From assembly GCA_910822395.1 (NCBI GenBank), contig OU365335.1, positions 744,001-808,000 on the forward strand: a DNA stretch of 64,000 nt. Direction: 5' to 3'. The stretch's first letter is position 1. Every line of letters begins with the position of its first letter. Both the position numbers and the translations under genes were made by a program. Below, one piece after another: positions 1-64,000 of the stretch. The notes under the pieces were generated by a model. It made no database searches. It was not told the origin of the DNA and saw only the letters and a list, made by a program, of their open reading frames with translations. Source of the DNA: Pseudoclavibacter triregionum (lineage in GTDB: Bacteria; Actinomycetota; Actinomycetes; Actinomycetales; Microbacteriaceae).

Positions 1-18
1 GCCCGCGCCCGCAGACGA

Positions 19-52
19 GCGCGGGCCGCCTCCCGGAGGAGACGGCCCGCGC
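19..52 (-). terminator. Terminator hairpin downstream of hup
   Basis: A perfect 9-bp GC stem (GCGCGGGCC at 19-27 with GGCCCGCGC at 44-52) lies about 18 bases after the hup stop codon. There is no T-run, which is usual for actinobacterial intrinsic terminators. Confidence 0.6.
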
Positions 53-69
53 TGCGGAAGCGCCGGAGG

Positions 70-357
70 CTACTTGACGGCGGCCTTGAGCTTCGAGCCG
101 GCCGTGATCTTCACGCCCTTCGACGCGGCGATCTGGATCGCCTCGCCCGTCTGCGGGTTGCGGCCCGTGCGGGCGGCGCGCTGGGTCTGCTCGACGGCCA
201 TCCAGCCGGGGATCGAGACCTTGACGCCCTTGGCGGCGTGCGCGGCGAGCGAGCTGAAGAACGCGTCGATGACGCGCGAGACCTCGGCCTGCGAGAGGTC
301 GGTGGCGCCGGCGATCTCAGCGACGAGCTCGGTCTTGTTCACGGTCTTGTCTGCCAT
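70..357 (-). CDS. hup: HU-family nucleoid DNA-binding protein
   Basis: A 95-residue protein, the normal length of a bacterial HU subunit. It starts MADKTVNKTELVAEIAG and carries the HU dimer core and the conserved arm signature with GRNPQTGE near residues 66-73, which inserts into the DNA minor groove. HU dimers bend and compact DNA and assist replication and recombination. It lacks the long lysine-rich tail of mycobacterial HupB, so it is the short HU form. Good Shine-Dalgarno (GGAGGA) lies just before the ATG. It is monocistronic, with a hairpin terminator after it and an unusual phased A/T-tract region upstream. Confidence 0.95.
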   Translation of the reverse strand: MADKTVNKTELVAEIAGATDLSQAEVSRVIDAFFSSLAAHAAKGVKVSIPGWMAVEQTQRAARTGRNPQTGEAIQIAASKGVKITAGSKLKAAVK

Positions 358-722
358 GTGTCCTCCTCGGACGGTTGCCCGACACGGCGGGCGTTCGCTT
401 GGGTGCTCCGCCTTGCGGCGGCCGGGATCCGCATGGTTCCGCGGTTCCCGACGCCCACACGGGGTGGGCGCACGGTCGTCACGCTACCGGCGGGGCTCGC
501 GGGATCCGCGCAATTCCGCGGAACACGCCGCGATTTCCGAGGATTTCGCCCATTTTCGCAGGCGATTCGCCGGATTCGGCGCCGGATTCCGCGTGGTTCC
601 GGGGTTCTCGCCCGGTCGGATGACCTGGGCGGCGGACCCGCGCGGGATGCGCGTCGTGGGCCCTTCGCTCCTTCACCGCCCTCTCGCCGCCCCGCCCAGC
701 ACCCGCGCCTAGCCTGCCGGGC
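358..722. promoter_or_regulatory. Gene-free 365 bp upstream of hup with phased A/T tracts
   Basis: No convincing gene. Between about 512 and 598, short AATT/ATTT/ATT/GTT tracts in otherwise GC-rich DNA are centred near 513, 534, 544, 554, 566, 575, 587 and 597, so most are 9-12 bp apart. Helically phased A/T tracts can curve DNA; a role as an upstream element of the hup promoter is inference. A TAGCGT hexamer on the minus strand at 481-486 is a possible -10 box but no good -35 was found. Confidence 0.4.
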
Positions 723-848
723 ATGAGACGACCTGCGCGCACCAGTCGAACGAAGGCGACCATCAACCGCCGCACCCTCGGCGCCGCCGCCCTCGCCGCG
801 CTCTCCTGCGCGAGCCTCTCGGGGTGCATCATCGTGTGGTGGGGATGA
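723..848 (+). CDS. Tiny predicted lipoprotein, 41 residues
   Basis: A 41-codon gene. It has a basic N-terminus (MRRPARTSRTK), a hydrophobic Ala/Leu stretch and a clear lipobox LSGC near residues 33-36, then only the six residues IIVWWG after the lipid-modified cysteine. The mature product would be a seven-residue lipopeptide on the outer face of the membrane. Its TGA stop overlaps the ATG of the next lipoprotein gene as ATGA, suggesting translational coupling. I recognise no family. Alternatively it could be a translated leader for the downstream gene. Confidence 0.55.
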   Translation: MRRPARTSRTKATINRRTLGAAALAALSCASLSGCIIVWWG

Positions 849-1390
849 CGCGAGGGACGGGCATGCCGCGCGGGGCCGCCCGCCTCGGCGCGGCGTCCGG
901 GCTCTCGATGCTCCTCGCCCTCGCGCTGCTCGGCTGCTCGGGCGGGCAGGGCGGCGGCGGGGCCGCAGCCGGGACGTCCGCCGCGAGCTCGTCGCCGTCA
1001 TCCGCCGGCGCGGGCTCCTCGGGATCCGGCGGCCCGCAGGGCACGCTCGGTCCGGTGAGCCACGGCACCTACCCCGAGCTCGACGCGGCCGCCGCGGCGC
1101 TCGGCGGCGCGTGGTCGCGGCCCGAGGTGCGGATCCACACGGCCTGCGCGGAGGGCGCGGCGGAGGGCGTCCGCACGCTCGCGATCTCGCGGCCGCAGGG
1201 TGACGAGCCGTCCGTCGAGGAGGCGGCCGCCGCCTTCGCCGCCGCGGGCCTCGGCTCGGCGACGCCGCGCGGCGTCGCCGAGGGCGCCGTCGCGATCCCC
1301 GCGGAATCGGACGGCGTCGTCGAATACGGGACCTTCGAGGGCCGCGGCGGCCTCGTCTACGTGAGCCGCTGCGACACCGTCGTCGGCTAG
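845..1390 (+). CDS. Putative lipoprotein of unknown function
   Basis: A 181-residue protein when started at the ATG that overlaps the upstream stop as ATGA; an in-frame ATG 21 bases earlier is less likely. The signal peptide has a lipobox around LALALLGCSGG, followed by a Gly/Ser/Ala-rich linker typical of exported actinobacterial lipoproteins and a roughly 110-residue globular domain with two cysteines (ACAEG and SRCDT) that could form a disulfide. No enzyme motif is visible. Cell-surface location is inferred from the signal peptide. Confidence 0.75.
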   Translation: MTRGTGMPRGAARLGAASGLSMLLALALLGCSGGQGGGGAAAGTSAASSSPSSAGAGSSGSGGPQGTLGPVSHGTYPELDAAAAALGGAWSRPEVRIHTACAEGAAEGVRTLAISRPQGDEPSVEEAAAAFAAAGLGSATPRGVAEGAVAIPAESDGVVEYGTFEGRGGLVYVSRCDTVVG

Positions 1391-1425
1391 GGGGCCTGCG
1401 GCCGGCCGTCCGCCCGAGAACGCGA

Positions 1426-1456
1426 CAGCGGCGGGCCCCGAAGGACCCCGCCGCTG
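1426..1456. terminator. Bidirectional hairpin between lipoprotein and rpsN
   Basis: CAGCGGCGGG at 1426-1435 pairs with CCCGCCGCTG at 1447-1456 (10-bp stem, 11-base loop) between convergent genes. Confidence 0.6.
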
Positions 1457-1471
1457 ACGGATGCTGCGTGC

Positions 1472-1777
1472 TTACCAGCTCGACTTCGTGATGCCGGGGA
1501 GCTCGCCGCGGTGCGCCATGTCACGGAAGCGGACGCGCGAGACGCCGAACTTCGTGAGGACGCCGCGGGGGCGGCCGTCGATCGAGTCGCGGTTGCGGAC
1601 GCGAACGGGCGAGGCGTCGCGGGGGAGCTTCTGGAGGGCCACGCGGGCCTCCTCGCGCGACTCGTCGGTGCCGTTCGGGTCGATGAGCTGCTTCTTGAGC
1701 TCCGCGCGGCGCTCGGCGTAGCGCTCGACGATGGCCTTGCGCTGCTCGTTCTTGGCGATCTTGCTCTTCTTGGCCAT
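1472..1777 (-). CDS. rpsN: 30S ribosomal protein S14, zinc-free form
   Basis: A 101-residue S14, the long type. It begins [13 protein letters not shown] and ends with the conserved [19 protein letters not shown]-like tail. The CxxC pairs of the short zinc-binding S14 are absent, so this is the C-minus (zinc-independent) paralog. It binds 16S rRNA in the 30S head. It is last in the rpmB-rpmG-rpsN cluster, where all three proteins lack zinc ligands, next to a Fur/Zur-type regulator and a zinc importer. Confidence 0.95.
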
Positions 1778-1779
1778 GC

Positions 1780-1950
1780 TTAGCGCTCCTCTCGGAATTC
1801 GACGTGCTTGCGGATCACCGGGTCGTACTTCTTGAGGACGAGACGGTCGGGGGTGTTGCGACGGTTCTTCTTCGTCACGTACGTGTAGCCGGTGCCCGCG
1901 GTGGAGCGGAGCTTGATGATCGGACGGACGTCCTGGGCCTTCTTCGCCAT
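1780..1950 (-). CDS. rpmG: 50S ribosomal protein L33, zinc-free form
   Basis: A 56-residue protein with the L33 signature [20 protein letters not shown]. It contains no cysteine, so both zinc CxxC knuckles of the C-plus form are missing. The ATG overlaps the rpmB stop by one base (TAATG), indicating coupled translation. Confidence 0.95.
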
Positions 1951-2186
1951 TAGAGCTTGACCCCCTTCGCCATGAGCTGCGCGACGACGGCCTCGATGCC
2001 GCGGGCGTCGATGACCTTGATGCCCTTCGCCGAGAGCGTGAGCGTGACGTTCCGCTTGAGCGAGGGGACGTAGTACGTCTTCTTCTGGATGTTCGGGTCG
2101 AACCGGCGCTTGGTGCGGCGGTGCGAGTGCGAGATCGTGTGACCGAACCCGGGCTGGGCTCCGGTCACCTGGCACACTGCGGCCAT
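1950..2186 (-). CDS. rpmB: 50S ribosomal protein L28
   Basis: A 78-residue L28 starting [20 protein letters not shown], with [12 protein letters not shown] following. Only one cysteine is present, so it is the zinc-independent form. A strong ribosome-binding site (GGAGGAAG) precedes the ATG. The 193-bp gap to zur shows no clear Zur box, so whether this cluster is zinc-regulated is unproven. Confidence 0.95.
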
Positions 2187-2379
2187 AGCTTCCTCCATCG
2201 ATACCGTGGCCCCGGACGGGACCACCCAAGATCTCTTGTCTGCGGGATGCCGGCATCGGGCCGGTGTTCCCGCGGTGTCGCTCCGAGGGGAACCCAGAAC
2301 GCACCAAGGGTCGAGCCTACGCGGTCGGCGGAAGGCGCCGCAAGGGCGTGTCACGAGGCGCGGATGCCGTCGGCGGAGG

Positions 2380-2826
2380 CTACTTCGCGGCCGCCGCGCA
2401 CTCCGGGCAGATGCCGAAGACGTCGACGATGTGGCGCGGATCGCTGAAGCCGTGCGCGGCCGCGACCTCCGAGGCCCAGCGCTCGACCGGCTCCGCCTGG
2501 ATCTCCTCGGCGCGCCCGCAGGAGCGGCAGATGAGGTGGTGGTGGTGCGACTCCATGTCGCAGAGCCGGTAGAGCGCCTCGCCGCCGCCGGACTGCAGCG
2601 AGTCGGCCTCCCCCGCCTCGGCGAGGGCGGAGAGGGCGCGGTAGACGGTGGCGAGGCCGATCTTCGTGCCGCGCTCGGAGAGGGCGGCGTGGAGGGCCTG
2701 CGCGGAGACGAAGCGGCCCGACGCGGCGAGCGCCTCCCGCACGGCCTCCTTCTGCCAGGTGTTCCGGCGGACGGGGGCCTGCTCGGCGGGCGCCTCGGCC
2801 GGGGCCGGCGCGGCGTGGTTCGTCAT
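2380..2826 (-). CDS. zur: Fur-family regulator, probably the zinc sensor Zur
   Basis: A 148-residue Fur-family repressor. The winged-helix half (residues ~22-85) has the Fur signature [19 protein letters not shown]. The metal-binding half has [13 protein letters not shown] and a second CxxC (GICPEC) near the C-terminus, giving the structural Cys4 zinc site plus a histidine-rich sensing site. Start chosen at [11 protein letters not shown], preceded by GGAGGACACGAC. It lies 25 bp downstream of the znu permease genes, and the adjacent ribosomal proteins are zinc-free paralogs, so zinc rather than iron is the likely ligand. Assignment as Zur rests on this context. Confidence 0.85.
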
Positions 2827-2851
2827 GTCGCGTGTCCTCCTGCCGTCAAGC

Positions 2852-3829
2852 CTAGGCGGATGCCCGGGCGAGGGGCGCGGTTCCGCCGTCGGCGGAAGGC
2901 GGGGCCTCCGCGGGCGAGGCGGGCTCCTGCTCGAGCGCGCGCTCCTGGCCGCCATCCCGGCGCTCCCGCTCCCCCGGCAGCACGCGGCTGAGCCCGAGCG
3001 CCGCGAGGTAGATCGCGGCCGCCGCGAGCGCCATCGCGCCGCCTGCGGCGAGGTCGAGGGCGCGCGAGGCCCAGAGGCCCAGGAGCGCGGCGGCGACGCC
3101 GAAGAGCACCGAGAGCGCGAGCATCCGCCCGATGCGCCGGGTGAGCAGGCGGGCGGCCGCCGCGGGGGCCGCGATCATCGCGATGGCGAGGATCGAGCCG
3201 ATGGCGGGCATGGCGGCGACGACCGCGCCGGCGATGATCGCGAGGACGGCGAGATCCGTCGCCCCCTCCGCGTAGCCGGCCGCCTGGTAGCCGCGGCGGT
3301 CGAAGCTCGAGAAGAGGAGCTCCTTGCCGAAGGCGAGGTACGCGGCGACGACGAGCCCGAGGAGGATCTCGAGCAGGAGCAGGTTCGCCGGCGGGATCGA
3401 GAGGATCGAGCCCGTGAGGAAGGCGTCGACCTTCGTCGTGAGGCCGGGCGCGAGCGACATGAGCACCATGCCGAGCGCGTAGCCGAAGGAGAGGATGACG
3501 CCGGCGGCGACCTGGCGGCCCTGGCGGCGGATCGTCGAGAGCCACGCCATGAGGCCGACGAGCGCGAGCCCCATGACGCCCGCCCCGAGGACGACGTTCA
3601 CGCCGAGGATCGCCGCCGCGACGCCGCCCGGGAAGGTGGCGTGCGTGAGCGCCATGGTGAAGAAGGCGCGGCGGCGCAGGAGCACGAGGACGCCGACGAG
3701 GCCGCAGAGCGCGCCGACGACGGCGCCCGCGAGCAGGGCCTGGGCAAAGTAGTCGGGCGAGGCGGCGCCGGCGCCCTCGGCGAGGGGCGAGACCGAACCG
3801 GCGAGGCGGCGGGCGAGCCCGGCGCTCAT
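2852..3829 (-). CDS. znuB: Zinc/manganese-type ABC transporter permease (second copy)
   Basis: A 325-residue integral membrane protein of the ABC-3 (ZnuB/MntB) family with about eight hydrophobic helices, TMALTHATFPGG early in the fold and the conserved cytoplasmic coupling region with SFDRRGYQAAGYAEG. It would form the membrane channel with the upstream permease. Its ATG overlaps the stop of that permease as ATGA. The C-terminal ~35 residues are polar and Ala/Glu/Pro-rich. Two adjacent divergent permeases suggest a heterodimer, as in some actinobacterial zinc importers. Confidence 0.9.
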   Translation of the reverse strand: MSAGLARRLAGSVSPLAEGAGAASPDYFAQALLAGAVVGALCGLVGVLVLLRRRAFFTMALTHATFPGGVAAAILGVNVVLGAGVMGLALVGLMAWLSTIRRQGRQVAAGVILSFGYALGMVLMSLAPGLTTKVDAFLTGSILSIPPANLLLLEILLGLVVAAYLAFGKELLFSSFDRRGYQAAGYAEGATDLAVLAIIAGAVVAAMPAIGSILAIAMIAAPAAAARLLTRRIGRMLALSVLFGVAAALLGLWASRALDLAAGGAMALAAAAIYLAALGLSRVLPGERERRDGGQERALEQEPASPAEAPPSADGGTAPLARASA

Positions 3830-4794
3830 GCCCGGGCATCCTGGCGCGCCCGCTCGCGCTCGCGCTGCTCGCGGTCGCGCAGCTCGGCGGCGATCGCCCA
3901 GGTGCGACGGCGTGAGGCGCGGCGCCCCGCGGCGGCGTCGGCGAGTGTCCGCAGCGCCGCGGCGAGGAGGTAGACGGCGGTGAGCGCGATGACGACGAGC
4001 CCGCTCGGCGAGACGTTCGCGCCGCCGTGCATCGAGAGCCACCACGCGAGCCAGAGCCCGCCGATCGAGGGCAGGAGCGCCGCGAGCACCGAGATCGGCG
4101 CGACCCAGCCGATGCGGCGGCTCGCGAGGCGCCCGACGGCGGGCGGGATGATGAGGATCGCGAGCACGAGGAGGTTCCCGATCGCCCGCGCCCCCGCGAC
4201 GACGACGAGCGCGATGGCGACGTTCAGCGCGAGCTCGTGGAGACCGATGCCGAGCCCGGCCGCGCGGGCGCCGGCCCGGTCGAAGGAGATCATCGTCTGC
4301 CCGCGCCAGGTGCCGAGCACGATGATCGCGGCGGCGGCGCAGAGCGCGGCGACGATCGCGAGGTCGGAGGCGTCGACGGTGAGGAGCTGGCCGAAGAGGA
4401 GGTGCTCGAGGCCGCCCGTGTACTGCGTCGTCGTCGAGACGATGACGACGCCGAGCGAGAAGGCGCCGGAGAGGACGACGGCGGTCGCCGCATCGTCGCC
4501 GAGGCCGCGCCGGGCGGCGAGCGTGAGGAGGATCGTCGCGGCGAGCGCGGCGATGCCGGCGCCGAGGTACGTGCCGTCCGCGCCCGCGACGAGAAAGCCG
4601 ATGACGACGCCGGGGAAGATCGAGTGGACGAGCCCGTCGCCGAGGAATTCGAGGCCGCGGAGGTTGAGCTGCACGCCGACGAGGCCGCCGGCCGCGGCGA
4701 GGATGCCGAGGACGAGCATCGCGTTCGCCATGAACGGCGGCAGGAGCGGCGCCGCCTCGACCGCGGGCCCGGCCGCGATGGCGAGCGGGGTCAC
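3826..4794 (-). CDS. znuB: Zinc/manganese-type ABC transporter permease (first copy)
   Basis: A 322-residue ABC-3 family permease with eight or so transmembrane segments and the motif GDGLVHSIFPGVVIGF near residues 55-70. I use the GTG at 4794 because it overlaps the znuC stop as GTGA; the next in-frame ATG would remove the first helix region. A highly charged tail rich in Arg/Glu (REQRERERARQDARA) follows the last helix. It pairs with ZnuC ATPase and the second permease to import zinc delivered by ZnuA. Confidence 0.9.
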   Translation of the reverse strand: MTPLAIAAGPAVEAAPLLPPFMANAMLVLGILAAAGGLVGVQLNLRGLEFLGDGLVHSIFPGVVIGFLVAGADGTYLGAGIAALAATILLTLAARRGLGDDAATAVVLSGAFSLGVVIVSTTTQYTGGLEHLLFGQLLTVDASDLAIVAALCAAAAIIVLGTWRGQTMISFDRAGARAAGLGIGLHELALNVAIALVVVAGARAIGNLLVLAILIIPPAVGRLASRRIGWVAPISVLAALLPSIGGLWLAWWLSMHGGANVSPSGLVVIALTAVYLLAAALRTLADAAAGRRASRRRTWAIAAELRDREQRERERARQDARA

Positions 4795-5807
4795 CGGCGT
4801 CCCTCGGGGCCGGATGCCGGCCCGGCCGCGGCCGCCGTGGCCGCGGCGCCGCCCGGCAGGTGCGCCTCGACCGGCCCGTGCTCGTCGGCGATGCCGCGGA
4901 ATCCGGTGTCGTGGTAGTGCCCGTGGCCGTGCGAGAAGTGGGCGTGCGCCTCGTCGTCGGCGGTCGCGTGGCCGAAGGTCTCTTCGAGGAGCGCGCTCGT
5001 GAGCGTCTCGGCGACGGGGCCGGCCGCGATCTGGCAGCGGTTGAGCAGGAGCGCGTGCGTGCACGCCTCGGTCGCGATCTCGAAGTCGTGCGTCGAGACG
5101 ACGATCGCCGAGCCGTGGGCGCGGAGCTCGCGCAGCAGCTCGAGCAGGGATGCCCGGGACACGCGATCCAGCCCGTTGAAGGGCTCGTCGAGCATGAGCA
5201 GCCGCGGCTCCCCGACGATGGCGCGCGCGAGCATGCCGCGCTGCTGCTGGCCGCCGGAGAGCGAGCCGAAGTGCGCGTCCGCCTGATCGGCGAGGCCGAC
5301 CCGCTCGAGCGCCGCGGCTGCGGCCTTCCGGTCGGCGGCGGCCGGCCAGCGGAAGGGGCCGAGGCCCCGGTAGCGGCCCATCATGACGACCTGGCGGAGG
5401 GTGACGGGGAACTCGGGGTCGATCTCGTCGGTCTGCGGCATGTAGCCGACGCGGCGCGCGGCACGGCGGGGCGCCTCGCCGAGCACCTCGACCTCGCCCG
5501 AGATCGCCGGGATGAGGCCGAGGCAGCCCTTGAGGAAGGTCGACTTGCCCGCGCCGTTCGGGCCGATGAGCGCGAGCGCCTGGCCGGGCTCGAGCGCGAG
5601 GTCGACGCCCGTGAGCGCGGGCGTGCGGCCGTCGTAGGCGAAGGTCGCCTCGGCGAGGCGCAGCGCGGGCGCGGCTCCGGTCATCCGCCCCGGCGCGGGC
5701 GCGGCTCCGGTCATCCGCCCCGGCGCGGGCGCGCCGGATGCCGACGGCCCCGATGCCATCGCATCGGGGCCAGTCGGTCGCGTCGGGGATGCGTCGTCGT
5801 GGGTCAT
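4791..5807 (-). CDS. znuC: Zinc ABC transporter ATP-binding protein
   Basis: A 338-residue ATPase. Walker A GPNGAGKST is at about residues 82-90, the signature LSGGQQQR at about 184, and Walker B LLMLDEPFNGLD follows. The start overlaps the znuA stop as ATGA. Two oddities: the N-terminus holds a duplicated decapeptide from an exact 30-bp tandem repeat, and the C-terminus has a histidine-rich tail (AHAHFSHGHGHYHD) not typical of ZnuC, possibly a cytoplasmic zinc-binding segment. Internal ATGs within the repeat are alternative starts. Confidence 0.93.
   Translation of the reverse strand: MTHDDASPTRPTGPDAMASGPSASGAPAPGRMTGAAPAPGRMTGAAPALRLAEATFAYDGRTPALTGVDLALEPGQALALIGPNGAGKSTFLKGCLGLIPAISGEVEVLGEAPRRAARRVGYMPQTDEIDPEFPVTLRQVVMMGRYRGLGPFRWPAAADRKAAAAALERVGLADQADAHFGSLSGGQQQRGMLARAIVGEPRLLMLDEPFNGLDRVSRASLLELLRELRAHGSAIVVSTHDFEIATEACTHALLLNRCQIAAGPVAETLTSALLEETFGHATADDEAHAHFSHGHGHYHDTGFRGIADEHGPVEAHLPGGAAATAAAAGPASGPEGRR
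5671..5730. repeat. Exact 2 x 30-bp tandem repeat inside znuC
   Basis: Bases 5671-5700 and 5701-5730 are identical 30-mers that keep the reading frame and encode two copies of MTGAAPAPGR-like decapeptide in the ZnuC N-terminus. Each copy contains an in-frame ATG. Confidence 0.9.
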
Positions 5808-7003
5808 GCGGTCAGGTCGGCGGGCGCCGCGCTCGCCGTGCGGCCCCAGCTTTCCATGAACATCTGCGTGTTGTGGATCGTCGCGCCGAGGTAGGTGCCG
5901 CCGTCCGTGCCGGCCTCGCCGAGCGCATCCGTGTAGAGGGCGTCCTCGCCCGAGTAGACCTTCGCGCCGGTCTGGCTCGCGATCGTCTCGGCCGTGGCGG
6001 GCGAGAGCTGAGTCTCGCAGAAGATCGCCTTCACGCCGTTCGCCTTCATCGCCGCGATGAGCGCGTCGAGGTCGGCCGCGCTCGGCTCGGCGGCGTCGTC
6101 CCAGCTCGGGATGATCGTGCCGACCTGCGTGACGTGGAACTGCTCGGCGAAGTACTCGAGCGCGTCGTGGTTCGTGACGATCATGCGCTCCGCCTCGGGG
6201 ACGGTCTCGATGTTCGACTCGATCCACTCCGTGAGCTCGTCGAGCTTCGCGAGGTAGGCCTCGGCGTTCGCGCGGATCGTCGCGGCGTCCTTCGCGTCGG
6301 CGGCCTCGAGGCCCGCGGCGATGTTCTGCACCATGAGCTGCGCGCCGGCGGGGGCGACCCAGAGGTGCGGGTTCGGGCCGTCGCCGTGGTCGTGCCCGTC
6401 GCCGTGGCCGTGGCCGGCGTGCTCGTCGGCCGACTCGGATGCCGTGGCCTCGGCGCTCGAGGAGGCGTCGGCGCCGTGGTCGTGGGCGTCCTCGCTGGCG
6501 TGGGCGTCCTCAGCGGCGTGGCCGTCCTCGGTCGCGTGCGCGCCCTCGCTCACCTCGCCCGTCGCGGCGGGGTCGCCGTGGCCCGCGTGGCCGGCGTGGA
6601 GGATCGACTCGTCGAAGCCCGTGGAGGCGTCGATGCGCTGGCCATGGAAGCCCGAGGCGGAGATCGCGTCGGCGAGCCACGACTCGAGGCCCATGCCGCT
6701 CTCGACGACGACGTCGGCCGCGCCCATGGCGGTGAGGTCGGCGGCGGTGGGCTCGAAGCCGTGGGCGCTCTCGCCCGGCTGGAGCAGCGGCGTGATCTCG
6801 ACCTTCGTGCCCGCGGCCTCGAGGCCGGCGGTGAGCTGGGTGACGAAGTCGTGCACCTGCGTGGTCGTCGTGACGATCTGGAGGCCGTCGGCGAGGTCGA
6901 CGTCGCCGCCGGCGGTCGGGGTCGCGGCGGTCTGGCCGGAGCAGCCCGCGAGGGCGAGCGTCGAGGCGGCCGCGAGCGCGGCGAGGCGTGCGGTGGATCG
7001 CAT
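5804..7003 (-). CDS. znuA: Zinc ABC transporter substrate-binding lipoprotein
   Basis: A 399-residue cluster A-I binding protein. The signal peptide ends in lipobox LALAGC (Cys21). The two metal-binding lobes flank a long acidic/histidine-rich loop (roughly residues 136-222, with AGHGHGDGHDHGDG), the hallmark of zinc-specific ZnuA. The conserved PNPHLWV motif and later TNHDALEYFA and SGEDALYTDALG elements supply ligands. It delivers zinc to the ZnuB/ZnuC complex and leads the operon znuA-znuC-znuB-znuB, every junction of which overlaps by four bases. A Zur-box-like sequence lies upstream. Confidence 0.95.
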   Translation of the reverse strand: MRSTARLAALAAASTLALAGCSGQTAATPTAGGDVDLADGLQIVTTTTQVHDFVTQLTAGLEAAGTKVEITPLLQPGESAHGFEPTAADLTAMGAADVVVESGMGLESWLADAISASGFHGQRIDASTGFDESILHAGHAGHGDPAATGEVSEGAHATEDGHAAEDAHASEDAHDHGADASSSAEATASESADEHAGHGHGDGHDHGDGPNPHLWVAPAGAQLMVQNIAAGLEAADAKDAATIRANAEAYLAKLDELTEWIESNIETVPEAERMIVTNHDALEYFAEQFHVTQVGTIIPSWDDAAEPSAADLDALIAAMKANGVKAIFCETQLSPATAETIASQTGAKVYSGEDALYTDALGEAGTDGGTYLGATIHNTQMFMESWGRTASAAPADLTA

Positions 7004-7095
7004 GGAGGGAAGGTCCTTCTAGCTCGGCTGGCGATGGGCTCCCGCGACGTCGCCGGCGGGCGGCGCGGGGCATGACCGCGTCAGGCTAGCACTAA

Positions 7096-7110
7096 TGAGA
7101 ATCGACTTCA
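7096..7110 (-). promoter_or_regulatory. Candidate Zur operator upstream of znuA
   Basis: On the minus strand this reads TGAAGTCGATTCTCA, which matches the actinobacterial Zur-box pattern TGAAAACGATTTTCA (consensus from memory) at 12 of 15 positions. It sits about 95 bases before the znuA start in the only gap upstream of the operon. Confidence 0.5.
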
Positions 7111-7188
7111 TCTCGGTTCCGCGCGGCGACCGGCCGGCCTGCGCTCGCGGGACTTGACCCCGCCTCCTCGAGCGAGCAGAGTCGAGGC

Positions 7189-7623
7189 ATGACCGATCGC
7201 CCCCTCCTCGTCTTCGTCTGCGTGAAGAACGGCGGCAAGTCGCAGATGGCAGCCGCCCTCGCCCGGCACCGCGCCGGCGACGCGGCCCGCATCGAGAGCG
7301 CCGGCACGAAGCCCGGCGCGGCCCTCAACGAGGAGTCGCGCGCGAGCGTCGAGGAGCTCGGCGCCGACATGCTCGGCGAGCACCCGAAGGCGCTCGACCC
7401 GGAGCTCGTGCGCGAGGCCGATCGGATCGTCATCCTCGGCCGCGACGCCGTCGTCGACCCGGTGGAGGGGATGCGCGGCTCGATCGAGCGCTGGGACACG
7501 GAGGAGCCCTCCGAGCGCGGCATCGAGGGCATGGAGCGCATGCGGATCATCCGCGACGACATCGATGCCCGCGTCGCGCACCTCCTCGAGGAGCTCGGCG
7601 TCGCGGATCGCACGACGGCCTAG
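7189..7623 (+). CDS. ArsC / low-molecular-weight phosphatase-like protein
   Basis: A 144-residue protein of the LMW protein-tyrosine phosphatase fold, the group containing thioredoxin/mycothiol-dependent arsenate reductases. The N-terminal P-loop reads [14 protein letters not shown], a C-x5-K-S where classical enzymes have C-x5-R-S/T; the lysine form is found in actinobacterial arsenate reductase-like proteins. A later [10 protein letters not shown] stretch supplies the acid-loop region. Arsenate reduction or phosphatase activity are both possible; no other ars genes are nearby. It is transcribed divergently from znuA. Confidence 0.75.
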
Positions 7624-7667
7624 GCGCGCGATCGCCGCCGAACCGCCCGGCCGACGCCGCCCGGCGC

Positions 7668-9212
7668 CTAGTCGAGCAGCAGCGCCGGCTCCTCGACGAT
7701 CGTCGCGACGTCGGCGAGGAAGCGGCTCGCGACGTCGCCGTCGACGAGACGGTGGTCGAAGCTCGCGGTGAGGGTCGTGACATGGCGCACGCGCACCTCG
7801 TCCTCGACGACCCACGGCTTCGGCTTGATCGTGCCGAGCGCGAGGATGCCGACCTCGCCCGGGTTGAGGATCGGCGTGCCGGAATCCATCCCGAACACGC
7901 CGATGTTCGTGATCGTGAAGGTGCCGCCCTGCTGCTCCTCGGGCGTCGTCTTGCCGTCTCGGGCGCGGAGCGTGAGCTGCTCGATCGACTGCGCGAGCTC
8001 GAGGAGCGTCATCTCGTGGGCGTCCTTGATGTTCGGCACGAGCAGGCCCCGCGGTGTGGCCGCGGCGAGGCCGAGGTTCACGTAGCGCTTGATCGTGTAC
8101 GCCTCGTCGGTCCAGGCGGCGTTCACGGTCGGGTTGCGGCGGATGGCCCACATGACGGCCCTCGCGACGATGAGCAGCGGCGAGACCTTCACGCCCGCGA
8201 AGTCGGGCGAGGCCTTGAGGCGCTTCACGAACTCCATCGTGCGGGTCGCGTCGACGTCGACGAAGAGCGTGACGTGCGGCGCGGTGAACATCGAGGAGAC
8301 CATCGCCTGCGCGATCGCCTTGCGCACGCCCTTGACGGGGTGCACCTCCTCGCGCGCGGCGTCGGGCGAGGGCGCGGGCGTCTCGAGGTTCTTGAAGACG
8401 CTCGCCTGGTGGGCGTGGCGGATGACGTCGTCGCGGGTCGTCTCGCCCGCGAGGCCCGTCGGCTCCACCTCGGCGAGGTCGACGCCGAGGTCGCGCGCGA
8501 GCTTGCGGATGGGCGGCTTCGCGATGATCGGCGCCGCGAGGCTCGCGGGGACCGAGCTCGGGCGCGCGCCCGGGCGCAGGCGGCGGCCCGGGGCGACGGG
8601 CGCGGCCTCGCCGCCGGCGTGCTCGACGGCGGCGCGCTTCGTCGCCTCGGCGCCGAGGCCCTGGGCGCTGCCGCCGGCTCCCCCGGCGCGCTGGGCGTGG
8701 CGGCCGCGGCGGCGCGAGGCGGGGGCGCTCGCGGTGCCGTAGCCGACGAGCACCGATCCGGAGCCGGCGTCCGCGCCGGCGTCCTCGCCGGCGCTCGCGG
8801 CGTCCTCCTCGCGGGTCACCGTCGAGGCGGCGTCCTCGCGGGCGGCGGCGAACTCGGGGTTGCGGTTCGCCTCGGCGATCCGGCGCTCCTCGGCACCCGC
8901 GGCCTCGCGCTCGGCCGCGGCGTCGGCCTCCGCGCGACGCACCTCGTCCGGCGGGAGCATGGCGTCCGCGCCCTCGCTGGAGATAGTGAGCAGCGCCTCG
9001 CCGACGGGCACGGTCTCGCCCTCGGCCGCCTTGAGCTCGACGACGGTGCCCGCGAAGGGGCTCGGCAGCTCGACGAGCGACTTCGCCGTCTCGATCTCGA
9101 CGACGGTCTGGTTGAGCTCGACGGCGTCGCCGGGCGCGACCTTCCACTCGACGATCTCGGCCTCGGTGAGGCCCTCGCCGACGTCGGGCAGCTCGAACTC
9201 GAAGATGGGCAT
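7668..9212 (-). CDS. bkdC: Branched-chain 2-oxoacid dehydrogenase E2 (lipoamide acyltransferase)
   Basis: A 514-residue E2. It has one lipoyl domain at residues 1-80 with lysine in ETAKSLVE, a long Ala/Glu/Arg-rich linker, a peripheral subunit-binding domain ([21 protein letters not shown]), and a C-terminal acyltransferase domain ending with the catalytic [10 protein letters not shown] motif (His-x3-Asp-Gly). It forms the core that transfers acyl groups from E1 to CoA. The E1 genes lie immediately upstream on the same strand, 71 bp away. No E3 gene is in the window. Confidence 0.93.
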
Positions 9213-9283
9213 GTCTGGCTCCAGGCGGTCGATGAGGGAGGGAGATGGGGGCGGAACGGCGTGCGGGGGACACCGCCTCGGCG

Positions 9284-10387
9284 TCAATACTCGAGCACGC
9301 GGTCGACGGACTCGAGGATCCGGTCGACATCGGGCAGGAAGATCCGCTCGAGCTTCGCGGGCGGGAAGGGCACGTCGAGGCCCGAGACGCGCATCGGCGG
9401 CGCCTCGAGCGAGTAGAAGGCGCGCTCGGTGATCTGCGCCGAGAGCTCGGAGCCGACGCTGAACGAACCCGAGGCCTCCTGCGCGATGACGACGCGGCCG
9501 GTCTTCCGCACCGACTCGAGGATCGGCCCGAAGTCGATGGGCGAGATCGAGCGGAGGTCGACGACCTCGAGACTCACGCCCTCCTCCTCCGCGAGCGCCG
9601 CGGCCTGGAGGAGCATCGTCGTCATCGCGCCGTGGCCGATGACTGTGACGTCGGTGCCGGGCCGGGCGATGCGGCTCGCGTGCATGGGGCCGGGCTCGCG
9701 CGAGAGGTCGACCTCGGCCTTGTGCCAGTAGCGCGACTTCGGCTCGAAGAAGACGACCGGATCGTCGCACGCGATCGCCTGCTGGATCGTCCAGTACGCG
9801 TCGTTCGGCGTCGAGGGCGCGACGACGCGGAGGCCCGGCGTGTGGGCGAAGTACGCCTCCGGGCTCTCCTGGTGGTGTTCGATCGCGCCGATGTGGCCGC
9901 CGTAGGGGATGCGGATGACGACGGGCATCGAGAAGGCGCCCTCGTTGCGGTTCGCGAGCTTCGCGAGCTGGGTCGTGATCTGGTTGAAGGCCGGGAAGAC
10001 GAAGCCGTCGAACTGGATCTCGCACACGGGCCGGTAGCCGCGCATCGCGAGGCCGATGGCCGTGCCGAGGATGCCGGCCTCCGCGAGGGGCGTGTCGAGC
10101 ACGCGCTCCTCGCCGAACTCGGCCTTGAGGCCCTCGGTGATGCGGAAGACGCCGCCGAGGGTGCCGATGTCCTCGCCCATCTGGATGACCTTGGGGTCGC
10201 GGCGCATCGCGCGGCGCAGGCCCGCGTTGAGCGCCTTCGCCATCGGCAGCTGCTCGATGCGGGGCGCGCCGCCGGGGCCGGCGAGGGGCTCGTCGAGCTC
10301 GGGCTCGAGGCGCGGGCGCTGGGGCGAGCGGACGCCGACGGGCGAGAGGTCGTCGGGGGCGAGGCGGCTGAAGTCCTGCTCGGTCAT
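9284..10387 (-). CDS. bkdB: Branched-chain 2-oxoacid dehydrogenase E1 beta subunit
   Basis: A 367-residue thiamine-diphosphate-dependent E1 beta. Typical landmarks are [18 protein letters not shown], the loop [12 protein letters not shown] and [19 protein letters not shown]. Together with E1 alpha it decarboxylates 2-oxoacids from Val, Leu and Ile and passes acyl groups to lipoyl-E2, feeding branched-chain fatty acid primers. Start overlaps the E1 alpha stop as ATGA. Confidence 0.93.
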
Positions 10388-11604
10388 CGCCGGGCTCCTT
10401 CCGTGTCGAGGCCCGCATCGCCGGCGGCGTCGGCGTCCGCGTCTGCGTCTGCGTCGGCGAAGGACGCCTCGTAGCGCGCGAGCCAGGCCCGCTGCTCCTC
10501 GATGACGGGGTGCGGCTCGGCGTAGACGTGGTCGAAGAGGTCGTCGACGACGGGCGCGGCGAGCTCGAGGCAGCGGCGGCGCGCGTCGGCGGCGAAGTCG
10601 CGGGCGGCCTGGTGGGCGCCCTCGAAGAACGAGGCCTCGACGCCCTCGGACTCGAGCCAGGTGCGCAGACGCCGCACGGGGTCGCGTCGCTTCCAGTGCT
10701 CGAGCTCGGCGTCGTCGCGGTATCGGGTGGGGTCGTCGCTCGTCGTGTGGGCGCCCATGCGGTAGGTGAGGGCCTCGATGTAGGCGGGGCCGCGGCCGGC
10801 GCGCGCCTCGTCGAGGCGGCGGCGCGAGACGGCGTAGCTCGCGAGCACGTCGTTGCCGTCGATCCGGTCGGAGCTCATGCCGAAGCCCCGCGCGCGGTCG
10901 GCGATCGGGGTGCGCGACTGCCGCTCGACGGGCACCGAGATCGCCCAGTGGTTGTTCTGGAGGAAGAACAGGATGGGCGCCTGGTAGCTCGCGGCGAAGA
11001 CGAGGGCCTCGTTCGCCTCGCCCTCGCTCGTCGAGCCGTCGCCGAAGTAGACGATGGTCGCCTCGTCGCGCTCCTCGTCGCCGGTGCCGCAGGCGCCGTC
11101 GAAGCGCTGCCCCATGGCGTAGCCGGCGGCGTGCAGGGTCTGGGCGGCGAGGACGAGCGTGTAGTTGCGGACGCGGTGCTCGTGCGGATCCCAGCCGCAG
11201 TGCGAGAGGCCGCGGAAGATGCGGAGGATGCCGACGAGGTCGACGCCGCGGACGTGGCAGACCCCGTGCTCGCGGTACGAGGGGAAGACCTCGTCCTGGG
11301 GCCGGAGCGCGAGCGCGGAGCCGATCTGGGCGGCCTCCTGGCCCTCGCACTGGGCGTAGAGGCCGAGCTGGCCCTGCCGCTGGAGGTTCGTGGACTCGTG
11401 GTCGAAGGCGCGGACCTCGACCATGCTGCGATAGGCGTCCTGCCAGTGCTCGATGCCGAGGCCCTCGAGCTCGTCGAGGAATGGCTCGGCGAGGGCGTTG
11501 GGCCGGAACTCGCCCTCGGGCGTGAGGATCTGCACGAGCCCGCGCTCGCCGCCGTCCGCGGCCTCGCGCGCCTCGTCGCCGGATGCCTCGTCGCTGGATG
11601 CCAC
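10384..11604 (-). CDS. bkdA: Branched-chain 2-oxoacid dehydrogenase E1 alpha subunit
   Basis: A 406-residue E1 alpha from the GTG at 11604, chosen because AGGGGAGG lies 7 bases upstream; the frame stays open far upstream but without an SD. The thiamine diphosphate motif runs from [12 protein letters not shown] to [10 protein letters not shown], and [16 protein letters not shown] is the phosphorylation-loop region. The C-terminus contains an ADADADAD run encoded by an imperfect 6-base repeat. First gene of the three-gene bkd operon. Substrate (branched-chain rather than pyruvate) is inferred from close family likeness and gene order. Confidence 0.92.
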
Positions 11605-11818
11605 GGATGCGCCTCCCCTCGTCCCGGGCCCTGCGGCCCCATCGCCCTGCCCGGCGTTCCGGGGCCTGCTCGACCCCACCGGACCGCGCCAGTCTAGTGA
11701 GCCGAGGGCACCGGATTCCGGCGGAACCCTCCAACGGTCCACCGCGATCGATTGTGCGATTCCCCAACGATGTCCCGCTGTCAGCGGTCTCCGACGCGGC
11801 CGCGAGAGGATCGGGGCC

Positions 11819-12229
11819 ATGCGGCTCCTCGTCTCGATCGTCGTCAACGCCATCGGCCTCTGGCTCACGACCCTCCTCCTCTCGGGCGGCATGTCGGTGA
11901 CCCCCTTCGAGCAGACGACGCTCGGCGTCGTGCTCACCTACCTCGGGCTCGCGGCGATCTGGGGCCTCGTGAACGGCATCCTCGGCGGCATCCTCCGCAC
12001 GGCCGGGTTCTGCCTCTACGTCATCACGCTCGGGCTCATCGCCCTCGTCGTGAACGGCTTCCTCTTCTGGGTCGTCGCGTGGATCAGCGAGCAGCTCGGC
12101 TGGGGCCTGCGGGTCGAGAGCTTCGGCTGGGCGATCCTCGGCGCGCTCGTCATGTCGATCATCACGACGGTGCTCGGATGGCTCGTGCCCGACCGCTCCG
12201 ACCGCCGCCGCCGCTCGGACGACGACTAG
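11819..12229 (+). CDS. Phage-holin-family (DUF4-type) four-helix membrane protein
   Basis: A 136-residue, very hydrophobic protein with four predicted membrane helices, starting MRLLVSIVVNAIGLWLTTLLL and ending in a charged Arg/Asp tail. It resembles the chromosomally encoded PF04020-type 'phage holin family' membrane proteins common in actinobacteria; these are not shown to be phage lysis proteins. A GAGAGGA ribosome-binding site precedes the ATG. It is divergent from the bkd operon. Confidence 0.75.
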   Translation: MRLLVSIVVNAIGLWLTTLLLSGGMSVTPFEQTTLGVVLTYLGLAAIWGLVNGILGGILRTAGFCLYVITLGLIALVVNGFLFWVVAWISEQLGWGLRVESFGWAILGALVMSIITTVLGWLVPDRSDRRRRSDDD

Positions 12230-12289
12230 CCCGCGTACTCCCGCTCCTCTCCTCCTCCCCTTCCCCCTCGGGTCGGTCGTCGATCGGCC

Positions 12290-13975
12290 TCACCCCCGCG
12301 TCACCCGGTACGCCTCGCTCGAGACGAGCGTCGCGCCGCCGTAGACCGAGTCGAACTCCTGCCGGAGCTCGGCCGAGCGGGCGTCGTCGGCGTCATCCGT
12401 CGCGTGCGCGGTCTCGACGTAGAGCTCCTGCGCGTGCGCCCCGACGAGGCTCGACTGCGCCCGCGGATCGTCGCCCACCGAGGCGACGACGAGCTCGGAG
12501 CCGTGGTCGAGCTGGCGGATGCCCTCGAGCGCGGGCACGACATCCTCGGCGTGGACGAACTCCACCGCGGAGCCGGCCGAGGAGGTGTCGATGTCGCCGA
12601 TCGGCGAGCCGGCCGTGACGAGCAGCGCCACCTCATAGTCGCCGGAGGCGGCGAGCTGCGCGGCGACGAGACCGCCCTGCGAGTAGCCGGCGAGCACGAC
12701 GCGATCCCCCGCCTCGATGCCCGCCGCGGCCATGGCGGCCTGCACGGCGGCCACCGACTCGGAGTCCATGCCCGAGAGGGACGCACCGTTGCCCGCGAGG
12801 TCGAAGGGGTTCTCCGTCTCGCCGAGGCCCCAGTCCGAGGTGCCGGCGATGAGCACCTCGTGGAAGGTCTCGCCGTCGGCGCCGACGTACTCGGTGATGC
12901 GCACCTGCGGGCCGTCGGCCTCGCAGGGCGGGATGCGGTCGAGGAGCTCGCCGTAGCCGGAGGTGGCCGAGCTCGGCTCGGCGCCGGCCGTCCCGGCCCC
13001 GCCGTCCGCGAGCGCCGCGGCGTCGCCCGGGAGGGCCGGCCGCCCGGAGTCCGCGCGATCCTGGGCCGCCTGCGCCGTCGCGGTGGGCGCCCCGCCCGCA
13101 ACGGGCGCCGCGGTCATCGGCCGTCCGAGCCGCGGCGAGGCGGTCGGCGCGAGGCCCGTCGAGGGGCCGGGGCCGATGCCGAACCCCGTGCCCACGTAGG
13201 GCGGGGCGCCGGACCATCCGCCCTGGCTCCCGTCGAGCGGCTCGGGCTTCGGCCCGGGCGAGAGCGTCTGCACGCCCCACTGCCCGCTCGCCGCCTGGTC
13301 GGCGAGCTCCGCCGCCCCCATCGCGAGCCGGACGATCGGGGTCGCCCCGAGCGGCGCCCACGGCCCCGGCGTCGCGGCGCCGCCGAGCGCCTCCACGCCG
13401 GCCCGCACGATCGCGGGCAGGAGGGGCGAGCCGTTCGGGCTCGAGAGGAGCTCCTCCGGCGTCGGCGGACGGCCCTGGTCGCGCCAGATGGCCGCCCCGC
13501 GCGGCGCCGCGAGGCCGGCCCCGAGCAACAGCGCGCCGAGGCCGAGCAGCCCCGCGATGCCGAGCGGGCCGGTCGAGACGAGGAGCGCGCCGAGTCCCAG
13601 GCCGACCGCGCCCACGCCGCCCGCGGCCCCGATCGCCTGGCGAGCCGCCGCCTCCGCGCCCTCGTAGGCCGAGGCGGCGAGGCGCAGCTCCGCGGCGATC
13701 GTCTCGGCGCCGCGCACGGCCTCCTCGAGCGCTCCCTCGGCGTCGGCGAGCGCGAGCGCCGCGCACGAGATCTCCCACCCGGCCACGCCTCCGGACTCGG
13801 GCGGCGCCGCCTCGCGGGCGCATTCGGCCGCCCGCCGGAGGTGCCCTGAGGCGTCGTCGAGGCTCAGGGCGGCGAGCCGGAGCTCCGCCGCGCGCACCGA
13901 GATGGAGGCCATCCCTCCGGTCGAGGCCATTCCGCCGCTCAAGGCCATCCCGCCGAGCGCCATCCCCCCGCTCAC
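12290..13975 (-). CDS. Serine alpha/beta hydrolase with helical N-terminal region
   Basis: A 561-residue protein from the GTG that overlaps the upstream stop (GTGA). The first ~25 residues are repeats of GGMA (MALGGMALSGGMASTGGMAS). An Ala-rich helical region (residues ~25-110) resembles WXG100/PPE-type helices. A hydrophobic Gly/Leu-rich hairpin (~115-150) and a Pro/Ala-rich linker follow. The C-terminal ~200 residues carry the nucleophile elbow GYSQGG (Ser about 432), a possible acid/base in EFVHAEDVVP, and a lid-less compact hydrolase. Probably exported or membrane-associated. No type VII secretion genes lie in the window, so secretion by that route is inference. Confidence 0.7.
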   Translation of the reverse strand: MSGGMALGGMALSGGMASTGGMASISVRAAELRLAALSLDDASGHLRRAAECAREAAPPESGGVAGWEISCAALALADAEGALEEAVRGAETIAAELRLAASAYEGAEAAARQAIGAAGGVGAVGLGLGALLVSTGPLGIAGLLGLGALLLGAGLAAPRGAAIWRDQGRPPTPEELLSSPNGSPLLPAIVRAGVEALGGAATPGPWAPLGATPIVRLAMGAAELADQAASGQWGVQTLSPGPKPEPLDGSQGGWSGAPPYVGTGFGIGPGPSTGLAPTASPRLGRPMTAAPVAGGAPTATAQAAQDRADSGRPALPGDAAALADGGAGTAGAEPSSATSGYGELLDRIPPCEADGPQVRITEYVGADGETFHEVLIAGTSDWGLGETENPFDLAGNGASLSGMDSESVAAVQAAMAAAGIEAGDRVVLAGYSQGGLVAAQLAASGDYEVALLVTAGSPIGDIDTSSAGSAVEFVHAEDVVPALEGIRQLDHGSELVVASVGDDPRAQSSLVGAHAQELYVETAHATDDADDARSAELRQEFDSVYGGATLVSSEAYRVTRG

Positions 13976-14331
13976 GACGGCAGCCCCGCGAGCTCCTGGC
14001 GGGCCGCCCCTGCCGCCGTGCCGAGCGCGAAGCCGGCGTCCTCGAGCGCGTCGACGCCCGCGAGCCGACGCGCCTCGAGGCGCTCGAGCGCGCCCGCGAA
14101 GGCATCCGCCGCCGGCCCCGACCACTCCGTGCACCGTGCCGCGGCGACCTCCGGACCGGCCGATCCGTCGGCGAGCGCGATCGCCTGCACGATGAGCGCG
14201 AAGCCCTCCTCGAGCCGCGTCGCGAGCAGCTCGAGCCGCTCCCGCTCCGCGCCGAGGCCCGCGAGCCGGACGCCGTCCATCGCCGGCCCGTCCGTCGGCG
14301 TCGCCGCCCAGGCCGTCTCCGCCGTCGTCAT
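13972..14331 (-). CDS. WXG-motif small helical protein
   Basis: A 119-residue, almost wholly helical protein with a WSG motif at residues 70-72 (CTEWSGPAADAF) between two amphipathic helices, matching the WXG100/ESAT-6-like layout. SD GGGGAGCGG directly precedes the ATG. Its stop overlaps the GTG of the downstream hydrolase, so the two are made together and may form a complex. Secretion is not demonstrated. Confidence 0.65.
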   Translation of the reverse strand: MTTAETAWAATPTDGPAMDGVRLAGLGAERERLELLATRLEEGFALIVQAIALADGSAGPEVAAARCTEWSGPAADAFAGALERLEARRLAGVDALEDAGFALGTAAGAARQELAGLPS

Positions 14332-14529
14332 CCGCTCCCCTTCCCGAGGTCCCTCCGCCCGGAGCCCGCGCCGCCGCACCGCCGCGCCGCCCTCCGGCGC
14401 CTTGCGGGAGAGGAAAGCCCATCGACGGCGCCCTCGCATCCCGGCGGCCGGGGGCCTGGGGGCCATCCGTCGTCCACAGCCCGAGATCAGGCGACCGCCG
14501 CGCCCGAGATGTGCGCGAGAATGGACCCG

Positions 14530-15054
14530 ATGGCGAACCCGAAGAGCCCCCTCTTCCGCCTCTGCTTCGTCTGCACCGGCAACATCTGCCGGTCGCCGAT
14601 GGCCGAGGCGATCTTCCGCGACCTCGTCGCGAAGGCCGGGCTGTCCGAGCAGATCTCCATCACCTCCGCCGGCACCGGCGAGTGGCACGTCGGCGAGAAG
14701 GCCGACCCCCGCACCCGCGCAGCCCTCGCCCGCGTCGGATACTCCGGCGAGCAGCACCGCGCGAAGCAGTTCGACACCGACACCTTCGACGACTTCGACC
14801 TCATCCTCACCTTCGACCGCGGCCAGCAGCGCGTCCTCCGCGCCTGGGCCGAGACCGACGAGCAGCGCGCCGTCATCCGGAGCCTGCTGAGCTTCCACCC
14901 CGACGCCGGGAAGCGCGACGAGATCCCCGACCCGTACTACGGCGACGACGCCCTCTTCGACGACGTCCGCGACCTCATCGAGGCCGCCTGCATCGGCCTG
15001 CTCGCCCAGATCGAGCCCGTCGTGCGCGCCGCGGCGAAGTCGAAGCGCCGCTGA
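14530..15054 (+). CDS. Low-molecular-weight protein-tyrosine phosphatase
   Basis: A 174-residue protein from MANPKSPLF (two other in-frame ATGs lie up to 21 bases upstream). The P-loop CTGNICRS is the C-x5-R-S catalytic site and DPYYG near the C-terminus holds the general-acid Asp and tyrosines typical of PtpA-like enzymes. It dephosphorylates phosphotyrosine or phosphoarginine in cytosolic proteins. It precedes purB on the same strand by 86 bases. Confidence 0.9.
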   Translation: MANPKSPLFRLCFVCTGNICRSPMAEAIFRDLVAKAGLSEQISITSAGTGEWHVGEKADPRTRAALARVGYSGEQHRAKQFDTDTFDDFDLILTFDRGQQRVLRAWAETDEQRAVIRSLLSFHPDAGKRDEIPDPYYGDDALFDDVRDLIEAACIGLLAQIEPVVRAAAKSKRR

Positions 15055-15140
15055 CGCCCTCGCCAGCCTCACCGCCCGCCAGACTGCCCGCCCGCCAGCC
15101 AGACCATCCATCACCCCGCCCGCGACCACGGAGAACCCGA

Positions 15141-16526
15141 ATGAGCCCCCTGCCTCCGCAGCTCCTCAGCCCGCTCGACACCCGCTACCGCGCCCCCATG
15201 GAGCCGCTCGGCGAGCACCTCTCCGAGGCCGCGCTCAACCGCGCTCGCGTCTTCGTCGAGATCGAGTGGCTCATCTACCTGACCGACCGCAGCATGTTCG
15301 GCTCGAGCCCGCTCGACGCCGAGCAGCAGGAGTCGCTGCGCGCCATCGCGACCGAGTTCGGCCAGGCCGACATCGACGAGCTCGCCGCCGAGGAGGCGAA
15401 GACCCGCCACGACGTGAAGGCCGTGGAGTACTACGTCCGCCGCCGCCTCTCCGAGCGCGGCCTCGACGCGATCGCCGAGCTCACGCACTTCGCCTGCACG
15501 AGCGAGGACATCAACAATCTCTCGTACGCGATCACCGTGCGCGACGCGATCGAGCAGGTGTGGCTGCCGAAGGCCCAGGCCCTCGCCGAGCGCTTCGCCG
15601 AGCTCGCCGTCGCCCACCGCGACGACGCGATGCTCTCGCGCACGCACGGCCAGCCGGCGACGCCGACGACGCTCGGCAAGGAGATGGCCGTCTTCGCGCA
15701 CCGCCTCCGCCGCCAGCTCGCGCGCATCGAGGCGACCGAGTACCTCGGCAAGTTCGCGGGCGCGACCGGCAACTTCGCCGCCCACCGCGCCGCCGCCCCG
15801 GAGGCCGACTGGCAGGCGATCGCCTCGGAGTTCATCGGCGGCCTCGGCCTCACCTGGAACCCGCTCACGACGCAGATCGAGTCGCACGACTGGCAGGCCG
15901 AGCTCTACGCCGACATCGCGCGCTTCAACCGCATCCTCCACAACGCGTGCACCGACATCTGGACGTACATCTCGCTCGGCTACTTCCGCCAGATCCCGCA
16001 GGCGGGGACGACCGGCTCGTCGACGATGCCGCACAAGATCAACCCGATCCGCTTCGAGAACGCGGAGTCGAACCTCGAGCTCTCGTGCGCGATCCTCGAC
16101 TCGCTCGGCGCGACGCTCGTCACGAGCCGCCTCCAGCGCGACCTCACCGACTCGTCCTCGCAGCGCAACATCGGCGTCGGCCTCGGCCACTCCTACCTCG
16201 CGCTCGACAACGTCACGAAGGGCCTCGGCGAGATCGACGTCGACCGGGATGCCCTCGCGGCGGACCTCGACGGCAACTGGGAGGTGCTCGGCGAGGCGAT
16301 CCAGACGGTCATCCGCGCCGAGATCGTGGCCGGCCGCTCGACGATCTCCGACCCGTACGCCGTGCTCAAGGAGCTCACGCGCGGGCGCCGCATCGGCCGC
16401 GACGACCTCCGCGAGTTCGTCGAGGGCCTCGAGATCGGCGAGGAGGCGAAGGCGCGCCTGCTCGAGATGACGCCGGACGGCTACACGGGCGACTCGTCGA
16501 AGCTCGTCGACTACCTGGAGCGCTAG
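15141..16526 (+). CDS. purB: Adenylosuccinate lyase
   Basis: A 461-residue fumarase/aspartase-superfamily enzyme acting twice in purine synthesis: SAICAR to AICAR plus fumarate, and adenylosuccinate to AMP plus fumarate. The superfamily signature GSSTMPHKINP is at about residue 292, and HFACTSEDINN and SRTHGQPATPTT supply active-site residues. Length is that of the PurB type found in Gram-negative bacteria and actinobacteria. Confidence 0.97.
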   Translation: MSPLPPQLLSPLDTRYRAPMEPLGEHLSEAALNRARVFVEIEWLIYLTDRSMFGSSPLDAEQQESLRAIATEFGQADIDELAAEEAKTRHDVKAVEYYVRRRLSERGLDAIAELTHFACTSEDINNLSYAITVRDAIEQVWLPKAQALAERFAELAVAHRDDAMLSRTHGQPATPTTLGKEMAVFAHRLRRQLARIEATEYLGKFAGATGNFAAHRAAAPEADWQAIASEFIGGLGLTWNPLTTQIESHDWQAELYADIARFNRILHNACTDIWTYISLGYFRQIPQAGTTGSSTMPHKINPIRFENAESNLELSCAILDSLGATLVTSRLQRDLTDSSSQRNIGVGLGHSYLALDNVTKGLGEIDVDRDALAADLDGNWEVLGEAIQTVIRAEIVAGRSTISDPYAVLKELTRGRRIGRDDLREFVEGLEIGEEAKARLLEMTPDGYTGDSSKLVDYLER

Positions 16527-16538
16527 GCGCCGAAGCTC

Positions 16539-16581
16539 AGGAGCGGCCGGCGGTTTCGAGACGCGACCTCCGGCCGCTCCT
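16539..16581. terminator. Bidirectional terminator after purB
   Basis: AGGAGCGGCCGG at 16539-16550 pairs perfectly with CCGGCCGCTCCT at 16570-16581 (12-bp stem, 19-base loop) between convergent genes. Confidence 0.7.
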
Positions 16582-16640
16582 CAACCACCCCAGGGAGTCG
16601 AAGGCGGTCGAGGAGGCGCGCAGCGCCGTCTCGAAACCAC
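16551..16640. repeat. Inverted pair of GGTTTCGAGAC-type palindromic repeats
   Basis: GGTTTCGAGACG at 16552-16563 is mirrored by CGTCTCGAAACC at 16627-16638. Each half continues toward a '...CTCCTCAACCACC' or '...CCTCCTCGACC' motif, so these look like two opposed copies of one intergenic repeat. Similar repeats are common between genes in Microbacteriaceae (from memory). They sit between convergent genes. Confidence 0.65.
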
Positions 16641-16657
16641 CGACCCCCTAGAGGCCC

Positions 16658-17008
16658 CTACAGCTCGCCGCGCTCCTGGGCCTCGCGCTGCTCGCGCGCC
16701 GAGGGCTCGCGGTCGGCCGCGCGGTCGCCGAGCGTAACGTCCGGGTCGACGCGGAGGCGGTGCTCCTCCTCGCCGTCCTCCGTTTGGAAGCGGTCGAGGT
16801 AGACCGGCACGTCCGGGTTCGGGCGGTACGAGAGCACGAGCATCGCGAGCACGACGAGCACGACGATGAACACGACGCCGAAGGCGATGCCGGCGATGTC
16901 GATGCGGCGGATCGTCAGGAGCACGATGAGCGCGGCGAAGAGCCCGAGGCCCGCCGCGATCGCGAGCAGCTGGAACGGCTTGAGGAGCGCCTTGCGGGGA
17001 GCGGTCAC
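16658..17008 (-). CDS. Small two-helix membrane protein
   Basis: A 116-residue protein with two hydrophobic helices (residues ~13-32 and ~38-60) and a hydrophilic, acidic/basic C-terminal half (DRFQTEDGEEEHRLRVDPD). GTG start overlaps the upstream stop as GTGA. No recognised domain; an inner-membrane accessory of the upstream DUF308-like protein is a guess from coupling. Confidence 0.65.
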   Translation of the reverse strand: MTAPRKALLKPFQLLAIAAGLGLFAALIVLLTIRRIDIAGIAFGVVFIVVLVVLAMLVLSYRPNPDVPVYLDRFQTEDGEEEHRLRVDPDVTLGDRAADREPSAREQREAQERGEL

Positions 17009-17694
17009 GATGCGATGTCCTTGTCGGCCCCGACGGCCGCACCGGCGCGCTGGTCGCCGATCCGGAGCGTGAGGCCCTCGATGATGAGGAGCACGCCGAG
17101 CAGCGCGAGGTACGCGCCGATGAGCCCGACGGCCTGGGTGGAGGCGGTGAGGGCGCCCTCGACCTGCTCGACCCCGCCGTACTCGATGCGGAGGTCCGGC
17201 GGCACGATCGCCACGAGGAGGCCCAGCAGGAGCGTGAGCGCGCCGGTCGCGAAGGCGTCGCGGCCGAGCGGGCCGAGCCGGCGGGCGCGCCATCCGGCGA
17301 TGAGCTCGATGACGCCCGTGACGAGCGCCCACGCCGCGACGAGCAGGATGAGCGCGCTCGCGGGCGCCGCGAGGCCGTGGACGGCGGCGAGCACGAGGGC
17401 GATCGCGCCGGCGGCCGCGGTGAGCACGCCGCGCGCGAAGGTGAGCCCGCGGGTCGGGTGCCTCTGGATGCCGATCGCCTCGAACGCGACGAGGATGCCG
17501 CCGAGCAGCGAGGCGCCGCCGAAGACGGTGAGCCCCATCCACGGCGAGTGGTCCGGCGAGAAGGTGATGACGGCGGCCGCGATGAGGGCCGGCACGGCCC
17601 GCGCGAGCATGGAGACCCAGGCGCGACGGGGGACGCCCGCACCGTGATCCGCGGCGACCCGCGCGTGCGTGGCGGCGAACGACGTCTCAGGCAT
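17005..17694 (-). CDS. DUF308/HdeD-like multi-pass membrane protein
   Basis: A 229-residue protein with about six hydrophobic helices, Gly/Ala-rich with short loops, the pattern of the HdeD/DUF308 repeat membrane proteins. Start MPETSFAATHARV is preceded by GAGGA at 9-5 bases; an earlier ATG is 12 bases upstream. Function of the family in actinobacteria is not established. Coupled with the downstream small membrane protein. Confidence 0.7.
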   Translation of the reverse strand: MPETSFAATHARVAADHGAGVPRRAWVSMLARAVPALIAAAVITFSPDHSPWMGLTVFGGASLLGGILVAFEAIGIQRHPTRGLTFARGVLTAAAGAIALVLAAVHGLAAPASALILLVAAWALVTGVIELIAGWRARRLGPLGRDAFATGALTLLLGLLVAIVPPDLRIEYGGVEQVEGALTASTQAVGLIGAYLALLGVLLIIEGLTLRIGDQRAGAAVGADKDIAS

Positions 17695-17872
17695 GGCGGT
17701 CCTCATTCGGGGCGGGGCGGCGGTCGATCGGATGACGGCCGGGCGGCGGGCGGCGGCGGCGGGGAGGGCGCGGGCCGACGGACGCCGACCTCCCGATCCT
17801 ACCAAGCGCGCCCCCGCGGCCCGAGGGCGGCGGGGGCGCGAGGCGGCCGGAGCCGGGCGGCGGGAGCCGCCG

Positions 17873-19048
17873 CTAGAGCTTGAGATCGATCGAGAGCCAC
17901 TGCTTCGCGGCGTTGATGGCGCCGTGCGAGAGGTTCCCCTTCGTGCAGGTGAGCGCGAAGATGAGCTCCGTGCCGGAGCCCGCGAAGGTGCGGGACATGA
18001 CGTACTCGACGTCCTTCCCGCCCTTGTACTCCATCTGGTACTGCGTCATCTCGAGGGTGTCGCCCTGGTTCGTCACGAAGGTCGTCGTGGTGGGCTCGAC
18101 CGTGCCGGTCGCGTTCTCCTTCGTGTCGAGCGTGTAGCGGTTCGCGGTCGGGGTCGCGTCGCTCGCGTCGCTGTAGGGGGCGTTCTGGAACGTCCAGACC
18201 GCGGCCGTGCACTTGCCATCGTCCGACTTGTAGCGCGAGACCGTGCCGCCGTCCACCGACTCGGTCTTCTCGTTGCCGTAGCCGTGGCCGGTGCCGGCGA
18301 AGGCCATCGTGGCGACGGTCGGGGTCGTCTTCTCGGAGAGCGGGATGGTCCGGCCCGTGGCCGCCGGCTGCGTGGGGCCGGCCGAGGCGGTCGGCGTGGG
18401 CGTGGAGGACTGCGTCGGGGCGGTCGTGCTCGTCGTGACGGTCGTCACGCTCGGCGTCGGGGTGTTCGCCTGGTGGTTCCCGAAGGCGCCGGGGAGGACG
18501 ATCCCGAGCACGAGGCCGATGATGGCGACCGCCGCGACGGCGATGAGCGCCCAGCCCCAGATGGGGAAGCCCTTCTTGGGCGGCGTGGAGCCGGAGCCCG
18601 ATCCGCCGCCGTAGGCGCTCGAGCCGTACGAGGTCGCGGTCGAGGACGATCCGGACTGGCCGTAGGCCGAGTAGCCCTGGCCCGAGTCGGCCTGGCCGTA
18701 CTGGGAGTACTGCGAGGTCTGGGGGTACTGCGAGGTCTGGCCGTACTGCGACGTCTGGCCGTAGCCGGCGCCCTGGCCGTACTGCGCCGTCTGGCCGTAG
18801 TCGGTGCTCGAGTACGAGGGCGCGCCCTGGGCCTGGCCGGTGCCGTACATCGGGGCGCCGTAGGGCGAGCCCGGTCCCTGGTACTGGCCGTACGCCTCGG
18901 TCGGCTGCGAGTCCTGCTCGCCGGAGCCGTAGGGCGCGGCGGGGTTCGATCCGTAGCCGCCGCCCTGGCCCGAGTCGCCGTAGGGGGAGGATCCGCCCGC
19001 GCCGTAGCCGGGCTGCTGGCCGTCGGGGTTCCAGCTGGGATTCGTCAT
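17873..19048 (-). CDS. YGQ-repeat membrane protein with extracytoplasmic domain
   Basis: A 391-residue protein. Residues 1-165 are low complexity, rich in Tyr, Gly, Gln and Ser with recurring YGQTSQY units; then a Lys-Lys flanked membrane helix (IWGWALIAVAAVAIIGLVLG, ~172-191), a Thr/Pro/Ser-rich stalk, and a ~190-residue C-terminal domain with two cysteines. It therefore sits in the membrane with a disordered cytoplasmic head and an external domain. The head resembles those of the three proteins at 35.6-39.3 kb, but the C-terminal domain does not. Function unknown. Confidence 0.75.
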   Translation of the reverse strand: MTNPSWNPDGQQPGYGAGGSSPYGDSGQGGGYGSNPAAPYGSGEQDSQPTEAYGQYQGPGSPYGAPMYGTGQAQGAPSYSSTDYGQTAQYGQGAGYGQTSQYGQTSQYPQTSQYSQYGQADSGQGYSAYGQSGSSSTATSYGSSAYGGGSGSGSTPPKKGFPIWGWALIAVAAVAIIGLVLGIVLPGAFGNHQANTPTPSVTTVTTSTTAPTQSSTPTPTASAGPTQPAATGRTIPLSEKTTPTVATMAFAGTGHGYGNEKTESVDGGTVSRYKSDDGKCTAAVWTFQNAPYSDASDATPTANRYTLDTKENATGTVEPTTTTFVTNQGDTLEMTQYQMEYKGGKDVEYVMSRTFAGSGTELIFALTCTKGNLSHGAINAAKQWLSIDLKL

Positions 19049-19166
19049 GATGCTCCTCGGGGGGATGCGTGCCTGCGCCAATCCTCGCACCGAGGGGCCG
19101 ACCCCGCGTCCGCCGCGACGATGATCTTCCGGGGGCGCATGGGAGCATGTGGGCGGAGGTGGCGAG

Positions 19167-19760
19167 ATGAGGATCCGCACGGAGATCACGGGACGGCGCA
19201 CGGCGGTCGAGGGCAGGGAGGCTCTCGTCCTGGAGCGGGCGCTTCCGGCGTCGCTCGAGCGGGCCTGGAAGGCGATCTCGACCGACGAGGGGCTCTCGCC
19301 CTGGATCGGCGAGCTCGAGACGACCCCGGCGGAGGACGGCGGCCTGCCGAAGGTGCGCTTCCGCATGACCTCGGAGTCGCCCGACGCCGAGTGGGATGAC
19401 GTGGACCTCCGCGCCTGCGAGCCGCGCGAGCGCGTCGAGCTCGTGACGGCGAACGGCTGGCACCTCGGGATGAAGCTCGCCGCGACGGGCCCCGAGTCGG
19501 CGGCGCTGCGCTTCGTGCACCGGCTGCCGGAGCCCTCCGACCTCGAGGGCGTCGACTGGATCGGCATCGGCTGGGAGTACTACCTCGACCGGCTCGAGCG
19601 CTCGCTCGCCGGCGACGACCCGAGCGAGATCTCGTGGGAGCGCGGCGGCTACGAGGAGCTGCGCCGCGAGTACGGCGACCTCTTCGGACTGCGCGCCGAC
19701 AGCGACGCCGCAGCCGTGCTCAACACCGCCGAGGCCGAACGCGCCGAGTCGAGCGAGTAG
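19167..19760 (+). CDS. START-like (SRPBCC/AHSA1-type) domain protein
   Basis: A 197-residue protein. I start at ATG 19167, 7 bases after GGAGG, rather than the GTG 18 bases earlier. Residues 20-150 fit the activator-of-Hsp90-like SRPBCC fold: VLERALPASLERAWKAISTD at the start, SPWIGELET and a WDDVDLRACEPRERVEL strand pair. Such domains bind hydrophobic ligands. Natural ligand unknown. It is convergent with panD, 6 bases apart. Confidence 0.75.
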   Translation: MRIRTEITGRRTAVEGREALVLERALPASLERAWKAISTDEGLSPWIGELETTPAEDGGLPKVRFRMTSESPDAEWDDVDLRACEPRERVELVTANGWHLGMKLAATGPESAALRFVHRLPEPSDLEGVDWIGIGWEYYLDRLERSLAGDDPSEISWERGGYEELRREYGDLFGLRADSDAAAVLNTAEAERAESSE

Positions 19761-19766
19761 CGACCG

Positions 19767-20243
19767 CTAGGAGGTCGCCGAGTCCTCGGCGTTGGCCTCC
19801 TCGGAGGCGTCGCCGAGCGTCCACTGCGGCGGGGTGATCGAGCCGGTCGGGCGCTGGACGCCCTCGATCATGCCCTCCGCCGGGTCGGCGCCGACCTGGA
19901 CGATCCGGTTCGCCGCATCGACGTGGACGACGGACGGCGTGAAGCTCGCGGCCTCGTCGCAGTCCATGAGGCCGTAGGCCATGATGATGACGAGGTCGCC
20001 GACCGCGCCGAGGCGGGCCGCGGCGCCGTTGAGGCCGATGACGCCCGTGCCGCGCTCGCCCGGGATGAGGTAGGTCTCGAAGCGCGCCCCGTTGTTCACG
20101 TTGACGATCGTGACCTGCTGGCCGGGCAGGAGCTTCGCGGCGTCGAGGAGCTCCTCGTCGACGGTGCACGAGCCGACGTAGTGGAGATCCGCCTGCGTCA
20201 CCGTCGCGCGGTGGATCTTCGAAGTGAACATCGTGCGGAGCAT
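19767..20243 (-). CDS. panD: Aspartate 1-decarboxylase proenzyme
   Basis: A 158-residue pyruvoyl enzyme making beta-alanine from aspartate for pantothenate and CoA. The proenzyme begins [15 protein letters not shown] and self-cleaves at Gly24-Ser25 in YVGSCTVDE, turning the serine into the pyruvoyl group; Lys9 and Tyr58-region residues are conserved. The ~30-residue acidic C-terminal tail is longer than in E. coli. Other pantothenate genes are not adjacent. Confidence 0.96.
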
Positions 20244-20354
20244 GGGGGCGCCTCCAGTGCGGTCGTCGGCCGCGGCGGCGGCCCGCAGGATCGTACCAAG
20301 GGGGGCCCGTGCGGCCCGGGGGCGGGCGAGTCGGATCGCCGACGGGACGCCGGC

Positions 20355-20996
20355 CTAGGACCAGGCCTTCACCTCGACGTCCATCCCGCTCGAGATCGGC
20401 AGCGAGGCGCGCACCTCGAGCGTGACTCCCGGCGCGAGCGTCGCCTCGATCGAGCGCGCGGTCGAGCCGTGCGAGGAGCCGCTCCAGGTGAGCTTCGCCT
20501 CGGCCGACTCGCCGGGCCCGAGCGTGACCGGCTTCGACGATCCCGAGCCGTCGACGGTCACGTCGAGCGCCGAGCCGCGATCGGAGAGGAAGCGGAGCTC
20601 CGGCACGGCGTCGATCGTGCAGGCCGAGCGGCCCGTGTTCGTCACGACGAGCGTGCGCGACTTCGATCCGCCGCCCTCGATCGAGAGCTCGAGGTCGCGG
20701 GCTCGGCACTCCCCCGCCTCGGAGGTCGAGCTGTGCGTCGGCGAGGCGCTCGGGCCGTGCGAGGAGCCGGACGTCGAGGAGGGTGCGCCCGCGCCGCCCG
20801 CGGACGACTCGTCGGAGGAGCCGTCCTCGCTGGCCTCCGGGATCGAGGTCTGGGTTGCCCACTGCGACCCGGCATCCGCGCTGGGACCGGCGCCGCCGGA
20901 GGCGAGGTGGAGGGCGGTGGCGACGACGATGGCCGCGACGACGACGAGGCCGACGACGGCGACCGCGATGCCGATGAAGCGGCGGCCGCCGGTCAT
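20355..20996 (-). CDS. DUF4232-type membrane-anchored protein
   Basis: A 213-residue protein with an N-terminal membrane helix (residues ~6-31), a Ser/Gly/Thr-rich disordered stalk, and a C-terminal ~120-residue beta-rich domain beginning at ECRARDLELSIEGG with paired cysteines (ECRAR and SACTID), as in actinobacterial DUF4232 domains. It should face the outside. Its ATG overlaps the stop of a Pro/Gly-rich upstream reading frame, which may be its lost cytoplasmic head. Confidence 0.75.
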   Translation of the reverse strand: MTGGRRFIGIAVAVVGLVVVAAIVVATALHLASGGAGPSADAGSQWATQTSIPEASEDGSSDESSAGGAGAPSSTSGSSHGPSASPTHSSTSEAGECRARDLELSIEGGGSKSRTLVVTNTGRSACTIDAVPELRFLSDRGSALDVTVDGSGSSKPVTLGPGESAEAKLTWSGSSHGSTARSIEATLAPGVTLEVRASLPISSGMDVEVKAWS

Positions 20997-21139
20997 GCCG
21001 AGGAGCCGCCGAGGTGCGCGCCGCCCTGGTGCCCGGCGGGGGCCGGCGGGTAGGCGGCACCGGGGCCGCCCGTGTCGCCGGGACCATTCGGCCCGCCCAT
21101 GCCCGGAAGGCGCGGCGGCGGGGGCGGCGGCTGGGTCAT
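20993..21139 (-). CDS. Proline/glycine-rich 48-residue reading frame
   Basis: Starts MTQPPPPPRLPGMGG and is made only of Pro, Gly, Ala, His and small residues; no fold expected. Its TGA overlaps the ATG of the DUF4232 gene (ATGA). It looks like the cytoplasmic proline-rich head that often precedes the membrane helix in such proteins. So it is either a separate coupled gene or part of one protein split by a frameshift. A TATCCT hexamer 9 bases before the ATG would fit a leaderless promoter. Confidence 0.45.
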   Translation of the reverse strand: MTQPPPPPPRLPGMGGPNGPGDTGGPGAAYPPAPAGHQGGAHLGGSSA

Positions 21140-21393
21140 GACCCGAAGGATACGGAATCCGCCCGAGCCGGCGCCTCGGCCCGGGGGACTGCCTCGGGCC
21201 TCGCCGTCGGTCGCCGTCTGTCCTCGCCATCCACCCTCGCCGCCCGCCGGGCTGCGGCTCCCTCTGGACTCCCCGCCCGCGCATCCCTAGGCTTCCCTCG
21301 GCCCCGACACCCCGGGGCCGGAACGGCGGCCCCACCAGGGCCCGAGACGACGAGGTCTCGGCCAGCAGCCGAGCCTCCGCGACAGGAGGACCG

Positions 21394-22824
21394 ATGCGCG
21401 ACGACGCGCGCCGACCGCAGCGCATGCACGACCACTCGGACGAGACGAAGGCCATCGTCGACCTCGTCCTCGACTACTCGCGCCGGCGGGTGCTCTTCGA
21501 GGACGTCCCCCTCGACAAGCCGCTCTCGCCGCGAGAGCTTCGCCGGCTCGTGCCGCCGACGGTGACCGAGGACGGCATCGGCGCGACGCGCGCCCTCGCG
21601 GTCTTCGAGAACGTGCTCGCCCCCGCGTGCCTCTCGGTCGACAACCCGAGCTACGTCGCCTTCATCCCCTCCGCGCCCTCGAAGGCGGCCATCGCCTTCG
21701 ACCTCGTCGTCTCGGCCTCGGCGGTCTACGGCGGCTCGTGGCTCGAGGGATCCGGCGCGGTCTACGCCGAGAACGAGGTGCTGCGGACGCTCGCCGCGGA
21801 GTTCGGCCTCCCTGAGGGCGCCGGCGGCGTCTTCGTGCAGGGCGGCACGATCGGCAACCTCTCCGCCCTCGTCGCGGCCCGCGACCACGCCCGCCGAGCC
21901 CGCGAGGAGGCGGGCCTCGGCCGCCCCGAGGAATGGATCGTCGTGTGCTCGGACGAGGCGCACTCCTCGATCGCCTCGGCCGCCCGCGTCATGGACGTCC
22001 GCGCGATCGCGGCCCCCGCCGACGCGGAGGGGCGCCTGCGGGCGGACGCCGTCCGGCCCATCCTCGACGAGCACGGCGACGCGGTCTTCGCGATCGTCGC
22101 GACGGCAGGATCGACGAACTTCGGCATCGTCGACGACCTCGAGTCGCTCGGCGAGCTCGCGTCGGAGCGGGGCGTGTGGCTCCACGTCGACGGCGCCTAC
22201 GGTCTCGCCGCGGCCCTCGCGCCGGAGGCCCGCGAGAGGTTCCGCGGCCTCCATCGCGCCGACTCGCTCATCGTCGACCCGCACAAGTGGCTCTTCGCGC
22301 CCTTCGACGCCTGCGCGCTCCTCTACCGCGACCCCTCGATCGCGCGCGCTGCGCACACGCAGACGGCGGGCTACCTCGACCCGCTCACCGAGGGCACGGA
22401 CTGGAACCCCTCGGACTTCTCGATCCAGCTCACGCGCCGGGCGCGCGGCCTGCCGCTCTGGTTCTCGATGGCGACGTACGGCCTCGGCGCGTACCGGGAG
22501 GCGATCTCCGCGAACCTCGCGACGGCGCGGAAGGTCGCGGCGGCCGTGCGCGAGCGGCCGTGGCTCACGCTCGTCCGCGAGCCCGAGCTCTCGGTCGTCG
22601 TCTTCGAGCGGGAGGGGTGGACGGCGGCCGACTACGCCGACTGGTCGGCGCGGCTCCTCGAGGAGCAGCGCGCCTTCGTCACGCCCTCCTCGCATCGCGG
22701 GCGGCCGTGCACGCGCTTCGCGATCGTGAACCCGCGCACGAGTGCGGAGGAGCTCATCGGGCTCCTCGACACGATGGCTCCGGAGGGCGGAGGCGAGACG
22801 GAGGCCGAGGGCGGAGCGGCCTGA
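21394..22824 (+). CDS. Group II pyridoxal-phosphate amino-acid decarboxylase
   Basis: A 476-residue PLP enzyme with the group II decarboxylase signature: the HVDGAYG aspartate that holds the cofactor ring, and the Schiff-base lysine in DSLIVDPHKWLFAPFD around residue 300. Such enzymes decarboxylate aromatic amino acids, glutamate or 2,4-diaminobutyrate; substrate cannot be fixed from sequence. SD ACAGGAGGA precedes the ATG. No adjacent transporter or pathway genes point to a substrate. Confidence 0.88.
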   Translation: MRDDARRPQRMHDHSDETKAIVDLVLDYSRRRVLFEDVPLDKPLSPRELRRLVPPTVTEDGIGATRALAVFENVLAPACLSVDNPSYVAFIPSAPSKAAIAFDLVVSASAVYGGSWLEGSGAVYAENEVLRTLAAEFGLPEGAGGVFVQGGTIGNLSALVAARDHARRAREEAGLGRPEEWIVVCSDEAHSSIASAARVMDVRAIAAPADAEGRLRADAVRPILDEHGDAVFAIVATAGSTNFGIVDDLESLGELASERGVWLHVDGAYGLAAALAPEARERFRGLHRADSLIVDPHKWLFAPFDACALLYRDPSIARAAHTQTAGYLDPLTEGTDWNPSDFSIQLTRRARGLPLWFSMATYGLGAYREAISANLATARKVAAAVRERPWLTLVREPELSVVVFEREGWTAADYADWSARLLEEQRAFVTPSSHRGRPCTRFAIVNPRTSAEELIGLLDTMAPEGGGETEAEGGAA

Positions 22825-22954
22825 GATCCGCTCGGCTTCCTCAGAGTCCGCCGGGATGCCTTGCGGACCGCGGCGCGTCCGCGGGAAGGTGGCGGCGAGG
22901 CCGCATCCGTCCCCGCATTCCGCGCGTGAGCGCATCACCGAAAGGCATTCCCCG

Positions 22955-23401
22955 ATGGCGAAGCTCGTCTCCTACTTCAACTTCCCCGGCACCACGGCCG
23001 AGGCCATGGCCTTCTACCAGTCGATCTTCGGCGGCGAGCTCACGCGCGCGACCTATGCCGACTTCCAGGCCGTCCCCGCCGACCACGAGCACGCGAACCG
23101 CATCATGCACTCGCAGCTCATCGGCGACGTCGTCACCCTCATGGCCGCCGACGAGCTCCCGGGCATGGGCCCGGAGGTGACCTACGGCAACAACGTCACG
23201 ATGGCGTTCGTCGGCCCGGAGATGGAGCTCTTCCAGGGGTACTTCGACAAGCTCGCCGAGGGCGGCGAGGTGCTCATGCCGATCGCGCAGCAGGTCTGGG
23301 GCGACTACTACGGCATGGTCAAGGACAAGTACGGCATCGGCTGGATGTTCAACATCGACAACCCCGAGGCGCAGGACCAGCGCAAGATGGCTGAGGCGTA
23401 G
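22955..23401 (+). CDS. VOC/PhnB-like protein
   Basis: A 148-residue member of the vicinal-oxygen-chelate fold, PhnB/glyoxalase-like subgroup: opens with SYFNFPGTTAEAMAFYQSIF and has the paired GGEVLMPIAQQVWGDYYGM element. Metal ligands typical of true glyoxalases are not obvious. Enzymatic role unknown. Two related genes lie at 27-28 kb. Confidence 0.85.
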   Translation: MAKLVSYFNFPGTTAEAMAFYQSIFGGELTRATYADFQAVPADHEHANRIMHSQLIGDVVTLMAADELPGMGPEVTYGNNVTMAFVGPEMELFQGYFDKLAEGGEVLMPIAQQVWGDYYGMVKDKYGIGWMFNIDNPEAQDQRKMAEA

Positions 23402-23489
23402 GCCCCGGTCTCACGGCCTCCGAGCCTCTTCGACGGCCCCGCGCCCGCTCCCCCGAGCCGGCCCGGGGCCGTCGGCGTTCCGGCCGCGC

Positions 23490-24092
23490 TCAGGGGCGGA
23501 GAGAGCGGGCCTTCGCGAGGGCGAGGGCGTGGGCGGCCTCGTTGAGGGGGTCGCCGCGGTGGGCGCGGACGTGCTCGAGCGCGAGGGCGGATGGCGGGAG
23601 GCCGGCCCCCTCGAGCCGCCCGCGCGCCTCGGCCAGGGCCGCGAGCGCCCGCTCGAGCTCGGCTCCGGCCGGTCCCTCGACGGACCTCCCCTGCGAGACC
23701 GCCCGGCGCAGCGCCGCGAGCGCCGCCGTGCTGTCGGTGAGCACGCGGGCGCGCATCGGCGGCCGCTCGAGGAGCGCCTCGAGGGCGAGGGCGATCCCGC
23801 GGAGCTCCGCGGCGAGGGTGTCGGCGGGCGCCGACTCGGCGCCCTGCGCGCCGTCCGAGGCGACCCAGGCGGCCGCGGCGACGGCCGACGAGGGCTCGGG
23901 ATGCGGGCGGGACGGCAGGAGCGAGGCGTCGGTCGCGAGGACGAGGACCGGCTCGCGGGCCCCGGGCGTCTCCCCCGCGAGCTCCGCGGCAGCACCGCGG
24001 GAGCCGCGGGTCGAGGCGGCCGTGGCCTCGGCCTCCGCGCGACAGCGCAGCGCGGCGCCCCGGCGGATCCTGCCGCGCGCGCTCCGAGCCAT
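23490..24092 (-). CDS. RNase H-fold protein, probably altered active site
   Basis: A 200-residue protein. After an Arg/Ala-rich N-terminus (~50 residues) comes an RNase HI-like domain: first Asp in LATDASLL, Glu in AAELRGIALALE, second Asp in LTDSTAAL, His in EHVRAHRGD. The position of the last catalytic Asp (normally NExxD) reads NEAAHALA, with His instead. Hydrolysis of RNA in RNA-DNA hybrids is therefore uncertain. Start MARSARG has SD GGGAGCGG directly before it; another ATG lies 21 bases upstream. Confidence 0.65.
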   Translation of the reverse strand: MARSARGRIRRGAALRCRAEAEATAASTRGSRGAAAELAGETPGAREPVLVLATDASLLPSRPHPEPSSAVAAAAWVASDGAQGAESAPADTLAAELRGIALALEALLERPPMRARVLTDSTAALAALRRAVSQGRSVEGPAGAELERALAALAEARGRLEGAGLPPSALALEHVRAHRGDPLNEAAHALALAKARSLRP

Positions 24093-24122
24093 CCGCCGCT
24101 CCCTGCCTCTCACCCGCGGCCT

Positions 24123-24883
24123 CTAGCCCGCGACGAGCTGGATGACGCCGCGGATGAGCGCCGCCGCGCCGCCCGCGCCCGCGAGCACCATGGCGAGGCT
24201 CTGCGCGCCGTCGTGCGAGACGCGCTTCGAGAGCTTCGTGCCGATGGCGATGCCGATGAGGACGACCGCGATGATCGCGGGCAGCGCCCACCACGGCGGC
24301 GCCTCCGAGAAGCCGCTCGCCCCGATGACCGACTTCAGCGCGACCGACATGGCGCCCATGCCGAGGAAGATCGGCTGGAGGGTCGCGGCGAAGGGCGACT
24401 GCTCCCAGCGCGAGAGCCGCGAGTAGACGACGAGCCCGGGGCGCCGACGCCCGCGGTCGTGTTGAAGGCGCCGCCGACGAAGCCCGAGACGGCGAGCGTC
24501 GGGAGGTTGTCCCAGTGCGGGAGCGTCGGCGAGTGGCGGGTGATGAGCACCGCGAGCAGCACGATGCCGCCGATGATGATCTGCAGCCAGGCGTTCGAGA
24601 GCCAGAGCACGAGATACGCGCCGAGCACGGCGCCCGGGGCCGCGAAGAGGAGGACCTGCCAGGCCTTCTTCCACTGGATCCGCTTCCAGACGGCGAAGAT
24701 CATGAGGGAGGCCGAGACGATCGGCGTCGAGTTCGCGGCGAAGACGCCCACGGCCGGCCCGAAGAGGAGCACGAACACCGGGGCGACGATGAGGCCGACG
24801 CCCGCGCCCGCGAGGCGCTGCAGCACGACCCCGATGAGGAGGGCGGTCACGGCGACGGCGAGCTGCCACGGCTCGTGGATCAT
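24123..24883 (-). pseudogene. Frameshifted TauE/SafE-family sulfite-exporter-like permease
   Basis: The 5' part (MIHEPWQLAVAVTALLIG to FVGGAFNTTAGVGAPG) and the 3' part (LVVYSRLSRWEQ onward to the stop) are in different frames but make one continuous TauE/SafE (DUF81) permease of about 253 residues with eight or so helices. The break is near 24431-24442, where one G/C seems missing; total length is 761 bases, one short of a whole number of codons. Real decay and a sequencing or assembly indel are both possible. Family members export sulfite or organosulfur anions. Confidence 0.8.
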
Positions 24884-25025
24884 GCGTCGCCTCCGGTCAC
24901 CCGACGAGGGTACTCCCGCGGTCGGATCTTGCTTCCCCGCGAGTCCCGCCGCCTCGCCATCAGGCAGAATCCCTGCGGCGCGGCTCCTCCGTGGGCGTCG
25001 CCCGAGGAGGGGGTACGGAGACGCG

Positions 25026-25931
25026 ATGTCGGCTGCGGGCGAGGGGATCTTCGGGACGGGCCCGTCGTTCCCGCTCGTCGTGTTCATCATCTATGCGGCG
25101 ATCATGATCGTCATCCGGATCGCTTCGGCGTCGATGCACGGTCGGCGGGCGACCGAGCAGGACGGCTGACCGCGCGTCCCGGGCGTCGTCGTCGATCTGC
25201 TGCGCGAGGCCGGCGCCGGCGAGCGGCGCGTCGTCGAGTACACGGTGCCGGACGGCCGAACGCTCCGGTCGGTGCCGTTCGCCTCCCCCCGCTCGTCGGC
25301 GTACGCGACCGGCGACCGCGTCGACCTCGTCGTCGACCCCGCCGACGCCTCGCGGGTCGCCGTCCCCGGTTCGTCGGCCCGGATCGCGCGGAACCGCCTG
25401 TCGAGCGTGGGGGTGAGCGTGCTCATCCTCATCGCCGCCATCATCTTCTTCGCGATCCGCAGCGGCGCCGACAAGGGAAGCCCGCTGCTCCGCTCGGGCC
25501 TGGAGCTCGTCCCGACGCTGCTACCGATCCTGCTGGCGGTCATCGGCGGGGGCGTCGCCATCGGCATCCTGCGCGCCGGCCGCGTGCCCGCGGACGCAGT
25601 CCGCACCACGACCGAGATCGTCGACATCGCCGTCATCCGGCGCGCCCGCTCGGACGGGCGCCCTCGGTACTCGCGCCTTCCGATCTTCGAGTTCCCGACC
25701 CGGGACGGCCGCAAGATCGTCGGCCAGAGCCAGGTCTGGTTCTCGGGCGGCGTCTTCGACATCGGAAAGCGGGTCGAGCTCCGCTACGACCCCGCGGACC
25801 CTCGCCGGTTCTGGACCTCCACCTCGGTCGGCTCGATCTTCGGCGTCGCGCTCGGCCTCGTGTTCGTCATGGTCGGCATCGGCGTATTCCTCGTCGCGAG
25901 CCCGCTCTCGCCGCTGCGGATGGGAGGCTAG
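25026..25931 (+). pseudogene. DUF3592-domain membrane protein interrupted by an in-frame TGA
   Basis: The frame opens at MSAAGEGIFGTGPSFPLVVF (SD GGAG), stops at TGA 25167-25169 after 47 residues, and then continues in the same frame with clear protein sequence (PRVPGVVVDLLREAGAGERR) that completes the first DUF3592 beta-domain. Two membrane helices and a second DUF3592 unit follow. A Trp/Arg-to-stop change (for example CGA to TGA) would explain this. Restart at the GTG 25245 would yield a protein lacking the start of domain one. Function of DUF3592 proteins is unknown. Confidence 0.7.
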
Positions 25932-25935
25932 GGGC

Positions 25936-26226
25936 ATGATCGCGGACCTCGCCGGATTCGTCGCCGCGGCCGTCCAGCTCGCCGAGGGCTCCGGCTCGAG
26001 CGACGGCGTCTTCGTCGGCCTCGTCGCCGGCGCGCTCGGCATTTTCAGCGTCATCGGCGGCATCGTGCAGCTCGCGACCGGACGCGGGAAGCCCGTCGAG
26101 CGCTGGCGGCGCGGCTCGTCGAACACGCGCTGGGCGCCGTGGCCGATCCCGGGCATCACCTACCTCGCGCTCGGCCTGCTCCTGCTCGCCGTGGCGGGCT
26201 CGGCGTTCGGCTCGCTCGCGGGCTAG
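25936..26226 (+). CDS. Small membrane protein
   Basis: A 96-residue protein with two or three hydrophobic helices (residues ~22-45 and ~70-92) and a basic loop (GRGKPVERWRRGSSNTRW). It begins 5 bases after the DUF3592 stop, so it is likely cotranscribed with it. Its stop overlaps that of the convergent TetR gene by four bases. Unknown function. Confidence 0.6.
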   Translation: MIADLAGFVAAAVQLAEGSGSSDGVFVGLVAGALGIFSVIGGIVQLATGRGKPVERWRRGSSNTRWAPWPIPGITYLALGLLLLAVAGSAFGSLAG

Positions 26227-26981
26227 CCGCCCGAGGGCTCGCCCGAAGGGTCGCCTTCCGGCGGGGACGCCGTCGGCGCAGGCGCCCGGCCTGCCGGCAT
26301 CTCGATGGGCGTGCGGACGCCGAGATCCGACACCCCCGTGATGCCGCGCGTGATCGCGTGGACGACCTGCATCCCGAGCCCCATCGCCGCCGGGCGCGGC
26401 AGCTCGCGCATCGGGCCCTGCGTGGCGAGCGTCGCGAAGCCGTGCACGGTCGACCAGCAGGTCGCGGCGACGACGTCCGCCCGCCCCGGGCTCACGACCT
26501 CGAGGCGGACGAGCTCGGCGATCGCGCCCTGGAGCCGCTCATACGGCGTCGGCGGCGCGCCCTCCTCGGAGCGGGTCTCGGCGAGGTCGTCGAGGCCGAA
26601 GAGGGCCGTCTCGAAGAGCCCCGGCTCCGCGAGCGCCGCGGCGACGTAGCCCTCGCCGATCGCCGCGAGATCGCGCGCGGCGATGACCTCCGGCGACCCC
26701 TGGCGGACGACCTGGCCGAGGCGCCGGGCCATCTCCTCGCCGATCCCCCGCAGCGCGACGCGGGAGACGGCGCGCACGAGGGCGTCGCGATCGGCGTAGT
26801 GGCGGTAGGCGGCGCGCGGCGTGACGCCCACGTCGCGGGTCACCTCGCGGAGCCCGATCGCGCGCGGTCCGCCCTCGCGGGCCCGGGCGATCGCGGCCTC
26901 CAGAAGCGCCTCGGCGAGCTGCCCGTGGTGGTACGGGCGCTCGTTTCCTGAAGATCCGGTGTGAGGGGTTGCCGGGCTCAT
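26223..26981 (-). CDS. TetR-family repressor with WHG-type ligand domain
   Basis: A 252-residue regulator. Residues 15-65 form the TetR helix-turn-helix (LREVTRDVGVTPRAAYRHYADRD). The C-terminal half has the WSTVHGFATL motif of the TetR WHG domain, followed by a disordered Pro/Gly tail. The start follows a TAGACT -10-like hexamer by seven bases, so the mRNA may be leaderless. A perfect palindrome overlaps that hexamer, indicating autorepression and control of the divergent VOC genes. Confidence 0.88.
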   Translation of the reverse strand: MSPATPHTGSSGNERPYHHGQLAEALLEAAIARAREGGPRAIGLREVTRDVGVTPRAAYRHYADRDALVRAVSRVALRGIGEEMARRLGQVVRQGSPEVIAARDLAAIGEGYVAAALAEPGLFETALFGLDDLAETRSEEGAPPTPYERLQGAIAELVRLEVVSPGRADVVAATCWSTVHGFATLATQGPMRELPRPAAMGLGMQVVHAITRGITGVSDLGVRTPIEMPAGRAPAPTASPPEGDPSGEPSGG

Positions 26982-26989
26982 GTCGCTAA

Positions 26990-27004
26990 GTCTACGTTGT
27001 AGAC
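26990..27004. promoter_or_regulatory. TetR operator palindrome in the divergent promoter
   Basis: GTCTAC-GTT-GTAGAC is a perfect 6+3+6 palindrome. It overlaps the TAGACT (-10 like, 26989-26994, minus strand) seven bases from the tetR start. A related half-site GTATACATCGTGGAC follows at 27010-27024 nearer the divergent VOC gene. Confidence 0.7.
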
Positions 27005-27057
27005 ATCAAGTATACATCGTGGACATCACCGCGGACGACATCGAAAGGATCACGACC

Positions 27058-27486
27058 GTGCACATCCTCCCCTACCTCAACTTCGACGGCTCGGCCCGTG
27101 AGGCCATGGAGTTCTACGCCGACGTCCTCGGCGCCGAGCTCAGCGTCGTCACCTTCGGCCAGGGCGGCGCAGTGCCGGCCGACTCGCCCTTCGCGGACAA
27201 GGTCATGCACTCGGCTGTCGTCGGCGACGGCGTCCGCATCTACGCCTCCGACTGGGTGCCCGAGTTCTGCGGCGGCGCCCCCTACGCGGCCGGCTCGGAC
27301 GTCACGACGACGCTCGAGGGCGGCCAGGAGGACGCCGACCGCCTCCGCGCGATCTACGAGCGCCTCGCCGAGGGCGGCGAGGTCTTCATGCCCCTCGGCA
27401 AGCAGGACTGGGGCGACGAGTTCGGCTCGCTCCGCGACCGCTTCGGCAAGTGCTGGAACATCGCCATCCAGGCCCCGAAGGCCTAG
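27058..27486 (+). CDS. VOC/PhnB-like protein
   Basis: A 142-residue PhnB-type protein beginning (GTG) HILPYLNFDGSAREAMEFYA, with an AAAGGA site before it. The closing element GGEVFMPLGKQDWGDEFGSL matches the other PhnB-like gene at 22955. First gene opposite the tetR repressor, so probably its target. Catalytic role not known. Confidence 0.85.
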   Translation: MHILPYLNFDGSAREAMEFYADVLGAELSVVTFGQGGAVPADSPFADKVMHSAVVGDGVRIYASDWVPEFCGGAPYAAGSDVTTTLEGGQEDADRLRAIYERLAEGGEVFMPLGKQDWGDEFGSLRDRFGKCWNIAIQAPKA

Positions 27487-27526
27487 TCCAGGCGACTGGA
27501 CGAGCTGAGCCGCTAGGTTCCGAGCC

Positions 27527-28003
27527 ATGACCGCGATCACGATCTGCCTCTGGTACGACGGCCAGGCCCAGGAGGCCGCCGAGCTGTACACCTCCCTCGT
27601 CGAGGGAGGCCGGATCCTCCACGTGCAGGATCTGCCCCCGTCGCCCGGCACGGACCACCCGAAGGTCGTCGAGTTCGAGCTCGCGGGCACCACGTTCTCC
27701 GCGCTCGACGGCGGCCCCGGCCACCCCCACACCGACGCGGCCTCGATCATGCTGCGGCTCGGCTCGCAGGAGGAGGTCGACCGCGTCTGGGAGGCGCTGC
27801 TCGCCGACGGCGGGCAGGAGGTCCAGTGCGGATGGCTCACCGACCGCTTCGGAGTCTCCTGGCAGATCGTGCCCGAGGGCTTCTTCGAGCTCCTCACGAG
27901 CGAGGACCAGGAGGCCGTGGGCCGCGCCTACGCCGCCATGATGACGATGAAGAAGCTCGACCTCCCGGCCCTCCAGGCCGCCTTCGACGGCGTCGTCGAG
28001 TAG
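27527..28003 (+). CDS. VOC family protein, 3-demethylubiquinone-methyltransferase-like domain
   Basis: A 158-residue PhnB/VOC protein starting MTAITICLWYDGQAQEAAELY, with the characteristic CGWLTDRFGVSWQIVPEGF strand near the end. The family name reflects an old annotation; no methyltransferase motif is present. It follows the previous VOC gene by 40 bases on the same strand. Confidence 0.85.
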   Translation: MTAITICLWYDGQAQEAAELYTSLVEGGRILHVQDLPPSPGTDHPKVVEFELAGTTFSALDGGPGHPHTDAASIMLRLGSQEEVDRVWEALLADGGQEVQCGWLTDRFGVSWQIVPEGFFELLTSEDQEAVGRAYAAMMTMKKLDLPALQAAFDGVVE

Positions 28004-28112
28004 CGACGCTCCCGCCCCTCCCAGACCCACAAGCACTACCCGCTTCACCCGAACCGCCGGCCTCGCCGGACTCCATCACCCGCGCGGTCGCGCTCCACGA
28101 AAGGGACCGCCC

Positions 28113-28463
28113 ATGTCGCAGTACCTGCTCGCCGTGAACCACCAGCCCGGCGTCCACGCCGCCGGCTCCGCCTACCAGGACGAGGCCGCCATGCAGGAGG
28201 CCTTCCAGAAGGTCGGCGCCTTCAACCAGTGGCTCGAGCAGTCGGGCCGACTCGTCTACGCGTGCGGCCTCGAGGCCCCCGAGACGGCGAAGATCGTCGC
28301 GAAGGGCGAGGAGGCCAAGGACGGCCCCCTCGACGACTCGGGCTGGCAGCTCGGCGGCTTCTGGGTCGTCGAGGCCGACGACGACGCGGCCGCTCTCGAG
28401 CTCGGCACGCAGGCCACCGAGGCCTGCGGCCAGACCATCGAGATCCGACGCATGCAGGGCTAG
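28113..28463 (+). CDS. YCII-related (DGPF) domain protein
   Basis: A 116-residue protein with the YCII/DGPF fold: MSQYLLAVNHQPG, then DGPLDDSGWQLGGFWVVEADD where the DGP and GGF motifs are conserved. Actinobacterial members are often next to ECF sigma factors or VOC genes; here it follows two VOC genes. Function unknown. Confidence 0.85.
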   Translation: MSQYLLAVNHQPGVHAAGSAYQDEAAMQEAFQKVGAFNQWLEQSGRLVYACGLEAPETAKIVAKGEEAKDGPLDDSGWQLGGFWVVEADDDAAALELGTQATEACGQTIEIRRMQG

Positions 28464-28476
28464 CACCGGCCCGCCC

Positions 28477-28545
28477 TGCAACTGCGCGATTGGCGGGGGC
28501 TCGAGGTGGATATCCCCTCGGGCCACCGCCATTCGCGCACTTGCA
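28477..28545. repeat. Long imperfect hairpin 1
   Basis: Arms 28477-28496 and 28526-28545 match at 18 of 20 positions as inverted repeats; the middle continues semi-symmetrically around a GGATATCC palindrome. Lies just after the YCII gene. Confidence 0.75.
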
Positions 28546-28588
28546 TGAGTTGCGGCCGGCACCCGCGCGCGGCCGGGCCCGCCGAAGT

Positions 28589-28643
28589 GAGAGAACTGCG
28601 GGGGGTCGAGGGACTATTTCCCTCGGACCCCCGCAGGTCTCTC
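28589..28643. repeat. Long imperfect hairpin 2
   Basis: Arms 28589-28612 and 28620-28643 match at 21 of 24 positions, with loop ACTATTT; pairing extends weakly to about 28580-28652. The arm core (CGGGGGGTCGAGGG) resembles that of hairpin 1 (GCGGGGGCTCGAGG), so both may be copies of one element. Confidence 0.75.
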
Positions 28644-28737
28644 AGTTCGACCGGGATGATGGGTCGCACCGATCGCGGCGCCCAGGCCGTGTGCCCACAG
28701 CAGCGAGCAGAGAGCACCGAGCAGAGAGGCAGCCGCC

Positions 28738-29127
28738 ATGGCCGACGCCGAGAAGACCCCGTCCGAGCACATCGACGAGCGGATCGCCGAGCTCGGCGAC
28801 TGGCGCGGCGAGCTCCTCGCCGAGGGCCGCCGCCTCCTCCTCGTCGCGGGAGAGGAGGCCGGCGAGCCGATCGTCGAGGAGTGGAAGTGGCGCGGCGTAC
28901 CCACCTGGTACGGCCACGGCAAGATCGTCACGACGGGCGAGACCTACAAGGGCAACGTGAAGCTCGCCCTCGCCGAGGGCGCCTCGCTCGACGACCCCAA
29001 TGGCCTGTTCAACGCGAGCCTCGAGGGCAACGCCCGCCGGGCCATCGACCTGTTCGAGGGCGACGGGCTCGACGCCGAGGCCTTCACCGCCCTCGTCGTC
29101 GAGGCCCTCAAGGCGAACGCCGGCTAG
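28738..29127 (+). CDS. DUF1801-domain protein
   Basis: A 129-residue protein. The second half fits DUF1801: WKWRGVPTWYGHGKIVTTG, then KLALAEGASLDDPNGLFNAS, ending in a conserved ARRAID helix. Structures of the family are small alpha/beta domains of unknown role. Its stop overlaps that of the convergent nuclease gene by four bases. A second DUF1801 gene is at 49302. Confidence 0.85.
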   Translation: MADAEKTPSEHIDERIAELGDWRGELLAEGRRLLLVAGEEAGEPIVEEWKWRGVPTWYGHGKIVTTGETYKGNVKLALAEGASLDDPNGLFNASLEGNARRAIDLFEGDGLDAEAFTALVVEALKANAG

Positions 29128-30149
29128 GAAGGTTCGGAAGCTCCATCCCCGCCGCTCGGCGGCGGAGGGGGCACCGACACCGCCATCCACTCGGCCACCC
29201 GCCGTCTGATGTCCGCGTCGCGGATGAGGTCGCGAAGCTCGAGCTGCGCCTCTACCACTTCTCGACGGATCCGATTCTTCGTGCGGCCGCCGAGTCGTCG
29301 ATCCGAGTCGATGCGGCAAGCAGCGATGCGATCTTCAGCGAAGAAGAGCGTCCACGGACGCCCCTTGGAGGCCCGCCCCAAGTACGGGCTCTTGACCCTG
29401 GTCCGCGTCGTCTTGATCCGCGCGTCGCCGGCCCGTCCCCACTCGTACCCGCGACTGTAGGGAACGAGGAACGCGCCGGCCTCGATGTCGAAGCCGAGCA
29501 GCTCGGCCTTGAGCTTGACGAGCTGCTCCTGAGCGGGGTTCGGCACCACGGTCGACGTATCGCCGCCGAGTCGCCAGGTGTGGTCGCCCGGGAGGAACAC
29601 CCACCAGCACACGATGCCCGCCTGCCGGTAGGCGAGCTCCTTGTCGTGGACCTCCTTCGCGCTCCCCGCGGAGCGCTGGACTTCGACGGCGATCCGGCTC
29701 CCGTCCCGGAGCTGGACGAACACGTCGGGACGCAGGGGGCCCGCGTCGGTCTCGAGCTCCCACTCCTCGACTGACACCATTGCGACGTCGTCGCAGGTGT
29801 CCTCGAACCAGTCGGCGATCGCGTGCTTCGACAGGAGGTGCTGGATCGACTCCTCGCTGCCCCCGTCGCAGCGCCTATGGCTCGGGTGGCGGAAATAGGC
29901 AGAGACTTCGACGACGCCCTGACGATGATGGCCACTCGCGAACGAGGCGAACGGGCCGCAGCCGGGTTCGGGGCAGTGGATCTTCCCCTCCAGCGCGAGC
30001 GTCTTGAGGGTCTTGGTCGGGTGAATCCTGCGCGCCAGCTCCACGAGGTCGCCCCTGCGGACGTCCACCACCACGATCCGACCCTCAGGCGGCCGGTAGA
30101 TGCCGACGCCGCACCCGCGACGCGAGCTCCGTCGACCAGCCCCGGACAT
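29124..30149 (-). CDS. CoiA-like nuclease-domain protein
   Basis: A 341-residue protein. Residues ~55-90 hold a Cys/His cluster (HCPEPGCG and YFRHPSHRRC) likely to bind zinc, followed by a PD-(D/E)xK nuclease core RPDVFVQLRDGSRIAVEVQ (residues ~140-160), as in competence protein CoiA. The C-terminal half is basic and helical. Codon use is less GC-biased than its neighbours, suggesting acquisition. CoiA acts in natural transformation of Gram-positive cocci; such a role here is unproven. SD AGGAGCGG precedes the ATG. It sits 17 bases after dnaB. Confidence 0.75.
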   Translation of the reverse strand: MSGAGRRSSRRGCGVGIYRPPEGRIVVVDVRRGDLVELARRIHPTKTLKTLALEGKIHCPEPGCGPFASFASGHHRQGVVEVSAYFRHPSHRRCDGGSEESIQHLLSKHAIADWFEDTCDDVAMVSVEEWELETDAGPLRPDVFVQLRDGSRIAVEVQRSAGSAKEVHDKELAYRQAGIVCWWVFLPGDHTWRLGGDTSTVVPNPAQEQLVKLKAELLGFDIEAGAFLVPYSRGYEWGRAGDARIKTTRTRVKSPYLGRASKGRPWTLFFAEDRIAACRIDSDRRLGGRTKNRIRREVVEAQLELRDLIRDADIRRRVAEWMAVSVPPPPPSGGDGASEPS

Positions 30150-30166
30150 GTCCGCTCCTGGTCCGC

Positions 30167-31543
30167 CTAGTACGCCGCCGGAGCGAGGTCGACGAAGCGG
30201 GAGAGGTGGCCCTGGAAGGCGACCGCGATCGTGTCGGTCGGGCCGTTTCGGTGCTTGGCGACGATGAAGTCGGCCTCGCCCTCGCGCGGGTGGTCCTTCT
30301 CGTACGCCGCCTCGCGGTGGAGGAGGATGACCATGTCGGCGTCCTGCTCGAGCGATCCGGACTCGCGGAGGTCGCTGATCGCGGGGCGCTTGTCGGCGCG
30401 GTCCTCCGACTTTCGGTTGAGCTGCGAGAGCGCGATGACCGGCACCTCGAGCTCCTTCGCGAGGAGCTTCAGCGCACGCGAGAACTCCGAGACCTCCTGC
30501 TGGCGCGACTCGACGCGCTTGCCGCTCGTCATGAGCTGGAGGTAGTCGATGACGATGAGCTTGAGGCCGACCTTCTGCTTGAGGCGGCGGCACTTCGCGC
30601 GGATCTCCACGAGCGTCATGTTCGGCGAGTCGTCGATGTAGAGCGGAGCGTCGGCGATGTCGCCGCGGATGCGGGCGATGGCCTTGAGGTCCTCGTCGTT
30701 GAGCCCGCCCGTGCGCATGCGCTGGAGCAGCACGCCCGCCTGCGCCGACATGAGGCGCATGGCGATCTCGGCGCGGCCCATCTCGAGCGAGAAGAAGATC
30801 GAGGGCATGCCGTGCTTGATCGAGGCCGAGCGGGCGAAGTCGAGCGCGAGGGTCGACTTTCCGAGGCCGGGTCGCGCCGCCACGATGATGAGCTGGCCGG
30901 CGTGGAGGCCGTTCGTGAGCTTGTCGAGGTCCGCGAAGCCCGTCGGGACGCCCGTGAGCGAGCCGTCCCGGTTCTGCGCGGCGTCGATCTCGTCGGCGGC
31001 GGCCGCGAGGGCCTCCATGAGCGGGACGTAGTCCTCGGACTCGACGCCGCCGGTCACGCCGTAGATCTCGGCCTGCGCGTGATTCACGAGGTCCACGACC
31101 TCGCCCTCGCCCTGGTAGCCCATCTGCACGATGCGGGTGCCGGCCTCGACGAGGCGGCGCAGCACGGCCTTCTCGACGACGATCTGCGCGTAGTAGCCGG
31201 CGTTCGCCGCGGTCGGCACGACGCCCGCGAGCGTGTGGAGGTACTCGGCGCCGCCCGCGCGCTGCAGATCGCCGGTCTTCGTGAGCTGGTCGGTGACCGC
31301 GATGACGTCGTTCGGCTCGCCGTTGGCGTAGAGCGTGTGGATCGCGTCGAAGATGATCTCGTGCTTGGGGATGTAGAAGTCCGCCGCGCGCACGGTCTCG
31401 ACGACGTCGGCGACGGCGTCCTTCGAGAGGAGCATGCCGCCGATCGTCGACTGCTCGGCGAGGAGATCGTGGGGAGGCGTGCGGCTCGCATCGCGCGCCT
31501 CGCGCGGCTCGTCGCCGGCGAGATCGAGATGGGCGATCGACAT
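30167..31543 (-). CDS. dnaB: Replicative DNA helicase DnaB
   Basis: A 458-residue hexameric helicase. The N-terminal domain (HDLLAEQSTIGGMLLSKDAV) is followed by a linker and the RecA-like C-terminal domain with Walker A ARPGLGKSTLAL, Walker B LIVIDYLQLM and the DnaB signature SRALKLLAKELEVPVIALSQLNR. No intein interrupts it. SD AGGAGGAAGC precedes the ATG. It is separated from rplI by a terminator and 450 bp of DnaA-box-rich DNA, so it has its own promoter. Confidence 0.97.
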   Translation of the reverse strand: MSIAHLDLAGDEPREARDASRTPPHDLLAEQSTIGGMLLSKDAVADVVETVRAADFYIPKHEIIFDAIHTLYANGEPNDVIAVTDQLTKTGDLQRAGGAEYLHTLAGVVPTAANAGYYAQIVVEKAVLRRLVEAGTRIVQMGYQGEGEVVDLVNHAQAEIYGVTGGVESEDYVPLMEALAAAADEIDAAQNRDGSLTGVPTGFADLDKLTNGLHAGQLIIVAARPGLGKSTLALDFARSASIKHGMPSIFFSLEMGRAEIAMRLMSAQAGVLLQRMRTGGLNDEDLKAIARIRGDIADAPLYIDDSPNMTLVEIRAKCRRLKQKVGLKLIVIDYLQLMTSGKRVESRQQEVSEFSRALKLLAKELEVPVIALSQLNRKSEDRADKRPAISDLRESGSLEQDADMVILLHREAAYEKDHPREGEADFIVAKHRNGPTDTIAVAFQGHLSRFVDLAPAAY

Positions 31544-31689
31544 GCTTCCTCCTGTGCTGGGCCGGGTTCGGGGGGCGGGCCCGCGCTGCCGAGATCGTGT
31601 CGCGCACCGCGGACATCCGCGGTCTCGCGGGCATCCGGCGTCGCCTCGATCGAGAGGCTGGCCCACCGTATCGCGTCCCGCGGATGGCC

Positions 31690-31830
31690 TGTGGATATCT
31701 CTGTGGACGATCACGGCGCTTCGTGAACAGCCCTGTGGGCGAGATGTGGACCGTTGGGGCTAGCGCGCATACGGACGAATTCAGAATCCCGTGCTGACCC
31801 GTGTTTCGCCGACTCCAGGGCTGTGGACAA
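31690..31830 (-). promoter_or_regulatory. Cluster of DnaA-box-like sites upstream of dnaB
   Basis: The gene-free 31544-31991 region has repeated TGTGGA words. TGTGGACAA at 31822-31830 (minus strand TTGTCCACA) is an exact actinobacterial DnaA box; TGTGGATAT at 31690-31698 has one mismatch to TGTGGATAA; TGTGGACGA (31702) and TGTGGACCG (31745) are weaker. DnaA binding here is inference. Confidence 0.5.
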
Positions 31831-31928
31831 AACCTGTGTGAAGTCGAACTTGAAGGTTCCTGACGATGAATCGATGCGGCATCCACCTGTGGGAAACCTC
31901 CATGCGATCGGCCCGCTCCGAGGGCGCG

Positions 31929-31965
31929 CGAAGGGCCCCCGGATCGCTGATCCGGGGACCCTTCG
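31929..31965 (-). terminator. Terminator after rplI
   Basis: A stem of 16 paired positions (one mismatch) runs from CGAAGGGCCCCCGGAT at 31929-31944 to its complement at 31950-31965, with a five-base loop, 27 bases beyond the rplI stop. Confidence 0.75.
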
Positions 31966-31991
31966 AGACGTCCTGTCGACGTCGCGCGGAG

Positions 31992-32444
31992 CTAGCGCGC
32001 GGCGATGACCTGGAGCTTGAGGACGGCCGAGATGTCCTCGCGAAGGCGGACGGTCGCCTCGTGCGTGCCGATCGTCTTGATCGGGTTCGGGAACTCGACC
32101 TTGCGCTTGTCGATCGTGCCGAGGCCCTGGGCCTCGACGGCGTCGGCGACGTCCTGCGCGCGGACCGAGCCGAAGAGGCGGCCCTCGGCGCCGGACTTCA
32201 CGGCGATCTTGATGAGCGCGGCCTCGAGCTGCTGCTTCGCGGCCTGCGCGTCCTCGATCGACTTGTGCTCGCGGGCCTCGCGGCCGGCCTTGAGCTGCTC
32301 GACCTGGAGCTCGCCGCCCCGGGTCCAGTTGACGGCGAAGCCTTGCGGGACGAGGTAGTTGCGGGCGTACCCGTTCTTGACCTCGACGACGTCGCCGGCC
32401 GAGCCGAGGCCCGACACTTCGTGGGTGAGAATGACCTTTGCCAT
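31992..32444 (-). CDS. rplI: 50S ribosomal protein L9
   Basis: A 150-residue L9: N-terminal rRNA-binding domain [20 protein letters not shown] with [13 protein letters not shown], a long connecting helix, and the C-terminal domain. Normal length. Last gene of rpsF-ssb-rpsR-rplI, 12 bases after rpsR. Confidence 0.97.
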
Positions 32445-32456
32445 GTGCGTCGCTCC

Positions 32457-32714
32457 TTAGCGGCCCGAGCCGGCGTAGGGGAGAAGCGCCATCTCGCGGG
32501 CGTTCTTCACCGCGCGGGCGATGAGGCGCTGCTCCTGGACGGAGACGCCGGTGATGCGGCGGGCGCGGATCTTGCCGCGCTCGGAGATGAACTTGCGAAG
32601 CGTGGCGACGTCCTTGTAGTCGATGACGCCGACGCGGATCTGCTTCGCGGGCGCGACGGGCTTGGCCTTGCCGCGGCCCGGCTTGCGGCGGTCGCCGCTT
32701 GCCTTTCCAGCCAT
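32457..32714 (-). CDS. rpsR: 30S ribosomal protein S18
   Basis: An 85-residue S18 with [20 protein letters not shown] and the conserved [14 protein letters not shown] core. No cysteines, so it is zinc-free. S18 pairs with S6 on the 30S platform. Classic position between ssb and rplI. Confidence 0.97.
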
Positions 32715-32758
32715 GTTGATGAGTCCTTACGTGAAGAGTGCGATGTGGGGAGCGCCCG

Positions 32759-33301
32759 CTAGAACGGGGGCTCCTGGAAGTCGGCGCCCGCGCCGGGCGT
32801 GGCCCAGCCGGAGTCGCCGCCGAAGGGGGCGTTGCCGCGCGGCTGGCCCCAGGGCTCCTCGACGGGAGCGGACTGGCGCTGAGCCGGCTGCTGGCCGCCC
32901 TGCGAGGAGTCGAAGGAGCGCTGGCCGCCCTGGCCGCCCGAGGTGCGGGTGATCTGGGCGGTCGCGTAGCGGAGCGAGGGGCCGATCTCGTCGATCTCGA
33001 GCTCGAACGACGTGCGCTTCTCGCCTTCCTTCGTCTCGTACGAGCGCTGCTTGAGGCGGCCCTGCGCGATGACGCGCGACCCCTTCTGCAGGCTCGCCGC
33101 GACGTTCTGGGCGAAGTCGCGCCAGACGGATGCGCGGAGGAACAGCGGCTCGCCGTCCTTCCACTCGTTCGCCTGCCGGTCGAAGACGCGCGGGGTCGAC
33201 GCGATGGTGAAGTTGGCGACGGCGAGGCTGTTGTGCGTGTAGCGCAGTTCAGGATCCGCGGTGAGGTTGCCCACCACCGTGATGATCGTGTCGCCGGCCA
33301 T
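32759..33301 (-). CDS. ssb: Single-stranded DNA-binding protein
   Basis: A 180-residue SSB. The OB-fold occupies residues 1-110 ([41 protein letters not shown]). A Gly/Gln/Pro linker leads to the protein-binding tip, which reads GADFQEPPF, less acidic than the usual DDDIPF. It protects single strands during replication and repair. Confidence 0.96.
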
Positions 33302-33303
33302 CG

Positions 33304-33816
33304 CTACGCCTCCGGCTTCTCGGCGGGAGCGTCGGCCTTCGGCGCGGCCTGGGCGGCCGGCTTCGAGGCGGCGGCGACCTTCGCGGCCGGCGAGGAGGCC
33401 GGCTTCGAGGCGGGCTTCGACGAGCGCGCGGGCGCGGCCTTGGCGGCGGCGGCCGGGGTCGACGGCGTCGAGACGGGCTTCGTGCCCTTCTTCTCGCGGC
33501 GCTCGGCCTCGCGGGCGACCATCGCGATGGCCTCCTCGGCGCGGAGGACCTTCGTGCGCATGACGGCCTCGGAGAGCTTGAGCTGGCGGTCCAGCTCGTT
33601 CGCCGAGGCGGGCTCGGCGGTGAAGTTCACGACGGCGTAGATGCCCTCGGACTTCTTGTTGATCTCGTAGGCGAGTCGGCGTCGGCCCCAGATGTCCGTG
33701 GAGTCGATCGTGCCGCCGTCGTTGCGGATGACGTTGAGGAACTTGTCGAGGCTCGGGGCCACGGTCCGCTCGTCGATCTCGGGGTCGAGGATGACCATGA
33801 GCTCATACTGATGCAC
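33304..33816 (-). CDS. rpsF: 30S ribosomal protein S6 with long Ala/Pro/Lys tail
   Basis: A 170-residue S6. Residues 1-97 are the normal fold ([39 protein letters not shown]). Residues ~110-170 are a disordered Ala/Pro/Ser/Lys-rich extension absent from typical ~95-residue S6. SD AAAGGAGG lies before the ATG. First gene of the operon; a 19-bp perfect palindrome lies 30 bases upstream. Confidence 0.96.
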
Positions 33817-33845
33817 GGATAACCCACCTCCTTTGGTCTAGAACG

Positions 33846-33864
33846 GCTGCGGACGGTCCGCAGC
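33846..33864 (-). promoter_or_regulatory. Perfect palindrome in the rpsF leader
   Basis: GCTGCGGAC-G-GTCCGCAGC is a 9+1+9 perfect palindrome 30 bases upstream of rpsF. It could be a transcript hairpin for S6:S18 autoregulation or an operator; undecided. Confidence 0.4.
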
Positions 33865-33987
33865 AGGAGGGTTCATTGCATCGTCGCCCGATGCGCGGGA
33901 TGCGCGGGGCAACCTCGACAGCCTATCCCGGCGGGCATCCGCGCCGCCACCCCGGGTGTCGGGGCGACAGGCGAGCCCGTGCGCACG

Positions 33988-34021
33988 GGAGCCCGGGCGC
34001 GACACCATGCGCCCGGGCTCC
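33988..34021 (-). terminator. Terminator after the FtsX-like gene
   Basis: GGAGCCCGGGCGC (33988-34000) pairs perfectly with GCGCCCGGGCTCC (34009-34021), 13-bp stem with 8-base loop, in the gene-free stretch 33817-34083. Confidence 0.75.
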
Positions 34022-34083
34022 CTCCGGGGCTCCCCTCCCCCCGGGCGGGCCGCGATCCCCCGATGCGGCCCGCGTCCTCGCGC

Positions 34084-35454
34084 CTACGACACCGCGAGCG
34101 CCTCGATCGGCGTGACCTTCGTCGCGCGGGCGGCGGGCCCGATCGCCGCGACGAGGGCGAGCGCGACCGTCGCGATGACGATGGCGATCGGCAGCTGCCA
34201 GGGCACGACCGGCCAGGCGACGCCGCCCGCGAGCGATCCGTAGGTCGACTGCGCCCCGGCCCATCCGTAGAGGATGCCGAGCACCGCGCCGAAGCCGATG
34301 GCGACGATCGCCGTGACCGCCGACTCGATGAGGATCATCGAGCGGATCTGCGAGCCGTCCATGCCGACCGCGCGGAGCAGCCCGAGCTCGCGGCGGCGAT
34401 GGATGACCGCGAGCGCGAGGTTCGAGATCATCCCGATGGCGGCGAGCACAGCCGAGACCGCGACGAGCGTGAACATGACCGCCATGCTCTGGTCGAAGGC
34501 GGCGAGGTCCTCGGCGCTCGGGCCGCCCTCCTTCGCGAAGTAGTCCCACACGATCTGGCGCATCGTCGCGAGCGCGACCGCGAACATCACGATGAGCGCG
34601 ACGCCGATGATCATGCCGATGACGGCGCGCGTCGTGGCGCGCGGGGCGCGGAGCGCGTTGCCGCGGGCGAGCGCGGCCGAGGCCGATCCGCCGAAGAGCC
34701 CGCCGATCCACGCGACGAGGCGCGGCACGATGAACACGGCGCCGACGACGACCGCGGTGAAGCTCAGCACGCCGCCGTTGAAGGCGACGAGGACGCCGAG
34801 CGGCGTCGCCGCCCCGATCGCGCAGCCGCCGAGCAGGAGCGCGAGGCCGGGCGCCATGAGGAGCCAGAAGGCGATCTTGCGGCCCTTGCCGCTCGTCGCC
34901 TGCTCGACGGGCGCCTCGACGGAGGCCGAGAGCGCCTGCACGGGCGAGACCTTCGCGCCGGCGCGCGAGCCGAGGTAGGCGGCGATCCAGACGGTGAGGA
35001 TGGCGAAGACGGCCGGCAGCGGCGAGGAGGGCGCGATCCACGTGTACTCGGAGACGCCCGGCACGGGCGCGGGCAGCGCGCCGTCGGCGACGACGACGGT
35101 GCCGAGGTTCTCCGAGCCCGGCGGGAGGAGCCCGATCATCTGCACGGCCGCCGAGCCCCAGGCGAGCGCGAGCGCGAGCGCCGGCGTGCGTCGGCGCACG
35201 AGGATGGCCGCGGCGATGAGCGCGAGGTCGGGCCAGAGCAGCCACGCGCGGGCGTGGTCGAGGCCGGGCGCCGACTCGGAGCCGACGTGGGCGACGAGGG
35301 CGAGCGCGACGACGCAGAGGGCGAGGAGGGCGTCCGGCACGAAGTCGCGGACCCGCGACGGCCGGGGCACGAGCACGGGCTCGACGCGATCGGGCGCGGC
35401 GCGGCCGGGCGCGGACGTCTCGGACGCCCGGCTCTCCCCGCTCGCCTCGCTCAC
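34084..35454 (-). CDS. Chimeric membrane protein: kinase-type N-terminus plus FtsX permease half
   Basis: A 456-residue protein. Residues ~20-150 (RDFVPDALLALCVVALALV, ILVRRRTPALALALAWGSA) look like the four-helix membrane sensor of actinobacterial histidine kinases. From about residue 155 it switches to the second half of a two-FtsX-domain ABC permease: GAKVSPVQALSASVE, then the final FtsX domain with HRRRELGLLRAVGMDGSQIR and PAARATKVTPIEAL. No kinase catalytic region, first FtsX domain or ATPase is present. The simplest origin is an in-frame deletion joining two genes. GTG start is eight bases after TAGGCT, suggesting a leaderless message; an ATG 60 bases upstream is the alternative. Confidence 0.6.
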   Translation of the reverse strand: MSEASGESRASETSAPGRAAPDRVEPVLVPRPSRVRDFVPDALLALCVVALALVAHVGSESAPGLDHARAWLLWPDLALIAAAILVRRRTPALALALAWGSAAVQMIGLLPPGSENLGTVVVADGALPAPVPGVSEYTWIAPSSPLPAVFAILTVWIAAYLGSRAGAKVSPVQALSASVEAPVEQATSGKGRKIAFWLLMAPGLALLLGGCAIGAATPLGVLVAFNGGVLSFTAVVVGAVFIVPRLVAWIGGLFGGSASAALARGNALRAPRATTRAVIGMIIGVALIVMFAVALATMRQIVWDYFAKEGGPSAEDLAAFDQSMAVMFTLVAVSAVLAAIGMISNLALAVIHRRRELGLLRAVGMDGSQIRSMILIESAVTAIVAIGFGAVLGILYGWAGAQSTYGSLAGGVAWPVVPWQLPIAIVIATVALALVAAIGPAARATKVTPIEALAVS

Positions 35455-35631
35455 GGCATCCGAGCCTATTCGGCCGTCGCCCGCCGGGTCAGCCTCCAGC
35501 CGCGCCCCCGTCATCTTCCCGGGGGACGATCCGCGTCGCCGCGCGTGCCTATGCTGATCGCCGGATCCTTCCCCGAGCCGCCGCGTCGCGGCCCCTCGGA
35601 CATCCCTCACGCAGCAGGAGGAGCGCCCGCC

Positions 35632-36627
35632 ATGGCCGATGAGCAGAACCGGTTCCCCTCGTACGGGGGCTACGACCAGAGCGGCCAGCAGGGCGGCCAG
35701 CAGTACGGCCAGCAGGGCTACGACCAGACCCAGCAGTACGGCGCGACCGCCTACGGCCAGCAGGGGTACGACCAGGGCCAGGGCTACGACCAGACGCAGC
35801 AGTACGGCCAGGGCGGCTACGACCAGTCCCAGCAGTTCGGCTCGGGCTACGACCAGTACGGCCAGCAGGGCTACGACCAGACCCAGCAGTACGGCCAGGG
35901 CGGCTACGACCAGTACGGCCAGGCCGGCTACGACCAGGGCTACGACCAGTACGGCCAGGCAGCGCCGCTCGCCGACGCGAACGCGAACCCCTACGGATCG
36001 GCCGGGCAGACGGGCCAGGGCGGCCCCTCGGGCCTGCTCGCGATCCTCGCCATGGTCTGCGGCATCGTCGCGATCCTGCTCGCCTTCGTCCCCTACGCGG
36101 GCATCGTGCTCGCGGGCCTGTTCATCATCGGCGGCCTCGTCATGGGCATCATGGCGCTCACGATGCGCCAGTTCAAGGCGCGCAAGCCGATGGCCATCGC
36201 GGGCGTCGGCCTCGCGGGCGTGGCCCTCGTGCTCGGCATCGCGAACCCCTTCGTCTACACGGCCCTCTTCACCCGCACGGACGGCACCGCCCAGGTCGAG
36301 CTGCGCGTGAGCGGCACCGGCACCGGCAGCTCCTCGGCCGACATCACGTACAGCGTGAGCAACTACCTCTACGACCAGAACCGCGTCTACGAGTACGAGA
36401 GCGACAACGCGGTCTCGGTGCCGTGGTCGATGACCTTCGACGTGCCGTACCGCGAGTCGGAGTCCAGCTCGTACCTCTCCATCACGGCGAGCTCGTTCGA
36501 CTACCAGAACTCGCCCGAGTACACGTGCGAGATCCTCATCAACGGCAAGGTCGTCGCCTCCGACACGGGCACCTACGCCTGGTGCTCCTACGACGACTCG
36601 CTCGCCGAGGCGGCGAAGGGCAACTAG
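35632..36627 (+). CDS. YDQ/YGQ-repeat membrane protein with MmpS-like external domain
   Basis: A 331-residue protein. Residues 1-120 are degenerate heptads (GYDQTQQYGQG). Then two membrane helices of DUF4190 type (LLAILAMVCGIVAILLAF; FIIGGLVMGIMALTM) plus a third, and an external ~115-residue domain with VELRVSGTG, VPWSMTFDV and a Cys pair (EYTCEIL and AWCSY), resembling mycobacterial MmpS domains. SD AGGAGGAG. First of three tandem paralogs. Function unknown. Confidence 0.75.
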   Translation: MADEQNRFPSYGGYDQSGQQGGQQYGQQGYDQTQQYGATAYGQQGYDQGQGYDQTQQYGQGGYDQSQQFGSGYDQYGQQGYDQTQQYGQGGYDQYGQAGYDQGYDQYGQAAPLADANANPYGSAGQTGQGGPSGLLAILAMVCGIVAILLAFVPYAGIVLAGLFIIGGLVMGIMALTMRQFKARKPMAIAGVGLAGVALVLGIANPFVYTALFTRTDGTAQVELRVSGTGTGSSSADITYSVSNYLYDQNRVYEYESDNAVSVPWSMTFDVPYRESESSSYLSITASSFDYQNSPEYTCEILINGKVVASDTGTYAWCSYDDSLAEAAKGN

Positions 36628-36649
36628 CCCGAGCGCGCCGCAGGCTCCC

Positions 36650-36684
36650 GGCGGGCCCGTCCGATCCGCTCGGACGGGCCCGCC
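36650..36684 (+). terminator. Terminator after first YDQ-repeat gene
   Basis: GGCGGGCCCGTCCGA (36650-36664) and TCGGACGGGCCCGCC (36670-36684) form a perfect 15-bp stem with a five-base loop, inside the 303-bp gap to the next paralog. Nothing else clear is in that gap. Confidence 0.8.
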
Positions 36685-36930
36685 GCCGTCCTCGGGCGGG
36701 AGGACGCCGGCGGCGCCGGGGCCGTGGGGAGCGGGACGGCCGATCATCTCCGCGCAGGGCGCGGCGTACGCATCTGGGGTGACGCGGGCGGCCTCTGAGC
36801 CTCCGTACCCTGGGTAGCCGAGGCTTCCGCCGCGCGAGCGGCCGGACGCCATCCCGGAGCACCATCCCCACCACACCTTCCCCCGAGCGGCCCTCCCCCG
36901 GCGAGGGCCCATCACAGCGAGGAGCGCGTC

Positions 36931-38121
36931 ATGGCAGACGAGCAGAAGCCCAACGACCCGTACGGCCAGTCGCCGTACGGCCAGAACTCCGACCCGTACG
37001 GATCGCCGGAGTCGTCGCCGTTCTCGTCGTCGGCCGGCGTCGGCGACCAGTCGCAGGGCGGCGCGACCGCCTACGGCCAGGGTCAGGACGGCTACGGCTC
37101 GGACTATCAGGCCACGCAGTCGTACGGCCAGTCCTACGACCAGGGCCAGCAGGGCGGCTCGGACTACCAGACGCAGTCCTACGACCAGGGCCAGTACGGC
37201 CAGTCGTACGACCAGACGCAGTCCTACGGCCAGACCTCCTCGTACGACCAGACGCAGTCCTACGGCCAGACCTCCTCGTACGACCAGGGGCAGTACGGCC
37301 AGACGCCGTCCTACGACCAGGGCCAGTACGGCCAGCAGGCCGCGGCCTACGGCGGCGGCTACGGCGCGAACCCCTACGGCCAGCCGACGACCGCGGCCGA
37401 CGTGCCCGCGAAGTTCAACGTCTGGGGCCTCATCGCCGTCATCCTCGGCGGTCTCGGCATCATCCTCGGCCTCATCCCGATCATCGGCTGGTTCGCGCCG
37501 CTGCTCGGCTTCGTCGCGATCATCCTCGGCATCCTCGGCCTCGTCCTCAAGGGCTACAACAAGAAGAAGGGCCTCGCGATCGCGGGCATCGTGCTCGGCG
37601 TGCTCGCGGGCCTCGCCACGATCATCGCCCAGGTCGCGTGGGGCGCCGCCTTCGTGAACCAGGTCACGAGCTCGTACACGCCGTACTCGACGTACTCCTC
37701 GGGCTCCGGCTCGGGCTCGGGCTCGTCCTCGTCCTCGCAGCCGACCTCGACGAGCGCCTCGGGCTCCGGCTCGACCTCGGGCACGTCCTCGGGCGCGATC
37801 GTCACGGACGGCGTCGCCGACATCGAGATCACCGTCACCTCGTCGAAGCCGATCGACGTCACGATCTGGATCAACAACTACATGTCGGGCGCCGACAAGG
37901 TCGACGTCTCGAAGGACCTCAAGTCGCAGACGAGCCCCTTCACCTTCACGCAGTCGATGAAGCTCGACCCCGACTTCGACCTCTCGAGCGTCACGGTCAT
38001 GTCGAACACCTCCGACTACCAGGGCGAGTCGACGTGCGAGATCAAGATCGACGGCAAGGTCGTCGCGACCGACACGAGCACGTTCCTCACGAACTGCTCA
38101 GTGAGCAACCTCGCGGGCTAG
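36931..38121 (+). CDS. YGQ/YDQ-repeat membrane protein, second paralog
   Basis: A 396-residue protein. The N-terminal ~150 residues repeat SYGQTSSYDQTQ-like units. Two or three membrane helices follow (LIAVILGGLGIILGLIPI, LLGFVAIILGILGLVLKG, a third after KKKGLAIAG), then a Ser/Gly/Thr stalk and an MmpS-like external domain ending with cysteines (STCEIKIDGKVV and NCSVSN). Same architecture as its neighbours. SD AGCGAGGAGC. Confidence 0.75.
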   Translation: MADEQKPNDPYGQSPYGQNSDPYGSPESSPFSSSAGVGDQSQGGATAYGQGQDGYGSDYQATQSYGQSYDQGQQGGSDYQTQSYDQGQYGQSYDQTQSYGQTSSYDQTQSYGQTSSYDQGQYGQTPSYDQGQYGQQAAAYGGGYGANPYGQPTTAADVPAKFNVWGLIAVILGGLGIILGLIPIIGWFAPLLGFVAIILGILGLVLKGYNKKKGLAIAGIVLGVLAGLATIIAQVAWGAAFVNQVTSSYTPYSTYSSGSGSGSGSSSSSQPTSTSASGSGSTSGTSSGAIVTDGVADIEITVTSSKPIDVTIWINNYMSGADKVDVSKDLKSQTSPFTFTQSMKLDPDFDLSSVTVMSNTSDYQGESTCEIKIDGKVVATDTSTFLTNCSVSNLAG

Positions 38122-38150
38122 CTCCCGCGGGCCGGGATCGTCCGGCCGAT

Positions 38151-38184
38151 CGGAGGGCCCGGGGCGCACGCCCCGGGCCCTCCG
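38151..38184 (+). terminator. Terminator after second YGQ-repeat gene
   Basis: CGGAGGGCCCGGGGC (38151-38165) pairs perfectly with GCCCCGGGCCCTCCG (38170-38184); four-base loop. Confidence 0.8.
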
Positions 38185-38301
38185 GCGTTCCGGCGAGAGG
38201 GGGACGAGGCCGCGCCCCAGGTGGATTCCCGAGCCACGGCCTCGCTCCACGCTGGAGGCGCCGCCGGGAGACCGGCCCGATCGAGACGCAGGGAGGCGCC
38301 C

Positions 38302-39335
38302 GTGAGCCAGCCGCAGCAGCCCGGACCGTGGGACGAGTACGCGAAGATCCCGCCGCGGACGGCGGGCGGGCCCCAGGGCCCGGCGATGGGCCAGAGCCAG
38401 CCGATGGGCCAGAGCCAGCCGATGGGCCAGAGCCAGGGCCAGCCGCAGGGCCAGGGTGCACCCGACTCCCGTCAGCCCGGCCCCGCGCAGCCGTCCGGGC
38501 CGCAGCAGGGCGCGGGCGGCTACGTCCCCTACGGCGCCTCGGGCCAGGGCGCCCAGGGGCAGGCCCCCGCATGCAGAGGCAGAGCCTCCCGAACCACGGC
38601 AGCCAGAGCCAGGGCTTCCCGAACCACGGCGCCCCGAAGCCCGCCGGCATGTTCAACGTCGCCGGGCTCCTCGCCATTCTCGCCGGCGGACTCGGCTCGA
38701 TCGTCGGCGGCGCGACGCTCCTCCTCCACGGCGTGCTGCCCCGCTGGGTCGGCTGGATCGCCGTCGTCCTCGGCGTCATCGCGCTCCTCCTCGCGCTCCT
38801 CGGCCTCGTCCTGCCCGCCTTCAAGGGCCGCCGCGGCCTCGCGATCGGCGGCGCCGCCGCCGGCGTGCTCGCCCTCGTCCTCGGCCTCCTCTCGCCGGGC
38901 ATGCTCGGCCACGGCGGATCGCCGAGCGCCGAGTCCTCGAGCACCCCGACCGCGACCCAGGCTCCGAGTCCCTCGCAGACCCCGAGCCCGACGCCCTCGT
39001 GGAACACCTCGGAGCCGAACTCGAGCGTGACGATCGAGCTCAGCGGCACGACGAGCGACGGATCCCCGATGCGCGTGACGTACAGCTACTCGAACAACCT
39101 GCCCGGCGCGAACGAGACGCGCGGCACCGAATACCTCGACGACCAGCCCTCCGGCTGGAGCACGACCTTCGTCCTGCCGGTGAACACGCTCAAGGACGAC
39201 ACCTACATCCAGTTCTCCACGAACAGCCAGCACTACACGGGCCAGTCGACGTGCACGATCAAGGTCGACGGCGTCGTCCGCTCGCAGCACACGAACAACA
39301 ACGGCAACTGCACGGTCTCGCACGTCACCGAATAG
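38302..39335 (+). pseudogene. Third repeat-rich membrane paralog, frameshifted
   Basis: The GTG at 38302 (SD GGGAGG) opens a Pro/Gln-rich head (MSQPQQPGPWDEYAKIPP) with three exact MGQSQP units from an 18-bp repeat. Near 38561-38573, at a run of five C, the frame changes, and the rest (MQRQSLPNHGSQSQGFPNHG, helices, stalk, MmpS-like domain with STCTIKVDG) continues in another frame to 39335. Length is 1034 bases, one short of whole codons. Restart at ATG 38571 would give a 254-residue protein missing most of the head. Sequencing indel is possible. Confidence 0.7.
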
Positions 39336-39348
39336 CCGCCCGCCGCGC

Positions 39349-39396
39349 GCATGAGGAAGGGCCCCGGGGATCGCTCCCCGGGGCCCTTCCTCATGC
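39349..39396. terminator. Perfect 22-bp bidirectional terminator
   Basis: Arms 39349-39370 and 39375-39396 are perfect complements over 22 bases with a TCGC loop, between convergent genes. Confidence 0.9.
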
Positions 39397-39402
39397 GATC
39401 CG

Positions 39403-40746
39403 CTAGGCGGCGGCGTTGCCCGCGTCCTGCGCGGCCTGCAGGCCCGCGGCCGGCTCGACCTGGCCGGCGAAGACCTGGCCGAGCAGCGGCGAGTAGGCCG
39501 AGAGCATGGCGCCGAAGTTCTGGCCGGTCACCGGCGGGAAGGGCTCCTTGCCCTCGAGCACCGAGAAGAACGGCGTGACGTCGACGTTCTGGCCCTGCCA
39601 GTACGCGTCGTAGACCTCGCGCGCGCCGGTGACGGCCGGGACGGCCGCGCCGGTCTCGCCGAGCGCCTGGTTGCCCTCGGTCGATCCGAGCCACTCGAGG
39701 AGCGCCTTCGTCGCCTCGGGGTTCTTCGAGTTCGCGTTGCCCGCGGCGATGACGCCCGGCGAGGTGGTCACCTTGCCGGCGGGGCCGGCCGGGATCTCGG
39801 TCACGCCCCAGTTGAAGGAGGCGCCGTCGTGGACGTTCGCGAGGTTGTACGTGCCCGACTCGAAGAGCGCGATGTTCCCGCGGAGGAACTCGTCGCGCGT
39901 GAAGTCGCCGTTGTCGTTCGTCGACGAGGCCGGCGGGGCGACGTGGTACTCGTTGATGAGCTTCGAGAGGTAGGTGAACGCCTCGACGGTCTTCGGGTTC
40001 GTGAAGGTGAGCTTGCCGTCGGCGTCCTGGAAGGTGCCGCCGTTGCCGCCGATGAAGTTGAGCATGATGTTCTGGAGGTCCATGCCCGCGTTGAAGGCGT
40101 ACTGCTTCACGTTCGAGGCGTCGAAGGCGGGGTCGAGGGCGTTGCGGCCGCTCGAGTCGATCGTGAGCTTCTGGAGGATCGGCAGGAAGGTGTCCTGCGT
40201 CGGGTCGGTCGGGTTCCACTTCGCGGCCGAGATCTCCTCGGGCGTGACGCCCGCCGCGGCGAGCGCGTCGGCGTTGTAGTAGATGGCCGAGCCGCCGTCG
40301 GTGATCTGCGGGACGCCCCAGAGGTGGCCGCCGCTCGTGTACTGGCCGACGACCGACTCGTTCCAGGCCTTCGACGCGTCGGCGCCGAGGGTCTCGTCGA
40401 TCGGCAGCAGGTAGCCGTTCGTGGCGTAGTCGCCGTAGTAGGCGCCGTTGAGCCAGAAGACGTCGTCGGCGGAGCCGGAGGCGACGTCGTTGCGGAGCGT
40501 CGTGAAGTAGTCCTTCCACGGCACGACGTCGACGTTCACGGTGACGCCCGGGTGGGCCTCCTCGAACGCGGCGAACGAGGCCTCGTACGCGTCGGCGGCC
40601 TTCTCGTCCCAGAGGCGGAAGGTGACGTCGCCGGAGATCTCCCCGGCGCCTGAAGTGGAGGTCGCGGGGCCTCCCTGGGCGCAGCCGGCGAGCGCGAGCA
40701 GGGCGGCGGCGCCCATCGCGATCGGTGCGAGCCTGCGAAGCTTCAT
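39403..40746 (-). CDS. Sugar ABC transporter substrate-binding lipoprotein
   Basis: A 447-residue family 1 extracellular solute-binding protein. The signal peptide has lipobox LALAGC. DVTFRLWDEKAADAYEASF opens the fold and GGSAIYYNADALAAAG is the typical hinge region of sugar binders. It delivers a carbohydrate to the two upstream permeases. Unusually it lies 218 bp downstream of them, past a hairpin, and likely has its own promoter. Substrate unknown. Confidence 0.9.
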   Translation of the reverse strand: MKLRRLAPIAMGAAALLALAGCAQGGPATSTSGAGEISGDVTFRLWDEKAADAYEASFAAFEEAHPGVTVNVDVVPWKDYFTTLRNDVASGSADDVFWLNGAYYGDYATNGYLLPIDETLGADASKAWNESVVGQYTSGGHLWGVPQITDGGSAIYYNADALAAAGVTPEEISAAKWNPTDPTQDTFLPILQKLTIDSSGRNALDPAFDASNVKQYAFNAGMDLQNIMLNFIGGNGGTFQDADGKLTFTNPKTVEAFTYLSKLINEYHVAPPASSTNDNGDFTRDEFLRGNIALFESGTYNLANVHDGASFNWGVTEIPAGPAGKVTTSPGVIAAGNANSKNPEATKALLEWLGSTEGNQALGETGAAVPAVTGAREVYDAYWQGQNVDVTPFFSVLEGKEPFPPVTGQNFGAMLSAYSPLLGQVFAGQVEPAAGLQAAQDAGNAAA

Positions 40747-40915
40747 GTGGTTCCCCTCGGTCGGCGCCCGCGGTCTCGGGCGGTCTGCCCTGGAAAACCT
40801 ATTACGGCGCATGGATCTTCCCCATTCTCCTCCTTTTCGGGCATCCCGCGCGCGTCGGGGTTGCGCCGAGGGCGAACAGGAGGCGGATGCGCAGGCGTCT
40901 GGGGCGCGCCGATTG

Positions 40916-40951
40916 CGCCCGGATCGCCGTGCAGCGAGGCGCGTCCGGGCG
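40916..40951 (-). terminator. Hairpin between permease and binding-protein genes
   Basis: CGCCCGGA (40916-40923) pairs with TCCGGGCG (40944-40951). It may terminate or stabilise the permease message; a TAATAG/TAGGTT A/T-rich segment near 40798-40806 could start the binding-protein message. Confidence 0.4.
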
Positions 40952-40964
40952 TGGAGGCCCCCGC

Positions 40965-41855
40965 CTAGCGGAAGCCCGTGATCGCGATCGAGCGGACGAT
41001 CTGCCGCTGGAACACGAGGAAGAGCGCGAGCAGCGGCACGAGCGCGAGCGTCGTCGCCGCCATGACGAGGGTCGTGTTGTTCGAGTACTGCTCCTGCAGC
41101 GAGCTCGTCGCGGTCGTGAGCACGTGGATGCGGTTCCCGCCGATGATCCGCGGCCACATGAAGTTGTTCCAGTGCGAGACGACGGTGATGAGCGCGAGCG
41201 TCACGAGGATAGGCCGATTGAGCGGCACGACGAGGCCGAAGAGGATGCGGAGCGTGCCGGCCCCGTCCATCCGCATGGCGTCGATGAGCTCGTCAGGCAC
41301 CTGACGGAACGACTCCCGCAGGAGGAAGATCGCGTACGGCGAGCCGAAGAGGTAGGGCAGCACGAGGCCCCAGAAGGTGCCGCGCAGCTCCATGCCCGAG
41401 AGCATGAAGTAGAGCGGGATGACCGTGACGGCCTGCGGCACCATGAGCGTCGCGAGGAAGACCCAGAAGAGGAGGTCGCGCCCCGGGAAGCGGAGCTTCG
41501 CGAAGGCGTAGGCGGCGAGCACCGAGAAGAGGAGCTGGCACACGAGCACGATCGCGACGACGCCGACGGTCGTCCAGATCGCCTCGGAGAAGTCGATCCG
41601 GCGCCCGAAGAGGTCGACGTAGTTCTCGATCGTCGGCGGGATGGCCGGGGCGAGCGGCCCGCCCTTGATGAAGCCCTGCTTCGTCTGGAACGAGGCGTTC
41701 ACGGCGAGGAGGAAGGGCGCGAGCATCGAGAGCGCCGCGACGACGAGCACGAGGTAGGTGCCGAGCACGCCGAGCGGCGACATCCTCTGCCCGCTCGGGG
41801 TGCGGAAGCCGGATCGGCGGGCCGGGCGGGGCGCGGGGGCGGACGGGCGGCTCAT
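40965..41855 (-). CDS. Sugar ABC transporter permease, MalG type
   Basis: A 296-residue permease with six helices; the EAA loop that contacts the ATPase reads DELIDAMRMDGAGTLRILFG. The start MSRPSAPAPRPARR is just after the upstream permease's stop; an ATG 18 bases earlier would overlap it. Works with the next permease and the 39403 binding protein. No cognate ATPase is in the window, so a shared MsiK-type ATPase is likely. Confidence 0.9.
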   Translation of the reverse strand: MSRPSAPAPRPARRSGFRTPSGQRMSPLGVLGTYLVLVVAALSMLAPFLLAVNASFQTKQGFIKGGPLAPAIPPTIENYVDLFGRRIDFSEAIWTTVGVVAIVLVCQLLFSVLAAYAFAKLRFPGRDLLFWVFLATLMVPQAVTVIPLYFMLSGMELRGTFWGLVLPYLFGSPYAIFLLRESFRQVPDELIDAMRMDGAGTLRILFGLVVPLNRPILVTLALITVVSHWNNFMWPRIIGGNRIHVLTTATSSLQEQYSNNTTLVMAATTLALVPLLALFLVFQRQIVRSIAITGFR

Positions 41856-41859
41856 CTCG

Positions 41860-42735
41860 CTACGAGCGCTCATACGTCGTCCGTCCGCTGAAGTACCGGT
41901 TCTGCACGAGGGTGATCGCGACGAGCACGGCGAAGAGGAGGAGCGCGACGGCGGCCGCGCGGCCGAGGTCGTTCGCCGTGAAGGCCTCCGCGTAGATGCG
42001 CGCGGCGATGAGGTCGGTCGCGCCCTGCGGGCCGCCGTTCGGGGTGAGCGAGTAGATGAGGTCGAAGGTCTGGAAGCCCTCGATGATGCTCGTCACCATG
42101 ACGAAGAAGAGCGTCGGGCGCAGCATCGGCAGCTCGACGCGCCAGAACGACTGGAGCGGGCTCGCGCCGTCCATGCGGGCGGCCTCGGTGATCTGCTTCG
42201 GGATCGACGCCATCCCCGCCAGGAAGAAGAGGGTGACGTAGCCGACCTTCGTCCACACGGTGACGAGGACGGCGATCGCGAAGGCGAGCTCGGGTGTGCT
42301 CGTCCACTCGATGCGCTCGCCGATGATCGAGTTCACGACGCCGGTCGGCTCGAAGATCCATCGCCAGACGATGCCGAGCACGAGCGGAGCGCACACCCAC
42401 GGCAGCACGAGGATCGTGCGGATGGCGGAGGACCCCGGCAGCTCCTTCGAGAGGAGCCGCGCGAGCCAGATGCCGAGGGCGATCTGGATCGGCACGGCGA
42501 GCGCGACGAAGAGGAGCGTGACGCCGAAGGAGTGCCAGATGGCGGGGTCGGAGAGGACCGACTGCCAGTTCGCGAGGCCGACGCCCGTGATGGGGCCGAG
42601 GAGGTCCCAGTGCTGGAAGCTCAGCCAGGCGAGCACGCCGATGGGCACGAGGAGGAAGGCCGTGATGCCGAGGAGCGCGGGCGCGACGAGCGCGTAGCCG
42701 GCGGCGGCCTCGCGGCGGCCTCCCGGGCTAGGCAT
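41860..42735 (-). CDS. Sugar ABC transporter permease, MalF type
   Basis: A 291-residue permease from MPSPGGRREA; in-frame ATGs up to 78 bases earlier overlap pcnA more deeply. Six helices; EAA loop KQITEAARMDGASPLQSFWR. It overlaps the end of pcnA by eight bases, so its expression may depend on pcnA read-through. Confidence 0.9.
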   Translation of the reverse strand: MPSPGGRREAAAGYALVAPALLGITAFLLVPIGVLAWLSFQHWDLLGPITGVGLANWQSVLSDPAIWHSFGVTLLFVALAVPIQIALGIWLARLLSKELPGSSAIRTILVLPWVCAPLVLGIVWRWIFEPTGVVNSIIGERIEWTSTPELAFAIAVLVTVWTKVGYVTLFFLAGMASIPKQITEAARMDGASPLQSFWRVELPMLRPTLFFVMVTSIIEGFQTFDLIYSLTPNGGPQGATDLIAARIYAEAFTANDLGRAAAVALLLFAVLVAITLVQNRYFSGRTTYERS

Positions 42736-44233
42736 CGCGGGGCCCGTCGTCGGCGGGCTGGGCGTCGGCGGGCTGGTCATCGGCGGGCTCGGCGTCAGGC
42801 GCCGCACCCTCACGCGCCGCCCACCACGCGAGGAGCCGCTCGCGCGCCTCCTCCTTCGGCTTCGGGCCCTCGTCGAGGCGCATCTCGAGCAGGAACGCGT
42901 ACGCCTCGCCGACCGTCCGGCTCGGCGGGATGCCGAGGATCGCCATGATCTCCTCGCCGTCGAGGTCCGGGCGCACGGCGCCCAGCTCCTCCTGCTCGCG
43001 CAGCTCCGCGATGCGCCGCTCGAGGTCGTCGATCGCGAAGCTCAGCCGGTCGAACTTCCGCCGGTTCTGCGTCGTGATGTCGGAGCGGATGAGGATGAGC
43101 AGGCGCTCGAGCTCGGGCCCGGCGTCGCGGGCGAAGCGGCGCACCGCGGAGTCGGTCCATCCGGCGTCCTCATAGTTGAAGACGCGCATGTGGAGCTCGA
43201 CGAGGCGCGAGATCGACCTGATCTGGTCGTTGTCGAATCGGAGCGCCTGGAGGCGCTTGCGGGCGAGCTTCGCGCCGACGACATCGTGGCCGTGGAAGGT
43301 CACCCGCCCGCCCGGGGCGAAGCGGCGCGTCTTGGGCTTGCCGATGTCGTGGAGGAGGGCCGCCGCGCGGAGACGCAGGTCGGGGCTCGACTCGGGCGCG
43401 CGCTCGGCCTCTAGGGCGATGGCCTGCTCGAGCACGGTGATCGAGTGCTCGTAGACGTCCTTGTGGCGGTGCGCGGCGTCGTGCTCGAGGCGCAGCGCGG
43501 GCAGCTCCGGCAGCACGAGCTCGGCGAGGCCGGTCTCGACGAGCAGCTCGAGGCCCATGCGCGGGCGGTCGGAGGAGAGGAGCTTCACGAGCTCGTCGCG
43601 CACGCGCTCGGTCGAGATGTCGGCGATCCGCCCGGCCATGTCGGAGACGGCCGAGAAGGCGTCGGCGTCGAGGTGGAAGCCGAGCTGAGAGGTGAAGCGC
43701 ACGGCGCGCATCATGCGGAGCGGGTCGTCGCCGAAGGAGACGGCCGGATCGATCGGGGTGCGCAGGAGGCCCGCGATGAGGTCCTCCATGCCGCCGGTCG
43801 GGTCGACGAGGCGCAGCCCGGGCAGGCTCAGCGCGAGCGCGTTCACCGTGAAATCGCGGCGGAGGAGGTCGCCCTCGATCGAGTCGCCGAAGGCGACGAC
43901 GGGCTTGCGCGAGACGCCGTCGTACTCGTCGGCGCGGTAGGTCGTGATCTCGACGATCTCGCCGTCGACGCGGGCGCCGATCGTGCCGAACTCGCGGCCG
44001 ATGTCCCAGTGGGCCTCGGCGATGGGCTTCACGAGCTCGAGGATGCGCTCGGGGCGCGCGTCGGTCGTGAAGTCGAGGTCGGTGATGGGCCGGCCGAGGA
44101 ACGCGTCGCGCACGGGGCCGCCGACGAGGGCGAGCTCGTGGCCGCCCGCCTCGAAGGCCGCGGCGAGCTTCGCGACGGAGCCCGACGACGCGAGGGCCCG
44201 GAGCCGCTCGAGCGCCGTCTGCACGTTCTCCAT
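42728..44233 (-). CDS. pcnA: CCA tRNA nucleotidyltransferase
   Basis: A 501-residue class II polymerase that adds or repairs the 3' CCA of tRNAs. Motif GGPVRDAFLGR is followed by DLDFTTDARPE (metal-binding DxD) and the RRDFTVNALAL element. An HD domain (LLHDIGKPKTRR) occupies the C-terminal half. The tail is a repetitive Pro/Ala/Asp run (PADDQPADAQPADD) that overlaps the next gene. A TAAGAT hexamer six bases before the ATG suggests a leaderless message. Confidence 0.95.
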   Translation of the reverse strand: MENVQTALERLRALASSGSVAKLAAAFEAGGHELALVGGPVRDAFLGRPITDLDFTTDARPERILELVKPIAEAHWDIGREFGTIGARVDGEIVEITTYRADEYDGVSRKPVVAFGDSIEGDLLRRDFTVNALALSLPGLRLVDPTGGMEDLIAGLLRTPIDPAVSFGDDPLRMMRAVRFTSQLGFHLDADAFSAVSDMAGRIADISTERVRDELVKLLSSDRPRMGLELLVETGLAELVLPELPALRLEHDAAHRHKDVYEHSITVLEQAIALEAERAPESSPDLRLRAAALLHDIGKPKTRRFAPGGRVTFHGHDVVGAKLARKRLQALRFDNDQIRSISRLVELHMRVFNYEDAGWTDSAVRRFARDAGPELERLLILIRSDITTQNRRKFDRLSFAIDDLERRIAELREQEELGAVRPDLDGEEIMAILGIPPSRTVGEAYAFLLEMRLDEGPKPKEEARERLLAWWAAREGAAPDAEPADDQPADAQPADDGPRDA

Positions 44234-44239
44234 CCCGCC

Positions 44240-44245
44240 ATCTTA
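44240..44245 (-). promoter_or_regulatory. Leaderless-type -10 element of pcnA
   Basis: TAAGAT on the minus strand, six bases upstream of the pcnA ATG; no SD between. Confidence 0.5.
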
Positions 44246-44259
44246 GGGCGGCGGTCCGG

Positions 44260-47088
44260 CTAGCGACCTGGCCGTGCCGCCTGTCCGGTCAAAGCGAGGT
44301 AGCTCTCGAAGAGGAGGCGCTGGCGGGTGGCCTCGTCGCGGATCATGCCGCGGGCGCCGAAGGCCTTGTCGACCTCGCGGTCGAGCGCGTCGTGGGCCTT
44401 GACGAGGGCCGGGTCCATAGCGAGCGGGCTGTAATGCTCGGCGAGGGAGCGCTCGGGGTGGAGCTCGCGGGCGGCGAGCACGCCTTCGCCGGCGGCGATG
44501 ATCCTGGCTCGAGCCTCGTCGGCGACGTGGGGGAGGGGGAAGGTGTACCAGGTGAGGGTCGATGCGAAGCGCAGGCGTGATTCGAGGCGTCCGCCGATGG
44601 CTTTCTGCCAGGTGATGAACATCGAGGAGGAGATGATTGCGAACTGGAAGCCGTCGGGGTCGGCGAGCTGGAAGACCAGGTCGCTCACGATCGTCTCGGG
44701 GGACAGCCGCAAGACGGGGAGGTAGCGGCGCCGTTCGCTGACGACGCGTGGCACGGCCAGGTAGGGCTGGTCCTGTGCGGCGAGCTGTCGAAAGAGATGG
44801 TGGTGGGGATACTCGCGCGTGCTTGTGGCCTTCGATCTGCCTCGAAAGGCGCGGACTGCTTCGACGCGCCGTCGGAGGACAGCGGACTGCTGGAGGTCTT
44901 GTGGGTCAGCGTCGGCGAGCCAGAGACACCAGCGCTCCTCACCGTGCAGGAGCTCGCGTCCACCGAGGAACGGTCGTAGGTACTTTGACGCGCGCGGATC
45001 GGACCGTACTTCTGTGAGCGCGGCGGGTAGCACGATGAGGTTGCCGTCGTCCGTGGGTTTGGAGCCGTACTCCGTCTTGTTGAGCTGGCTGCTGAGGAGC
45101 GTGGACCGCTTCTCGACCAGCGCCATCGGTCCGTCGATGAGGTACGGGTTGATCTGCTGGGTGACGGCGATCTCCTGCGGGTCGCTCGCCGGCGTTGGGT
45201 ACTCGAACAGTCGCGGCCGGCCGGTTGCCGTCTTTGTGAAGCCGACGATGACGCAGTGCACCGCGGCGGCGCCGGGGGCTTCGGAGGACCAGCCGAAGGT
45301 GCGGTGGCCGAATTTGATGCGCCAGCCTGCGTCGAAGATCGGGCCGAACAACCGTGGCACCTGGTCGCCCTGGGTGATCGAGTTCGTCGTCACGAACGCC
45401 CAGTCGCCCGTGCGTCCGGGCAGGGCGTAGAGCTTGAGCGCGGTTGCGTGCCAGGCGGTGACGTAGTCGAGGCGGGAGAGCGTCTTGTCGCCGCCCCACG
45501 CCGCCTGAAGCTCGGCCTTCTGCGCTTCATCTCGGGTGTTGTCGCCGAGGAACGGCGGGTTGCCGAACACGAAGGTGCGGCCGCTCGCCTGCGGGATGGC
45601 CGCGTTCCAGTCGGTCGTGAGCGCGTTCCCGTGGGTGATCCTCGCGCTGATGGTGATCGGGAGGCGGTCGGGGGCGTGGCCGAGGGCCTTGGCCATCTCG
45701 AGGTTGGCCTGGTGGTCGACGAGGAACATGGCGGTCTCGGCGATCTTCGCGGGCCACCAGTTGATCTCGATGCCGGCGAACTGGTCGAGGCTCACCGCAA
45801 GGCCGATCGTCACGTCGAGCGCCGAGTCGGTGACGCCCGAGAGCTCCCGCAGACGCGTGATGATCGACAGCTCGATCGCGCGCAGCTCGCGGTATGCGAC
45901 GACGAGGAAGTTGCCGCAGCCGCAGGCCGGGTCGCAGTACGCGTTCGTGGCGAGCTCGGCCTGGATCTCGCGGAGCTTCTTCGCGCTGTCCCACGCGGCG
46001 CGAACGCGGGCCCGGTAGTCGTCGAGGAAGAGCGGGCCCAGCGTCTTGAGGATGTTCGTCTCGGTCGTGTAGTGCTCGCCCGCGAGCCGGCGGGCCTTCT
46101 TCGACTTCACGGCCTGGAAGAGGGAGCCGAACACGGCGGGGGAGATCTCGGCCCAGTTGAAGCGGCAGGCGCGGATGAGCGCGTCGCGCATGGTGCGGTC
46201 GAACGCGAGGATGCCGAGGTCCTCGGCGCCGTCGAAGATGCCGCCGTTCACGTACGGGAAGCGGCGCATCGTCTCGTCGAGGCGCGCGGGCCGACGCTGC
46301 TCGGGGGTGTCGAGCACCTTGAACAGGAGCGTGAGCTGCGAGCCGAGGTCGCTGCCGTCCTCGCTCGTGCGCTCGACGAGCCACCGCTCGAACAGGCCCT
46401 TCTCCCACAGGCCGGCGTCGTCGCCGAACATGAGGAAGAGGAGGCGGGTGAGGAGGATCGCGGTGGTGTGGATCTCCTCGTCCTCATCGGCCTCGTCTTC
46501 GACCGGGAAGGCGTAGTCGTCGTCGGCGTCGCTCGTGAGAGCCGCGTAGAGATCGGCCATGACCTTCGCCGCCTCGATCGAGGCAGCCTCCTGGGCGGCG
46601 GTGTCGATGGAGACCGCTTGGTAGCCGCCGAGGAAGCCGAGCTCCTCGGCGTGCTGGCGGATCTCCGAGAGTGGGAAGTAGGTGGAGGCCGGGCCGCCCT
46701 CGGCCTCGAGGTCGGTGACGCGCATGTGCGCGTAGTCGGTGGAGATGACGTAGCGCGGGAAGTCCTCTGCGGCGATGGAACCACCCGCGAGGTAGTCGAA
46801 GGCCTGCTGCTCGGCGACCTCGCCCTCGGCGCCCATCTTGCCGAGGCTCTTGTGCTCGCCGATCGCGACCTTCGGCCAGAAGAAGTCGACGAAGCCGATG
46901 TTCTTCGTCGAGGCGCGCTCGGCCTGCTGCTGGAACGTCGCGACGCGGCGGCGCTGCACGCCGTAGCAGGCGAGCAGCTGGTCCCAGAAGGAGGCGTACT
47001 CGGCATGCTCGCGCGACTCGCCCGCCCACTCGAGCGCAAACTCATCGAGGTTCTTGCGGATCTCGTTCCAGGAGAGGGGCTTAGCCAT
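44260..47088 (-). CDS. MmeI-like type IIL restriction-modification enzyme
   Basis: A 942-residue bifunctional enzyme close in length to MmeI (919). The endonuclease site is intact: Asp68, nine residues, Glu78-His-Lys80 (FVDFFWPKVAIGEHKS), the D-x9-ExK pattern of MmeI. A helical connector follows, then an adenine-N6 methyltransferase with motif I DPACGCGNFL (386-395, Cys for the usual Ser) and motif IV NPPF (510-513). The next ~300 residues are the target-recognition domain, with clearly less GC-biased codons, then a C-terminal helical region. It methylates one strand of its site and cuts unmodified DNA at a distance. Preceded by GGAGAGGGG; 35 bases after an unknown membrane-protein gene. Confidence 0.88.
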   Translation of the reverse strand: MAKPLSWNEIRKNLDEFALEWAGESREHAEYASFWDQLLACYGVQRRRVATFQQQAERASTKNIGFVDFFWPKVAIGEHKSLGKMGAEGEVAEQQAFDYLAGGSIAAEDFPRYVISTDYAHMRVTDLEAEGGPASTYFPLSEIRQHAEELGFLGGYQAVSIDTAAQEAASIEAAKVMADLYAALTSDADDDYAFPVEDEADEDEEIHTTAILLTRLLFLMFGDDAGLWEKGLFERWLVERTSEDGSDLGSQLTLLFKVLDTPEQRRPARLDETMRRFPYVNGGIFDGAEDLGILAFDRTMRDALIRACRFNWAEISPAVFGSLFQAVKSKKARRLAGEHYTTETNILKTLGPLFLDDYRARVRAAWDSAKKLREIQAELATNAYCDPACGCGNFLVVAYRELRAIELSIITRLRELSGVTDSALDVTIGLAVSLDQFAGIEINWWPAKIAETAMFLVDHQANLEMAKALGHAPDRLPITISARITHGNALTTDWNAAIPQASGRTFVFGNPPFLGDNTRDEAQKAELQAAWGGDKTLSRLDYVTAWHATALKLYALPGRTGDWAFVTTNSITQGDQVPRLFGPIFDAGWRIKFGHRTFGWSSEAPGAAAVHCVIVGFTKTATGRPRLFEYPTPASDPQEIAVTQQINPYLIDGPMALVEKRSTLLSSQLNKTEYGSKPTDDGNLIVLPAALTEVRSDPRASKYLRPFLGGRELLHGEERWCLWLADADPQDLQQSAVLRRRVEAVRAFRGRSKATSTREYPHHHLFRQLAAQDQPYLAVPRVVSERRRYLPVLRLSPETIVSDLVFQLADPDGFQFAIISSSMFITWQKAIGGRLESRLRFASTLTWYTFPLPHVADEARARIIAAGEGVLAARELHPERSLAEHYSPLAMDPALVKAHDALDREVDKAFGARGMIRDEATRQRLLFESYLALTGQAARPGR

Positions 47089-47123
47089 GGCCCAACCCTG
47101 GCAGAGCACGGAAATATCAGGGA

Positions 47124-49226
47124 CTACGACACCGGGATTCCCGGAAGCCAGCCTTCGTCGCGCGGCGTCGGCTCGCGGAGCTCCTCGATCTCCGCCAGCG
47201 CGACGGCGATGTCGAACGGCCACTCCCAGCCCGGCCGCACGTCGGCTGCAGCCTTCGCGAACGTGCGCGCGCAGTCGGCGGCATGATGAAGCGCTCGAAG
47301 CTCTTCGCCCGGGATCGGCTCGCTCAGATGTCGCTTGCCTTCGCTGGGGAGCCGCAGAATGGCCGCACCCCGACCGACCGCGTGCCACCGCCAAAACTCG
47401 AGCAACCCGAAGTCGAAGATGTCATCACGGTCGAGGAACTCTCTGCAGAGCTGCACGGACATCGGTCGCCCGAGCGAGGCGATGAGCCACGAGACTCCCG
47501 AGCTCTTCACGAAATGCGAGACGATTGTGCGGGCCAGAAGCTCCACGGTGCCTTGGGCGAACGCGCTGTTCGGAGCGAAATCCTCGCCGGCACGCCACGG
47601 CTGATCGACCGCCCTGAGACGAGCGGCGAACGCGAGGAGCGCCGCCGGCTCGACGGACGACCGTGAGCGCGCGGCATAGAAGAGGTTGAAGAGGAGGATC
47701 CGTCGGAGCGTCGCGGGATCGTCGATCAGCGCCAGCAACATCTCCAGATAGGGCAGGCTTTGCGGGAGCAAGCCGTCGAAGAGAAGGCGACGGGCCCCCG
47801 CCGCGATCGAACCTGGGGCGTCGGCGTCAACCCCTGCGCCGCCCGGCGGGCGCGGTACCTCCTGCTCGTGCCGCCCGAGGACATCCGCGCGCATCGCCTC
47901 GTCGTCAGCCGCATACCGCAGCAGACGATCCACGACCATGTCGGCGTACGCGTCGCGCGTGTCGCCGTGCGCGAGCCTCGTCAGCGCCTCGCGCAGCCTC
48001 CAGAGCTCCTGCGCGGTCAGAGGCGCGGCCGCGCCCCATCCCAGGAGCTCGCTGAACAGGATGGCGGCCACTTCCAATACCTGCTGCGGAGGATCCCCCT
48101 GCCGGAAGCGCACCGGATATCGGTCGTTCACATCCGAGGGACCCAGCAGCGTCGAAGCGCTGCCATCGGGGCGGTCGCCGGCGCTCCACTCCCGCCAACA
48201 GACGTCAGCAGCGCGAAGCGCGGTCACGAGCTCCGAAGTGGTCTGCTCGAGCAGGTCCTGCCTCGCCGTCTCCGGTACGGCCAGGTGACGCCTCGCGTCC
48301 ACGAGCCCCCATGCCCAGTCGCGGAAGAGCGACGCGATCGCGTCGCCCCGGGCCACTGGGATGAGACGCCGCCACGGCGATGACGCTGGCCGAGTCGCGA
48401 GCCAGTACAGCTCAGACCTTGGCGACGTGCGCTCGAGATACGCCACCGACTCGACCGGAGCGAGACGCGCGGCGTATTCGTATCGACGAACCGTGCGGGT
48501 ACGCAGCATGCGCGCGCCGCTGAAGCGCATGGCTCGGCGCACGAGTGCGCGCTCTTGCTCGTCGACGTGGAACTCGAGACTCTGCTTCGTCCCCTCCAGT
48601 CCGAGTTTGAGGCCGAACTCCGACCGCAGCGCTCGCGTGACGTCAAGCAGCAGCACCAGACTCACGACCGCGACCGCGCCGCACCAGAAGGCTCGCGCGA
48701 TGAGGCGGACGGGCACCACGATGCCTTCGGCCACGTGCCATGCCGCGGGAACCGTCGAGTCGGCGAGCGGGAGAATGAAGAGGGCCAGCAGCAGACCGCC
48801 GGTCAGCGGAAGCCGCAGCAGGCGCGAGGGTGTTGAGCGCTGCTCGAGGAAGGCGCGGAGGTCGTAGCCGAGATGCGTCGGCGAGTCCGTCTCCGCGAAC
48901 CGCTCACGCCGTTCTGCCGCGAACACGATGAGTGCGACGAGCGCCGCGCTCACCGCGAGCATGACGGCGACCGGCTCCTCAGCATTGACGATTCCGGTGC
49001 CCCACGGTGTGCCCGATCGCGTGCCTGCCACCAAGGCCGCAACGGCCAACACGGCGCACCAGAGCAGCTCGCGGTCATGGCGGCGCAACGTCGATCTCAC
49101 TTTGCCCCAGCCGAGGCGGTACGCGACCATGAAGACGAGCTGCTCGAGGAACGGCCAGACCACGCCCGCCATCAAGAGCGCGAGCCAGACCCACCAGATG
49201 TCGCCTCCGGCCGGCCCGCGCAGCAT
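47124..49226 (-). CDS. Unknown membrane protein paired with the restriction enzyme
   Basis: A 700-residue protein that I do not recognise. Five likely membrane helices lie in the first 200 residues (about 11-36, 53-69, 84-103, 137-155, 178-195). The remaining ~500 residues are soluble and mostly helical, Leu/Arg/Ala-rich, with no P-loop, nuclease or protease motif that I can see. A short Gly/Pro-rich break occurs near residue 480 (RPPGGAGVDADAPGS). TAACCT seven bases before the ATG suggests a leaderless promoter. Same strand and 35 bases upstream of the type IIL enzyme, so one operon; partner role is inference. Confidence 0.75.
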   Translation of the reverse strand: MLRGPAGGDIWWVWLALLMAGVVWPFLEQLVFMVAYRLGWGKVRSTLRRHDRELLWCAVLAVAALVAGTRSGTPWGTGIVNAEEPVAVMLAVSAALVALIVFAAERRERFAETDSPTHLGYDLRAFLEQRSTPSRLLRLPLTGGLLLALFILPLADSTVPAAWHVAEGIVVPVRLIARAFWCGAVAVVSLVLLLDVTRALRSEFGLKLGLEGTKQSLEFHVDEQERALVRRAMRFSGARMLRTRTVRRYEYAARLAPVESVAYLERTSPRSELYWLATRPASSPWRRLIPVARGDAIASLFRDWAWGLVDARRHLAVPETARQDLLEQTTSELVTALRAADVCWREWSAGDRPDGSASTLLGPSDVNDRYPVRFRQGDPPQQVLEVAAILFSELLGWGAAAPLTAQELWRLREALTRLAHGDTRDAYADMVVDRLLRYAADDEAMRADVLGRHEQEVPRPPGGAGVDADAPGSIAAGARRLLFDGLLPQSLPYLEMLLALIDDPATLRRILLFNLFYAARSRSSVEPAALLAFAARLRAVDQPWRAGEDFAPNSAFAQGTVELLARTIVSHFVKSSGVSWLIASLGRPMSVQLCREFLDRDDIFDFGLLEFWRWHAVGRGAAILRLPSEGKRHLSEPIPGEELRALHHAADCARTFAKAAADVRPGWEWPFDIAVALAEIEELREPTPRDEGWLPGIPVS

Positions 49227-49233
49227 GCGGCAC

Positions 49234-49239
49234 AGGTTA
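49234..49239 (-). promoter_or_regulatory. Leaderless-type -10 element of the island operon
   Basis: TAACCT on the minus strand, seven bases from the ATG at 49226. A GAGGAGGG further upstream is too distant to serve as SD for that ATG. Confidence 0.4.
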
Positions 49240-49301
49240 GACCCTCCTCGTGACGCGAAGCGAGCCGCGATCGACACGCCCCGATTCGCAGAAGGAGCCC
49301 C

Positions 49302-49775
49302 ATGGTCACCAGCGCCGCCCCCAGCGTCGAGGCGTACCTCGAGGAGATCGAGCCGCCGCGCCGCGAGCCCTTCGAGCGCCTCCTCGGGATCATCCGCGAG
49401 CGCCTCGACCCGCGCTTCGAGGAGGGCATGGACGGGATGGTCCACTGGTCGATCCCGCACTCGATCCACCCGGCGGGCTACCACTGCGACCCCGAGCAGC
49501 CCGTGCCCTTCCTCGCCCTCGCGAAGCAGAAGCGCCACCTCTCCCTCTACGACATGGGCCTCATGGCGATGCCCGAGCAGAGCGCATGGTTCGAGCGGGA
49601 GTTCGCCGAGCGGCATCCGGGGTGGCGGCTCGACCGCGGGAAGAGCTGCCTGCGCTTCGCGAGCATGTCGCGCATCCCCTTCGAGCTCATCGGCGAGCTC
49701 GTCGCGCGCATCTCGCTCGACGACTACCTCGAGGCGTATCTGCGCTACGCCGATCGGGCGACGCGCGGCGCGTGA
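49302..49775 (+). CDS. DUF1801-domain protein
   Basis: A 157-residue protein: SVEAYLEEIEPPRREPFERL is the usual DUF1801 opening and KRHLSLYDMGLMAMPEQSAW the central strand-helix. SD AGAAGGAG. It marks the right boundary of the accessory island. Function unknown. Confidence 0.85.
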   Translation: MVTSAAPSVEAYLEEIEPPRREPFERLLGIIRERLDPRFEEGMDGMVHWSIPHSIHPAGYHCDPEQPVPFLALAKQKRHLSLYDMGLMAMPEQSAWFEREFAERHPGWRLDRGKSCLRFASMSRIPFELIGELVARISLDDYLEAYLRYADRATRGA

Positions 49776-49830
49776 GCCGGGGGCCGGGGGCCGAGCGGGG
49801 CCGGACCCCGACCCGCGGGCGCCCCCGTCA

Positions 49831-49836
49831 TACACT
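49831..49836 (+). promoter_or_regulatory. Leaderless-type -10 element of the DUF6049-murJ operon
   Basis: TACACT ends seven bases before the ATG at 49844, with no SD between. Confidence 0.5.
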
Positions 49837-49843
49837 GGGCCGC

Positions 49844-52324
49844 ATGAGCCGGGCACCTGGAAGGGCTGCGCGTCGGCTCCTGCAGGGGATCGCCACCCGC
49901 ACGGCGCTCGCGGGCGCGGCCCTGGCGATGCTCGCCGCAGGAGGCGCCGTCGCGCCGTCGACCGCAGCCGCGGCGCCCGTCTCGGCGGCCACCTCGGCGC
50001 TCGCGGGGTCATCGCTCGCGGACTCCGCCTTCGCCTCGCCCGCCGCTCTCTCCGCAGCATCCGAGGCTCCGCTCGCGGGCTCGGCCGCCGCCATCCCCGA
50101 CGGCGAGTACGGGATCGTCGTCTCCCCGCGCCCCGACGGCGTCCTCCAGCCCGGCGCCGACCTCACGGTCGACGTCGAGATCGTGAACCGCTCCGCCGAC
50201 GCGCTCGACGCCGGCGAGGTCGTCCTCTATCTCGGCGACGCGACGATCGACACCCGCTACGGCCTCGAGAAGTGGCTCGCGGCCGCCGACGCCGGCCCCC
50301 GCAACGACCTCGGCACCGAGATGGGCCGCGTCGCCGCGCCCGAGGTGCCCGCGGGCGAGCGCCGGACGGTCTCGCTCACCGTGCCTGCCGCGAGCATCCG
50401 CTACGACGAGACCGGCGTCTACGCGCCTTACGGCATCGCGGCCCGGCACATGATCCACGGCGGCGAGTTCTCGCAGGGCCGCTCGACGATCGTGTGGAAC
50501 GGCCGCCTCGACACGGCCGCCACCCAGCTCGCGACGATCGTCCCGATCACCGCCCCGCTCTCGGCCGAGCCGGTCATCTCGGCGACGACGCTCGCCGCGC
50601 TCACGGCGGAGGGCGGGCGCCTCGACCTCCTGCTCGACGCCGTCGAGGGCACCCGCGCGACGCTCGCGATCGACCCCCGCGTGCCGGCGTCGATCCGCGT
50701 GCTCGGCTCGCGGGCCCCCGCCGAGGCGACGGCCTGGCTCGAGCGGCTCGAGTCGCTCTCGAACCCCTCCTTCGCGCTGCCGTACGCGGACGTCGACGCC
50801 GAGCTCCTCCAGGCGGCCGGACTGCCGGACGGCCTCGCGCCCGCGAAGCTCGGCGCTCTCGTCGATCCGGCCGGCTTCGCGCCCCCGCAGATCGAAACCC
50901 CGGGCCTCTTCCCGCCGCTCGGCACGGACCCCGGCACGACGGCGAGCCCCGACGCGAGCGCGACGGCGACGGATGCCCCGGACGCGACCGCGAGCGCCGC
51001 TCCGGATGCCGGCTCCCCTGCCCCCGACGCCGCCGCGACGCCGTCGGGCCCTCCGACGACGACGGCCGCCCAGCCGACGCCGGACGACGGCGCCGCCGAG
51101 GCCCCCGCGATCCCGAGCGACGCCGAGCTCCTCGCCGTCCCGGCCACGATGACGGGCGTCGCCTGGCCGGCGGCGGGATCCCTCTCCCCCGGCGACCTCG
51201 ACCGCCTCGCCGCCGAGGGCGCCTCGCTCGCCGTCCTCGACCCCGCGAACGTCGAGCTCGAGGACGTCGGCGACGCCACGCCGGACGCCGCCGCGACGGT
51301 CGACGGCCGCGGCGCGGTCGTCCTCGACGCCCAGCTCGACGCGGCCCTCGCCGCCGCCGCGGGCGCGACGAGCGAGGCGGAGTGGGACGCCGCGGCCGCC
51401 GAGCTCGCGACGACCCTCGCCGTCGTCTCCCGCGAGCGCCCCGAGACGGCCCGCACGCTCGCGGCGGCCGCCCCGCGCGTCCTCCCCGACGACCCCCGCT
51501 TCCTCGGCCGCACCCTGCGCCTCCTCGACTCGCTCGCCTGGGCCGATCTCGCCCCGCTCGCGAGCGCCGCCGCCCCCTCGGGATCCGACGACCGCGAGCC
51601 GCGCACGGGCACGCTCCTGCCCGCCGTCGAGGACGCGGCCGCCGTCGAGCGCGTGCAGCAGCTCCTCGGCGCCGAGCAGCGGGCCTTCGCGCTCTCCTCC
51701 ATGTACGACGATCCGCCCCGCTTTCGCGAGACGATGCACGCCTCGCTCTACGCGGCCCTCTCGAGCGGCTGGCGCTTGCAGCCCGAGCAGTGGGCGGCGA
51801 CGGTGGACGCGTACCGCAACTACGTCGCCGCGAGCGAGGGCTCGGTCGTCATCGTGCCGACGAGCGACATCCAGCTCGTCGGGCAGTCGGCCGACCTGCC
51901 CGTCTTCATCCAGAACAACGGCTCGGAGCGCGTGACCGTGCAGGTCGCGCTCAAGCCGAACACCGCCCTCCTCGAGGCCCGCGACCCCGTCACGATCACG
52001 ATCGAGCCCGGCTCGATGTCGCGCGCCTACCTCGGCGTGAACGCCATCGCGAACGGCGTGACGAGCGCGGACGTCTCGCTCCTCACCCCCGACGGCGTGC
52101 CGATCTCGATCTCGCAGACGCTCAACGTGAACGTGCGCGCGGAGTGGGAGTCGATCGGCCTCGGGCTCATCATCGCCCTCATCGCGGTGCTGCTCGTCGC
52201 CGGGATCTACCGCACGATCCGCCGTCGCCGCATGGCCGCCGGCCGCCTCGAGGACGGCGACGACCTCGGCGCGCACGCCGCCGACCACGACCCGGAGCGC
52301 CCGCGCTCCGAAGGGACCGCATGA
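49844..52324 (+). CDS. DUF6049-family secreted/membrane protein
   Basis: An 826-residue protein. A signal peptide (ALAGAALAMLAAGGAVAPS) precedes a large external region with an early immunoglobulin-like segment (LTVDVEIVNRSADALDAGEV), a Pro/Thr/Ala-rich linker at ~365-425, a second immunoglobulin-like segment near the end and one C-terminal helix (LGLIIALIAVLLVAGIY) with a short cytoplasmic tail. The family is found directly upstream of murJ in actinobacteria and is presumed to act in cell-wall assembly. Stop overlaps murJ as ATGA. Confidence 0.85.
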   Translation: MSRAPGRAARRLLQGIATRTALAGAALAMLAAGGAVAPSTAAAAPVSAATSALAGSSLADSAFASPAALSAASEAPLAGSAAAIPDGEYGIVVSPRPDGVLQPGADLTVDVEIVNRSADALDAGEVVLYLGDATIDTRYGLEKWLAAADAGPRNDLGTEMGRVAAPEVPAGERRTVSLTVPAASIRYDETGVYAPYGIAARHMIHGGEFSQGRSTIVWNGRLDTAATQLATIVPITAPLSAEPVISATTLAALTAEGGRLDLLLDAVEGTRATLAIDPRVPASIRVLGSRAPAEATAWLERLESLSNPSFALPYADVDAELLQAAGLPDGLAPAKLGALVDPAGFAPPQIETPGLFPPLGTDPGTTASPDASATATDAPDATASAAPDAGSPAPDAAATPSGPPTTTAAQPTPDDGAAEAPAIPSDAELLAVPATMTGVAWPAAGSLSPGDLDRLAAEGASLAVLDPANVELEDVGDATPDAAATVDGRGAVVLDAQLDAALAAAAGATSEAEWDAAAAELATTLAVVSRERPETARTLAAAAPRVLPDDPRFLGRTLRLLDSLAWADLAPLASAAAPSGSDDREPRTGTLLPAVEDAAAVERVQQLLGAEQRAFALSSMYDDPPRFRETMHASLYAALSSGWRLQPEQWAATVDAYRNYVAASEGSVVIVPTSDIQLVGQSADLPVFIQNNGSERVTVQVALKPNTALLEARDPVTITIEPGSMSRAYLGVNAIANGVTSADVSLLTPDGVPISISQTLNVNVRAEWESIGLGLIIALIAVLLVAGIYRTIRRRRMAAGRLEDGDDLGAHAADHDPERPRSEGTA

Positions 52325-54816
52325 CCGACGACCGCATGACGACGAGCCGCGAGACCCCCGAGCCGAGCCCGGCCCCTAAGCCGACGGAGCAGCCCGCCCA
52401 GCCCGAGCGGCCCGCGCCCGCGGGCGCCCGCCGCCAGAGCGTCGGCGTCGCGAGCCTCCTGCTCGCCTCGGGCACGATCGTCTCCCGCGTGCTCGGCTTC
52501 GTCCGCGTCATCGTCCTCGCCCAGACCATCGGCGTCGTCGGCTCGAAGAGCGCCGACGCCTTCGCGAACGCGAACTCCCTCCCGAGCGCGATCTACGCGG
52601 TCATCGCGGGCGGCATGCTCAACGCGGTGCTCGTGCCGCAGGTCGTCCGCGCCGCGAAGGACGAGGACGGCGGCCAGCGCTACATCAACCGCCTCGTCAC
52701 CCTCGGCATCGTGCTCATGGCGGCCCTCGCCGCGGTCGCCACCCTCGCGGCGCCGATCCTCTCCCGCGTCTACGGCGCGAGCCTGCGACCCGACGACCTC
52801 GCCCTCGTCATCGGCTTCGCGTACTGGTGCCTCCCGCAGATCTTCTTCTACGGCCTCTACGCGCTCCTCGGCGAGGTGCTCAACGCGCGCGGCTCCTTCG
52901 GCCCCTTCACCTGGGCGCAGGTGCTCAACAACCTCATCAGCATCGCGATGCTCTTCGTCTTCAGCGGGATGTACGGCGCCGATCCGGGCGGCGACCGGAA
53001 GCTCTCCGAGTGGACGCCCGAGATGATCGCGATGCTCGGCGGCACGACGACCTTCGCCGTCGCCTGCCAGGCGCTCATCCTCTTCCTCTTCTGGAAGCGC
53101 GTCGGCCTCACCTACCGCCCCGACTTCAACTTCCGCGGCACGGGCCTGCGCAAGGCCGGGCAGCTCGCGAGCTGGACCTTCGGGATGCTCCTCATCGTGC
53201 AGGCGACGGGCATCGTCGAGACGATCGTCGCGAACCTCGCCTTCGGCGAATCGGCCTCGGTCGCCGCGATGCAGAACGCGTTCCTCCTCTTCGTCCTGCC
53301 CCACTCGATCATCACCGTCTCGATCGCGACGGCCTACTTCACGCGCATGAGCGAGGCCGCGAGCGAGGGCGACGACGCCGGGCTCGTGCGCGACTTCTCC
53401 GCGAGCGCGCGCATCATCGGGCTCTTCGTCGTGCTCTCGGCGGTCGTGCTCGCCGTCGTCTCGACCTCGTTCTCGCGCGTCTTCGAGGCGCGCCACGAGG
53501 GCACCCTCGCGCTCGCGGCGATCCTCATCGCCTTCCTCGTCGGGCTGCCCTCGTACTCGGGGCTCTTCCTCGTGCAGCGCATCTTCTTCGCCCGCGAGGA
53601 CACGAAGACCCTCTTCTGGGTCTTCCTCGCGACCGCGCCCCTCCACGTCTTCGGCATGGCGCTCGTCACGCTCGGCCCGCCCGAGCGGATCGCCGTGGGC
53701 CTCGCGCTGCTGCAGTCGATCATGTCGACGCTCCGGCTCGCGATCCTCCTCGTCATCCTGCGGATGCGGATCGGTCCCCTCGACTTCGGCCGGATCGCCC
53801 GCTCGTACGCGATCTTCGCGATCGCCGCGGTCATCGCCGGCATCGCGGGCGCGCTCGTCATGTGGCTCATCGGCGCGTACCGCCCGGACGGCTTCGCGGT
53901 CTCGGGCATCGTCCCGGCGCTCGTCGGCTGCGTCATCGGCGGCTCGGTCATGCTCGCCGTCTACCTCGTCGCGCTGCGGCTGCTGCGCTCCCCAGAGCTC
54001 GCGGACGCCATGGACGCCATGCTCTCGCGCATCGGCCGCGGCCGCCGCTCGGGGGCCGACGATGACGAGGCCGCGGATGACGTCGACTCGGGCGTCGAGG
54101 CCCCGTTCGCGCCCGAGGGGCCGCACGGACCGGCGGGCTCCGACGGCGGCCGCCCCGCAACGCCGGCTGCGCCCGCGCTCCCGCCCCTCCAGGTGCCCGC
54201 GCCGCCCCCGCTCGGCCGCCACGTCGACACGGCCGAGGTCGAGCGCGAGGCCTCGCTGCTCGAGCTCGCGGAGTCGAACGCGCACGGCCCGCTCGCGGCC
54301 GGTCCGATGGTCACGGGCGAGCTGCCGCGCGGGTGGATGGCCGGCCTCGAGGCGCCCTCCGCCCGCCGGGCCCGCACGCGCTGGAGCGCGCCGCACCGGC
54401 CGGACGCCCCCCTCGCGCCGGGCGCCGGATCGTCGGCCGTGCCGGACGCGTCGGCCGCGCCCTCCGCCCCGTCGACTCCGTCGTCGACCCCGCCCGCATC
54501 CTCGCACCGGGCCGACCGCGACGAGCACGACGGCCCCGGCCTCAACGCCCCCGCCGCGCGCCGCCGCTTCGGCCAGATGCCGCGCTTCCGCTCGCGCCGC
54601 GAGCGCCTCGAGGCCGAGCGCGCCGCGGAGGAGGCCGCCACGATCGACCGCACGCAGGACGTCCGCCACCTCGTCGAGCGCGTCCGCGCCGGCGAAGGCC
54701 GTCCGGCCGGCTCCCGGCCCGAGGCCCTCGACGCCGAGCAGCCCGGCGCCTCCGGCCAGCAGCTCCTCCGCAGCTGGTTCGCCGACGACGACGGGGACGA
54801 CGAACCCCGCCGCTGA
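52321..54816 (+). CDS. murJ: Lipid II flippase MurJ with long C-terminal tail
   Basis: An 831-residue protein. Residues ~40-570 hold 14 or so helices of the MOP superfamily, with RRQSVGVASLLLASGTIVSR and ADAFANANSLPSAIYAVIAGG at the start. It flips lipid-linked peptidoglycan precursor to the outer face. The last ~250 residues are a disordered Pro/Ala/Arg-rich cytoplasmic tail, without the pseudokinase domain seen in mycobacterial MviN. ATG overlaps the upstream stop. Confidence 0.92.
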   Translation: MTDDRMTTSRETPEPSPAPKPTEQPAQPERPAPAGARRQSVGVASLLLASGTIVSRVLGFVRVIVLAQTIGVVGSKSADAFANANSLPSAIYAVIAGGMLNAVLVPQVVRAAKDEDGGQRYINRLVTLGIVLMAALAAVATLAAPILSRVYGASLRPDDLALVIGFAYWCLPQIFFYGLYALLGEVLNARGSFGPFTWAQVLNNLISIAMLFVFSGMYGADPGGDRKLSEWTPEMIAMLGGTTTFAVACQALILFLFWKRVGLTYRPDFNFRGTGLRKAGQLASWTFGMLLIVQATGIVETIVANLAFGESASVAAMQNAFLLFVLPHSIITVSIATAYFTRMSEAASEGDDAGLVRDFSASARIIGLFVVLSAVVLAVVSTSFSRVFEARHEGTLALAAILIAFLVGLPSYSGLFLVQRIFFAREDTKTLFWVFLATAPLHVFGMALVTLGPPERIAVGLALLQSIMSTLRLAILLVILRMRIGPLDFGRIARSYAIFAIAAVIAGIAGALVMWLIGAYRPDGFAVSGIVPALVGCVIGGSVMLAVYLVALRLLRSPELADAMDAMLSRIGRGRRSGADDDEAADDVDSGVEAPFAPEGPHGPAGSDGGRPATPAAPALPPLQVPAPPPLGRHVDTAEVEREASLLELAESNAHGPLAAGPMVTGELPRGWMAGLEAPSARRARTRWSAPHRPDAPLAPGAGSSAVPDASAAPSAPSTPSSTPPASSHRADRDEHDGPGLNAPAARRRFGQMPRFRSRRERLEAERAAEEAATIDRTQDVRHLVERVRAGEGRPAGSRPEALDAEQPGASGQQLLRSWFADDDGDDEPRR

Positions 54817-54986
54817 CGCCTCGGCCGTCGGCCCGCGGGGGCCACGCCCTCCCTGCGCCGGCCGGCGCCCCGCCTCGGGGAGCCCCGGGGAATAGCGGCT
54901 AGCATCTTCGCGTTCCCACGGGTGCCGATCCGCACGGGGCCCGCGCATCCGCCGCGGCCCGCCGATCGGCCAGCATCGGAGGCTTC

Positions 54987-55994
54987 ATGCGCAACGTCGT
55001 CATCATCGGCTCGGGACCGGCCGGCTTCACCGCCGCCGTCTACGCCGCCCGCGCCGGGCTCCGCCCGGTCGTCATCGCCTCGAGCGTCGAGATCGGCGGC
55101 GAGCTCATGAACACGACCGACGTCGAGAACTTCCCGGGCTTCCCCGAGGGCATCCTCGGCCCCGAGCTCATGCAGAAGATGCAGGAGCAGGCCGAGCGCT
55201 TCGGCGCCGAGATCGTCTACGACGATGTCACGGCCGTCGAGCTCTCGGGCGAGGTGAAGCGCGTCACGACCGCCTACTCGGGCGACGTCGAGGCGCTCGC
55301 CGTCATCGTCTCGACCGGCTCCGCGTACCGGAAGCTCGGCCTCGAGGGCGAGCAGCGCCTCTCCGGCCGCGGCGTCTCCTGGTGCGCGACCTGCGACGGC
55401 GCCTTCTTCAAGGACCAGCACATCGCGGTCGTCGGCGGCGGCGACTCCGCGATGGAGGAGGCGACCTTCCTCACGCGCTTCGCCTCGAAGGTCACGCTCA
55501 TCCACCGCTCGCGGAACCTCCGCGCCTCGAAGATCATGCGCGAGCGCGCCGAGGCGAACGAGAAGATCGAGTTCCTCCTCGACACGACCGTCGAGGACGT
55601 CCTCGGCGAGCAGAAGGTCGAGGGCCTCCGCGTCCGGAACGCGGTGACCGGCGAGACGAGCGAGCTGCCCGTCACGGGCCTCTTCGTCGCCATCGGCAAC
55701 GACCCTCGCATCGACCTCGTGAAGGACCAGCTCGAGATCGCGCCCGAGGGCACGATCAAGGTCGAGGGCCGCTCCTCGAAGACCTCGCTCCCGGGCGTCT
55801 TCGCGGCCGGCGACGTCATCGACCCGAGCTACCGCCAGGCCATCACCGCGGCCGGCTCCGGCTGCGTCGCGGCCCTCGACGCCGAGCACTTCCTCGCCTC
55901 GCTCCCGGAGGAGCTGCGAGCGAAGGTCGAGGGCGAGGAGGCCATCGAGGGCGATCCGCGCCCCGACGAGGCGCCCCAGCCGACGATCGCCTAG
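54987..55994 (+). CDS. trxB: Thioredoxin-disulfide reductase
   Basis: A 335-residue NADPH/FAD flavoprotein. FAD site [17 protein letters not shown], redox disulfide [10 protein letters not shown] (Cys-Ala-Thr-Cys), NADPH site [15 protein letters not shown], and C-terminal FAD motif [10 protein letters not shown]. It reduces TrxA, encoded next. SD CGGAGG. Confidence 0.97.
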
Positions 55995-56085
55995 CCGCGC
56001 TCCGGCCACCCCTCCCCCAGTCCCAGCCTCATCAGCCATCCGCGCCGGTCCGGCGCACCAGCACGATTCGAGAGGAACCTCCCCG

Positions 56086-56406
56086 ATGTCGAACGCCACC
56101 GCCGTCACCAGCCAGACCTTCCAGCAGGAGGTCCTCGAGGCCGAGGGCCCCGTCCTCGTCGACTTCTGGGCCGCGTGGTGCGGCCCGTGCCGCATGGTCG
56201 CGCCCGTCCTCGACGAGCTCGCCGCCGCCCACCCGAAGCTCAAGGTCGTCAAGGTCGACGTCGACGCCGAGCAGGACCTCGCCATGCAGTACCGGATCAC
56301 CTCGATCCCCGCGATCAAGCTCTTCTCCGAGGGCAAGGTCGTGAAGGAGGTCGTCGGCGCGCGCCCGCGCCAGGCGCTCGAGCAGGACTTCGCCGAGTGG
56401 CTCTAG
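56086..56406 (+). CDS. trxA: Thioredoxin
   Basis: A 106-residue thioredoxin with the redox site DFWAAWCGPCRMVAPVLDEL (WCGPC) and the cis-proline loop TSIPAIKLF. Reduced by the adjacent trxB product. SD GAGAGGA. Confidence 0.97.
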   Translation: MSNATAVTSQTFQQEVLEAEGPVLVDFWAAWCGPCRMVAPVLDELAAAHPKLKVVKVDVDAEQDLAMQYRITSIPAIKLFSEGKVVKEVVGARPRQALEQDFAEWL

Positions 56407-56458
56407 CCACCTTCGGCCCGCGCCGCGGCTGAACCCAGCAGCGCCCTGAGCGCATCCG

Positions 56459-56492
56459 ACGGCCCCGATCTCCCCGCGGAGACCGGGGCCGT
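56459..56492 (+). terminator. Terminator after trxA
   Basis: ACGGCCCCG (56459-56467) pairs with CGGGGCCGT (56484-56492); inner TCTCC/GGAGA adds five pairs. Confidence 0.75.
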
Positions 56493-56539
56493 CGCCGTCC
56501 GCGGGCGTATGCTGGCCTCTCGACACGAAAAGGACCCTC

Positions 56540-57862
56540 GTGAGCACCCCCACCTCGCGCGGCCCCGAGACGGGCCGCAATCTCGACCCCTGGTACAGCA
56601 GCTACGCGGATCGCACCGCGGGCCTCACCGCGAGCGAGGTGCGCGCGCTCTTCGCCGTGGCATCCCGCCCCGAGGTCGTCTCGCTCGCCGGCGGCTCGCC
56701 CTTCGTGAAGGCGCTCCCCCAGGAGCTCATCCACTCCGCCTTCGAGACGATGATGCGCGAGGAGGGGCCGCAGGCGCTCCAGTACGGCGGCGGCCAGGGC
56801 ATCCCGACGATCCGCGAGCAGATCCTCGACATCCTCGCCCTCGAGGGCATCGACGACGCCTCGCCGGACGACATCGTCACGACGACCGGCTCGCAGCACG
56901 CGCTCGACCTCGTCTCGAAGCTCTTCCTCAACCCCGGCGACGTCGTCATCGCGGAGTCGCCGAGCTACGTCGGCGCCCTCGGCACCTTCAAGTCGTACCA
57001 GGCGGACGTCGTCCACGTGGACATGGACGAGGAGGGCCTCGTGCCAGCCGCGCTCGAGCGCACGATCGCCGAGCTGCGCGCCGCGGGCCGCGCGATGAAG
57101 TTCCTCTACACGATCCCGAACTTCAACAACCCGGCCGGCACGATGATGACGCTCGAGCGCCGCCGCGAGGTCATCGAGATCTGCCGCCGCGAGCACCTGC
57201 TCATCGTCGAGGACAACCCGTACGGCCTCCTCTACTACGACGAGACGCCGCCGCCCGCCATGCGCTCGATGGACCCGGACGGCATCGTCTACCTCGGCTC
57301 GTTCTCGAAGATCCTCTCGCCGGGCGTGCGGGTGGGCTACGCGCTCGCGCCCCACGCCATCCGCGAGAAGCTCATCCTCGCCGTGGAGGCGTCGATCCTC
57401 TCGCCGTCGACGTTCAACCAGTACCTCGTCTCGGAGTACCTGCGCCAGGCCGACTGGCAGGCGCAGATCGCGAGCTACCGCGACGTGTACCGCGAGCGGC
57501 GGGACGCCCTCGACGCGGCGCTCCGCGAGCACTTCCCCCACTTCACGTGGACGCGCCCGAACGGCGGCTTCTTCGTGTGGCTCCAGATGTCGGAGCAGCT
57601 CGACTCGAAGCAGATGCTCCCCCGCGCGGTGAAGGAGCTCGTCGCCTACACGCCCGGCACGGCGTTCTACGCGGACGGCCGCGGCCAGAGCGCCATGCGC
57701 CTCGCCTTCTGCTACGAGACGCCCGAGCGGCTCGCCCTCGGCGTGCGCCGCCTCTCGAACGTCGTGAACGGCGAACTCGACCTGCTCGACACCTTCGGCG
57801 GCATGCCGATGCGCTCGCGCCCTGAGACGGGCGTGACGATGCCGCCGCCGGACACGCTCTAG
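56540..57862 (+). CDS. PLP-dependent aminotransferase, MocR/2-aminoadipate type
   Basis: A 440-residue fold-type I aminotransferase. The cofactor lysine is in YLGSFSKILSPGVRVGY; YTIPNFNNPAGTMM and VEDNPYGLLYY are typical of the 2-aminoadipate/aromatic aminotransferase subgroup. No DNA-binding domain, so it is not a MocR regulator. GTG start with AAAAGGAC before it; TATGCT at 56508-56513 may be its -10. Substrate unknown. Confidence 0.88.
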   Translation: MSTPTSRGPETGRNLDPWYSSYADRTAGLTASEVRALFAVASRPEVVSLAGGSPFVKALPQELIHSAFETMMREEGPQALQYGGGQGIPTIREQILDILALEGIDDASPDDIVTTTGSQHALDLVSKLFLNPGDVVIAESPSYVGALGTFKSYQADVVHVDMDEEGLVPAALERTIAELRAAGRAMKFLYTIPNFNNPAGTMMTLERRREVIEICRREHLLIVEDNPYGLLYYDETPPPAMRSMDPDGIVYLGSFSKILSPGVRVGYALAPHAIREKLILAVEASILSPSTFNQYLVSEYLRQADWQAQIASYRDVYRERRDALDAALREHFPHFTWTRPNGGFFVWLQMSEQLDSKQMLPRAVKELVAYTPGTAFYADGRGQSAMRLAFCYETPERLALGVRRLSNVVNGELDLLDTFGGMPMRSRPETGVTMPPPDTL

Positions 57863-57987
57863 CGGTACCAGCCGCTTCCCTGCAGCTCCCCTACCGATCC
57901 CCGCGGAGACCCCGCACCCCGTCAGCCCGACCGCCGCCCCGATAGCCCGCCGAACGCCACCAGCACCCTCCGAAGGACGAGGCCACC

Positions 57988-59079
57988 ATGACCGCACCCC
58001 TGTCCGTCGCGATCCTCTCCGGCGGCATCTCGCACGAGCGCGAGGTGTCGCTCCGCTCCGGACGCCGCGTCGCCGACGCCCTCGCCCGGGCAGGCGCCGA
58101 GGTCGTCATCCGCGAGCCGAACAGCGAACTGCTCCCCTACCTCGCGAGCGAGCGTCCGGATGTCGTGTGGCCGGTACTGCACGGCCAGAGCGGCGAGAAC
58201 GGCGCCCTGTACTCGCTCCTGCGCGCCTCCGGCTTCGCGTACGTCGGCTCGCGGCCGACCGCCGCGCGTCTCGCGTGGAACAAGGCCACGGCGAAGGCCA
58301 TCGCGAAGCGCGCGGCGCTCCGCACGCCGCCGTCGATCGTGCTCGAGGCCTCGACCTTCCGCGAGCTCGGCGCCCGCGCGGTCATCGAGTCGATCGCGCA
58401 GGGGCTCGAGCTGCCCGCCGTCGTGAAGCCGGTCGAGGGCGGATCAGCGCAGGGCGTCTCCTTCGTCGAGACGCTGGATGACTTCCCGCAGGCCCTCGTC
58501 ACCGCATTTACGTACTTCGATACGGTGCTCATCGAGCGCAAGGTCGAGGGCATCGAGGTCATGGTCGGCGTCGTCGACCTCGGCGAGGGCCCCGTGGCGC
58601 TGCCGGCCGTCGAGGTCGCCCCGAACTCGGGCGTCTACGACTACTCGGCCCGCTACAACGCCGGCGAGACGACGTACTACGCCCCCGCCCGCCTCGAGCC
58701 TCCGGTCGCCGCCGCGGTCGCCGACACGGCGCTCACGGCATACAAGGCGCTCGGCCTCGCCGACCTCGCGCGCGTCGACCTCATGGTGGACGGCGACAAC
58801 GAAGTGTGGTTCATCGAGGCCGACCCGATCCCGGGCCTCACGGAGACCTCGATCGTGCCGCTGGCGCTCGATGCCGCTGGGCTCGACATCGGCGAGACGT
58901 ACCGCACGCTCGCGCGCATCGCGAAGGAGCGCGGTCCCCGCACGACGCCGGAGGTGCTCCCCGCGGGCGCGGGCTCCGTGGCGCCGGCGGTCATCCAGCC
59001 CGGCGAGCCTCTCGTGCCCTCGAGCCCGGACGACGCCGCCGCCGAGCAGCCGCTCGACGAGGACGGGCCGGACGCCTAG
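57988..59079 (+). CDS. ddl: D-alanine--D-alanine ligase family protein
   Basis: A 363-residue ATP-grasp enzyme. ILSGGISHEREVSLRSG opens the fold, PVLHGQSGENGALYSLL is the Ddl signature, and EADPIPGLTETSIVP is the metal/substrate loop, with Asp where E. coli DdlB has Asn. The last ~45 residues are a disordered Pro/Ala/Asp tail. Joins two D-alanines for peptidoglycan. A gene of this type next to parB is usual in the family; a relative with another ligand is possible. Confidence 0.85.
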   Translation: MTAPLSVAILSGGISHEREVSLRSGRRVADALARAGAEVVIREPNSELLPYLASERPDVVWPVLHGQSGENGALYSLLRASGFAYVGSRPTAARLAWNKATAKAIAKRAALRTPPSIVLEASTFRELGARAVIESIAQGLELPAVVKPVEGGSAQGVSFVETLDDFPQALVTAFTYFDTVLIERKVEGIEVMVGVVDLGEGPVALPAVEVAPNSGVYDYSARYNAGETTYYAPARLEPPVAAAVADTALTAYKALGLADLARVDLMVDGDNEVWFIEADPIPGLTETSIVPLALDAAGLDIGETYRTLARIAKERGPRTTPEVLPAGAGSVAPAVIQPGEPLVPSSPDDAAAEQPLDEDGPDA

Positions 59080-59123
59080 CGTCGCCGCCCCGCCTGCCTC
59101 GCATCGATTTCTGACGATACGAA

Positions 59124-59160
59124 ACGAAGGGCCCCTCGCCGATGACGACGGGCCCTTCGT
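59124..59160. terminator. Bidirectional terminator between ddl and parB
   Basis: ACGAAGGGCCC (59124-59134) pairs with GGGCCCTTCGT (59150-59160), between convergent genes. Confidence 0.75.
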
Positions 59161-59248
59161 CCGTTCTCGTGTCTTCCTGCGTGGTCGTCCGTCTGCAGCT
59201 CGCCGCCTCCTCGACGAGCGTCGCGCGCCGCGGAACCGCTCCGGCCTG

Positions 59249-60862
59249 CTACTCCCCGACGTCGACGCCGAGATCCGCGAGGATGCGGTTGAGGTCGTTG
59301 ACGGCCGCGAAGTCGATGACGATCTGGCCCTTCGTCTTGCGGAGCGAGATGCGGACGCGCGTGTTGAGGCGGTCGCCGAGCCGCTCGGCGCAGTCGTCGA
59401 GGTAGCCGGTGAGGCCGCCCGTCTTCTTGCGAGGAGCGCCCGCACCGGGGCGCGTGCTCGCCTGCTTCGAGGCGGCGGCCTCGGCGGCCCGGACGGAGAG
59501 GTCCTCGTTGACGATCTTGTCCGCGAGCTGCGTCATCGCGGCGGGCTCGCCGACGCTGAGGATGGCCCGCGCGTGGCCGGCCGAGAGGACGCCCGCCGCC
59601 ACGCGGCGCTGCACCTCGACCGGGAGCTTGAGGAGGCGGATCGTGTTCGAGATCTGCGGACGCGAGCGGCCGATGCGCTGGGCGAGCTCCTCCTGGGTGA
59701 TCCCGAAGTCGTCGAGCAGCTGCTGGTAGGCGCTCGCCTCCTCGAGGGGGTTGAGCTCGGCGCGGTGGATGTTCTCGAGGAGGGCGTCGCGGAGCATGTC
59801 CTCGTCCGCCGCCTCGCGCACGATCGCGGGGATCGCGTCGAGGCCCGCCGCTCGGCTCGCCCGGAGGCGACGCTCGCCCATGATGAGCTCATAGTCGGCG
59901 CGGTCGGCGCTCGGGTGGTCGGCCGGGATGCTCCGGACGACGATCGGCTGGAGCACGCCGAACTCGCGCACCGAGGTGGTGAGCTCGGCGAGGGCGTCCT
60001 CGTCGAACTCGTGGCGCGGCTGCTTGAGGTTCGGAGCGACGCGGCGCGGGTCGAGCTCGATGAGCCGGATGCCGGGGACCTCGACGAGCTCGGGGCCATC
60101 GGTCTCGGCGTCCGCGTCGTCCGAGACGTCGTCGCCGAGGTCGACGGTGTCGGCGTCGGTCGCGGGGAACGGCTCGAAGTCCGGAGCGTCGCCGGCCTCG
60201 GCGACCTGGCCGGACGCGCCGACATCGCCCGCGGCCTCGGCGACCGCGCCCGAGCCGCTGGCAGCTGCGGCCATCCCCTCCTCGCGCTCCTCGGTCTCGA
60301 CGGCGCCGGGAGCGCCCGTCGCCGCCTCCCCCCCGCGCGCGGCCTGCGCGAGCTGGGCGGCCGCCTCGGCGGCCTTCTCCTCCACGATCGCCGCGGCGAC
60401 GGTGGCCCGCTTGGCGCGCTTCGGCTTGGCGGTCGTCGCCTCTGCGGTCGTCGCCTCTGCGGGCTGCGCATTGTCGATCGGCGACTCCGATCCGGCGTCG
60501 ACCCGCCCCGCTCCTGCGGCTGCGGTGGTGCCGGTCGCCTTGCCGCGCGCGGCACCGCGCGCTCCGCCCGATCGGGACGACGCGCGTCGCGCCGCCGCAG
60601 CACGAGCCGGGCCGTCGAGCTCGCCGAGGAGCGCCGCCGCGGCGGACGAGCGCGTCGCCGGCTTCCCGGCATCCGCCTGCCCGGAGGCCCCCGCGTGTGC
60701 ATCGGCCTGCGTCGATTCTTGTGTGCCCGGGAAGAAGACGTCCACGGGTCGATCAGAGCGGTCCGGACGGGCCGGGTAGGCGGCCGCGGCCGGCTCCGCC
60801 GGCTTCGTGGGGATGAGGGCGCCGATGCCCCGTCCGAGTCCAGAGCGCTTCTTCGTGGCCAT
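59249..60862 (-). CDS. parB: Chromosome partitioning protein ParB with very long linker
   Basis: A 537-residue ParB. Residues 1-18 (KRSGLGRGIGALIP) are the ParA-activating peptide. About 240 residues of Ala/Glu/Asp/Arg-rich disordered linker follow (residues ~20-258), versus a few tens in most ParB. From residue 260 comes the CTPase/ParB fold with GERRLRASRAAGL, then the helix-turn-helix TQEELAQRIGRSRPQISNTI that reads parS, and the C-terminal dimer domain (RISLRKTKGQIVIDF). Three bases after parA. Confidence 0.94.
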   Translation of the reverse strand: MATKKRSGLGRGIGALIPTKPAEPAAAAYPARPDRSDRPVDVFFPGTQESTQADAHAGASGQADAGKPATRSSAAAALLGELDGPARAAAARRASSRSGGARGAARGKATGTTAAAGAGRVDAGSESPIDNAQPAEATTAEATTAKPKRAKRATVAAAIVEEKAAEAAAQLAQAARGGEAATGAPGAVETEEREEGMAAAASGSGAVAEAAGDVGASGQVAEAGDAPDFEPFPATDADTVDLGDDVSDDADAETDGPELVEVPGIRLIELDPRRVAPNLKQPRHEFDEDALAELTTSVREFGVLQPIVVRSIPADHPSADRADYELIMGERRLRASRAAGLDAIPAIVREAADEDMLRDALLENIHRAELNPLEEASAYQQLLDDFGITQEELAQRIGRSRPQISNTIRLLKLPVEVQRRVAAGVLSAGHARAILSVGEPAAMTQLADKIVNEDLSVRAAEAAASKQASTRPGAGAPRKKTGGLTGYLDDCAERLGDRLNTRVRISLRKTKGQIVIDFAAVNDLNRILADLGVDVGE

Positions 60863-60864
60863 GG

Positions 60865-61788
60865 CTAGCGGTCTCCTCGCTGTGCGATCTCGAGGGCGGC
60901 TTCGCGGTAGGCGACGGCTCCGGTCGAGGTGGGGTCGTACGTGATGACGGTCTGCCCGTAGCTCGGTGCCTCCGAGACGCGGACGGATCGCGGGATGGAG
61001 CGGTCGAGGGTCTCGTCCGCGAAGTGGGTGCGGACCTCCTCGGCGACCTGCTGCGAGAGGTTGGTGCGCCCGTCGAACATCGTGAGGAGGATCGTCGTAA
61101 GGCGCAGCTCCGGGTTGAGGTGCTCGGAGAGCAGATTCACGTTGCTGATGAGCTGGCTGAGTCCCTCGAGCGCGTAGTACTCGCACTGGATCGGGATGAG
61201 CACCTCGCGCGCGGCCACGAAGGCATTGATGGTGAGGAGTCCGAGCGAAGGCGGGCAGTCGATGAAGATGTAGTGGAACATCGACGTGGGTGAATCCGTC
61301 TCGGCGAGCAGTCTTGCGATGGCCTGGCGCAGGCGGTATTCGCGGTGCTCGAGGTTCACGAGCTCGATCTCGGATCCGGCGAGATCGAGGGTGGCCGGCA
61401 CGCCCCAGAGGTTCTCCAGGTCAGGACTCTGCTGCATGAGCTCGCTGAGCGGCTCGGAGTCGATGAGCGCCTCGTAGGAGCCGGCGATGTCGCCTCGATG
61501 CTCGATACCGAGCGCGGTCGAAGCGTTTCCCTGGGGGTCGAGGTCGATGACGAGGACCCGGGCGCCCTGCTCGGCGAGTGCGGCGGCGAGGTTCACGGCC
61601 GTCGTGGTCTTGCCCACGCCGCCCTTCTGGTTGGAGACCGTGAAGATGCGCGTGTGGTCCGGCAGCGGAAACTCGGCAGCGGAGAGGCGCTTCCGTCGGC
61701 TCGCGAGGTCCGCGAGCTCTCGCGCGATCGGCGAATCCTCCAGATCGGGTGCGGATTCGGTCGCCGGTGTGTTCTTCTTCGTCGCCAC
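60865..61788 (-). CDS. parA: Chromosome partitioning ATPase ParA
   Basis: A 307-residue deviant-Walker ATPase: KGGVGKTTTAVNLA with the signature lysine, LVIDLDPQGNAS and FIDCPPSLGLLT. GTG start at 61788 chosen for its adjacent GGAGGA. It moves ParB-parS complexes. An N-terminal extension of ~45 residues precedes the fold. Confidence 0.95.
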   Translation of the reverse strand: MATKKNTPATESAPDLEDSPIARELADLASRRKRLSAAEFPLPDHTRIFTVSNQKGGVGKTTTAVNLAAALAEQGARVLVIDLDPQGNASTALGIEHRGDIAGSYEALIDSEPLSELMQQSPDLENLWGVPATLDLAGSEIELVNLEHREYRLRQAIARLLAETDSPTSMFHYIFIDCPPSLGLLTINAFVAAREVLIPIQCEYYALEGLSQLISNVNLLSEHLNPELRLTTILLTMFDGRTNLSQQVAEEVRTHFADETLDRSIPRSVRVSEAPSYGQTVITYDPTSTGAVAYREAALEIAQRGDR

Positions 61789-61844
61789 GCATCCTCCAGA
61801 GTCAGGTCCCACGATTCTGCCGTACCGGTCGTTCCATTCTGGGA

Positions 61845-63328
61845 TGTTTCACGTGCAACAGGCCACCCGTGCCCTCCCCAACTGTGGATGACTTGCTCAC
61901 AGCTGTGCACGGATCTTGACGGGATTCCCTCTAGGGCGCGGATTTCGCTGTGCACTCCTGGTGCATCGAAGGACCGGCGCCCTCCCGATCCTTGCACATC
62001 TCAGCAGTTCCACGTGGAACATGCCCACTCTCTCTCGCGGCAGACGACGCTGCCCGGAAGGAACACTGCTCCCTCGCATCGGCGATCTGGTCGCTGTCGG
62101 GGCCAAGACCGACTCCCGAGCGTGCGAAGGCGGCGATGTCCACGCGCGTTCCACGTGAAACGTGAGGATACGACGTCCACGAACTCCCTAGCGACGACAC
62201 CGCGTTGGCATCCTTCGAGGAGGCGGATTCCACGGCGCCCTTGCGTATCTGCGCCGTCCGAATCGACCACCAGGTGAAGGTCTTCAGTCAGCGCGCTTGA
62301 TGCCGGCGGCTGACCCGCAAACGTGAATGGCGTGTGGCGCGTGGTTGCACTTCGGCGGCGCGGTGGCCGCATTCCACGTGAAACACAGATTGCGAGAGTC
62401 GTGCGAACGCGTTCCCAAGGCACCGCCTTGTACCGGGCTGACTGCTCGGACCTCCCACGTACTTCTGAGCTCGAGCTGTTCCACGTGAAGCGGGATCGCG
62501 GTTGGCGGAGGTCGACGACATCGTCACGGAGCCACTCGCGATCAGATTCATCGCCAGAGGGATCGGCCTACTGGGACGAGTCGGCCGTGCCGGTGGGAGC
62601 CGCCATATCGCTGACCAGCATGTTGCGGGCGGGCCCGCTTCACGTGGAACGTCATGCTCTGAGAGCGTGGAAGGGAGCTCAACGTCTCAGCACGGTTGCG
62701 GAGTAGGCCTGACCGCTCGCCACCTACGCAGACGCCGGCAACCAGTTTCACGTGCAACCACGCGCCGGTCATCCCGACAATGGAACCCCTCTGATCACCG
62801 ATCGCCCTGTGCCCGGAGACCACATCAGAGAGCTTCGGTCGTTCAGCGGCGATGTCCCAGCCGTCTGGGCCGCCAATAGCCACCGCGGCATCCCCGGACG
62901 TTGTCGGACCAGGACGACGTGGGAATGGTGGCGTAACCAACGATCCCGTCATTCCCGTTCCACGTGGAACATCGCTGACACCCGACAAACCCGGTCGCGG
63001 GTCGAATCATCCACGCGCCGGACAACAGCCATCGCGCACTGACGCAGGCCAAGTCCACGAGTCCGCTCTTCCGAAGGTGGAAACGCGAATCCGAAGTGAT
63101 GTTTCACGTGTAACGTCGCGCCCCAGCGGGGCTCATACCATCGAACCCGGTGGCGGCTGAACACCGTCGAGCGCTCGGCAAGGCGCGAGCTCTACGGCGG
63201 CGAAGTCTAGAAGCGACGCAGCCGGGCAGCGCGGCCATGGGCCCAACTGACTCCTCGCCACCGGATCACCCGGCGTCCAACAGCGGTGACGACCTCAGGC
63301 GACGGAGAACCACGTTCCACGTGAAACT
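61845..63328. other. Array of ten parS-like sites in a 1.74-kb gene-free region
   Basis: Sixteen-mers with a central CACGTG at 61845 (TGTTTCACGTGCAACA), 62006, 62147, 62370, 62477, 62636, 62744, 62956, 63100 and 63313. All are variants of the parS consensus TGTTTCACGTGAAACA. The best are 61845 (one mismatch) and 63100 (two). Four carry the symmetric or half TTCCACGTGGAA/TTCCACGTGAAA form. Gaps are 107-223 bp. No open frame in 61813-63553 has convincing coding character. ParB would load here next to its own operon. One DnaA-box-like TGTGGATGA is at 61883. Confidence 0.85.
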
Positions 63329-63553
63329 TCGCAGCCCGCTCACATCGCGCGCCGGGAAACCGAGGACGGAAGTCCAACATCCCTGAGCCAGCCTCTCTAC
63401 GCTGGCGGTCGTGCATGGCTCGTGTGACGTCGCCTTCCACGCCCAGATCGCATGCGAGCACTGAAGCCATGGGGTCAACGGCAGTCGCCCAAGGACGGCT
63501 TCACCGGCGGATCCTGGGGACAATACCCGCCCGCATATCGACCGCTCTAGATG

Positions 63554-64000
63554 CTACTCAACGCGGGCGCGAACGACGCGGGTCGGCTCCGTGTCGAGAT
63601 CCGCACCGAGCTCCTCGACGCGGACGTCCACCAGGCCGAACTTGCGGATCGGCTTGGCTGCGGCCTCGATCTCCGCCGCAGCCGACTTGCCCTTGAGCAG
63701 CACGAGCTCGCCACCGTGCACGAGCAGCGGCACCGCGAGGGGGATGAGCTTCGAGAACGCGGACACCGCCCGAGCCGTAACTTGATCGACGGTGATCGAA
63801 TCATGGACCTCTTCGGCCCGCGCCCGCACGATCGTCACGTTGTCGAGTTCGAGGCGATCGACGCAGCGCTGGAGCCATTCGACGCGGCGCTCCATTGGCT
63901 CGATGAGCGTGAACTCCAGATCCGGCCGGGCGATCGCGACAGGGATGCCGGGCAGGCCGGCACCCGACCCGAGATCCGCGACGCGTCCCAAGAGCAGGGG
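63554..64000 (-). CDS. rsmG: 16S rRNA (guanine527-N7) methyltransferase, truncated by window edge
   Basis: The C-terminal ~148 residues of RsmG/GidB; the start lies beyond base 64000. The SAM-binding motif VADLGSGAGLPGIPVAI and IEPMERRVEWLQ are present. It methylates G527 of 16S rRNA; loss gives low-level streptomycin resistance. Normally it follows yidC/jag and directly precedes parA, here separated from it by the parS array. Confidence 0.93.
   Translation of the reverse strand, partial: PLLLGRVADLGSGAGLPGIPVAIARPDLEFTLIEPMERRVEWLQRCVDRLELDNVTIVRARAEEVHDSITVDQVTARAVSAFSKLIPLAVPLLVHGGELVLLKGKSAAAEIEAAAKPIRKFGLVDVRVEELGADLDTEPTRVVRARVE

Follow-up and report, generated by a model that had tools for sequence, protein, structure and literature searches.

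A compact array of ten parS sites between parA and rsmG, a probable chromosomal centromere in Pseudoclavibacter triregionum

In ParABS systems, parS is described as the place where ParB is loaded as a CTP clamp, from which it slides along DNA and bridges it; ParA moves ParB, and SMC is recruited (PMC7333895, PMC10387095). A ParABS review names two open questions: why parS numbers differ although a single site is often enough, and what causes the sites to cluster in the course of evolution (PMC7333895). The locus described here holds ten parS sites in one intergenic gap upstream of parA, and it raises the question of what such an array does and how it came about. The window that was analyzed is a 64,000-nucleotide stretch (G000:C1:744001-808000) of a genome assembled as one contig of 2.36 Mb with a completeness rating of 90.29%. 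We argue below that the array is very probably the chromosomal centromere of the organism, that is, a compact parS array for ParB loading, probably grown by duplication.

The ten parS sites and the parAB locus

The whole 2.36-Mb genome was scanned with the pattern GTTYCACGTGRAAC. Exactly 10 places were found with at most one mismatch, and all 10 lay inside the parA-rsmG gap (window positions 61846-63327, a span of 1.48 kb), with spacings of 161, 141, 223, 107, 159, 108, 212, 144 and 213 bp (Table 1). The initial annotation had reported ten near-consensus parS palindromes in 1.48 kb; each of them was recovered at its position, and the genome-wide scan that it had proposed as a check gave no site beyond the gap at this threshold. 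Six further places with exactly two mismatches were found in the genome, none of them in the gap (two lie 24 bp apart near 1977 kb and the remaining four are single). When up to three mismatches were allowed, the pattern matched 120 places per strand, fewer than the 167 obtained with a reversed-pattern control, and this level was therefore regarded as noise. All ten CACGTG hexamers of the gap belong to parS sites with at most one mismatch.

Table 1. Features of the parAB locus and positions of the ten parS sites in the window
Feature	Position	Strand	Sequence	Remarks
parB	59249..60862	-		537 aa counted from the ATG; N-terminal GLGRG and core PNxxQPR motifs 269 residues apart
parA ORF	60865..61812	-		315 aa
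Non-coding parA-rsmG gap holding the array	61813..63553	.		1.74 kb
parS 1	61846..61859	.	GTTTCACGTGCAAC	1 mismatch; upstream of the parA ORF, 34 bp from its first start codon (GTG); the real start may be further inside
parS 2	62007..62020	.	GTTCCACGTGGAAC	0 mismatches
parS 3	62148..62161	.	GTTCCACGTGAAAC	0 mismatches
parS 4	62371..62384	.	ATTCCACGTGAAAC	1 mismatch
parS 5	62478..62491	.	GTTCCACGTGAAGC	1 mismatch
parS 6	62637..62650	.	GCTTCACGTGGAAC	1 mismatch
parS 7	62745..62758	.	GTTTCACGTGCAAC	1 mismatch
parS 8	62957..62970	.	GTTCCACGTGGAAC	0 mismatches
parS 9	63101..63114	.	GTTTCACGTGTAAC	1 mismatch
parS 10	63314..63327	.	GTTCCACGTGAAAC	0 mismatches
rsmG, 3' part (continues beyond the window)	63554..64000	-		TIGR00138 above cut-off, on L057:9554-10231

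The sites vary in their cores, and the initial annotation had set the C-core variants apart as types of their own. This distinction was weakened, because the same cores occur in published parS sequences, namely the optimal B. subtilis site used in vitro, TGTTCCACGTGAAACA (PMC8299390), and the consensus of the M. xanthus cluster, TGTTCCACGTGGAACG (PMC3899335). The C-core types were thus rejected as a novel ParB specificity class, and differences in affinity among the variants are possible.

The gap was otherwise free of recognizable genes, as had been claimed from the letters alone. Its median codon-phase contrast was 0.09 versus 0.45 in parA, rsmG and jag, its G+C content was 64% versus 72% across the window, and the low-phase run that includes it is longer than any other in the window (2.1 kb; the runner-up was 1.0 kb). 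A Pfam scan of 10 gap ORFs gave matches for 2 only, both under the curated cut-offs, and an Rfam search of the gap gave no match at the gathering thresholds; on these results and the codon phase, the idea that the gap conceals a gene or an RNA was rejected. Scans of the gap for terminators and consensus promoters found nothing, the promoter null being weak evidence either way.

The gene order is parB-parA-[array]-rsmG-jag-yidC-rnpA. In the profile search, rsmG and yidC scored above the cut-off, and jag and rnpA were matched below their curated cut-offs; a DnaA-like ORF past rnpA, recognized by eye without a family search, starts ∼4.4 kb from the array. The ParB of the window has a ParB/Spo0J domain and matched TIGR00180 with 185.6 bits (cut-off 58.45). 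A GERR motif, a helix-turn-helix and a putative N-terminal ParA-binding peptide were located in it by eye from the alignment. By eye, the DNA-binding region is conserved across 33 aligned ParBs. The ParA, a Walker ATPase, adjoins parB and has an orthologous match at E ≤ 1e-80 in 295 of 299 genomes of the family; against the NCBIfam equivalogs, it scored below the cut-off among the matches listed (25 of 29), for example 103.9 versus 180 for NF041546. Thus, parS near parAB, a ParB with its domain and motifs, and a ParA beside parB were all found, as in a type I chromosomal ParABS system, and the ten sites in 1.48 kb form a compact parS cluster (at least 10 sites within a few kb).

Junctional parS sites across the Microbacteriaceae

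To place the array among its relatives, 116 parA loci of 82 genera were surveyed, with extra loci taken on purpose from parS-rich genera. The family was taken to be Microbacteriaceae, in line with the named loci among the ParA matches (Homoserinibacter, Leucobacter and Microbacterium). The rsmG-parA gap, measured at 113 loci, was shorter than 300 bp in 66, 300-999 bp in 17 and at least 1 kb in 30. The view of the initial annotation that rsmG and parA are almost adjacent in most relatives is therefore partly right, in a sample weighted toward parS-rich genera. Both the jag-rsmG and the rsmG-parA junctions were shorter than 300 bp at 55 of 111 loci; parS was present in at least one junction in 54 of these compact loci, and in both junctions in 38. 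Because compact loci mostly carry single junctional sites, an ancestral locus with roughly one parS at each junction is suggested, from which the arrays would be expansions of one junction.

At least six sites in one junction were found at 19 loci: eight in the genus of the window (g1), six in its sister genus g21 (support 1.0), three in g85 and one each in g51 and g56. Judged by eye on the tree, the arrays of g85, g51 and g56 seem to have expanded separately. A long gap need not contain an array, given that ten surveyed loci with an rsmG-parA gap of at least 1.5 kb hold just 2-4 sites. In density, the locus of the window (10 sites in 1.5 kb) ranked second of 113; G255 has 11 and the median is 2.

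Within g1, a parS cluster was found at the parA locus in 8 of the 10 genomes searched. Six of them carry the array between rsmG and parA (gaps of 1.7-7.1 kb, 10-18 sites), and two, G299 and G234, carry it between jag and rsmG (8.4 and 4.7 kb, with 12 and 9 sites). All six sampled g21 genomes have jag-rsmG arrays of 8-20 sites. Overall, the array gaps of the two genera measure 1.7-8.4 kb and contain 8-20 sites, and most of them lack coding signal. Wherever the locus was found in the sampled members of these genera, an array was present; it is not peculiar to the genome of the window. G300 and G302, also of g1, showed neither a parA match nor a parS cluster, and the locus is probably missing from them through assembly gaps.

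Codon-phase contrast was also measured in 17 gaps with arrays from g1, g21 and g85. The medians were 0.07-0.16 versus 0.28-0.45 in the flanking genes, and 13 of the 17 gaps had no scanning window above 0.3. Such windows were seen in three g85 gaps (5-9% of windows) and in G020 (27%). The jag-rsmG gap of G020 (L070) contains long coding-like ORFs within its parS array, one of which resembles an IS256-type transposase by eye.

Helical phasing of the ten window sites was tried and rejected (maximum Rayleigh R of 0.66 near 10.4-10.5 bp, p 0.12 after the period scan). In other arrays, p was 0.074 for the g1 relatives, 0.948 for g85 and 0.556 for g51. A g21 signal at 9.7, which was reached by 0 of 500 randomisations, probably comes from the tandem repeats of that genus.

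Two other arrangements were observed in the survey. Dispersed parS (9-21 sites) occurs in G005, G151, G202 and G247 (g6) and in G133 and G186 (g71), scattered over tens of kb where the contigs permit judgement; G247 is in ∼130 contigs and its spread is uncertain. In g17, the exact consensus was absent from five of six sampled genomes and present as a single site in one; both junctions of L143 (G016, g17) were free of parS, and the helix-turn-helix region of its ParB differs from that of a relative, so that loss of parS or an altered ParB specificity is possible.

Spacer turnover, tandem units and the ParB linker

The DNA between the sites was compared among the g1 genomes. In G188 and G274, rsmG, parA and jag are 91-95% identical in nucleotides, and 463 of the 6317 bp of the gap (7%) fell in alignments of at least 45 bp; in three further g1 pairs with genes 78-88% identical, 2% of the gap aligned. 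The spacers thus appear to turn over fast while the parS sites persist. The pair G000 and G136 (0 of 1745 bp aligned) was dropped from this argument because its genes are just 74-80% identical, at which neutral spacers are not expected to align.

Tandem units of 150-170 bp were visible in two sister-genus arrays, and in both they keep parS while their flanks diverge. The identity was 0.943 in parS and 0.690 in the flanks over five aligned units of G255, and 0.964 and 0.653 over four aligned units of G100; the parS values are biased upward by a scan that demanded parS with at most one mismatch, although the runs are evenly spaced with no skipped unit, which counts in favor of the comparison. 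Elsewhere in G255, double-length spacings of 284 and 303 bp may mark lost sites. In addition, CACGTG outside parS occurred 54 times in the 17 gaps, twice the 27.2 expected from base composition, with flanks nearer to parS than random positions (1.74 versus 1.29 of 4), which is consistent with decayed parS sites. The array of the window itself showed no tandem repeat and no spacer homology above shuffles (2.8% of 72 comparisons above the null 95%), and for this reason we infer, rather than observe, that it arose by the same duplication. Near-equal spacings in the window (213/212, 144/141, 108/107 and 159/161 bp) were rejected as duplication relics, given that the spacers lack homology beyond shuffles; about two such pairs are expected by chance according to a rough hand estimate.

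The same tandem units, together with a copy number that ranges from 8 to 20 among the g1 and g21 arrays, would also be produced if one functional parS were enough and the extra sites had accumulated non-adaptively, through tandem duplication in intergenic DNA that tolerates them, and a single parS does suffice in C. glutamicum (PMC7083940). We consider this unlikely, since identity between units is 94-96% in parS and 65-69% in the flanks (the upward scan bias applies), every CACGTG of the window gap is a parS site, and arrays occur in every sampled genome of a fully supported clade in which the locus was found. Retention of the sites for ParB loading at a centromere is the reading that we prefer.

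The ParB linker, measured from GLGRG to PNxxQPR, is in the window the longest of 110 (median 60 residues), and by composition count it contains 13% order-promoting residues versus 31% in the core. Linker length was compared with genome-wide parS number over these 110 loci, six of the 116 (L151, L154, L155, L156, L159 and L166) having been dropped as unmeasurable. The Spearman coefficient was 0.746 in this sample, which is enriched for parS-rich genera; it was 0.66 without g1 and g21 (96 loci) and 0.56 without five genera (84 loci). Independent contrasts on a tree of ParA, the ParB core and RsmG gave r 0.274 (p 0.0038, sign-flip p 0.0008), and r 0.17 (p 0.075) when the five largest linker contrasts were removed. 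The test is post hoc, the idea having arisen on seeing the g1 and g21 ParBs, and it uses exact-pattern counts, by which the genome of the window enters with 4 sites, not 10 (the counts of G299 and G301 were taken from their listed exact matches). Among the control traits, no association was seen for ParB core length, ParA tail or locus GC, and a weak negative one was seen for the length of the Jag open frame (contrast r -0.24, p 0.014).

Twelve further named loci with a measurable linker gave a Spearman coefficient of 0.86 between linker length and locus parS, in a sample of 13 hand-picked from 80, partly for high parS. Linker residues and parS sites were 192/15 in Microbacterium gubbeenense, 168/9 in Arthrobacter, 164/7 in Actinotalea and 30/1 in Lysinibacillus, with Microbacterium MYb54 (64/6) as an exception; four named loci that were compared with the survey loci had a parA identity of at most 87% to any of them. 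In the M. gubbeenense locus (L190), the 15 parS sites occupy 4.6 kb on the upstream side of parA, in an rsmG-parA gap of 7.7 kb with 20% of windows coding-like. A Corallococcus locus (L220) pairs 10 sites with a short ParB (open frame of 326 aa versus 537 aa in the window), so the link is not universal. We regard the rise of parS number with linker length as a lead from sequence comparison.

Taken together, these patterns may point to a bacterial counterpart of satellite-type centromere evolution, an idea that we put forward tentatively and with less than even confidence: in several lineages, one of two junctional parS sites would have expanded into a gene-poor array, with spacers turning over far faster than genes, parS kept by selection, and the low-complexity N-terminal linker of ParB co-evolving with parS number, perhaps to bridge or condense a denser complex. 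Among the matches listed from the open-licence literature, no title or abstract opening dealt with parS tandem duplication or with ParB linker length versus parS number.

Function of the array and comparison with known systems

The initial annotation had proposed a dedicated ParB-loading platform near the origin. Such a platform, presumably near the origin, fits the unique clustering of the sites, the intact parA and parB, the conserved DNA-binding region of ParB and the persistence of parS amid spacer turnover, and is the role that we propose. At each parS, a ParB dimer would bind and form a closed, CTP-dependent clamp that moves onto neighboring DNA by sliding. With ten loading sites packed into 1.5 kb that lacks coding sequence, the outcome would be a dense, bridged ParB-DNA complex, which ParA would move in segregation. 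In vitro, the condensation force was reported to grow as parS sites became more numerous, and the minimum required in the assay lay between 5 and 7 sites (PMC8299390); the ten sites of the gap would exceed this minimum. The complex may also load SMC, which is the least secure part of the proposal because a modelling paper states that separated sites, rather than one cluster, may favor SMC loading (PMC10387095). The source of the array was probably a single parS at the rsmG-parA or the jag-rsmG junction; tandem duplication of parS-bearing units would have enlarged it, selection keeping the sites while the spacers decayed.

The position of parS 1 just upstream of the parA ORF, and the frequency of junctional parS at loci with both junctions short (54 of 55), would also suit a regulatory device, in which ParB would either use the sites as operators to tune the parAB promoter or be titrated by them as by a sink. 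We judge this improbable, as the arrays of g21, G299 and G234 are placed upstream of rsmG and hence at a distance from the parA promoter region, and an operator would presumably need fewer than ten sites over 1.5 kb; the empty consensus promoter scan of the gap weighs little either way. Chance palindromes or a composition artefact can be dismissed almost with certainty, since the sites are confined to one gap genome-wide, where base composition predicts 0.0004 sites and 200 shuffled palindromes of the same make-up as parS gave none.

The arrays form a natural series, with parS numbers from one in a junction to 20, two alternative junctions, visible stages of duplication and a matching change in ParB. 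In such a series, the questions of parS number and clustering can be tested both comparatively and, in relatives that can be cultivated, experimentally.

Among the matches listed from the open-licence literature on Microbacteriaceae and parS, nothing related was found by title or abstract opening. The compact parA loci of the family share the order parB-parA-rsmG-jag and the parS core with the window; in contrast to these loci, with both junctions below 300 bp, the window has one junction expanded to ten sites. C. glutamicum, like the present organism an actinobacterium with ten parS sites, has them near the origin, nine of them intergenic, spread over 35 kb and 73 kb from oriC (PMC7083940), whereas those of the window lie in one 1.48-kb stretch. 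According to the same report, one parS is enough for wild-type-like growth, so ten sites need not matter much. Single parS clusters seem to be commoner on plasmids (PMC10387095). A likeness is also seen with M. xanthus, where 22 parS repeats lie in 3 kb, ∼4 kb upstream of parA, and the cluster DNA was bound by its ParB in vitro (EMSA; PMC3899335): both clusters are compact and have the same core with C-type halves, although M. xanthus belongs to another phylum and the array of the window is immediately upstream of parA. In the Corallococcus locus, all 10 sites found are one identical 14-mer, whereas the sites of the window vary. The compact parS array is thus already known as a kind from M. 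xanthus, and the array described here adds a further example.
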